Assembly (NCBI GenBank): GCA_001805445.1
Contig: MHGF01000002.1
Location: 1 to 32,317, forward strand
Reading direction: 5' to 3'
DNA: 32,317 nt
Source of the DNA: Omnitrophica WOR_2 bacterium GWF2_43_52
GTDB taxonomy: Bacteria; Omnitrophota; Gorgyraeia; Gygaellales; UBA12090
A model generated the notes under the pieces. That model was given only the letters and a program-made list of their open reading frames with translations. It was not told the origin of the DNA and did no database searches. The translations under genes and the position numbers were made by a program. Shown here one piece after another: positions 1-32,317 of the stretch (position 1 is its first letter; the number at the start of each line of letters is the position of its first letter).

Positions 1-405
1 GTCAGTGCCGCCGGTTGCCAAACCAAAAAGCACTTTGGTTTGGTCATTTACCTTAGTCTCCGCGCCCAGCCTAAACCTGATTCTGCCCCTATCCCTCTCA
101 GTGGTATTTCCGGAGTTGGTATTACTGCCTTTTTTCTTCTCATACTGATAACGCAGGCGGAAATCACCCTTCAATTTCATCTCCCTTACCCAGCCGGGCA
201 AGCTCTGCTTAAGCCCTTCTTCCCTTACTATCTTTTCATCCTCAGCAATCTCGCTTTTTAGCTTGATTGCCTCCTGACGCTCCAGAATCCCCTTTTCTAC
301 CAGTTTCTCAATCAGGGCATCCACCTGGGTAGTCGCGGCGAAACATACGGGGCCAACCCCCAGAAACCATACCGCTAAAACTATCATCCCTATTTTATTT
401 ACCAT
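1..405 (-). CDS. Putative outer-membrane porin, N-terminal part (cut by window edge)
   Basis: The visible 135 codons are the N-terminus; the gene runs off the left edge with no stop. It starts at an ATG preceded by AAGGAG at 7-base spacing; an ATG five bases upstream stops after three codons. Residues 1-20 are a signal peptide (charged start, hydrophobic run, FAA at the likely cleavage site). Residues 22-55 form a charged helical stretch (DALIEKLVEKGILERQEA) like the periplasmic helical region before some porin barrels. From about residue 65 the sequence turns into amphipathic beta strands (LKGDFRLRYQYEKKK, RDRGRIRFRLGAETKV) typical of the Porin_5 / 'putative porin' family. It follows a small gene by 47 bases and lies downstream of a PhoB/PhoR-like pair, so a role in phosphate or other anion uptake is possible but is inference. 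Confidence 0.75.
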   Translation of the reverse strand, partial: MVNKIGMIVLAVWFLGVGPVCFAATTQVDALIEKLVEKGILERQEAIKLKSEIAEDEKIVREEGLKQSLPGWVREMKLKGDFRLRYQYEKKKGSNTNSGNTTERDRGRIRFRLGAETKVNDQTKVLFGLATGGTD

Positions 406-452
406 TTCATTTCTCCTTGATTAAAACTCCTTTTATCTTTTTTTCGCCTGCC

Positions 453-644
453 TTATCCAATGGCGCAAAAACGGCGTATCTGGCGCAGCTGCGTTTCCGC
501 GGACTTCAGGCTGTTAGCGGTAAACTCGCTTTCCACGCTCTCTCTTTCTTCTATCGCCGAGAGCACGTCGTGCAGTCGGTTAATCAGCGCACGAAGTGAG
601 CTTGCGAGAAAATCCTTTTCCAAGTTAAATAAAGTTCCTGTCAT
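453..644 (-). CDS. Small conserved-looking hypothetical protein, 63 aa
   Basis: I do not recognise this protein. The case for a real gene is a strong ribosome binding site (GGAGGTG seven bases before the ATG), placement just upstream of the porin in the same direction, and a clean gap after the phoR terminator. The 63 residues are predicted mostly helical and charged (DFLASSLRALINRLHDVLSAIEE), with no signal peptide, membrane segment or cysteine motif. A TATACT hexamer at 684-689 could be a -10 box but has no good -35 at normal spacing, which would fit an activator-dependent promoter. Function unknown; it could be a small regulator or adaptor co-expressed with the porin. Confidence 0.55.
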   Translation of the reverse strand: MTGTLFNLEKDFLASSLRALINRLHDVLSAIEERESVESEFTANSLKSAETQLRQIRRFCAIG

Positions 645-734
645 ATGTCTTCACCTCCTCTCTCATATTCGTTTTACAACTAAAGTATAAGATATGGAGG
701 TAAAGTCCGCTTCAAGACAATGTAAAATCCGGGT

Positions 735-780
735 AAAATAAAAAACCCGCCCAAGCCATACCTCAATGGCTTAAACGGGT
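735..780 (-). terminator. Rho-independent terminator after phoR
   Basis: On the minus strand a 15-bp stem (766-780 with 745-759) closes a 6-base loop and is followed by TTTTTTATTTT. Three of the pairs are G-U, so the stem is complete only in minus-strand RNA, matching the direction of phoR, whose stop lies 18 bases before it. Confidence 0.92.
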
Positions 781-798
781 GTAGAATTCAGGTAAAAA

Positions 799-2001
799 CT
801 ATTTTGGGAGAATAAAAGAAAATTCCGAGCCGAGGCCTTCGCTGCTTTCTACCTCTATACTTCCTCCGTGCGATTCAATGATATGTTTGACTATTGATAA
901 GCCTAACCCCGTTCCTCCCATGGCGCGCGAACGGGCCTTATCCACGCGGTAGAAACGCTCAAAGATTCTCGAGATATCCTTAGGAGGAATACCCTCCCCA
1001 GAGTCCTTGACTATGACCTTGATTTTGTTATCAGGAAGCTCCTGGGCATAAATCTTTATACTGCCTTTTTGGCGGTTAAACTTAACGGCATTATCAATGA
1101 GATTGGTAAAAACCTGTTCTATCTTATCTTTATCCGCGTTAACGATAAGATTTCCGGGGAGTTCATTTCTTGCTTCAACCTCTTTCTTTTCTAGCTGTGC
1201 CTCAAAATTCATCAAAATCTTATCCGCCAGTTCCTTAAAATTCACTTCCTGCGCGCGTAAAGAAACTCCGCGTTCCTCCAAAGAAGCTAAATCCAATAAA
1301 TCATTGATCAGGCTCTCCAGGCGATTAGTATGCTCCTGAATAACCCTTAAGAATTCCCGGTTATTTTCCTTATCATCGATAGCCCCCTCAAGAAGGGTTT
1401 CCACAAAACCTTTAATAGAGGTAAGGGGCGTCTTTAATTCATGGGAAACATTGGCCACAAAATCCGAGCGGACCCTCTCAAGCCTGCGCATCTGGGTAAT
1501 ATCGTGAATAACCAAGACACAGCCCGCAACAGCCCTATCTTCAAAGATAGCTGAGGCATTGATTTTAAATACTTTCTGTACCGGTAAGATAAGGTTAAGT
1601 TCATTTGATAGCGGCTCGCCGCTTTTTAAAACACGGCTAATAATCTCGAAAATATCGTTATTACGGATAACCTCTAAAAACAGCCTGCCCTCGGCATCCT
1701 GTTTTTTGATATTAAATATCTTCTCCGCTGTCGGATTAAGAGACAAAACCCTGCCATCCTTATCTATGGCAATAACCCCTTCAACCATACTGGTTAAGAT
1801 GGCTTTGCCCTTGACTGCTTCCCTATTAAGAACATTTATTTGGGCGGTTAACGCGGAAATTGAACTGTCAATTACCTGTGCCAGCCTCCCGAGCGCGCCT
1901 TTTGAGTAAATGTTAATCCTCTGCTGGAGATTGCCCCTTGCAATTTCCTCTAATACTGCCGTCATTTTTCTTATATGCCGCCCGGGCTGCCAGAAAAACA
2001 T
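799..2001 (-). CDS. phoR: Sensor histidine kinase, PhoR-like, without membrane segments
   Basis: 400-residue kinase. Domain order: HAMP-like helices about 5-58, PAS about 62-170 (VIAIDKDGRVLSLNPTAEKI), HisKA with the phospho-accepting His187 in VSHELKTPLTSIKGF, then HATPase_c with N box (NLIDNAVKF, 300-308), G1 (DSGEGI, 333-338), F box (FERFYRVD) and G2 (GGTGLGLSIVK, 362-372). All catalytic motifs are intact. The partner regulator ends nine bases upstream and the AGAGGAG binding site lies inside its end, so the pair is co-translated. Oddly, no transmembrane helix or periplasmic domain precedes the HAMP region, and there is no room for one. Classical PhoR kinases are membrane-bound, so this one presumably senses a cytoplasmic cue or a partner protein. 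The PhoR assignment rests on architecture and the PhoB-like partner, and the true stimulus is unknown. Confidence 0.88.
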   Translation of the reverse strand: MFFWQPGRHIRKMTAVLEEIARGNLQQRINIYSKGALGRLAQVIDSSISALTAQINVLNREAVKGKAILTSMVEGVIAIDKDGRVLSLNPTAEKIFNIKKQDAEGRLFLEVIRNNDIFEIISRVLKSGEPLSNELNLILPVQKVFKINASAIFEDRAVAGCVLVIHDITQMRRLERVRSDFVANVSHELKTPLTSIKGFVETLLEGAIDDKENNREFLRVIQEHTNRLESLINDLLDLASLEERGVSLRAQEVNFKELADKILMNFEAQLEKKEVEARNELPGNLIVNADKDKIEQVFTNLIDNAVKFNRQKGSIKIYAQELPDNKIKVIVKDSGEGIPPKDISRIFERFYRVDKARSRAMGGTGLGLSIVKHIIESHGGSIEVESSEGLGSEFSFILPK

Positions 2002-2010
2002 GATATCTTT

Positions 2011-2706
2011 TTACTCCTCTTCTTGCTCAAAACGGTAACCGTAGTTTTTTACGGTAACAACGCGTTTTGCTTCTGTTTTTAGCTTCTTGCGCAGGGTCTG
2101 TATATGCACATCCACCGTGCGGCTCTGAATCTCAACGGCATTGTCAAAACCCCATATAGTATCCAAAAGATAATCCCGGGATAAAACCCTGCCCTTGGCC
2201 TTTATCAAGGCCGATAACAACTCAAATTCTTTAGCCGTAAGTTCGGCAGGCTTATTCCCTATAGCTACTTTAATCTTAGAAAAATCAATTGTTAGGTTTC
2301 CTATCTTAAAAATCTCCGGCAGTTTATCTTTTTCCCGCGCCCGGCGAAGCACCGCTTTAACGCGCGCGGTCAGCTCCCGGATACTAAACGGCTTGGTTAT
2401 ATAGTCATCCGCTCCCAATTCAAGCCCCACAATTTTATCCGTTTCCTGGGCCTTAGCGGTGAGCATAATAATTGGAATATGCGCGGTGCCGGGAGACTGT
2501 TTCAAAGACTTACATACTTCCAGCCCGTCAATCTCAGGAAGCATCAAATCTAGGATAATAATGTCGGGATGTTCTCTTTCGGCCCGCGTTAAAGCCCTCT
2601 GTCCGTTAGAAGCGCTTATTATCCGAAAACCCTCCTTCTTAAAATTATACTCAAGCATCTTAACGATATCGGGTTCGTCTTCTATGATGAGAATTTTTTC
2701 CTGCAT
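2011..2706 (-). CDS. phoB: OmpR/PhoB-family response regulator
   Basis: 231-residue DNA-binding regulator. The N-terminal receiver (1-120) has the acidic pair E10/E11, phospho-acceptor D53 (IIILDLMLPEIDG), T83 and K105 (DYITKPF). The C-terminal winged helix (about 130-228) carries LTAKEFELL, a recognition helix with SRTVDVHIQTLRKK, and ends YGYRF. These are PhoB-type hallmarks. The start ATG has only a weak ribosome binding site. A long hairpin lies 96 bases upstream. It forms an operon with the kinase (9-base gap). No phoU or pst genes are in the window, so the phosphate role is by family resemblance. Confidence 0.9.
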   Translation of the reverse strand: MQEKILIIEDEPDIVKMLEYNFKKEGFRIISASNGQRALTRAEREHPDIIILDLMLPEIDGLEVCKSLKQSPGTAHIPIIMLTAKAQETDKIVGLELGADDYITKPFSIRELTARVKAVLRRAREKDKLPEIFKIGNLTIDFSKIKVAIGNKPAELTAKEFELLSALIKAKGRVLSRDYLLDTIWGFDNAVEIQSRTVDVHIQTLRKKLKTEAKRVVTVKNYGYRFEQEEE

Positions 2707-2801
2707 TTTAGGATAGACGGAATCTGTAGAAACCGGGAGTTTTAAAATAAGATTTTGTCACAACGATTCGATAAGTTTTCATAAACTTTCCATTTTTCTT
2801 C

Positions 2802-2847
2802 ACCATAAAGCAGGGATAGCTTGTCATAACTACCCCTACTTTATGGT
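2802..2847 (-). promoter_or_regulatory. Long hairpin between spoVG and phoB
   Basis: Arms 2802-2820 and 2829-2847 pair over 19 bp with an 8-base loop. As minus-strand RNA every position pairs, three of them as G-U; as plus-strand RNA those three are C-A mismatches. The element is therefore best read as an RNA structure made with the minus-strand genes. No U-run follows it, so it may be a weak spoVG terminator, an mRNA-end stabiliser or a phoB leader structure. A second, AU-only stem of 9 bp lies just beside it (about 2847-2873). Confidence 0.6.
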
Positions 2848-2885
2848 TTATTTTACCCTAACGTTAAAATAAAGCAATCTGTTGT

Positions 2886-3149
2886 TTATTCCTTGTAGGC
2901 CGAGAGGATTACTTCACTTATCTGGCTGCGCTTTTCTTTGGTGGCAGGCAATGCCACTTGATACCATTTACCGTCTTTGCCGGGCTGGCTGGGCATACTG
3001 ACAAACAAGCCTTCCTGGCCTTGCATTATCTTAAACCCTTTGACAATAAGGCAGCCGCCTATGGCTAAATCCACAAATGCCTTAAGCTTACTGCCTTCCT
3101 TCTCGACCCTAAAGAGCCGAGCCACCTGAAGATCGCTACTTTCTACCAT
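2886..3149 (-). CDS. spoVG: SpoVG-family nucleic-acid-binding regulator
   Basis: 87 residues, the usual SpoVG length. The family pattern is clear: a first strand with LQVARLFRVEKEGSKLKAF, a central IVKGFKIMQGQEGLFVSMPS (the GLFVxMPS signature), then a polar loop ending in a short helix, QISEVILSAYKE. SpoVG is a small dimeric DNA/RNA-binding protein that affects septation and cell-envelope gene expression in Firmicutes and spirochaetes; it also occurs in non-sporulating phyla, so it does not imply sporulation. The start has an excellent site (GAGGAGGT, 7-base spacing). A 7-bp hairpin sits just upstream of that site. Confidence 0.92.
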   Translation of the reverse strand: MVESSDLQVARLFRVEKEGSKLKAFVDLAIGGCLIVKGFKIMQGQEGLFVSMPSQPGKDGKWYQVALPATKEKRSQISEVILSAYKE

Positions 3150-3169
3150 CTCGCCACCTCCTCAATGTG

Positions 3170-3190
3170 CCCGCCAATCTTTGTGGCGGG
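3170..3190 (-). promoter_or_regulatory. Hairpin in the spoVG leader
   Basis: CCCGCCA and TGGCGGG form a perfect 7-bp stem with a 7-base loop, 20 bases upstream of the spoVG start codon. A decayed second copy (CCCGCCA...TGGCAG) is at about 3522-3541, so this is also part of a local repeat family. Confidence 0.55.
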
Positions 3191-3545
3191 CGAATTGACC
3201 CCGCACCTTTTTTGTATTCAAGTTTTTTAATTTTTAAAACGTGAATAAATAAAAGGGGCGGGATAAGTTTCAGACATCTCAACTATGGCCTTTCCCTTAC
3301 CATAATTTTTGTCCTTACTTATATAGACGTAAGAAATGGCTATTTTCGTGCAAATATTTTCAATGAGCGCACAAGTTATGAAGCCGCCGTTTTTGCGGCA
3401 GGCGAACATAACTTGTAAGCGCGAATTGACCCCGCGGAGCGAGGCAAAATTATCGCAAGAAAATTTTGCCTCAGTTTGCGAAGCGGGGTAAATCACTGCT
3501 TACCGTCAGAGGCGAATTGATCCCGCCAAGCTTTGTGGCAGAGAG
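3190..3545. repeat. Mosaic of repeat remnants; no convincing gene
   Basis: The roughly 480 bases between spoVG and the toxin gene are repeat debris. GCGAATTGACCCCGC occurs at 3190-3204 and 3421-3435, and with one change at 3512-3526. The first copy leads into an imperfect 23-base inverted repeat (about 3200-3263) whose CCCCGCACCTTTT arm recurs in the tRNA terminator at 29884. At 3366-3422 a nested inverted repeat pairs ACAAGTTATG with CATAACTTGT around GCCGCCG/GCGGCAGGC. At about 3441-3475 GAGGCAAAATT pairs with AATTTTGCCTC, flanked by CCCCGC/GCGGGG. A short open frame across 3227-3496 is built from these repeats and looks spurious. Confidence 0.65.
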
Positions 3546-3631
3546 GCCGAAGGCTGAATTTTAGCTGTGGGTAAACAAAATATAGCCATCAGAGTGGCGT
3601 TGTCTGCGGTAAAAACAGCTCTCCCGCCTTA

Positions 3632-3925
3632 TTATTTCTTAAATAATCTATAAAGGTTACGGCCACCATGCACTATAGTCAAAATAAAAATGGTTTTAGC
3701 GTTTATTTTATAGATAATCCTATAGTTTTGGTATATAACTTCACGAATATTTTTATTGCCGTATTCGGGGACGATGCGGCCCATCAAGGGGAAAGATATA
3801 ATTTTCTCAACGGCGGCAATTATCTTTTCGATGAAAATTGCGGCGTAGTAAGGGGAATCGTGAGCAATATAATCACGTAAGTTTTCTAAATCGGCAACGG
3901 CGGGCGACGACCATACTATTATCAT
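3632..3925 (-). CDS. ParE/RelE-family toxin of a type II toxin-antitoxin pair
   Basis: 97 residues with the ParE/RelE fold pattern: a first strand (MIIVWSSPAVADLENLRDYI), two helices, the FPLMGRIVPEYG turn, then strands IREVIYQNYRIIYKI and IFILTIVHGGRNL. The IVHGGRNL end is the common ParE C-terminus. ParE toxins poison DNA gyrase while RelE toxins cleave mRNA at ribosomes; the sequence alone favours ParE. Its start overlaps the stop of the upstream antitoxin gene by ATGA, the standard coupled arrangement. Confidence 0.85.
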   Translation of the reverse strand: MIIVWSSPAVADLENLRDYIAHDSPYYAAIFIEKIIAAVEKIISFPLMGRIVPEYGNKNIREVIYQNYRIIYKINAKTIFILTIVHGGRNLYRLFKK

Positions 3926-4101
3926 TTTGAGAGTAACCGCTTTTTTGCTTCTTCGTGTGAGACGGTTTTCCCTTTACTAACGGCATCAAGCGCCACCTCA
4001 ATCTTTTTTGTCACATAAAGCTCATATAACAAATCATCCCACGTAGCATTTTTAGATAACCTGTTAATTATTTTCTTTGCCTCTTCTTTTACAGTACTCA
4101 T
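3922..4101 (-). CDS. Antitoxin partner of the ParE-like toxin, 59 aa
   Basis: Small gene with GGAGGT seven bases before its ATG and a 4-base ATGA overlap with the toxin start. The protein starts MSTVKEEAKKIINRL, then WDDLLYELYVTKKIEVALDA and a C-terminal VSHEEAKKRLL. This is the short acidic-then-basic helical pattern of antitoxins found before ParE genes. It has no recognisable ribbon-helix-helix core, so DNA-binding autoregulation is likely but not proven. Assignment rests mainly on size, position and overlap. Confidence 0.78.
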   Translation of the reverse strand: MSTVKEEAKKIINRLSKNATWDDLLYELYVTKKIEVALDAVSKGKTVSHEEAKKRLLSK

Positions 4102-4203
4102 TGGTTTACCTCCACCATAATTATAACATAGAAGCTGTTAGTTTCCCACCATTTATAGAAAGATCATAGCGGCTTTTTTAACGTTTATAATGTCTCTGCC
4201 GCC

Positions 4204-4671
4204 TTAGTGCTTCCTCTCAAATACCTTTTCTGGCTTTTCCCTGCCGCTATCTTCCTGATGATGGCTCAAGTTGCGAAAAATCATCACCAGATTCCTGCTT
4301 CCCTCAACGCTGAGTGCCCATTTAATCCCTAGAATAAGGCTTAAGGTCAAAAACTGAAAGAAATACCGCTTAATGAAAAAAGAAAGCAAGAAACTCATCA
4401 TACTCAAAATAAACCACTTTTGTTTGGCTAAGCTTTGGGTCAGGCTCACCTTCTTCTTTGACGCATCAACCGCATCCTTTGCCACTACCAGCAAATCCAG
4501 GCAATAGCCGCAATCTGCCAAGTGCTTCTCAATTTTATCCCTTTGGCTTGGCGGTAATGTTTTATCCAAATACTTCCCTAATTCCAGTTCTGAAGGACAA
4601 AGCGAAGTTCTTTTAAGGATAGGCTCTCTCCTTCCAAAACTCTTCTTTATGATTTTCTCTAAATCTGGCAT
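4204..4671 (-). CDS. Membrane-anchored zinc-finger anti-sigma factor
   Basis: 155 residues. The N-terminal cytoplasmic part has a zf-HC2 type signature: C25, then H50xxxC54xxC57 (EKHLADCGYC), preceded by LGKYLDKTLPPSQRDKIE. Residues about 87-118 are hydrophobic (FILSMMSFLLSFFIKRYFF, LTLSLILGIKWAL) and form one or two membrane helices. The tail is charged. Proteins of this kind bind an ECF-type sigma factor and release it on an envelope or redox signal. The sigma gene lies directly upstream in the same direction, 115 bases away, the classic pairing. The start has AGGGGAG with good spacing. What it senses is unknown. Confidence 0.82.
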   Translation of the reverse strand: MPDLEKIIKKSFGRREPILKRTSLCPSELELGKYLDKTLPPSQRDKIEKHLADCGYCLDLLVVAKDAVDASKKKVSLTQSLAKQKWFILSMMSFLLSFFIKRYFFQFLTLSLILGIKWALSVEGSRNLVMIFRNLSHHQEDSGREKPEKVFERKH

Positions 4672-4682
4672 ATTTTTCTCCC

Positions 4683-4757
4683 CTACTTTATAAGACGTAA
4701 AATTAAGCTATTTTCGTGCAAAAATCTTAGAAACCATCTGCGCACCTCCGCGGTGCG
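4683..4757 (-). promoter_or_regulatory. Leader of the anti-sigma gene, repeated near spoVG
   Basis: On the minus strand, TTTGCACGAAAATAGC (4707-4722), then TTACGTCT, then a TATAA-like stretch precede the anti-sigma start. The same 16 bases, TTACGTCT and an ATATAAG stretch recur at 3315-3354, each copy lying just after a GTGCGC palindrome. Here the palindrome is CGCACC/GGTGCG (4741-4757). This may be a shared promoter, possibly for the adjacent sigma factor, or two remnants of a repeat. I see no canonical -35/-10 spacing. Confidence 0.4.
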
Positions 4758-4786
4758 TACCGCAGGGGGGGATGTTCAGCTTTAAA

Positions 4787-5389
4787 TCAAATATCGCTAT
4801 GCCCATGTTTTCTTAGCACTTCCCTGAAATGCAGCATTGTCCGGCGCAAGATGCTTGAGACAGTATTAATAGGGATTTTCATAAATTTCGCGATTTCCCT
4901 ATGAGTCTTATTATGCTGAAGGTTGAGCCTCAAGATAAGCCTTTCCCTCGGCTCTAAAGACTCAATAAGCTTTTCTACCGCCAAGCTAAAATCATCCTGA
5001 ATGAGTTCTTTCAGTGGATCAGCTGCTGAAGCTAAAAGGGGTATAATTTCCTGCGAGGCGCCCTCATCATTAAAGAAAAAAGAATCCTGACGGTTAAACT
5101 TTGCATGGGAACGGATAAAGTCAATCGCGGCATTCTGAGAAACAATGGCAAGCCAGCCGCTAATTCTGTCTTCATCCTTGACTAAGGCTAACTTATTATT
5201 CTTCCAGATATCAAGGAATATCCCTTGAGTAATATCCTTAATATCTTCTATGGTATGTGAGAAATTGTGGCGGTGTAGCCTGGCACGGACAGCCCTTTCT
5301 ACAAGCGGCCGAAAGCGTAAAACAAATTCACTCCATGCGGGCTTATCTTTTTGCAGGCACTTAGCGACTAATTCTTTTAAGGTAAGCAC
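4787..5389 (-). CDS. ECF-like sigma-70 family RNA polymerase sigma factor
   Basis: 200 residues with the two-domain ECF layout. The sigma2 region (about 10-95) has IKDITQGIFLDIWKN and ISGWLAIVSQNAAIDFIR, and the sigma4 region (about 138-195) has LEPRERLILRLNLQHNKTHREIAKFMK with the helix-turn-helix INTVSSILRRTM. No sigma1 or sigma3 domain is present. The start is a GTG inside the end of aroC (29-base overlap), so translation may be coupled to aroC. The downstream zinc-finger membrane protein is its likely antagonist. The target regulon is not visible, apart from a possible repeated leader at 4683-4757 and 3315-3372. Confidence 0.85.
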   Translation of the reverse strand: MLTLKELVAKCLQKDKPAWSEFVLRFRPLVERAVRARLHRHNFSHTIEDIKDITQGIFLDIWKNNKLALVKDEDRISGWLAIVSQNAAIDFIRSHAKFNRQDSFFFNDEGASQEIIPLLASAADPLKELIQDDFSLAVEKLIESLEPRERLILRLNLQHNKTHREIAKFMKIPINTVSSILRRTMLHFREVLRKHGHSDI

Positions 5390-6404
5390 AATAGGCTTGC
5401 TGGATATCCTTAAGGCAATCCCCGCCGAATTTTTCTAATAGGCAGTTGGCAATTTCAAAGGCTGTCATGCTTTCCGCGACTACGCCCGCGGCCTCAACCG
5501 CGCAGGTGTCAGCGCGCTGAATAGAAGCAAGCATAGCCTTTTTAGTTTTAATATCTACCGAGGCTAAAGGCTTATTCAAAGTAGCAATGGGCTTCATATA
5601 GCCGCGAATAATGATATCCTGGCCATTTGAAATTCCCCCTTCGATACCACCGGCATTATTAGTCTTTCGGTAGTAACCGTTAGCCTTTGAATAGTAAATG
5701 GCATCGTGGACTCGTGAGCCAAACCTATGTGCGCACTCTAACCCCAAGCCAAACTCTATAGCTTTAATTCCAGGGACAGACATAATAGCTCCAGCCAAGC
5801 GAGCGTTAAGGCGCCTGTCTGGCTGGACATAACTGCCTAAGCCCACGGGAACCCCGCGAATAGCCACCTCAAAACTTCCGCCTACGCTATCTTTTTTGCG
5901 CATAGCTTCATCTATTATCTTCCGCATTTCTTCTTTGATGGTTTTTCCGCCAATAGAAAGCACTTTAGAGCTAACAGTGATGTCAAACTCCGCCAAGAAT
6001 ATTTTGCATACCGCGCCTATGGCAACCCGTGCCGCGGTCTCCCGCGCCGATGCCCTCTCTAATACAGGACGGGCATCACTAAAGCCATATTTTAACAACC
6101 CAGCCAAATCCGCGTGCCCCGGGCGGGGATTGGTAATAGCGGCTTGCCTATCGATACTAAAATCCTTATTCTGAATAAGCATTCCTACAGGGCTTCCAAT
6201 GGTCAGGCCCTTATGCAACCCTGAGATTATCTCAACCGTATCTTTCTCAATCTGCATCCGAGCGCCCCTGCCATAGCCTGCTTGGCGCCGGGCGAGCTCA
6301 GCATCAATTCCTTCTTTTTGAACCTTTAGCCCGCTTGGTAAACCTTCCAAAATTGCCATCAAAGCCTTGCCATGCGACTCCCCCGCGATTAAATAACGTA
6401 ACAT
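5361..6404 (-). CDS. aroC: Chorismate synthase
   Basis: 347 residues. Converts 5-enolpyruvylshikimate-3-phosphate to chorismate with reduced FMN, the last common step to aromatic amino acids. Signatures: RYLIAGESHGKAL at the start, GRGARMQIE, RPGHADLAGLLKYG, ASARETAARVA and the C-terminal ERADTCAVEA-like IQRADTCAVEAAGVVAE. I start at the ATG with TGGAGG upstream, giving MLRYLIAGESHGK, the normal family N-terminus; the open frame extends 21 codons further up but lacks family similarity. A fully paired 11-bp hairpin sits 19 bases before this ATG. The 3' end overlaps the sigma-factor gene. No other shikimate gene is near. Confidence 0.96.
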   Translation of the reverse strand: MLRYLIAGESHGKALMAILEGLPSGLKVQKEGIDAELARRQAGYGRGARMQIEKDTVEIISGLHKGLTIGSPVGMLIQNKDFSIDRQAAITNPRPGHADLAGLLKYGFSDARPVLERASARETAARVAIGAVCKIFLAEFDITVSSKVLSIGGKTIKEEMRKIIDEAMRKKDSVGGSFEVAIRGVPVGLGSYVQPDRRLNARLAGAIMSVPGIKAIEFGLGLECAHRFGSRVHDAIYYSKANGYYRKTNNAGGIEGGISNGQDIIIRGYMKPIATLNKPLASVDIKTKKAMLASIQRADTCAVEAAGVVAESMTAFEIANCLLEKFGGDCLKDIQQAYCAYLKRISR

Positions 6405-6423
6405 CTTTGCCTCCAGTCTTTGC

Positions 6424-6448
6424 CTCACGGAGGCGGAGCCTCCGCGAG
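6424..6448 (-). promoter_or_regulatory. Hairpin in the aroC leader
   Basis: CGGAGGC and GCCTCCG pair around a 3-base loop, extended by CTC/GAG and one position that pairs only as G-U in minus-strand RNA, giving 11 bp. It ends 19 bases before the aroC ATG, next to the ribosome binding site, so it could tune translation; it may equally be a small palindromic repeat. Confidence 0.5.
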
Positions 6449-6540
6449 AAAATATGCTATAGCGCAATGGTAAACCAATCCTACTGAAATATTCTTTCTA
6501 AGCGCGCCGAAACATCTGCTCAGGATAAGTTATAAAATAC

Positions 6541-6807
6541 TTATTCATAATGCGTCCACATACGGATAATTTTTACCGTGCGCAATTCTTTTATCACTTG
6601 ATATACCAGCCGGTGCTGAATATTTATTCTACGGGAATAAGCGCCTTCTAAGTCGCCGACCAATTTCTCAAAAGAAGGAGGATTTTGAAAAGGATTCACT
6701 TTTAAGATTTCTAAAAGGGCTTCCGCTTTAGGCCGCAGCCCTGAAACAAAAAGTTTTTTTGCGTCTTTTTGCGCCTGCCTTGTATATACTATCTGCCACC
6801 TTACCAT
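6541..6807 (-). CDS. yoeB: YoeB/Txe-family mRNA-cleaving toxin
   Basis: 88 residues, the normal YoeB size. Family features are WQIVYTRQAQKDAKKL at the start, NPFQNPPSFEKLVGDLEGAYSRRIN in the middle, HRLVYQV, and the C-terminal VKIIRMWTHYE that carries the catalytic His and Tyr. YoeB binds the ribosome and cuts mRNA at the A site. The gene start overlaps the antitoxin end by seven bases, so the two are coupled. Confidence 0.93.
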   Translation of the reverse strand: MVRWQIVYTRQAQKDAKKLFVSGLRPKAEALLEILKVNPFQNPPSFEKLVGDLEGAYSRRINIQHRLVYQVIKELRTVKIIRMWTHYE

Positions 6808-7043
6808 TTAAGGGCCTTGGCGCATCGTGAAACTGGCTCTTTTAAGCCCTTCTGAATGGATGCGCGCATCCCCGGAATAGAAAGCAAGTACAATGTTTCG
6901 TTTATCGCGCGCCAGTCCTCTTCAGATATTAACACCGCGTTGTGGCGTTTTCCAGTAATTTGCACAGGCTCATGCGATGCGGTAATAACATCCAGCAGTT
7001 TATATAGTCGGCTTCGCGCTTGTGTGGCGGTTAACGTAGTCAT
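6801..7043 (-). CDS. yefM: YefM/Phd-family antitoxin
   Basis: 80 residues. The N-terminal Phd/YefM DNA-binding fold is clear: TTLTATQARSRLYKLLDVI, then EPVQITGKRHNAVLISEEDW, followed by a helical C-terminal half (ETLYLLSIPGMRASIQKGL) that wraps the toxin. It precedes and overlaps the YoeB gene. Antitoxins of this group repress their own promoter with the toxin as co-repressor. The start codon has AGGAGGTG at about six bases. Confidence 0.93.
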   Translation of the reverse strand: MTTLTATQARSRLYKLLDVITASHEPVQITGKRHNAVLISEEDWRAINETLYLLSIPGMRASIQKGLKEPVSRCAKALKW

Positions 7044-7108
7044 ACAATCACCTCCTGCCTAAAGCGTACCATAAAGCGTACGCATTGTCAAGACTGTTTC
7101 CATCTTCA

Positions 7109-8056
7109 TTATAACTTAGGTTTCTTATAATTCACATAATCCCTAAGCACCTGTTTATGATCAAAGGCCAGGTTAAGCTTTGACGCGTCTTCAGGTTTAA
7201 AAACCTTAAGATTAGCGGCATCTGAATCTGCCTTGGGGACGCCTTTGCCTTTGGCGGTAAAAACCGTAGTTACGGTGTGAAAACGGGGGTCGCGTCCTGG
7301 TTTAGAATAGGTATGCAATTGTTTTAAATCATAAATATCCAGGGATGTTTCTTCTTTTGCCTCTCTCACCGCGCAATCTTCTAAACTCTCATTATAATCA
7401 AGAAACCCCCCGGGAATAGCCCAACCGTACGGCGGGTTTGAGCGCTCTATCAGCACAATACCGCCTGGCAATTCTATGATTATGTCTACGGTAATAAACG
7501 GCCCTGATTGCAATTTATGAATCATATATTCCAAATAGCTCAACGCGTTTTTATTAAATATACCGTAGGCCTTCTTATCATAAAGCACAAAAACTATCTC
7601 TTTTAAAGAAGTCTCGGGATAATCAAACCATATATGGCGAAATACCTCCTGGGCCATAATTTTAGCCGCGCCTACCTCTGGGAACCCTCCCACCCCACAG
7701 CCAAGCGCGGGAAAAGCAATTGAAGATATTTTTAATTTTTCCGCTTCTTTTAAAGCATTGGCGCACGATGAACGGATTTTCAGCTCATCAGTCCTTGAGT
7801 CCATGCCCATTGTTGCCGCGTGAATCACATATTTTGCCTTCAAATCGCCTGCTGATGTAGCGACAGCCTCACCGATTTCTATCGGCCCTTTTTTCACCGC
7901 CTCATCCTCAATACATTGTCCGCCCTTTTTCTTGATTGCGCCCGCCACCCCTCCCCCCATCCAAAGTTCGTTATTGGCGGCATTAACTATAGCACCTACA
8001 CTTTGTTCGGTAATATCTCCTTGTACTATGGTAAGCTCTGCCTTCTTTATCTTCAT
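7109..8056 (-). CDS. Macro domain fused to Nudix hydrolase (ADP-ribose metabolism)
   Basis: 315 residues in two parts. The macro domain (about 1-170) has QGDIT (12-16), NAAN (25-28), the loop MGGGVAGAI (33-41) and [11 protein letters not shown], all ADP-ribose-binding elements. The Nudix domain (about 185-312) has the box G217FxDYNE...REAKEE (to about 239), with Ser where the box usually has its last Gly. Macro domains release ADP-ribose from O-acetyl-ADP-ribose or modified proteins, and Nudix enzymes split free ADP-ribose to AMP and ribose 5-phosphate. One chain could do both steps. I chose the second ATG of a pair, placed after AAAGGA; a GTG 36 bases upstream at 8092 is possible. The gene stands alone between a TA pair and the protease gene. 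Confidence 0.9.
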
Positions 8057-8118
8057 CATTTCCTTTAACCCGCTAAGTTCAAGTTCTGACACAAAATCCG
8101 GCTTATAAAAAGCTGCTT

Positions 8119-8805
8119 CTATAATTTTTCAAGGGTAAGTTTCTTCTTCGCCTGGTCAATCGTCAACTTGAATCGTCCTAAAAATGACATGCCACAAAGC
8201 CCATCTTTAAAGCCGGCATTAGTAATATTCTCTGGCATAATCGCGGCCGGAACATCATTAACCACCATACTTTCCACACGAACACTTTCTAAGAGAAAGA
8301 ATTTTGCTTGTACTTTCTCTCCGTTGGCTACTTGCAATTCAACATGCTCTTTTATTTCATCCGGATTTATCCCTAGCTTTAAGGCAACCGCGTGCGTTAT
8401 AGTAAAGAGCGACGCCCCTGTGTCAACGATAAGCTTAGCCGAGACTTTACCATTTAACAAAGCCTCCACCACAATATGCCCTGAATCTTCATTTTCGATT
8501 GCGACGTCTTTGGGCTTACGTTCTTCTTCTACCTGACGCCTTGCTTCTGCTTGCTTTCGCTCCATCCAACGCTCTTTGATTACTTCTGACTCTTGGGAAT
8601 TAGATTTATATATCTTCGTAATTCTATCTTTTCTAAAGGTAACCGTACCGAATCCTACGTTTAATTCTATTTTATCTTTATCTTCCCTCTCTATAATTCC
8701 TTCTACCTGACGCCCATTATGAAGATACAGGGTATCCGCGTATCCCCTCTGAAAGGGAAAAACCGCGCCTATCACTAAAACCATTACTGCGACACTTGGC
8801 CTCAT
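8119..8805 (-). CDS. Exported retropepsin-like aspartic protease
   Basis: 228 residues. Residues 1-23 are a signal peptide ([16 protein letters not shown], cleavage after GYA). Then a small beta domain (about 24-66, [13 protein letters not shown] ... [15 protein letters not shown]), a charged coiled-coil linker (70-100) and a retropepsin domain (about 108-228) with the catalytic motif IVDTGAS (D128), a second-half VANGEKV and [16 protein letters not shown]. Retropepsins work as dimers, so one DTG motif suffices. The substrate is unknown; it should act outside the cytoplasm. I start at the ATG following AGAGGGG; its A overlaps the stop of the upstream gene (ATGA). Part of a tight four-base-overlap run with the tRNA nucleotidyltransferase. 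Confidence 0.85.
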
Positions 8806-9005
8806 TGCGCCCCTCTTGTAATTTTCTCCCAGATGAAAATAACACACTTACCCAAAAGCCAAATAGCCGCTAGTGCCAAGAGAACCATCAGGCAAATCCG
8901 CAAAAGAAACCCTGCAAGTAAAAGTAGAGGATAGAGTAAAAACACAACTCCCAACAATAAAACGAGCGCAATCAGAAATAATAATCCTGTAAGAAAGGCT
9001 TTCAT
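8802..9005 (-). CDS. Small membrane protein with two hydrophobic segments, 67 aa
   Basis: I do not recognise a family. The protein is almost wholly hydrophobic: helix one about residues 3-26, helix two about 28-58, ending in a short charged tail EKITRGAQ. Both ends overlap neighbours by ATGA (stop of the tRNA nucleotidyltransferase, start of the protease), which argues strongly that it is translated. Given its place before an exported protease it may be a membrane partner, but that is a guess. Confidence 0.7.
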   Translation of the reverse strand: MKAFLTGLLFLIALVLLLGVVFLLYPLLLLAGFLLRICLMVLLALAAIWLLGKCVIFIWEKITRGAQ

Positions 9006-10495
9006 GATTTTTTTACTCTTTCTTTTACAAAAGCCCCTGCAAGCGCCAATGCCTGAGCTTTCGTTGTTATTTCACCTACCGCTTGAGACTCTTCAGCTTC
9101 AGCTAAAACTTTCCCAATCAACGGGCCGGGAGAAAGGTTACAATGTTTCATCACATCATTGCCATCGATAAGCCTCGGCAGTTTTATTTCTTTCTCTTTA
9201 CTGAAAAATTCTTTGGCTAATTCCAAACATACGTCTTCATGATGCTTTCGGTTTGCCCCGCGGGTTAACGGCCCGCGGGTTGAACGTTGGTCTGCTATCG
9301 ATAATAAAATGATGCTTACAGCCTCACGCTGGGTATCCCGGAAGTATTTGAATACCGCCCGGCGGCTTAAATGCTTAATATCCGCCATATACCCGGGACG
9401 CAAATGCCAGAAAATAATTTTTTCCAAGGCATTTCTCTCATCATTTGCTAAACGCAGCCGCCCGGCAATCCCTCGCGCGATATTTCGCCCTGCCCTTTCA
9501 TGGCCATGAAAACACGTTTTTCTTCCGACACGCCTCTTTGCGATAGGTTTTCCTATATCATGTAAAAATGCCCCTAATTTTAAAAGCGCGCGCTTGGTAT
9601 GAGTTCCCGCGACTACCTGATTAAGGTAGTCCTGGATATTCCTATGGCGCTTCAGTTGCTCAAAGAGTATTTCGATCTGCTTAAGCGTTTCCAACGAATG
9701 GCCGTAAACATCAAGATGATGGTACGGCCCCTGGCTGACCTTACGCATACTTTTAATTTCAGGGATAATTTCATCTAAAACCTTAAGCTTATCCATAGAC
9801 GCAAAAGTCGTAAAGGCGTTTTCTGAATTCATGATTTTAAACAGCTCTTCAGTGATACGTTCAAAAGCGGACGATGTAACGCTTTTTTTATATTTTGCTA
9901 TTGCCGCTTTTGTCTTTGGCGCGATGTTAAAATTCAATACCGCGCTCAGGCTAAATGCCCTCAATATCCGTACCGGGTCCTCTGGCAGGCTGAAGTCAGA
10001 AATTACGCGAATAGTCTTGGCCTTAATATCCTTTCGCGCGCGATAGTTATCAATCAGTATCTCATCAGCGCTTTTTGCCTGCTTTATTCTTTTTAAATTT
10101 ACCGCCAATGAATTAACCGTAAAATCACGGTGCAACAAATCCTCATTGATATCTTTGCCGCGAAAATCAGTAAAATCGAAATTACAGGAAAAGCTGTTGT
10201 CTCGGTAAATAATCCGCGTTGAGCCATGCTCCTTGTCTAAGATCACAAAGCCGCTCTTTAGTTTTTTCGCGATTTCCCGGCTCAATCGTATTGCCTGCGA
10301 GGAAACCGCAAAGTCAAAATCCCCATAGAACAAATTACCGCGCGACAGACGAGAGCGCGTCTTCGTTTTTCTCTTAAGCATTATGTCCCTAAGCCAACCG
10401 CCGACAAGATAGATTTCCTGAGGACAGTCCCGGGTAAGCTCAATAATACGCCGCAGAGAGGGGTTGTGTTTGAGTTCGGTGAGGATAAAGTCCAT
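9002..10495 (-). CDS. cca: CCA-adding-type tRNA nucleotidyltransferase with HD domain
   Basis: 497 residues. The nucleotidyltransferase head (about 25-180) has VGGWLRD (31-37), the catalytic pair D59/D61 in YGDFDFAV, the RDFTVNSLA motif and the RxxR-like EDPVRILRAFS. The middle is the tRNA/poly(A)-polymerase head-binding region (TSSAFERITEELFKI). An HD phosphohydrolase domain (about 310-420) carries FLHDIGKP and HGHERAG. This layout occurs in class II CCA-adding enzymes and poly(A) polymerases; sequence alone does not separate them firmly. The one tRNA gene in the window has no encoded CCA, so an enzyme adding it is needed. No clear ribosome binding site; the upstream gene ends 16 bases away. 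Confidence 0.88.
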   Translation of the reverse strand: MDFILTELKHNPSLRRIIELTRDCPQEIYLVGGWLRDIMLKRKTKTRSRLSRGNLFYGDFDFAVSSQAIRLSREIAKKLKSGFVILDKEHGSTRIIYRDNSFSCNFDFTDFRGKDINEDLLHRDFTVNSLAVNLKRIKQAKSADEILIDNYRARKDIKAKTIRVISDFSLPEDPVRILRAFSLSAVLNFNIAPKTKAAIAKYKKSVTSSAFERITEELFKIMNSENAFTTFASMDKLKVLDEIIPEIKSMRKVSQGPYHHLDVYGHSLETLKQIEILFEQLKRHRNIQDYLNQVVAGTHTKRALLKLGAFLHDIGKPIAKRRVGRKTCFHGHERAGRNIARGIAGRLRLANDERNALEKIIFWHLRPGYMADIKHLSRRAVFKYFRDTQREAVSIILLSIADQRSTRGPLTRGANRKHHEDVCLELAKEFFSKEKEIKLPRLIDGNDVMKHCNLSPGPLIGKVLAEAEESQAVGEITTKAQALALAGAFVKERVKKS

Positions 10496-10511
10496 GTATG
10501 AAGATAGCGCG

Positions 10512-10916
10512 CTATGTATTAGACTTGGCCGATTGCTCTACGACTTCTTCTTCCACAAAAACAGGCGCTTTGACGCGCACACACAATGCGATAGAATCCG
10601 AAGGGCGGGCGTCAATGATTCTCGACTCGCCGCTTTCTGTTTTTAAAAACAGCTTGGCATGAAAGGTGTTATTCTCCAACTTATCAATGACTATCTTCTC
10701 AACCTTTGCCTTTAACGCGTCGATTATGGAATACAGCAAGTCGTGGGTAAGCGGACGGGGAGGATTAACCCCGGAAAGCTTCATTTTTATGCTTGAGGCC
10801 TCCAAGAGGCCAATCACAATAGGCAACAGCCTATCGCCGTTCTTTTCTTTTAAAACAATAATCTGATCCTGGCGCTTTTCATCAATAATAATTTTATTCA
10901 GTTCCATTTCAATCAT
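10512..10916 (-). CDS. Bifunctional nuclease (BFN/DUF151) domain protein
   Basis: About 134 residues. The family core is visible: a first strand pair, IVLKEKNGDRLLPIVIG, then EASSIKMKLSGVNPPRPLTHDLL, and KLFLKTESGESRIIDARPSDSIALCVRVKAPVF. The IDARPSDSIALA-type stretch is the family signature. Members have been reported with DNase and RNase activity in plants, and many bacteria carry one of unknown role. I start at the third Met (AGGAG at six bases); an ATG two codons earlier sits directly on the binding site. The gene is 16 bases before the tRNA nucleotidyltransferase. Confidence 0.87.
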   Translation of the reverse strand: MIEMELNKIIIDEKRQDQIIVLKEKNGDRLLPIVIGLLEASSIKMKLSGVNPPRPLTHDLLYSIIDALKAKVEKIVIDKLENNTFHAKLFLKTESGESRIIDARPSDSIALCVRVKAPVFVEEEVVEQSAKSNT

Positions 10917-11010
10917 TGCCATCTCCTGTACAAAAACAAACGTCGCCTGTAGCGTTAACCACTAAGCGTTACGGTAAACGGTACACGGTTAACGGTACAC
11001 GCGCGAATCA

Positions 11011-11505
11011 TCATCGTTTCTTTTTTTTAGCTTTCGGCAACTTTTTATAAGCTCCTTTGCCTAAAATCTCCTGAAGCTCCTTCATAAACTGGTTGACATC
11101 CTTAAACTGCCGGTAGACTGAGGCAAAGCGCACGTACGCGACATCATCAATTTCCGCGAGTTTTTCCATAATCAGCTCGCCGACGATTGTTGAGGGAATC
11201 TCCTTCTCATATTTACGCATCACGATACGCTCAATCGAAGTTACCATATCCTCCATTTTTTGCATACTCACCGGCCGTTTCTCACAGGCCTTAATGATAC
11301 CGGATAAAATTTTAGTGCGGTCAAAAGGCTCACGTTGCCCGGCCTTTTTGACAACTAACAGAGGTATCTGTTCAATATATTCATAGGTAGTAAACCGCCG
11401 TTCGCATTTAAGGCATTCACGCCTTCGCCGTATGGAATTACCTCCTGAGCTTGAACGCGAATCAATAACCTTATCTTCTTTATAACCGCAATAGGGGCAT
11501 TTCAT
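11011..11505 (-). CDS. nrdR: Transcriptional repressor NrdR
   Basis: 164 residues. Represses ribonucleotide reductase genes by binding NrdR boxes when (d)ATP is bound. The zinc ribbon has C3, C6, C31 and C34 ([16 protein letters not shown]), and an ATP-cone occupies about 49-139 ([20 protein letters not shown]). The tail is lysine-rich. GGGAGG lies upstream of the start at good spacing. The dCMP deaminase gene is next upstream, a common pairing around dNTP supply. No ribonucleotide reductase is in the window. Confidence 0.96.
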
Positions 11506-11556
11506 CCTAAAACCTCCCGAGAAATATATACTATCACAAACTAATCATCAATAACC

Positions 11557-11597
11557 CTGCCTGCGGCTCGCCTCGCGGCGAAGCTGAGGGCAGGCAG
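11557..11597. repeat. GC-rich inverted repeat between dCMP deaminase and nrdR
   Basis: CTGCCTGC (11557-11564) pairs with GCAGGCAG (11590-11597), with CGCC/GGCG inside the loop. The neighbouring bases (about 11610-11660) are an ATTGG-rich short repeat. No U-run follows on either strand, so I call it a repeat, not a terminator. Confidence 0.55.
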
Positions 11598-11679
11598 ACA
11601 AGATACATTAACCAAACGTTTGATAATTGGTAATTGGTGTTTGCTGATTGGTTATTTTCATAGCGTTATTTTATTCCCA

Positions 11680-12189
11680 TTATTTTTGATCTTTATAATT
11701 CACCACCGCATTAGACAATACGGATAATGCTACCTTGGCTTTCTTAAACAAATCCCGGCTTTGTGCCGCGGCATGATATTTACTCTCGCAGACAACCCTT
11801 TTTATTCCGCAGTTTACAATCATTTTAGCGCAGGTAAAACAAGGCTCCATTTTACAATATAATGTAGAGCCTTCTAAAGGTATGCCAAAGCGCGCTGCCT
11901 GGCAAATGGCATTCTGCTCCGCGTGGATTGTCCGTATACAATGCTTGCTCATTGAGCCGTCAGGGGCAACCACATCCCGCATCATATGGCCGGCCTCATC
12001 GCAATGAAGCTGGCCCGCGGGCGACCCCACATAGCCGGTAGCAAGGATTCTTTTATCTTTCACAATCACACAGCCTGCCTTGCCTCTGTCACAGGTTGCC
12101 CTTTTAGCTACTTCCTGAATAATTCCTAAAAAGTATTCATCCCAGCCCGGACGCATATCCTGGCATTTTTTACTTTTTTGCTTTATCAT
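11680..12189 (-). CDS. dCMP deaminase
   Basis: 169 residues. Zinc enzyme converting dCMP to dUMP, the substrate for thymidylate synthase. Zinc site: H89-A-E91 (IHAEQNA) and PC117FTC120. The extra Cys/His loop typical of this family is present (TCDRGKAGC, LHCDEAGH, KHCIRTIHAE). Start has TTGGAG nine bases upstream; a downstream ATG at residue 12 is less likely. It follows glyA after a 274-base repeat-filled gap and precedes nrdR. Confidence 0.93.
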   Translation of the reverse strand: MIKQKSKKCQDMRPGWDEYFLGIIQEVAKRATCDRGKAGCVIVKDKRILATGYVGSPAGQLHCDEAGHMMRDVVAPDGSMSKHCIRTIHAEQNAICQAARFGIPLEGSTLYCKMEPCFTCAKMIVNCGIKRVVCESKYHAAAQSRDLFKKAKVALSVLSNAVVNYKDQK

Positions 12190-12208
12190 TTTTGCTTCTC
12201 CAATACAC

Positions 12209-12458
12209 TACTGCACTGTGAAATTAATTTTCAATAATTGACAGTGCAGTAAAGGGGTGTGGGGGAAACCGTCCCCCACGCTTGGGGGGTGCTCAGCGAA
12301 CGCAGTGAGCGCCGAAGGGGGGCTTGCCCCCCTAGCGGAAGTGCGCCCTCAAACCATCTTATATTATCAATAATTAAGTTCACAGCGCACTACAGGCCTA
12401 TAATACTCACATCTATGGTATTCCCCACACGCCTGCCGGCAGACAGGGAAGTGTGGGG
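12209..12458. repeat. Cluster of inverted repeats between glyA and dCMP deaminase
   Basis: Four stems fill this gap. TACTGCACTGT/ACAGTGCAGTA (12209-12219, 12241-12251), GTGGGGG/CCCCCAC (12259-12279), GGGGGG-CTTG-CCCCCC (12317-12332) and CCCCACAC/GTGTGGGG (12423-12430, 12451-12458) enclosing the palindrome CTGCCGGCAG. The last lies six bases after the glyA stop and may end that transcript, but lacks a U-run. No gene is visible here. Confidence 0.6.
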
Positions 12459-12463
12459 GCGCC

Positions 12464-13708
12464 TTATTTCTTTAGTTGCGCATACAGCGGAAATTCCTTA
12501 GTCAATGCCCGTACCTTTTTCTTTGTTTCCAGGAAAGCCTTTTCTTCTGCCGCCTTTAATACCGTATCTATATATTCAGCAATCAGCTTCATCTGTTTTT
12601 CCTTCATTCCCCGCGTGGTTACCGCGGGCGTACCGATACGTATCCCGCTGGTTAATACGGGAGACTTATCATCGAAAGGAATCAAATTTTTATTCACGGT
12701 AATGCCTGCCTTGTCTAATTTTTCCTGCGCTTCCTTGCCGGTAAGGCCTTTTTCAGATACATCAAGGAGAAACAAATGGTTATCCGTTCCTCCGGAAATC
12801 ACACGATAGCCTTTTTCTTTTAATGCCTCACAAAGCACCCTGGCGTTTTGTATAGTCTGCCGCTGGTCTTTTTTAAATTTAGCGCTCATCGCCTCTTTAA
12901 AGGCAACCGCCTTAGCCGCGACCACATGCATCAGGGGGCCTCCCTGAATCCCGGGAAAAATTTCTAAATCTAATTTTCTGGAAAATTCCTTTTTACATAT
13001 AACAAATCCGCCGCGAGGCCCGCGCAACGTTTTGTGGGTCGTCGAGCTGACAAACTCAGCATACGGCACTGGCGAAGGATGCGCGCCCGCCGCGACCAAT
13101 CCGGCAATATGCGCCATATCCACAAAGAGATATGCGCCGACACTATCGCAAATGCCGCGGAATTTCTTAAAATCAATAATCCTCGGATAGGCCGATGCCC
13201 CTGCCAGAATCAAGCGGGGGCGGTATTCCTTGGCTAAGGTGAGAATCTGGTCATAATCCAACTTTTCGGTCTCACGATGCACGCCGTAACTGACCACCTT
13301 AAAAAACTTGCCTGAGAAATTATGCGGATGGCCGTGAGTAAGGTGGCCTCCGCAGGCAAGGTCTAAGGCCATAATAGTATCGCCTACATTAAGGCAGCTA
13401 AAATAAACCGCCATATTTGCCTGGCTTCCTGAATGCGCCTGGACATTGACATGCTCTGCCTTAAAAAGCTCGGTAGCCCGTTCAATGGCTAAACTCTCTG
13501 CCACATCCACATTTTCACAACCGCCGTACCAACGATGATGGGGATAACCCTCGGCATACTTATTCGTGAGAATTGAGCCCATTGCCTCCAGGACTGCTGG
13601 TGACGTAAAGTTTTCCGAGGCGATTAGTTCCAGGTTCTCTTCCTGTCTTTTTGCCTCATTATGGATAACATTATATATCTGGGGATCAATTTTCTTAAGA
13701 TGCTTCAT
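12464..13708 (-). CDS. glyA: Serine hydroxymethyltransferase
   Basis: 414 residues, normal for bacterial SHMT. PLP enzyme interconverting serine and glycine while charging tetrahydrofolate with one carbon, which feeds purine and thymidylate synthesis. Signatures: [40 protein letters not shown] and the PLP lysine in [15 protein letters not shown]. The start overlaps the rpiB stop (ATGA), so these are co-translated. Confidence 0.98.
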
Positions 13709-14154
13709 TTTCGCTTACCCTCAATCTCCTTTATCTGTTGTACCCTGCGTAAATGCCTGCCGCCTTCAAATTCAGTGTTGAGCCATACGTTTAAAATGCG
13801 TTTGGCAAGAGTTTCCTTCACGAAAACTGAACCTAAGACCAAAAGGTTAGCATCGTTATGCTGGCGAGATAAACGCGCGGCCTTTACGTTATAACATAAT
13901 GCCGCCCGCGCCCCTTTGACTTTATTAGCGGCAATGGAATTGCCGATACCGCTTTTACAAATGAGGATGCCCTTTGAACACCTTCCTGACGATACTTCCT
14001 TGGCGACAGCATAAGCATACGCGGGATAATCGCAGGATTCCTCGCTAAAACATCCCGCGTCTTTTACGGCATATCCTTTTTTCTCTAAATATGCCTTTAA
14101 TTTTTCCTTTAAAGAAAACCCGCCATGATCGCTTCCTATCGCAATATTTTCCAT
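13705..14154 (-). CDS. rpiB: Ribose-5-phosphate isomerase B
   Basis: 149 residues. Interconverts ribose 5-phosphate and ribulose 5-phosphate, supplying PRPP for the purine genes nearby. Motifs: [12 protein letters not shown] (D9/H10), the catalytic C66 in [14 protein letters not shown], and [13 protein letters not shown]. No clear ribosome binding site; it starts six bases after the TsaC-phosphatase stop, so translation is probably coupled. The ywlC-ywlE-rpiB-glyA neighbourhood of Bacillus is a known parallel. Confidence 0.95.
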
Positions 14155-14160
14155 AAGTTT

Positions 14161-15243
14161 CTATAGCAATGTTACTATTTTCTCAATTGCTTCCTTTATC
14201 GTAAAAAAGGTTTTTTCATAATAGTCCATACCCTGCCCAATGGGATCTGGAATATTCACGTTATCAAGCGAGAGCCTGGCAAATTCTTTTAGCAAATACA
14301 CCCTCTTTTCAACATTCGGAGCAAGCTCAACGACCCGCGCCTGCTGCATCGCGTCCATAACTAAAATAAGGTCTGAAGACTTGAGCATTATCCTGTTTAC
14401 CCTCTGAGATCGATACGCCGACAGGTTAACTCCCTCCCGGGAAAGCAAAGCGAGGGTTTCGCTGGTCGGGGCTAAACCATTAAACGCCCCGACACCCGCG
14501 GAAAGCACTTCCACATCAACGCGATTCTTTTCTCTCAAAACCTTGCTTAATAACCCCTGGGCCATCACCGAGCGGCAGGAATTTCCCGTACAGATAAAAA
14601 GCACTCGCTTTGTCTGTGCCGCTTTTTCAAGAAGCTCTTTTGACAACGCGCCTTCCCGCAGAATAACAAAAGGCGTTTTCGTTAAATCTACGACACTCGA
14701 CTCAACGCCTAAGAGTGACGGGCCGCTGTCTATTACTAAATCAATTGTGCCGTCAAAATAGCGTAAAACCTCTTGGGCGCTGCGCGCAGGAAGAGCCTGC
14801 GATGGGTTTGCTGAAGGTAAAGCCACATCCGCCATCGCCATCTCAAGAATATGTAAAGCTACGTTGTGTTTCGGGACGCGTAACCCGATAGTTGTATTTC
14901 TCTGCTCATCGCCTATTGCATGATTAGCTGACTTTAACACCACTGTCAATGGCCCGGGCCAAAACTTATCGGCAAATTTATAGGCGACAACCGGGACATC
15001 TAATGCCACAATTTCCAAAGAGTCTTTGGTTGCAACCGCCACCGTAAAAGGCTTATCCTTAGGGCGGCCTTTAAGCTCATAGAGCCTCGCAAGCGCCTGG
15101 CGGTTATTATAATCCGCGGCTACGCCATACACGGTTTCCGTTGGAATAGCGACTAATTTTCCCTCCCTGATAAAGCGCGCGGCCTTTTCTATCGCTTCAA
15201 AATTAAGGTTATTGGGGTCAACTTTTATAACTTCGGTCCGCAT
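14161..15243 (-). CDS. TsaC/Sua5 threonylcarbamoyl-AMP synthase fused to LMW protein phosphatase
   Basis: 360 residues, two enzymes in one chain. The YrdC-type domain (about 10-200) has IPTETVYGVAADY, LKGRPKDKPF, FWPGPLTVVLK and LPSANPS; it makes threonylcarbamoyl-AMP for tRNA t6A. It lacks the extra C-terminal domain of long Sua5. The low-molecular-weight phosphatase domain (about 211-360) has C218TGNSCR224 (CX5R) and the general acid D333 in IPDPIG, so it looks active on phosphotyrosine or, as in YwlE, phosphoarginine. In Bacillus the two are separate near-neighbours (ywlC, ywlE) beside ywlF/rpiB and glyA, so this fusion keeps that order. Gap to purE is 48 bases. Confidence 0.93.
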   Translation of the reverse strand: MRTEVIKVDPNNLNFEAIEKAARFIREGKLVAIPTETVYGVAADYNNRQALARLYELKGRPKDKPFTVAVATKDSLEIVALDVPVVAYKFADKFWPGPLTVVLKSANHAIGDEQRNTTIGLRVPKHNVALHILEMAMADVALPSANPSQALPARSAQEVLRYFDGTIDLVIDSGPSLLGVESSVVDLTKTPFVILREGALSKELLEKAAQTKRVLFICTGNSCRSVMAQGLLSKVLREKNRVDVEVLSAGVGAFNGLAPTSETLALLSREGVNLSAYRSQRVNRIMLKSSDLILVMDAMQQARVVELAPNVEKRVYLLKEFARLSLDNVNIPDPIGQGMDYYEKTFFTIKEAIEKIVTLL

Positions 15244-15291
15244 ATTCTTAAGAGCTATCGGCTTTCGGCCAAGGGCAATTTTGAAATTATC

Positions 15292-15780
15292 TTATACATT
15301 CAATTTAATCTCTTTTACCTTATCCGCCAAGTCTTTTTTGTATTTGATTAACTTTTTTTCAATATCGCTGTCCGCGGTTCCCAGAATCTCCAGGGCAAAG
15401 ATTGCCGCGTTTTTCGCTCCGGCCTTGCCAATAGCCATTGCCGCCACAGGCACACCGCCGGGCATCTGCACCGTAGAAAGTAATGAATCTAACCCTTTGA
15501 GGCTTGAAGTCTCTATAGGAACGCCGATAATCGGTAACGTAGTATGCGCGGCAATAACTCCCGCCAGTGCCGCAGCGCCCCCCGCGCCGGCGATAATAGC
15601 CTTTACTCCATTTTTTCTGGCATCTTTGGCAAACTTTGCTACTTCCTCAGGAGTACGATGCGCTGATAAAACCCTCACCTCGTAGTCAGCCTTAAATTCC
15701 TTTAATACATTAACTGCCTCGCTCATGGTCTCTAAATCGGACTGGCTCCCCATTACAATTGCTATTGTGACTTTAGCCAT
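15292..15780 (-). CDS. purE: N5-carboxyaminoimidazole ribonucleotide mutase (class I PurE)
   Basis: 162 residues. Forms CAIR in purine synthesis. Motifs: IVMGSQSDLETM, LSAHRTPEEV (H41), and VQMPGGVPVAAMAIGKAGAKN. The family loop GGAAHLPG reads GGAAALAG here, a variant seen in other bacteria as far as I recall. No purK is in the window, so either it is elsewhere or CAIR forms by non-enzymatic carboxylation. GGGAG precedes the start. Confidence 0.95.
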   Translation of the reverse strand: MAKVTIAIVMGSQSDLETMSEAVNVLKEFKADYEVRVLSAHRTPEEVAKFAKDARKNGVKAIIAGAGGAAALAGVIAAHTTLPIIGVPIETSSLKGLDSLLSTVQMPGGVPVAAMAIGKAGAKNAAIFALEILGTADSDIEKKLIKYKKDLADKVKEIKLNV

Positions 15781-15816
15781 TTCTTTCTCCCTCGCATAAT
15801 ATGTGTAATTAACTAT

Positions 15817-15964
15817 GTTAAATGCGGGGATTAGGTGACCGGGAGATTAGGATTTGGTGATTAGGATATCCGGATGTTGGGAACAAAATATCGTTTTTCC
15901 CTAATCCCCCGATTTCCCAATCCCCCAATCCCAATTCCCTGATACCCTGATATCCGCTTTTAAC
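15817..15964. repeat. Inverted short-unit array, copy 1 (MITE-like)
   Basis: Ends match as inverted repeats (GTTAAATGCGG and CCGCTTTTAAC). The left half is G-rich with repeated GATTAGG-like units, the right half C-rich with CCTAATC/CCCAATC units, so the whole can fold back. Sister copies are at 28291-28440 and 30540-30650. It fills most of the 308-base purD-purE gap, together with the hairpin at 15991. Both halves contain stop codons. Confidence 0.75.
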
Positions 15965-15990
15965 ATATTACTACCGCACTATTATAAGGC

Positions 15991-16015
15991 TATAACGAGG
16001 CTACGCCTCGTTATA
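15991..16015. repeat. Perfect 11-bp hairpin after purD
   Basis: TATAACGAGGC and GCCTCGTTATA pair perfectly around TAC, 73 bases downstream of the purD stop. No U-run follows on the minus strand. Its triplet loop between GGC and GCC resembles the aroC-leader hairpin. Confidence 0.55.
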
Positions 16016-16088
16016 CTTATTCTCAATTCCGCGCTCTCTATGAAAATGCCTATTCAAAATTATCATTCTGCGTTTTCAGCGGTTGCAA

Positions 16089-17438
16089 TTAATCCGCCCG
16101 CGCGCCCTTATAAGTATTTTCTAAGTGGCGCTCAAGCGCGCGATGGCCAATATCTTTTCGATAATGCATACCCTCAAATTTTATCTTTCCAACTGCCTTA
16201 TAGACGTTATCTATTGCCTGGCGAATAGTATCGCCTAAACTTACCACATTCAAAACCCTTCCTCCGTCAGTTATATATTTAACTGGTGACTGGTGACTGG
16301 TGACTGGTGACGTTTTTGTTCCCGCGTGAAAAATATACGTATCCGGCGAACCCTCTCTTATGCAATTGTCTATTCCGGAAATCTCAAAACCACTTTTGTA
16401 TTCACCCGGATACCCTCCTGATGCCACCACGACACATACAGAACTTTTTTCCTTCCATTCTAACCGCAATTCATCAATACTATCCTCAATACTGGCAAAA
16501 CATAAGTCTACTAAATCTGTTTTAAGGCGCGGAAGGATTGCCTGGGTCTCAGGGTCACCAAAGCGCACATTAAATTCCAAAACCTTAGGTCCTTCCTTAG
16601 TAACCATAACTCCGGCATAGAGAATACCTTTATAAAATTTATTTTCTTTGGCGAGGCCGTCTATAAGCGGTGTAATAATTTCTGCCATAATACGTTCATG
16701 CATCGCGGCCGTTACCACCGGCGCGGGCGAATACGCGCCCATGCCTCCGGTATTTGGCCCCTTATCCGCGTCAAAAACCCGTTTATGATCCTGGCTTGAA
16801 GCTAACCCTACGACATTCATCCCATCAGAAGCCACCAAAACCGATGCCTCCTCGCCTTCCAAGCATTCCTCAATAATAATCTTTTCTCCCGCCTTACCGA
16901 AGATTTTACGCACCATCATATCCTCTATGGCACATTGTGCCTGGCGGCGGTTTACGCAAATGACAACACCCTTGCCGGCAGCTAAACCGTCTGCCTTAAT
17001 AACGATAGGGTACGGCGCGGGAAAAAGGCGCGGCCGGTTAATAAAATCAAGTGCCTTATCAGCTGTTTCAAAAATTTCAAAACCTGCCGTGGGGATGGCA
17101 AACCTTTGCATGGCCTCTTTGGCATGGGCCTTACTTGACTCTAAAAGCGCGAGCTCCTTGGTAGGGCCAAAGATGTTCAAACCCTTTTGCATAAATTTGT
17201 CAACGATGCCATGGGCAAGCGATAGTTCAGGGCCTACGAGCGTCAAATCTATCTTTTCTTTTAACGCGAACTCACATAAGCCTTTTACATCATCAGGCTT
17301 GATACTCACTATGTGGGCGTCCTGCGCGATACCCCCGTTACCCGGAGCGCAATAGATCTTAGGAGAACTCTTGCTTTGCTTGAGTTTCCATACTAACGCG
17401 TGCTCCCTGCCTCCTGAGCCGATAACGAGAATCTTCAC
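16089..17438 (-). CDS. purD: Phosphoribosylamine-glycine ligase (GAR synthetase)
   Basis: 449 residues, slightly long for PurD. Joins phosphoribosylamine and glycine with ATP. ATP-grasp features: ILVIGSGGREHAL at the start, IKADGLAAGKGV (148-159), SQDHKRVFDADKGPNTGGMGAYSP, and VLEFNVRFGDPETQ. The loop after HAGT is replaced by TSPVTSHQSPV (residues 376-386), encoded by four tandem heptamers. Starts with GTG, supported by GGGAGG at nine bases. Followed at its 3' side by repeats, then purE. Confidence 0.96.
   Translation of the reverse strand: MKILVIGSGGREHALVWKLKQSKSSPKIYCAPGNGGIAQDAHIVSIKPDDVKGLCEFALKEKIDLTLVGPELSLAHGIVDKFMQKGLNIFGPTKELALLESSKAHAKEAMQRFAIPTAGFEIFETADKALDFINRPRLFPAPYPIVIKADGLAAGKGVVICVNRRQAQCAIEDMMVRKIFGKAGEKIIIEECLEGEEASVLVASDGMNVVGLASSQDHKRVFDADKGPNTGGMGAYSPAPVVTAAMHERIMAEIITPLIDGLAKENKFYKGILYAGVMVTKEGPKVLEFNVRFGDPETQAILPRLKTDLVDLCFASIEDSIDELRLEWKEKSSVCVVVASGGYPGEYKSGFEISGIDNCIREGSPDTYIFHAGTKTSPVTSHQSPVKYITDGGRVLNVVSLGDTIRQAIDNVYKAVGKIKFEGMHYRKDIGHRALERHLENTYKGARAD
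16282..16312. repeat. Four heptamers (ACTGGTG) inside purD
   Basis: ACTGGTG repeats four times plus three bases. Read on the coding strand the unit is CACCAGT and gives the cycle H-Q-S-P-V-T-S in any frame without stops. It lies in the surface loop between HAGT and GGRVL of PurD. Confidence 0.8.
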
Positions 17439-17478
17439 TTTTCTCTTCCTCCCGACAAAGCCTTAGTTCATGAATCCG

Positions 17479-18351
17479 CTAACTTCCTTCTTTTTTCGCG
17501 TTCTTAAGCGGCAGTATGCCAGCCATTTCGCCGATGACATTCACCAATTCCGTATTCGCGGGGACAACAATCTTGGCATTATGCTCAAAAGACTTCTCCA
17601 CCATTTCCAGCCGGCGCAGAACCTGGGCATTACCCACAAAGTATTTATCCGCGGCTTCATTTACCAAATGGATTGCCTCAGCCTCACCTTCAGCCTCTAA
17701 AATACGCGCCTGTTTTATGCCTTCGGCCTTTTTTATCTCCGCCCTTTTCTGTCCGTCAGCTACAGTTTCCACGGCAGACGCGAAGTCAATAGCGGAAATC
17801 TTTTCATTCTCCGCTTTGACTACCTTATTCATAGTTTCCTGAACATCCTTAGGAGGGTCAATTTCTTTTAATTCTGTCCTTACAATTTCAATGCCCCAGC
17901 TATTAGTTTCCTCCATCAACACTTTGTGAAGCTCGGAGTTAATCTTTCCTCTTTCGCTGTTGGCGGATTTTAACGTCAGGGTCCCGATAATGTTTCTTAA
18001 CGTTGTGCGCGCCAAATTGACAATCTGGTACTGATAATTAAACACATTATACTGGCAATTCTTGACGCTTTCCTCATCCGCCTTTACTTTAAAATACACC
18101 TGCGCGTCAACCTTGGCATTTAAATTATCGTTGGTGATAATTTCCTGCGGCTCGGCATCCACCATCTGCTCGGTAACATTCACTAAATACATCTTATCAA
18201 TTACCGGTATAAGCCAATGAAACCCGGCTTGCGCGAAACGGTTGTATTTGCCTAATCGTTCAATAAGCCCTCGCTGCGTTGGCCGCACAATCCTAATACC
18301 AGAAAAAAATATCACCACTGCCACAATGACTAATAAAAATACTATGTTCAT
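17479..18351 (-). CDS. SPFH/band-7 membrane protein (stomatin/QmcA type)
   Basis: 290 residues. One N-terminal membrane helix (about 2-20, IVFLLVIVAVVIFFSGI), then the band-7 domain (VRPTQRGLIERLGKYNRFAQAGFHWLIPVID ... TLRNIIGTLTL), and an alanine/glutamate-rich helical tail (KRAEIKKAEGIKQARILEAEGEAEAI). Such proteins form large membrane rings and act with proteases or in membrane organisation. No NfeD-type partner is next to it. GGAG with good spacing precedes the ATG. It lies between purM-side genes and purD. Confidence 0.93.
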   Translation of the reverse strand: MNIVFLLVIVAVVIFFSGIRIVRPTQRGLIERLGKYNRFAQAGFHWLIPVIDKMYLVNVTEQMVDAEPQEIITNDNLNAKVDAQVYFKVKADEESVKNCQYNVFNYQYQIVNLARTTLRNIIGTLTLKSANSERGKINSELHKVLMEETNSWGIEIVRTELKEIDPPKDVQETMNKVVKAENEKISAIDFASAVETVADGQKRAEIKKAEGIKQARILEAEGEAEAIHLVNEAADKYFVGNAQVLRRLEMVEKSFEHNAKIVVPANTELVNVIGEMAGILPLKNAKKEGS

Positions 18352-18384
18352 TGTTTTTACTCCTTTCTCTTATTCACCAAAAAA

Positions 18385-18834
18385 TCACCATAACACCATG
18401 CTCCCAAGAGGCTTAAAACCTTTCAATAATCGTACGGCTTCCTCTACCTTGGCCTCTTGCACTGCCAAAGCAACAGGAAGGCTGCTTTCTTTCAAGCTCA
18501 ACCCCTCAACATTATAGGCAAGATCTGCTTTATCAAGAATAGCGAGCACCGACTCCATATCCTTATCGTTATTAATGATAATGATTTCAACAAAAACATC
18601 AGGCCTTGCTTCTTTGCTATTCCCTGATGGAGAATCTTCAATTCTATCTCCATCCTTGGCTTTTTCCTGCGAAGAAACTTTATTTTCTATCCCGCGCCTC
18701 AGGGCTTCCCCGCAGGGTATTTCATAAGCGCTTTCCCGATATGCCTCTTTTCCCTCCCGTAACATATCCACGAGAACATTATCAGGGATCCCTTTATATT
18801 TTTCCTTTAACTCCTGCTTCTCTTTACTATCCAT
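18385..18834 (-). CDS. Uncharacterised protein with DUF2007-like C-terminus
   Basis: 149 residues. N-terminal part (1-50) is charged and helical (KYKGIPDNVLVDMLREGKEAY); a polar linker of about 25 residues follows; residues about 78-140 (VFVEIIIINNDKDMESVLAILDKADLAY ... LPVALAVQEAKVEEAVRLLKG) look like the small DUF2007 'signal transducing' fold, a ferredoxin-like alpha/beta unit. This is weak recognition. It starts two bases after the purM stop with no ribosome binding site, so it depends on purM translation. Confidence 0.65.
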   Translation of the reverse strand: MDSKEKQELKEKYKGIPDNVLVDMLREGKEAYRESAYEIPCGEALRRGIENKVSSQEKAKDGDRIEDSPSGNSKEARPDVFVEIIIINNDKDMESVLAILDKADLAYNVEGLSLKESSLPVALAVQEAKVEEAVRLLKGFKPLGSMVLW

Positions 18835-18840
18835 CTAACA

Positions 18841-19830
18841 TTATACTATCGCGACTCTCTGGCTGCCTTTAACCACTTCTCCAATTATCCAGCTTTTCAG
18901 ATTTTGTTTGGCTAAATAAGAAATTATATCGGCGCTTGCAGCCTTATCAGCCGCGAGAACCATCCCAATTCCCATATTCAGGGTGCGGTACATATCCTGC
19001 TCCGGGACATTCCCCTTTCGCTGAATAATCCTAAAAATCTCCGGAAGGGGCCAACTTTTTTTCTGTATTCTTATCGCCAAACCCTTTGGTATAATGCGTG
19101 GAATTTTATCATAAAAGGCCCCCCCGGTGATATGGGCAATCCCTTTAATCGTCCTTCGTCTCTCATCTCTCGTCTCTCGTAAGAGAGTAAGCATTGGTTT
19201 TACATAGATTCGGGTAGGTTTCAACAACTCATCGGCGTATTGTAGCAGTTCCTTTCGGCTAAAAACCTTACGCACTAAAGAAAAACCGTTGGAGTGCAGG
19301 CCGTTTGATTCAATGCCTATTAAAACATCGCCGGCTTTTATTTTTGAGCCATCAATAGCTTTTGATTTATCAACGGCCCCCACGCAAAATCCAGCCACGT
19401 CATACTCGCCAGCCTTATAAAATCCTGGCATTTCCGCGGTTTCTCCCCCAACCAAGGCGCACCCTGCCTGTCGGCACCCTTCGACAATACCTTTTATCAC
19501 ATCCACCAAAACTTTTTTTTCAATCTTGCCGGTCGCGATATAGTCTAAGAAAAACAGGGGTTTTGCTCCTGTACATAAGACATCATTCACATTCATCCCC
19601 ACCAAATCAATACCGATAGTATCATGCTTACCCGCCAAAAAGGCAATTTTTAATTTTGTTCCAACCCCATCAGTTGAAGAAACCAGATATGGGTCCTTGT
19701 ATTTTTTAGTATCAAACTTAAATAAACCGCCAAAGCCGCCGATACCCTTGGTAAGGGGCTTTATCGCGTCAACAAAACGATTTGCCGCCTCAATATCTAC
19801 TCCGGATTTTTTATAGGTCATCTGCTTCAT
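18841..19830 (-). CDS. purM: Phosphoribosylformylglycinamidine cyclo-ligase (AIR synthetase)
   Basis: 329 residues. Closes the imidazole ring to AIR. Motifs: YKKSGVDIEAAN, STDGVGTKL, GIDLVGMNVNDVL, LVGGETAEMPG, and AHITGGAFYDKIPR. The segment RETRDERRRT (218-227) between KPMLTLL and IKGIAHITGG is encoded by a heptamer array. I start at the ATG with GGAG nine bases upstream; a TTG seven codons earlier is open but unsupported. A three-copy alternative hairpin lies between the purF stop and this start. Confidence 0.95.
   Translation of the reverse strand: MKQMTYKKSGVDIEAANRFVDAIKPLTKGIGGFGGLFKFDTKKYKDPYLVSSTDGVGTKLKIAFLAGKHDTIGIDLVGMNVNDVLCTGAKPLFFLDYIATGKIEKKVLVDVIKGIVEGCRQAGCALVGGETAEMPGFYKAGEYDVAGFCVGAVDKSKAIDGSKIKAGDVLIGIESNGLHSNGFSLVRKVFSRKELLQYADELLKPTRIYVKPMLTLLRETRDERRRTIKGIAHITGGAFYDKIPRIIPKGLAIRIQKKSWPLPEIFRIIQRKGNVPEQDMYRTLNMGIGMVLAADKAASADIISYLAKQNLKSWIIGEVVKGSQRVAIV
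19150..19181. repeat. CTCGTC-type heptamer array inside purM
   Basis: About four and a half units of YTTCGTC/TCTCGTC-type heptamers. On the coding strand they give ETRDERRRT, the same cyclic theme as the arrays in purL and purQ. Confidence 0.8.
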
Positions 19831-19849
19831 ACACGTAATCTCCACGCTC

Positions 19850-19912
19850 AACGTCTGACACTAAACCTCATTTTAGTGTCAGGCACGAAAGCGCCTTTTA
19901 GTGCCAGACGTT
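19850..19912 (-). promoter_or_regulatory. Mutually exclusive hairpins between purF and purM
   Basis: Three related segments occur in minus-strand order: A (19897-19912), B (19872-19882) and C (19850-19865). C can pair with A over 16 positions (one G-U only in minus-strand RNA) or with B over 11 perfect pairs with a 6-base loop. C ends 19 bases before the purM ATG. This is the form of an attenuator or translational switch, though a decayed repeat is also possible. Confidence 0.5.
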
Positions 19913-19916
19913 GCTC

Positions 19917-21470
19917 TTACTTTATGCCATCCTGCCCGCAGCAACTCGCCTCAAGAGAGAACTTGCCGTGTTTCTTCTCGGGCTGAAGAACATATCTTCC
20001 AGTCCAGCAGGCAGTACAGTAATGATTGACCGGATGCTTCAGGCAACCAAGCATCCCCTCTAAACTCAAATACCCCAAACTATCTACCCCAAGATACTGG
20101 CGGATTTTCTCTATTGACTCATAGCGATTGGCAATAAGCTCATTTGACTTATGAAAATCTATCCCATAAAAGCAGGGATAGCGATGCGGCGGGCAGGAAA
20201 TTCTCAAATGCACTTCTTTAACTCCGGCATGACGTAAATTACGCACGCGGATTCTTGAGGTATTGCCCCGCACGATAGAATCATCAACAATAATAATGCG
20301 CTTGCCTCTTAAAACATCTCGTAACAGATTAAACTTTACCTTTATACCGAGTTCCCGTGAATTCTGCGCCGGCTGAATAAAAGTCCTGCCTACGTAATGG
20401 TTACGGATTATCCCCATCTCAAGGGGAATCTTCGAACCTTTGGCATAACCCATAGCCGCTGAAAACCCTGAATCAGGAACCGGCACCACAAAATCAGCCT
20501 TTACCGGATGCTCTTTGGCTAACTGTTCCCCTAACTTTTGCCTTACGACATGAACGGTTTGCCCAAACACGATGGAATCAGGCCTGGCAAAATACACATG
20601 CTCAAAAATGCAGTGGGCATAACGCTTAGCGTGCAATTCTTTGGGCCTTATTGATTTTAAACCTTCCTTATTGATAAAAACAATTTCACCGGGATCTACG
20701 TCGCGGACAAATCGCGCTCCTACCAAATCGAAAGCACAGGTCTCGGATGCTAAGCACCATGCCCCGCCTAATTTTCCAAGGCAAAGCGGACGGAATCCCA
20801 AAGGATCCCTTACCCCGATAAGAGTATGATTATCCATCATCACTAAAGAATATGCGCCCCTAATTCTTTTTAAAGCATAGAGCAGGCGTTCTTTTACATC
20901 GCTCGATCGGGATCGTGCCATAAGATGGATAATCAATTCTGAATCGGTGGTAGTCTGAAATATTGAGCCGGTCTTCTCCAGATACTGGCGAAGCTCCAAA
21001 GAATTCACTAAATTCCCATTATGGGCAATACATATAGAACCTTTGGCATATTCTATGAGAAGCGGCTGGGCATTTTTCAATATACTTGAACCTGTGGTTG
21101 AATAACGCACATGGCCTACTGCCATATCTCCTTTTAAAGCACTTAATGCCTGCTCATTAAACACATCATTAACTAACCCCATCCCCTTATGGATAGTTAA
21201 TACGCCTTTATTGTTTACCACAATACCGCAGGCCTCCTGGCCGCGGTGTTGCTGGGCATAGAGGCCTAAATATGACAACCAGCTTGCCTGCTTATGGCCG
21301 ATAATCCCAAACAAACCACAGTATTCTCTCGGCTCATCCCTCGTCAACCTGCCCCGAGCGTAGTCGAGGGGTCGTCCCTCGTCAACCTGCCCCGAGCGGC
21401 TTGTGGTGAGCGAAGTCGAACCAAGTCGAGGGGTCGTCCTTCGTATATAATTACAAATACTTCTTGGCAT
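19917..21470 (-). CDS. purF: Amidophosphoribosyltransferase, [4Fe-4S]-type PurF
   Basis: First committed enzyme of purine synthesis: PRPP plus glutamine to phosphoribosylamine. The Ntn glutaminase begins at the catalytic Cys in YCGLFGIIGHKQ, followed by QQHRGQEACGIVV and HNGNLVNSLELR. The PRTase part has the PRPP loop IIIVDDSIVRGNTSRI. Cysteines in AHCIFEHVYFARPDS, HRYPCFYG and YCTACWTG match the Fe-S ligands of the Bacillus-type enzyme. The usual propeptide before the Cys is 0-11 residues; with this ATG it would be 50, mostly encoded by repeats. A TTG at 21347 would give nine residues, so the start is open. The chosen ATG overlaps the purQ end by 20 bases and has GGTGG just upstream. Confidence 0.93.
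   Translation of the reverse strand: MPRSICNYIRRTTPRLGSTSLTTSRSGQVDEGRPLDYARGRLTRDEPREYCGLFGIIGHKQASWLSYLGLYAQQHRGQEACGIVVNNKGVLTIHKGMGLVNDVFNEQALSALKGDMAVGHVRYSTTGSSILKNAQPLLIEYAKGSICIAHNGNLVNSLELRQYLEKTGSIFQTTTDSELIIHLMARSRSSDVKERLLYALKRIRGAYSLVMMDNHTLIGVRDPLGFRPLCLGKLGGAWCLASETCAFDLVGARFVRDVDPGEIVFINKEGLKSIRPKELHAKRYAHCIFEHVYFARPDSIVFGQTVHVVRQKLGEQLAKEHPVKADFVVPVPDSGFSAAMGYAKGSKIPLEMGIIRNHYVGRTFIQPAQNSRELGIKVKFNLLRDVLRGKRIIIVDDSIVRGNTSRIRVRNLRHAGVKEVHLRISCPPHRYPCFYGIDFHKSNELIANRYESIEKIRQYLGVDSLGYLSLEGMLGCLKHPVNHYCTACWTGRYVLQPEKKHGKFSLEASCCGQDGIK
21330..21441. repeat. Duplicated repeat at the start of purF
   Basis: A unit containing GTCAACCTGCCCCGAGCG plus GTCGAGGGGTCGTCC is present twice in tandem, with a TCGTCCC heptamer remnant between. 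The second copy continues into a segment (21391-21433) whose reverse complement matches 29952-29992 (TCGACTTGGTTCGACT, CTCACCACAAG). The block lies between the purQ stop and the PurF catalytic Cys. Confidence 0.75.
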
Positions 21471-22245
21471 ACTCCACCCCATTACGGAAAATCTGTAGCC
21501 CATCCCCTGTTTTTCTTAAGCCTTCGCGCGTCCATCGCGGATGCTGCCAGCCAAAACTATGGCGCTCAGGATGCGGCATAAGCCCAAAAATTCTGCCTGT
21601 TATATCGCAAATACCGGCAATATCGTTTTCCGAGCCATTAGGATTAGCGGGATAACCTGCCGTCTCGCCTTTTTCATCACAATAGCGTAACACAATCTGT
21701 CCGTTACTCTCTAATTGTTGTAACAACGCTTTATCCTTGCTCATAAACTTACCTTCCCCATGAGCAACCGGCAAATACACAACCTCCGGCAACCCTTTTG
21801 TCCATACACATTTCGTCTCTCGTCCCTCATCCCTCATCCCTCGCACGTATACCCATCTATCCTCAAACTTCGCCGAATCGTTAATGGTTAATGTCACTTC
21901 CTGCTCTAAGGTATCGTTTCCAGGCAAAAGCCCAGCCTTGGCCAGAATCTGAAAACCGTTACAGATACCGATAATTAATTTTCCGCTCTTTATAAAAGCT
22001 TTCAGTTCGTTACCAAGGGCGTATTTTAACTCATTGGCCAAAATTTTTCCCGCGGCAATATCGTCACCATAACTAAACCCCCCCGACAAAACCAGGATAT
22101 GATATTCAGAAAGCCTCTGAGTCTTGTTTTTAAGCTCATTAATATGCACAAATGCGCACTCCGCCCCTGCCTCACTAAAGGCAAAAGCAGTCTCTTTATC
22201 GCAATTGGTCCCCGCGGTACGCAGGACTAAGGCTCTTGGCTTCAT
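21451..22245 (-). CDS. purQ: FGAM synthase glutaminase subunit PurQ
   Basis: 264 residues, a class I glutamine amidotransferase supplying ammonia to PurL. Nucleophile C95 in IIGICNGFQIL; His/Glu of the triad in LMPHPERHSFG; YGDDIAAGKILA and GTNCDKETAFAF are family stretches. A heptamer array adds GMRDEGRETK at about 136-145. I use the ATG giving MKPRALVLRTAGTNC; the open frame extends 15 codons upstream only by running into a TTCGTG repeat. No ribosome binding site is visible at either start. A separate purL is close upstream, with a LOG-family gene between. Confidence 0.94.
   Translation of the reverse strand: MKPRALVLRTAGTNCDKETAFAFSEAGAECAFVHINELKNKTQRLSEYHILVLSGGFSYGDDIAAGKILANELKYALGNELKAFIKSGKLIIGICNGFQILAKAGLLPGNDTLEQEVTLTINDSAKFEDRWVYVRGMRDEGRETKCVWTKGLPEVVYLPVAHGEGKFMSKDKALLQQLESNGQIVLRYCDEKGETAGYPANPNGSENDIAGICDITGRIFGLMPHPERHSFGWQHPRWTREGLRKTGDGLQIFRNGVEYAKKYL
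21811..21845. repeat. Heptamer array inside purQ
   Basis: Five units of TTTCGTC, TCTCGTC, CCTCATC (twice) and CCTCGCA. On the coding strand they give RGMRDEGRETK. Confidence 0.8.
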
Positions 22246-22261
22246 GTAAAAAATATTTGTT

Positions 22262-22341
22262 AAGCACGAATTAACACGAATTAACTCCACGGTTTTTATT
22301 CGTGAGAATTCGGCTTTTTATTCGTGAGAATTCGTGTTTAC
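22262..22341. repeat. TTCGTG-family inverted repeat between LOG gene and purQ
   Basis: CACGAATTAA occurs twice in tandem, followed by two ATTCGTGAGAATTCG units in inverted orientation, so the block folds back on itself. A related block is at 31998-32092. It occupies nearly all of the 101-base gap. The purQ and LOG starts are outside it. Confidence 0.75.
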
Positions 22342-22346
22342 TGTTT

Positions 22347-23006
22347 TTATGTTTTTCCATAGAACCCATTAATATACTTCACAATCTCTTTAGGTTCATC
22401 TATAACCTTAAATATCTCCATCTCAGATGGAGATATGTTGCCTCTTTTTAATACCGTACTCTTGATCCAGGCAAGCATTCCTTTCCAGTATTCACTGCCT
22501 GCTAAAACTACAGGAAACTTTCCGATACGCTCGGTCTGGATCAAATTAATCGCCTCAAATAATTCATCAAGGGTGCCGAAACCCCCCGGGGTAATGACAA
22601 ATGCCTTGGCGTATTTTACAAACATAACTTTACGGATAAAAAAGTAGTGAAAGTTAACTAAGGTATCAACGTAACGGTTAGGCTTCTGCTCGCTGGGAAT
22701 TTCTATATTCAAGCCGACAGAATGCCCTCCTGCCCGGCGGGCGCCTTTATTAGCCGCTTCCATCATACCGGGCCCGCTTCCGGTGATTATAGCAAAACCT
22801 GCCTTTGCCAGATGATAGGCAATATCTTCTGTTAATTTGTAATATTTATCTCCCGGTTTGGTACGCGATGAGCCGAATATGGAAATCGCGTCTCCTACCT
22901 CGGATAAAACCTCAAAACCCTCCACAAACTCCGACATAATTCTAAATATCCGCCACGGGTCCTCATGCGTAAAATCTTCTTTAGTAATAGTTTTTTTGGA
23001 CATCAT
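22347..23006 (-). CDS. LOG-family nucleotide hydrolase (TIGR00730 type)
   Basis: 219 residues. Rossmann-like fold with GSGPGMMEAANKGARRAGG (76-94) and PGGFGTLDELFE (140-151), the two signatures of the LOG group once annotated as lysine decarboxylase. Members split nucleoside 5'-monophosphates (AMP, or cytokinin nucleotides in plants) to the base and ribose 5-phosphate, which would suit a place between purL and purQ as a salvage or quality-control enzyme. Two adjacent ATGs follow GGGGGT; I give the first. The purL stop is one base upstream of the start codon. Confidence 0.92.
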   Translation of the reverse strand: MMSKKTITKEDFTHEDPWRIFRIMSEFVEGFEVLSEVGDAISIFGSSRTKPGDKYYKLTEDIAYHLAKAGFAIITGSGPGMMEAANKGARRAGGHSVGLNIEIPSEQKPNRYVDTLVNFHYFFIRKVMFVKYAKAFVITPGGFGTLDELFEAINLIQTERIGKFPVVLAGSEYWKGMLAWIKSTVLKRGNISPSEMEIFKVIDEPKEIVKYINGFYGKT

Positions 23007-23007
23007 T

Positions 23008-25965
23008 TTACCCCCATCGTAACGGCTTCTGCCATGCTTCTTTTAAGTCGTAAATATCGGCTTCAACGCACGGCCTGCCGTCTAATCCGTATGCCTTTAA
23101 ATTCCTTCCCCCCGACACACAACCAATTAAGCCAAAAGACACCCCTTGCATCGCTTTTTCAAACTCTTTCTGCTTACTCTTCTCTACCTCTACAATAAAA
23201 CGTGAATTCGACTCTGAGAAAAGAACAAAATCATTTCTTGCGGCATTCTTCGTCTTTCGTCCTTCGTCTTTCGTCCCTCGTCCTTCGTCCCTCGTCTTAT
23301 AAGGGACTTCCCCCAAAAACACCTCTAACCCTAAACCGCCGGCAAATGCCATCTCAGCAAGCGCTACCGCAATGCCGCCTTCCGAGCAATCATGGGCTGC
23401 TCTTACGAAACCTCTGTTCGTAGCTTTAGATAATGCATCCATGAGCGCTTTCGCCCTTTTCACATTTACCTTGGGGACATTATTTCCAATAAAACCCAAC
23501 GTATCAAAATAGTATGAGCCGCCCAACTCCGGATAGGTATCGCCGACAATGTAAATTAAATCCCCGCTTTTCTTAATATCCATTGAAACAGCCTTAGACA
23601 CATCATCCATAACGGCAATCGCTGAAATCAACAATGTCCCAGGGATAGATTTTGATTTTCCGTTCACTGAATATTCGTTGTAAAAACTATCTTTCCCTGA
23701 AATGAACGGAATGCCAAACCCTTTAGCGGTTTTATAACAAGCGAGAGCCGCGCGCACTAAACTCCCTAAACGATCCGGTTTATCCGGATTCCCCCAGCAG
23801 AAATTATCAAGAAGCGCGACTTCTTTGAGCGAGCCGCCTACCGCGATAATCTGCCGCAGCGCCTCATCAATAGAAGATGCCGCCATCTGGTAAGGGTCAA
23901 TAAGGCCGAATTTAAAATTTATCCCGCAGGAAACAATCACCCCTTTTGAGGAAGCCAAGAGAGGTTTTACAATCGCGGCATCCGATGGCCCGTCGTTACT
24001 CACACCCACCAAGGGTTTGAGCACCGAGCCGCCTTGCACCTCGTGGTCGTATTGACGGATAATCCATTCCTTGGAAGCAACATTGTAATGGCTTAAGATT
24101 TTCTTAAGGTTATCGGTTAAATCTTGAGGGCAATCAAAATCCGGCTCCTTAAACCGTGGCTGTTTCCAAATCGCCTTTTTAGTTATCTGGGGAAGCCCGT
24201 TATGCAGGAATTTCATCTCCACATCCGAAACTTTATTTCCCTGATAAAAAAGCTCTAATCTTTTTGTACCAGTAAATTCCCCAATAACCGTTGCCTCAAC
24301 ATTTTCGCTGGCAAATAACGCGAGCAGCTTTTCTCTCTTTTCCTTTGGCACGGCGAGCACCATTCTCTCCTGCGCCTCGGAAATCCAGATTTCCGCATAA
24401 CTTAAACCGTGATATTTTAAAGGCGCCTTTTCTAAATCCACGCGCGCGCCCGACTCTTCTCCCATTTCCCCTATCGCGCTGGATAAGCCGCCCGCCCCGC
24501 AATCAGTAATCGCGCGATAAAGATTCTTATCCCGCGCTTGCATAAGGGTATCCAGAATCTTCTTTTCGGTAATCGGATTACCTATCTGTACCGCGCCGCT
24601 TGAGGCCTGTTCTGACTCATGGGTAAGCTCCCCCGATGAAAAGGTCGCCCCGTGAATACCATCCCTTCCGGTTCTTCCTCCTACGACTACAATCAAATCA
24701 CCTTTATTTACTTTCTTAAAACACTTATCTTTTGGTATTATCCCCGCGGTGCCACAATACACAAGAGGATTAGCCAGATAGCCCTCATCAAACAATACCG
24801 CGCCGTTAACCGTAGGAATCCCCATTTTATTCCCGTAGTCTTTTACCCCTGCTACAACACCCTTAGCAACGCGCTTAGGATGAAGCACCCCTTGAGGAAG
24901 CTTCCCTTGAGGATAATCGGGCATCCCAAAACAAAAAACATCGGTATTAAAAATCGGTTTCGCGCCAAGCCCGGTGCCCAGAGGATCGCGAATGACACCG
25001 CCGATACCGGTATTCGCTCCGCCAAACGGCTCAAGTGCTGAGGGGTGATTATGAGTCTCTACCTTAAAGCAAATATTATAGTTATCATTAAATTTTATGA
25101 TTCCCGCATTATCCTTAAACACCGACACGCACCAGTGCTTATTCAATTCTTTCGTAACCTTCATTATGGTTGATTTCAGAAGATTATTTATTATTTTCTT
25201 CGAACTGGTGACCTTGTGACCTTGTGACGTGGTGACTTCTCTATACTCAATCTTTCCCCGAAACGTCTTATGCCTACAATGCTCACTCCAGGTCTGGGCA
25301 ATGGTTTCTAATTCGCAGTCGGTAGGATTCCTGCCTAAGCTCTTAAAATAATTTTTGATCTGGCGCATCTCAGAAAGATTCAAAAATAACTGCCCCTGCT
25401 TGCTAATCTCCCGCAGTTTTTTATCTGAGGCGCTCAATAAATCAACAGTAATCAGTTTAAACTTATAATCCGCTTCGTCCTTCGCCCCTCGTCCCTCGTC
25501 CTTCGTTCCTCGATTAGCAACATGTTGTATCACTTTATTATAAAGCAACTTCTCCGAAATAATCTTGGCGGTATCTTCTGAAAACTCTCCTTCTAAATAA
25601 TATTGTTTTGCCGTGCGCACTGAGATAACTCCGTTAATTCCCATATCACTAATAGCCTTAAGAACCGATTCCTCAACAGGATCCATGACTCCCTGATTAT
25701 AGGCTATTTCAACCACTCGTCTCTCGTCCCTCGTCCCTCGTCCCTCGCTTATTGCATACTCTTGGGTAATCTTATCTATCAGAAGCTCTTCAGCAATCCG
25801 CGTAATCTGCGCTTGGTTAACATCACCATTGATATAATACAAAAGCGCGAAATGCACTTGACGGACGCCTTGTATGCCTAAATCCTGAATATCTTTTAAG
25901 GCCCCATGGCCAACAGCGTCAAAAATCCCCTCTTTTTCTGATACTTTTATTTTATAGGTAAGCAT
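23008..25965 (-). CDS. purL: FGAM synthase PurL with two N-terminal PurS-like units
   Basis: 985 residues: larger than standalone small PurL (about 740) and lacking the glutaminase of the large form, which is the separate PurQ. Residues 1-73 and about 88-150 are two PurS-like repeats (GALKDIQDLGIQGVRQVH; VLKAISDMGINGVISVRTAK). Then the PurL core: TIAQTWSEHCRHKTF (about 221-235), VETHNHPSALEPFGGANTG, TDCGAGGLSSAIGEMGEE, HEVQGGSVLKPLVG, ISGKDSFYNEY and AAHDCSEGGIAVALAEM. It makes FGAM from FGAR with ATP and ammonia. Four short-unit arrays add charged loops at residues about 74-83, 151-165, 242-255 and 889-907. I use the ATG giving MLTYKIKVS; a GTG 18 bases upstream lies inside a 41-base palindrome. 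No ribosome binding site. Confidence 0.95.
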   Translation of the reverse strand: MLTYKIKVSEKEGIFDAVGHGALKDIQDLGIQGVRQVHFALLYYINGDVNQAQITRIAEELLIDKITQEYAISEGRGTRDERRVVEIAYNQGVMDPVEESVLKAISDMGINGVISVRTAKQYYLEGEFSEDTAKIISEKLLYNKVIQHVANRGTKDEGRGAKDEADYKFKLITVDLLSASDKKLREISKQGQLFLNLSEMRQIKNYFKSLGRNPTDCELETIAQTWSEHCRHKTFRGKIEYREVTTSQGHKVTSSKKIINNLLKSTIMKVTKELNKHWCVSVFKDNAGIIKFNDNYNICFKVETHNHPSALEPFGGANTGIGGVIRDPLGTGLGAKPIFNTDVFCFGMPDYPQGKLPQGVLHPKRVAKGVVAGVKDYGNKMGIPTVNGAVLFDEGYLANPLVYCGTAGIIPKDKCFKKVNKGDLIVVVGGRTGRDGIHGATFSSGELTHESEQASSGAVQIGNPITEKKILDTLMQARDKNLYRAITDCGAGGLSSAIGEMGEESGARVDLEKAPLKYHGLSYAEIWISEAQERMVLAVPKEKREKLLALFASENVEATVIGEFTGTKRLELFYQGNKVSDVEMKFLHNGLPQITKKAIWKQPRFKEPDFDCPQDLTDNLKKILSHYNVASKEWIIRQYDHEVQGGSVLKPLVGVSNDGPSDAAIVKPLLASSKGVIVSCGINFKFGLIDPYQMAASSIDEALRQIIAVGGSLKEVALLDNFCWGNPDKPDRLGSLVRAALACYKTAKGFGIPFISGKDSFYNEYSVNGKSKSIPGTLLISAIAVMDDVSKAVSMDIKKSGDLIYIVGDTYPELGGSYYFDTLGFIGNNVPKVNVKRAKALMDALSKATNRGFVRAAHDCSEGGIAVALAEMAFAGGLGLEVFLGEVPYKTRDEGRGTKDEGRKTKNAARNDFVLFSESNSRFIVEVEKSKQKEFEKAMQGVSFGLIGCVSGGRNLKAYGLDGRPCVEADIYDLKEAWQKPLRWG
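23248..23296. repeat. Seven heptamers in the 3' part of purL
   Basis: Seven consecutive 7-base units (CTTCGTC, TTTCGTC, CCTCGTC variants). On the coding strand they give TRDEGRGTKDEGRKTK, lying between GEVPYK and NAARNDFVLFSE. Confidence 0.85.
25205..25236. repeat. Four octamers inside purL
   Basis: CTGGTGAC, CTTGTGAC, CTTGTGAC, GTGGTGAC in tandem. On the coding strand they give EVTTSQGHKVTSS just after the SEHCRHKTF region. The unit is eight bases, not seven, but resembles the purD array. Confidence 0.75.
25473..25512. repeat. Heptamer array between the second PurS-like unit and the PurL core
   Basis: Five and a half heptamers, giving NRGTKDEGRGAKDEA (151-165) at a domain boundary. Confidence 0.85.
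25715..25747. repeat. Heptamer array between the two PurS-like units
   Basis: Four full heptamers plus five bases (ACTCGTC, TCTCGTC, CCTCGTC twice, CCTCG), giving EGRGTRDERR (74-83) in the linker. Confidence 0.85.
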
Positions 25966-25978
25966 GAATTTAACCAAG

Positions 25979-26019
25979 CACACCTACGCGGTGTGTAAAT
26001 TACACACCGCGTAGGTGTG
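25979..26019 (-). promoter_or_regulatory. Perfect 41-base palindrome just before purL
   Basis: Arms 25979-25998 and 26000-26019 are perfect 20-base complements around a single A (CACACCTACGCGGTGTGTAA on the left). On the minus strand it ends 13 bases before the purL ATG, covering where a ribosome binding site would be. It could be an operator, an mRNA hairpin or a palindromic repeat. No U-run follows. Confidence 0.7.
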
Positions 26020-26129
26020 AAAGAAAATCCACATATTAATTATTCTGAATTCACGAAAATATATTTAAAGTAACCTATATTTCTACCAATCGGTAAGGTA
26101 ATCATATGGTTTATACAAAGAGGCCCATT

Positions 26130-27161
26130 TTAGCGTTTCAAATCCTGGAGTCCGTAAATCCTCAATAAATCGTTTACATCCGTTGTCCTTAAGTCAATGC
26201 CGCCGGTTTCCCCAAGAGGCAGGAGGTAAATTTTCTTTCCCGCAAGCGCTTCGGCTAACTTTATCTTTACCATGGTCTTGCCTCCGGCACTATTTAAGGC
26301 CTCAACCATCTTTTCAATACCCTTAGCCTGATTGATGCCTTCAGTCTCTATTGCCTTAGCAATCATTGTCTGTTGCTCGTAGTAGGCATCTGCCTCTATT
26401 TTTGCCTTCCCAAATTCACCGTTAGCGTCAGCAATCATCTTATTAACCTCACCCTGAGCGAACTGGTACTTTTGCAGGTATTCCTCAACCGTTGCCTTCA
26501 CCTCTGATTTAAAACGCTCCACCATCTGGTCCGCGACCTTTTTATCTTCAATCGCCTTCTGATAGGCTTCTTTAAAACGATAATCCTTGGGAAGGACACT
26601 TTCCACAATAACGCCATGGGGATTAAGAATATCGTTGAGGGCTTTCTTGGCTAATTCAGCCTTTTCTGTTCTTCTGTTAGTCACATAAAAATCTTCTGTT
26701 TTTAATTCACCGAAAAACTCACGCGTAACATTTCTGGTTATGGGGCGGACCAATTTCTCTTCAAGCTCTTGATTGCTCTGGGCAATATTGATAAGGATAT
26801 CCGGGGCCTTATCGCGGTCAAGGCGATAGGCGATAATCACATCCAAAGCGATATCGTTACCGTCAATGGTTTTAAAAACCAAATCATCCCTGCCTGCACG
26901 CGCGCCGCGAAAAGCATACGCGGTCATTTCCATATTCTGTAATTTTGTATCAAAGATATACCACTCATTAATTATCGGCGGAAAGAAATTGGTAGTCCCC
27001 GGATCATAAATCTTCATAGTCCCCATTTTCGCAAACGGCGACCATTTCACCACCCGCACCCCTACCTCTGTTGATTTAGTGTGATGGGGGAAATACGCGA
27101 TGACAATGAGCGCGATAATACCTGCTACGACCAACTGTTTAAGAGAAGTTACCTTGTTCAT
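26130..27161 (-). CDS. SPFH/band-7 membrane protein, second of a tandem pair
   Basis: 343 residues. Membrane helix about 11-28 (VVAGIIALIVIAYF), then a band-7 domain (TEVGVRVVKWSPFAKMG, FKTIDGNDIALDVIIAYRLD, RNVTREFFGELKTEDFYV) and a long helical region rich in E/K/A (about 195-290), ending with LPLGETGGIDLRTTDVNDLL. AAGGAG lies eight bases before this ATG; ten extra codons upstream are open but unsupported. It follows the first SPFH gene by four bases, as HflK/HflC-type or prohibitin-type pairs do, and probably forms a hetero-oligomer with it. Confidence 0.92.
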   Translation of the reverse strand: MNKVTSLKQLVVAGIIALIVIAYFPHHTKSTEVGVRVVKWSPFAKMGTMKIYDPGTTNFFPPIINEWYIFDTKLQNMEMTAYAFRGARAGRDDLVFKTIDGNDIALDVIIAYRLDRDKAPDILINIAQSNQELEEKLVRPITRNVTREFFGELKTEDFYVTNRRTEKAELAKKALNDILNPHGVIVESVLPKDYRFKEAYQKAIEDKKVADQMVERFKSEVKATVEEYLQKYQFAQGEVNKMIADANGEFGKAKIEADAYYEQQTMIAKAIETEGINQAKGIEKMVEALNSAGGKTMVKIKLAEALAGKKIYLLPLGETGGIDLRTTDVNDLLRIYGLQDLKR

Positions 27162-27165
27162 CGGT

Positions 27166-28251
27166 TTACTCCTTTTTCTCGTTAACCCCAAAAAGGGTGA
27201 GGGAATTTTCTAAATCTAACGGGTTCATCCCATACTTTCCGCTTGAAGGAAGCATAATCACTTCTAAACCCTTATACACCTCGACCATTTTAAGGCCTAT
27301 AAGCTTTTCCGAACCCCTCTGCTGATACGCGGCATTGATTAATTCCGTTTTTTTGGCTTCGGCTAAATTTATTAAAAGGTCGGCATCAGCTCTTTTAGTG
27401 CGGACATAGAGGTCCTTTTCCGCGTTTTTCGTCACTATATAGGCTTTCCCCTCTTCCAGCTTGATTTTTAGATTTGCCTCACCCTCCTGCCTTACCTTTT
27501 TTACCAACGCTTCCTCTGCCGATGCCTTTGCCTTCGACTGATTCGTAAATACAAGTTGGTCTTTTAATTTCTTTTCCTCTATATTTCTTTGAATCTCCTC
27601 ACCGTATTTAAAATAACGGACCAAGACATCATTTACCATAATCCCTTTAGAATTAAGCTCGTCATTTAATAGTTTTTTTGCCTCATTCGCCTTCTTGACG
27701 CGTAACGGGCTGTTATAGAATTCCTCTGTAGTCATTTCACCCAACGCTTCCTTAAGCTTAGGTTCGATCTTCGGGATAATCCCGTTATCCTCATAAAGCC
27801 TTCCCGGGCCGACAGTTGTAATTACTTTATAGGGATCAACGATATGGTAGAGCACGCTTACGTCCACATCCACAAAGAAACCATCTGAAGTCTGGATATG
27901 GGCAGCCTTTTCCATACGCGCTCCCTTAGCTGCGGTTTCCATAGAATTCGTTAGTTCGAATACCTGAAGTTCTCTGGGGAAACGATGCATGAGCTCAAAA
28001 CCAAAAGGCACGACAAAATGGAGCCCTGCCTGATATACCTCTTTATGGATTCCTGCCTTTAAACCGATATTTACCTGTTTTATTCCGAATTCGTTCGGGC
28101 CAATATACACAAAAAAGGTACGCAGCAGAATAAGCGCGCTAAGAACTACCATTAAAGGGAGAAACCCTTGAGACAAAACTTTTTTGATTGCTATAATAAT
28201 CGTATTAATCCATTTTTGCGCGGCATTTGCTTCAAACGCATCCCTCGACAT
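27166..28251 (-). CDS. SPFH/band-7 membrane protein, first of a tandem pair
   Basis: 361 residues. A cytoplasmic start of about 28 residues, a membrane helix at about 31-48 (LPLMVVLSALILLRTFFVYI), then the band-7 domain (IGPNEFGIKQVNIGLKAG, AGLHFVVPFGFELMHRFP, TSDGFFVDVDVSVLYHI, EMTTEEFYNSPLRV) and a helical tail with repeated E/K/A (ASAEEALVKKVRQEGEANLK). Ribosome binding site AAGGAGGTG is near-perfect. Likely partner of the next gene. Function in membrane quality control or scaffolding is by family only. Confidence 0.92.
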   Translation of the reverse strand: MSRDAFEANAAQKWINTIIIAIKKVLSQGFLPLMVVLSALILLRTFFVYIGPNEFGIKQVNIGLKAGIHKEVYQAGLHFVVPFGFELMHRFPRELQVFELTNSMETAAKGARMEKAAHIQTSDGFFVDVDVSVLYHIVDPYKVITTVGPGRLYEDNGIIPKIEPKLKEALGEMTTEEFYNSPLRVKKANEAKKLLNDELNSKGIMVNDVLVRYFKYGEEIQRNIEEKKLKDQLVFTNQSKAKASAEEALVKKVRQEGEANLKIKLEEGKAYIVTKNAEKDLYVRTKRADADLLINLAEAKKTELINAAYQQRGSEKLIGLKMVEVYKGLEVIMLPSSGKYGMNPLDLENSLTLFGVNEKKE

Positions 28252-28290
28252 TAAGCACCTCCTTCGTATAAAATATGTGTAAAGACTCTT

Positions 28291-28440
28291 GTTTAACGCG
28301 GGTATCAGGAGATTGGGATATTAGAATTTGGAGATTAGGATAGTGGGAAATTAGGAAAGAATAAAAAAATTTGTTCCCGGTCCCCTAATATCCTAATTAC
28401 CAAACCCTAATCCCCTAATTTCCTAATCTCCGCTTTTAAC
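28291..28440. repeat. Inverted short-unit array, copy 2 (MITE-like)
   Basis: Same plan as copy 1: GTTTAACGCGGG at the left, G-rich GATTAGG-like units, an A-rich centre with TTGTTCCC, C-rich CCTAATC units and the end CTCCGCTTTTAAC. It fills most of the gap between purB and the SPFH pair. Confidence 0.75.
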
Positions 28441-28488
28441 GTAACGCTATCTCCCTCGTCTAAGTATTTCCTTAGCCGTCAACAATAT

Positions 28489-29781
28489 CTATATTCCCAA
28501 TCTTCTAAATATAGTATTTATATTACGCAGGTAATAATTAATACTAAAACACGATTCAATCTCTTTTGAACTCAAATAGTTAGCAATATCCCCATTTTCC
28601 GTAACCAGGCGCTTGAAATCAAGCCGCTCTTTCCAGCTCTTCATTGCCTGCTGCTGCACAAGGTCATACGCTTGGCTGCGGGGTAAACCTTTATCCATTA
28701 ATGCCAAAAGAAGCCGCTGTGAGAATATTAAGCCTTTGGTACGGATTACATTTTCAAGCATATTCTCAGGATAGACAACTAATCCGTCTATCACTTCGGT
28801 AAATTTAGTAATCATATAATCCAAGGCTATGGTTGAGTCAGGGAAAATTACCCGTTCCGCGGATGAATGGCTGATATCGCGCTCATGCCATAGATTCACA
28901 TTCTCTAATGCCACAAGGGCATTAGCTCTAAGAATTCTGGCTAAGCCGCAGATACGCTCGCAGATAACAGGATTGCGTTTATGGGGCATCGCGGAGGAAC
29001 CTTTTTGCCCTTTGCCAAACGGTTCCTCAACCTCTAAAACCTCGGTGCGCTGCAGGTGGCGTATTTCCGTGGCAAACTTCTCTAAGGAAGAGCCTACAAG
29101 GGCAAGGACATTGATAAATTCAGCGTAGATATCGCGGGAAATAATCTGGGTTGAAACCTGAGCGGGCCGTAACTTTAGCTTTCTACAGACATAGGCTTCA
29201 ATTCTAGGATCGATATTAGAATACGTTCCCACCGCTCCGGAAAGTTTACCCACAGAAACAGCCTCTTTTTCCCATTGAAGCCGCCCGAGATTACGCTTTG
29301 TCTCATCATACATAAGGGCAAGTTTCAATCCAAACGTTGTCGGCTCAGCATGGATGCCATGGGTCCTGCCAATACACACCATATCCTTATAACACCTTGC
29401 CTTCCGCGCCAAAACCGTAAGCAGTTTTTGCGTATCTTCAATTAAAATTTCGCATGCCTCATGAGCCTGTAAAGATAACGTTGTATCCAAAAGGTCGCTT
29501 GACGTAAGCCCCATATGCAGGTATTTGGCATACGGGCCTAAACTTTCTCCCACACAATTTACAAATGCCACTACATCATGCTGCGTTTTTTCTTCTAAAG
29601 CGTTAATACGTTTAGCGTTAAAGGCAGCCTTTGCGCGGATTTTCTTTGCCGCGTCAGCGGGGATCTTCCCAAAATGGGCATAGGCCTCGCAGGTAAGCAC
29701 TTCTATCTCTAAGAATTTGGAAAATTTTGACTCATCCTGCCAGATGGCAGACATCTTGGGAAGGCTATAGCGCGCAATCAT
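28489..29781 (-). CDS. purB: Adenylosuccinate lyase
   Basis: 430 residues. Cleaves SAICAR and adenylosuccinate, acting twice in purine synthesis. Fumarase-superfamily motifs: MGLTSSDLLDTTLSLQ, GRTHGIHAEPTTFG (catalytic His), and the signature GSSAMPHKRNPV. Start supported by TAGGAGG seven bases upstream. Driven by the promoter at 29848-29876, it is probably first in the purine transcript. Confidence 0.97.
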   Translation of the reverse strand: MIARYSLPKMSAIWQDESKFSKFLEIEVLTCEAYAHFGKIPADAAKKIRAKAAFNAKRINALEEKTQHDVVAFVNCVGESLGPYAKYLHMGLTSSDLLDTTLSLQAHEACEILIEDTQKLLTVLARKARCYKDMVCIGRTHGIHAEPTTFGLKLALMYDETKRNLGRLQWEKEAVSVGKLSGAVGTYSNIDPRIEAYVCRKLKLRPAQVSTQIISRDIYAEFINVLALVGSSLEKFATEIRHLQRTEVLEVEEPFGKGQKGSSAMPHKRNPVICERICGLARILRANALVALENVNLWHERDISHSSAERVIFPDSTIALDYMITKFTEVIDGLVVYPENMLENVIRTKGLIFSQRLLLALMDKGLPRSQAYDLVQQQAMKSWKERLDFKRLVTENGDIANYLSSKEIESCFSINYYLRNINTIFRRLGI

Positions 29782-29847
29782 GAAAAACCTCCTAAAAAAC
29801 TAAGCAATAACACTGTGACAAAGGATTCCTGTAGGTTAAGGATTTTT

Positions 29848-29876
29848 ATTGTAACAGAATTTGAGCGCAGCGTCAA
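29848..29876 (-). promoter_or_regulatory. Sigma70-type promoter of purB
   Basis: Minus strand: TTGACG (29871-29876), 17-base spacer, TACAAT (29848-29853). Start of transcription expected near 29841, giving a leader of about 60 bases. The -35 box abuts the U-run of the tRNA terminator. Confidence 0.8.
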
Positions 29877-29941
29877 ACAAAAACCCCGCACCTTTTATAA
29901 TATTCAATGCTAGGCATTAAATACGGTAAAAAGGTGCGGGG
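29875..29941 (-). terminator. Rho-independent terminator after the initiator tRNA
   Basis: AAAAGGTGCGGGG (29929-29941) pairs perfectly with 29884-29896 over 13 bp; the minus-strand RNA then reads UUUUUGUUU. The loop holds a further small stem (AATGC/GCATT). The stem arm resembles the repeat at 3200. Confidence 0.85.
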
Positions 29942-29950
29942 CTAATTTAG

Positions 29951-30080
29951 TCCTTCGACTTGGTTCGACTACACTCACCACAAGTCGCTCAGGATGGTTC
30001 GCCGTAACCTATGGTGAGTCGTTCGACTTCGCTCACGATGCTTCAAACGATGCTGAGGCTATGTCGAAACACAAGGCCCG
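29951..30080. repeat. GTTCGACT/CACCACAAG repeat between tRNA and its terminator
   Basis: The segment 29952-29992 (TCGACTTGGTTCGACT, CTCACCACAAGTCGCTC) matches, in reverse complement, the block in the start of purF at 21391-21433. It continues with several TTCGACTTCGCTCACGATG-like decayed units. With the terminator and promoter this accounts for the 330-base gap between purB and the tRNA; no protein gene is visible. Confidence 0.65.
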
Positions 30081-30111
30081 CTCTAAAAAAGGGCGAGCCT
30101 GCGTCAAACCA

Positions 30112-30185
30112 TTGCGGGGGCAAGATTTGAACTTGCGACCTTAAGGTTATGAGCCTCACGAGCTACCAGGCTGCTCCACCCCGCG
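30112..30185 (-). tRNA. Initiator tRNA-fMet (CAU)
   Basis: 74 bases, full cloverleaf. Acceptor CGCGGGG with CCCCGCA leaves the C1-A72 mismatch that marks bacterial initiator tRNA; A11-U24 is also present. Anticodon loop CTCATAA. The anticodon stem ends A29-U41, G30-C40, G31-C39, so the usual three G-C pairs are reduced to two. T stem GCAAG/CTTGC with TTCAAAT. The 3' CCA is not encoded (TGG follows). Confidence 0.95.
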
Positions 30186-30190
30186 AAGTT

Positions 30191-30218
30191 ATATTACCAT
30201 AAAAAAATAATTTGTCAC
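30191..30218 (-). promoter_or_regulatory. Possible promoter immediately before the tRNA
   Basis: GTGACA (30213-30218), 16-base spacer, TAATAT (30191-30196). The predicted start of transcription falls at about 30184-30185, on the first bases of the mature tRNA. Confidence 0.45.
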
Positions 30219-30237
30219 GAAATATTTAATTCGAAAC

Positions 30238-30519
30238 TTATTTTTTCTTTTCCTCTGGGACTACCCTATAGATAACCTCTCCCTTCCTTACAATCCCCAA
30301 TTTTTCTCTTGCAACTTTCTCCAAATAGTCAGGGTCATTCTCCAGCCTCTCTTTTTCCTGGTTTATCGCGAGATTTTCTTTTTCCAGTTTTTTAATAGTA
30401 GCCTCGAGCTCCCTGTTCTTCTGTCGCAATTCCTGCATTTTGGCATAGCCGGGGAAAAAAAGCACCAAGAGTATTCCCGCAAAAACCAGAAAAGAGGTCT
30501 GTCTAACTATTTTTAACAT
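30238..30519 (-). CDS. FtsB/DivIC-like septum formation protein
   Basis: 93 residues. One membrane helix at about 8-26 (FLVFAGILLVLFFPGY), a coiled coil at about 28-62 (LRQKNRELEATIKKLEKEN), then the family end PDYLEKVAREKLGIVRKGEVIY. Divisome proteins of this type bridge FtsL and FtsQ. Position next to eno is also found in Escherichia coli. No ribosome binding site is evident. Confidence 0.9.
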   Translation of the reverse strand: MLKIVRQTSFLVFAGILLVLFFPGYAKMQELRQKNRELEATIKKLEKENLAINQEKERLENDPDYLEKVAREKLGIVRKGEVIYRVVPEEKKK

Positions 30520-30539
30520 ATAACGGATAATTGACTATG

Positions 30540-30650
30540 CTAAAAGCGGAAATTAGGGAATTAGGGTAGTGGGGACAAAATTCTTTCTTTTCCTAATCTC
30601 CCGATATCCTCATCCCCAAATCCTGATTTCCCAATCTCCCAATGCCCTTT
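30540..30650. repeat. Inverted short-unit array, copy 3 (MITE-like, shorter)
   Basis: CTAAAAGCGGAAATTAGG at the left, a centre with GGGGACAAAATTC, and CCTAATCTCC/CCCAATCTCC units at the right, ending against the eno stop. It fills the gap between eno and the FtsB-like gene. Confidence 0.7.
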
Positions 30651-30653
30651 ACT

Positions 30654-31928
<1,275 letters not shown>

Positions 31929-31997
31929 TTATTCGTTGTTAAAATAATACGTACCACTTAACAAAGCTAATTAGTTATCACTGAAAAAGCGTCTTTT

Positions 31998-32092
31998 AAA
32001 CACGAATTCCCACGAATTACACACTAATCATCACGAATACAACGACGAAGTAATTCGTGTGTATTTGTGTGTAATTTGTGCCTATTCGTGCA
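31998..32092. repeat. TTCGTG-family inverted repeat in the eno leader
   Basis: CACGAATTCCCACGAATTACACAC on one side faces AATTCGTGTGTATTTGTGTG and TATTCGTGC on the other. Related to the block at 22262-22341. Confidence 0.7.
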
Positions 32093-32118
32093 AAATAAAG
32101 GTTTTTCAGCAGTAACTA

Positions 32119-32146
32119 ATTATACTTTAAAAAATACCTAAGTCAA
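32119..32146 (-). promoter_or_regulatory. Sigma70-type promoter of eno
   Basis: Minus strand: TTGACT (32141-32146), 16-base spacer, TATAAT (32119-32124), a near-consensus promoter. Start of transcription expected near 32112. Confidence 0.8.
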
Positions 32147-32149
32147 ACG

Positions 32150-32317
32150 AAAACAGCCTAATGAAGTAATGTAACAGTAGCGGCTTATGTTCGCTCATTT
32201 CCTGCCTGTCATCAGACAGGCATTCGCTCCATAAGTCGCGTGAACTTGTCTATCCCACCTCTTAACCTCCATCAATTCTTACCATTATCTCAACGCAGCC
32301 GGTGGGATAAATTCGCA
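32150..32317. other. Right-edge segment with inverted repeats, no gene seen
   Basis: TGCCTGTC/GACAGGCA form an 8-bp stem with a 4-base loop (about 32203-32222). TATCCCACC and GGTGGGATA (about 32251-32308) form a 9-bp inverted repeat around 41 bases. Any open frame here is under 30 codons. Confidence 0.5.

Follow-up and report, generated by a model that had tools for sequence, protein, structure and literature searches.

The gene considered here lies on the minus strand of a 32,317-nucleotide stretch of an Omnitrophota genome (contig MHGF01000002.1; the whole stretch is called the window below). It joins in one polypeptide a TsaC/YrdC-type L-threonylcarbamoyladenylate synthase and a low-molecular-weight (LMW) phosphatase resembling YwlE (Table 1). 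The frame opens with an ATG at 15243 and runs for 360 codons, with no internal stop, to a stop codon ending at 14161; the plus-strand frame across the same interval is riddled with stops. A reading made from the letters alone (the sequence-only reading) had proposed a t6A synthase fused to an LMW phosphatase, and the single open reading frame with both Pfam domains over their cut-offs bears this out. That reading had also named a gene-calling error over a missed stop as what could undo the fusion; an error of gene calling or assembly is rejected here, given the finding of the same fusion again in many genomes. The N-terminal half matches TIGR00057, the equivalog model of L-threonylcarbamoyladenylate synthase, at 178 bits against a cut-off of 123 (NCBIfam). 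By Pfam and alignment it lacks the C-terminal SUA5 domain of the Sua5 long form, the phosphatase domain starting after a linker of only about 15 residues.

Table 1. Features of the fusion gene and its neighbours, in window coordinates
Feature	Position	Strand	Evidence and remarks
Fusion gene, TsaC/YrdC-type L-threonylcarbamoyladenylate synthase + LMW (YwlE-like) phosphatase, 360 aa	14161..15243	-	ORF, Pfam, NCBIfam, alignment, structure model
TsaC/YrdC domain, residues 24-198	14650..15174	-	Pfam Sua5_yciO_yrdC PF01300, E=1.8e-49, 168 bits vs cut-off 25
LMW phosphatase domain, residues 214-355	14179..14604	-	Pfam LMWPc PF01451, E=2.7e-29, 103 bits vs cut-off 23
P-loop CTGNSCRS, residues 218-225	14569..14592	-	Sequence, alignment; residue 222 (PX5 position) is Ser
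General-acid Asp-Pro, D333-P334, within IPDPIG	14242..14247	-	Sequence, alignment
rpiB, ribose-5-phosphate isomerase B	13705..14154	-	ORF, Pfam, NCBIfam; 6-bp gap after the fusion
glyA, serine hydroxymethyltransferase	12464..13708	-	ORF, Pfam, NCBIfam; 4-bp overlap with rpiB
Deoxycytidylate-deaminase-like gene, ComEB-like	11680..12189	-	ORF, Pfam, NCBIfam; under ComEB cut-off
nrdR-like repressor	11011..11505	-	ORF, Pfam
purE, directly upstream of the fusion	15292..15780	-	ORF, Pfam

The claim that both active sites are intact also held. The alignment took in 27 of the 42 fusions in which both motifs were read. In all 27, the phosphatase residues C218, R224, S225 and D333-P334 are invariant, as are PTETVYG (34-40), K58, R122 and S144 of the TsaC half, which we take to line the TsaC substrate site. 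The C-terminal half thus carries both marks of the LMW-PTP superfamily, the C(X)5R(S/T) loop and the DP general acid. A structure model of the protein (pLDDT 93.4, pTM 0.88) found as its first LMW phosphatases (LMWPs) in the PDB the entry 4egs and then YwlE (4etn and 4pic), this fold matching failing to separate YwlE from Wzb.

Along the minus strand the genes follow one another as purM-like (named by eye), a 149-aa ORF, an SPFH gene, purD, purE, the fusion, rpiB, glyA, the deoxycytidylate-deaminase-like gene and nrdR. The proposed order ywlC-ywlE-rpiB-glyA is therefore present, with the first two genes as one. Its Bacillus-type counterpart, separate near-neighbours in the same order, was found as described in Mesobacillus, where sua5 is followed by 722 bp, an LMWP with the loop CTGNTCRS, rpiB and glyA. 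The SPFH/Band 7 protein gene (17479-18351) sits within the run of purine genes.

Arginine-phosphorylation genes in the same genome

A profile search of the genome that holds the window (94% complete) found one LMWPc match and one PF01300 match, both of them the fusion gene. An McsB-like kinase, for which the sequence-only reading had proposed a search, is present as the single PF00217 match (E=6e-67), and it passes the NCBIfam model 'protein arginine kinase' at 449 bits against a cut-off of 385. It belongs to an mcsA-mcsB-clpC set: an McsA-like gene (165 bits, under the cut-off of 210) precedes it, and clpC starts about 285 bp past it on the same contig. The ClpC carries two GTEH motifs, which presumably bind phosphoarginine (pArg).

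Distribution of the fusion and of McsB

Across 285 genomes of the window's phylum, profile searches found LMWPc in 279, PF01300 in 273 and PF00217 (McsB) in 274. With an ORF length of at least 300 codons as a proxy for fusion, the LMWPc match lay in a frame of that length in 167 of the 231 phylum genomes checked. These comprised 151 genomes (150 among the matches listed plus the window's own; 112 of fused length) and 80 more (55 of fused length) drawn from the 128 remaining, with 48 LMWPc-positive genomes left out of the count; both motifs were read within one ORF in 42 loci. Unfused adjacent neighbours occur in the same phylum, as in G273, where about 40 bp separate the two genes. Weak LMWPc matches were also seen inside giant frames of 5590, 9541 and 6607 codons (G056:C164:4123-4518, G147:C3:22571-22861 and G181:C79:2789-3241, respectively).

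In a scan of named genomes, with the best 80 kept, at least 23 loci had both domains in one ORF. Judged by record title, short-form fusions made up 19 of them (7 from Omnitrophota, 1 from Aerophobetes and 11 from Planctomycetota), and the remaining four, all from Firmicutes, had a full-length Sua5 ahead of the phosphatase. An rpiB homologue comes directly after the fusion in 18 of the 19 short-form loci, L131 being the exception. Downstream glyA and nrdR accompany all seven Omnitrophota fusions. None of the 11 Planctomycetota loci showed a glyA, and some of these stop soon after the fusion. The TsaC-LMWP fusion is a widespread architecture that is not confined to one phylum, and it consists of two known enzymes in joint form. 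Titles and abstracts of the open-licence PMC literature yielded no paper on it; domain-architecture databases may well list it. In a separate case an actinobacterial LMWP with the pTyr-type loop CMGNICRS stands beside Sua5-like ORFs (L177:5986-6579), in a genome with no McsB match.

The same PF00217 search found McsB in 187 of 199 Planctomycetota-group genomes, and together with the phylum count this suggests that McsB is near-universal in Omnitrophota-like and Planctomycetota genomes. As to the search itself, a control genome labelled Bacillus subtilis gave no PF00217 or Clp_N match although the species has McsB and ClpC, which may mean that this control is incomplete, and PF00217 matches were obtained in Mesobacillus and Pontibacillus. 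The 11 phylum genomes with no McsB match are 56 to 98% complete, and their incompleteness means that gaps may explain many of these absences. A real loss is possible in the case of G202 and G264, two genomes of one genus in neither of which McsB was found. An intact fused phosphatase with no detected McsB occurs in four Omnitrophota-like genomes (G202, G233, G237 and G235, the last at locus L010). The Planctomycetota-group genomes G386, G434, G494 and G521 likewise combine a fusion retaining Cys, Arg and DP with no detected McsB, and at L139 and L148 the P-loop is intact and McsB was not found. Conversely, McsB was found with no LMWPc match in six of 54 McsB-positive Planctomycetota-group genomes and in four of the phylum (G079, G023, G042 and G058), these four also having no PF01300 match. 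In G079 and G023 (96% and 99% complete), both absences would be accounted for if the assembly had a gap where the fusion lies.

In the 49 genomes of the named set, McsB was found in 21 of the 23 with the fusion (19 of 19 for the short form) and in 8 of the 26 without it, made up of 6 of the 12 that have both genes unfused at one locus and 2 of the remaining 14 (fused versus rest, Fisher p=2e-5). This association is weak as independent evidence, because most of the fused genomes come from two groups in which McsB is near-universal. Within the Planctomycetota group a tie between fusion and McsB is not evident: frames of fused length were found in 39 of 54 McsB-positive and 6 of 12 McsB-negative genomes, no clear difference, with two of the six not being fusions. 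Four other McsB-less genomes of this group (G337, G361, G439 and G445) have as their best LMWP one with the pTyr-type loop CxGNICRS, and none of their LMWPc matches falls in an ORF of 300 or more codons.

The selectivity position of the P-loop

In YwlE and in S. aureus PtpB, according to the consulted part of PMC8001253, Thr at position 5 of the P-loop gives a preference for pArg and Ile a preference for pTyr. The window's protein has Ser where YwlE has Thr, which keeps the hydroxyl. The top-scoring loci of the phylum scans include 43 fused ORFs (the 42 with both motifs read plus L018, which is cut at its 5' end), in which this position is Ser in 38, Thr in 5 and Ile in none. In the 23 named fusions, a set found partly by a pattern requiring Ser or Thr there, it is Thr in 15, Ser in 6 and unreadable in 2. 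Ser at position 5 is not diagnostic, since it is common in ArsC-like LMWPs: 19 of 20 secondary LMWPs of this kind in the phylum have it too. These 20 secondary loci were considered as rival pArg erasers and rejected, a DP beyond residue 90 being absent from 18 of them and present in L246 and L248. Five of them were scanned in NCBIfam, where the best model was arsC, in all cases under its cut-off.

Kinase and phosphatase motifs in Lachnospiraceae

At seven loci of the named-genome scan (L155, L158, L159, L162, L168, L188 and L195) the LMWP beside or fused to Sua5 has a broken P-loop or has lost the acid, and the genomes concerned have either no McsB or an McsB with altered motifs. In a survey of 120 Lachnospiraceae genomes, made with a joint McsB and LMWP profile, 62 LMWP loci were fetched: 14 strong ones from McsB-positive genomes, and 48 from 47 genomes without McsB (G564 gave two). 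The state of McsB was scored on NEED, the Cys of CPTN and the Glu of GEG, which we take to be its catalytic residues. A canonical P-loop, CxGN(S/T)CR, was present at 5 of 6 loci with intact McsB motifs, at none of 8 with altered McsB and at 1 of 48 with no McsB found (Fisher p=5e-6, kinship not corrected). One genome, G541 (NEEEH), was scored intact by hand, and the strict rule gives 4 of 5, 1 of 9 and 1 of 48; the states of McsB and phosphatase are mismatched in G573. A looser test on Cys, Arg and Asp only was passed by 5 of 6, none of 8 and 6 of 48 loci, respectively.

These counts leave out 17 of the 31 McsB-matching genomes, which had no strong Sua5-type LMWP (E under about 3e-24); 16 of the 17 have an McsB locus, altered in every case, and G555 has none. 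Also left out were G535 (no McsB, weaker LMWP) and all weaker second matches. Absence of McsB here means absence in one profile search of draft genomes; the profile combined four sequences joined together, of which two came from altered pairs. The broken loops vary by genome, the Cys being replaced by Ser, Asp, Ala, Gly or Glu and the Arg by Leu, Gly, Met, Ala, Gln and others. A quick, poorly resolved tree of 53 Sua5 loci requires the canonical state to have changed at least 7 times, and the McsB state likewise at least 7 times. An independent-pairs test of joint loss on the Lachnospiraceae tree gave a median p of 1, with too few supported pairs to have any power. The LMWP fold itself is near or fused to Sua5 in 60 of the 62 loci, 53 having the genes apart within about 3 kb and 7 having them fused; Sua5 was not in view at L332, which is cut by the contig end, and at L336.

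The matching motif states of McsB and the Sua5-linked phosphatase strengthen the arginine-phosphatase reading, and with it the earlier suggestion that the phosphatase half of the window's protein is possibly an arginine phosphatase. No report of such matching decay was found among titles and abstracts of the open-licence PMC literature. Several of the loci deserve mention in their own right. Those at L288-L327 and L329-L350 include putative pseudophosphatases, the P-loop being non-canonical in 56 of the 62. McsB relatives with altered catalytic motifs (NEEDH to NGDDH; CPTN to FPTN or YPTN) were seen at L231, L232 and L258-L287, 25 of the 30 loci in the last range being altered by the script's rule, and the altered McsB relatives of Lachnospiraceae are apparently pseudokinases. 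An McsB relative in Clostridium cibarium (L222, in the genome of L190) has NEEDN, SPSN and LES at the catalytic motifs.

Discussion

TsaC makes threonylcarbamoyl-AMP, which TsaD and its partners place on tRNA. The best reading of the gene would be a two-enzyme protein made of TsaC and a YwlE-type arginine phosphatase, and we consider it rather likely that this is a pArg phosphatase tethered to the t6A machinery to protect TsaD. No second TsaC-type enzyme was found in the genome, and the N-terminal half would make threonylcarbamoyl-AMP in the first step of t6A synthesis. Nor was a second LMW-PTP-type phosphatase found; the C-terminal half would most likely strip McsB-made phosphoarginine from proteins, and this removal would spare them from ClpC-ClpP. 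Through the fusion the eraser probably stays close to the t6A machinery, in a position from which it could protect TsaD at the hand-over from TsaC, and the tether might match t6A output to the signals of protein quality control. Three points are inferred: that pArg is the substrate, that TsaD is the client and that the tether brings a benefit. The boldest step is that fusion to TsaC may bring the eraser to TsaD at the moment of hand-over.

The link to TsaD comes from Bacillus, in which the two enzymes are separate. In B. subtilis, as reported in the consulted part of PMC7546277, TsaD is phosphorylated on R282, degraded via McsB and ClpCP and stabilised by YwlE, and TsaD R282K is stabilised as well; neither ywlC nor tsaC occurs in the main text of that paper. 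In B. subtilis TsaD, R282 presumably falls in the motif GGVAANRGLR. The equivalent Arg is kept in all five PDB alignments shown, so its conservation need not relate to McsB. One Omnitrophota stretch examined for TsaD holds a 224-aa SGGHT ORF without a GG(V/S)AAN motif. Most of what is known of protein arginine phosphorylation comes from Gram-positive bacteria. Our results suggest that in Omnitrophota-like and Planctomycetota genomes the t6A enzyme often carries the likely pArg eraser within its own chain. Together with the report on YwlE and TsaD stability in Bacillus, they make it directly testable whether tRNA t6A and protein quality control are linked.

The substrate of the phosphatase half can be read in other ways. 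If it were an ordinary LMW protein-tyrosine phosphatase whose fusion to TsaC is incidental to its substrate, one would look for Ile at the selectivity position, by the rule in the consulted part of PMC8001253, and none of the 43 fused ORFs has it. Nor does this reading sit well with the near-universal McsB of the phylum, with the four McsB-less Planctomycetota-group genomes that carry a CxGNICRS enzyme instead, or with the decay that matches McsB in Lachnospiraceae. The family is named for pTyr, however, the fused enzyme is intact in some genomes without McsB, fold matching cannot tell YwlE from Wzb, and the Wzb model does match, at 54 bits, far under its cut-off of 243; on balance we regard a pTyr enzyme as unlikely. 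We think it very improbable that the C-terminal half is a thioredoxin-type arsenate reductase sharing the CTGNSCRS loop, even though the identical loop string occurs in many ArsC relatives of these genomes. The arsC models match at 46 bits, far under the cut-off of 174, the DP general acid is invariant in 27 of 27 fusions, and the only two cysteines of the domain (218 and 223) both lie within the P-loop, whereas an ArsC of this type presumably requires further redox cysteines. The ArsC identity was rejected on the score and the cysteines.

A different doubt concerns the tether and is compatible with an arginine phosphatase: the fusion might be a by-product of an old, tightly packed operon, with no tie between t6A and pArg. 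The genes are close but unfused in many genomes, including most of the Lachnospiraceae loci and, within the window's own phylum, G273, and from such closeness fusion needs only the loss of a stop. Against a mere by-product stand at least 6 changes between fused and apart among 53 Firmicutes loci, as counted on a tree with weak resolution, besides the short Omnitrophota/Planctomycetota fusion, and the keeping of the fold near Sua5 in nearly all the Lachnospiraceae loci though the P-loop is mostly non-canonical. The link between YwlE and TsaD described in the consulted part of PMC7546277 points the same way. We take the by-product to be a serious possibility, if not the outcome we would expect.

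An additional role, independent of catalysis, is suggested by the persistence of broken phosphatase folds close to Sua5. We raise tentatively, and with more doubt than belief, the idea that the t6A synthase has a permanent partner in the LMW phosphatase fold, whose function would persist after catalysis is lost. Where McsB is present, the fold would erase pArg at the t6A complex. In many Lachnospiraceae, in which the kinase is missing or disarmed and the phosphatase disarmed too, it would stay beside or fused to Sua5 as a pseudophosphatase, probably regulating or scaffolding that enzyme. Were this true, translation would be tied to ClpC-based quality control in McsB-positive lineages. The Lachnospiraceae pseudo-enzymes offer a natural experiment on the link between t6A and quality control.

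Among known systems, the nearest is that of Bacillus YwlC (Sua5) and YwlE, in which the same two enzymes stand in the same order ahead of rpiB and glyA (as in Mesobacillus) and McsB is present in the genome. There the genes are separate and the host is Gram-positive; in the window there is one polypeptide in an Omnitrophota host, with the short TsaC form, no Sua5 C-terminal domain, and Ser instead of Thr at P-loop position 5. Fusions of the same Sua5-LMWP order in one ORF occur in Fermentithermobacillaceae and in Lachnospiraceae-like genomes (L163, L184, L155 and L158), but these are 510-542 aa long with a full-length Sua5, and their Lachnospiraceae P-loops are mostly non-canonical. TsaN (PDB 8ide), by its entry title a TsaD-TsaC-SUA5-TcdA modular enzyme, also has a TsaC domain fused to other t6A-pathway domains, and differs in that its title names no phosphatase domain. 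The first LMWP in the PDB by both fold and sequence is the LMW phosphatase of Thermoanaerobacter tengcongensis (4egs), deposited as RpiB; the record name suggests a link to RpiB, not to TsaC, and we take this protein to be part of an LMWP-RpiB fusion.
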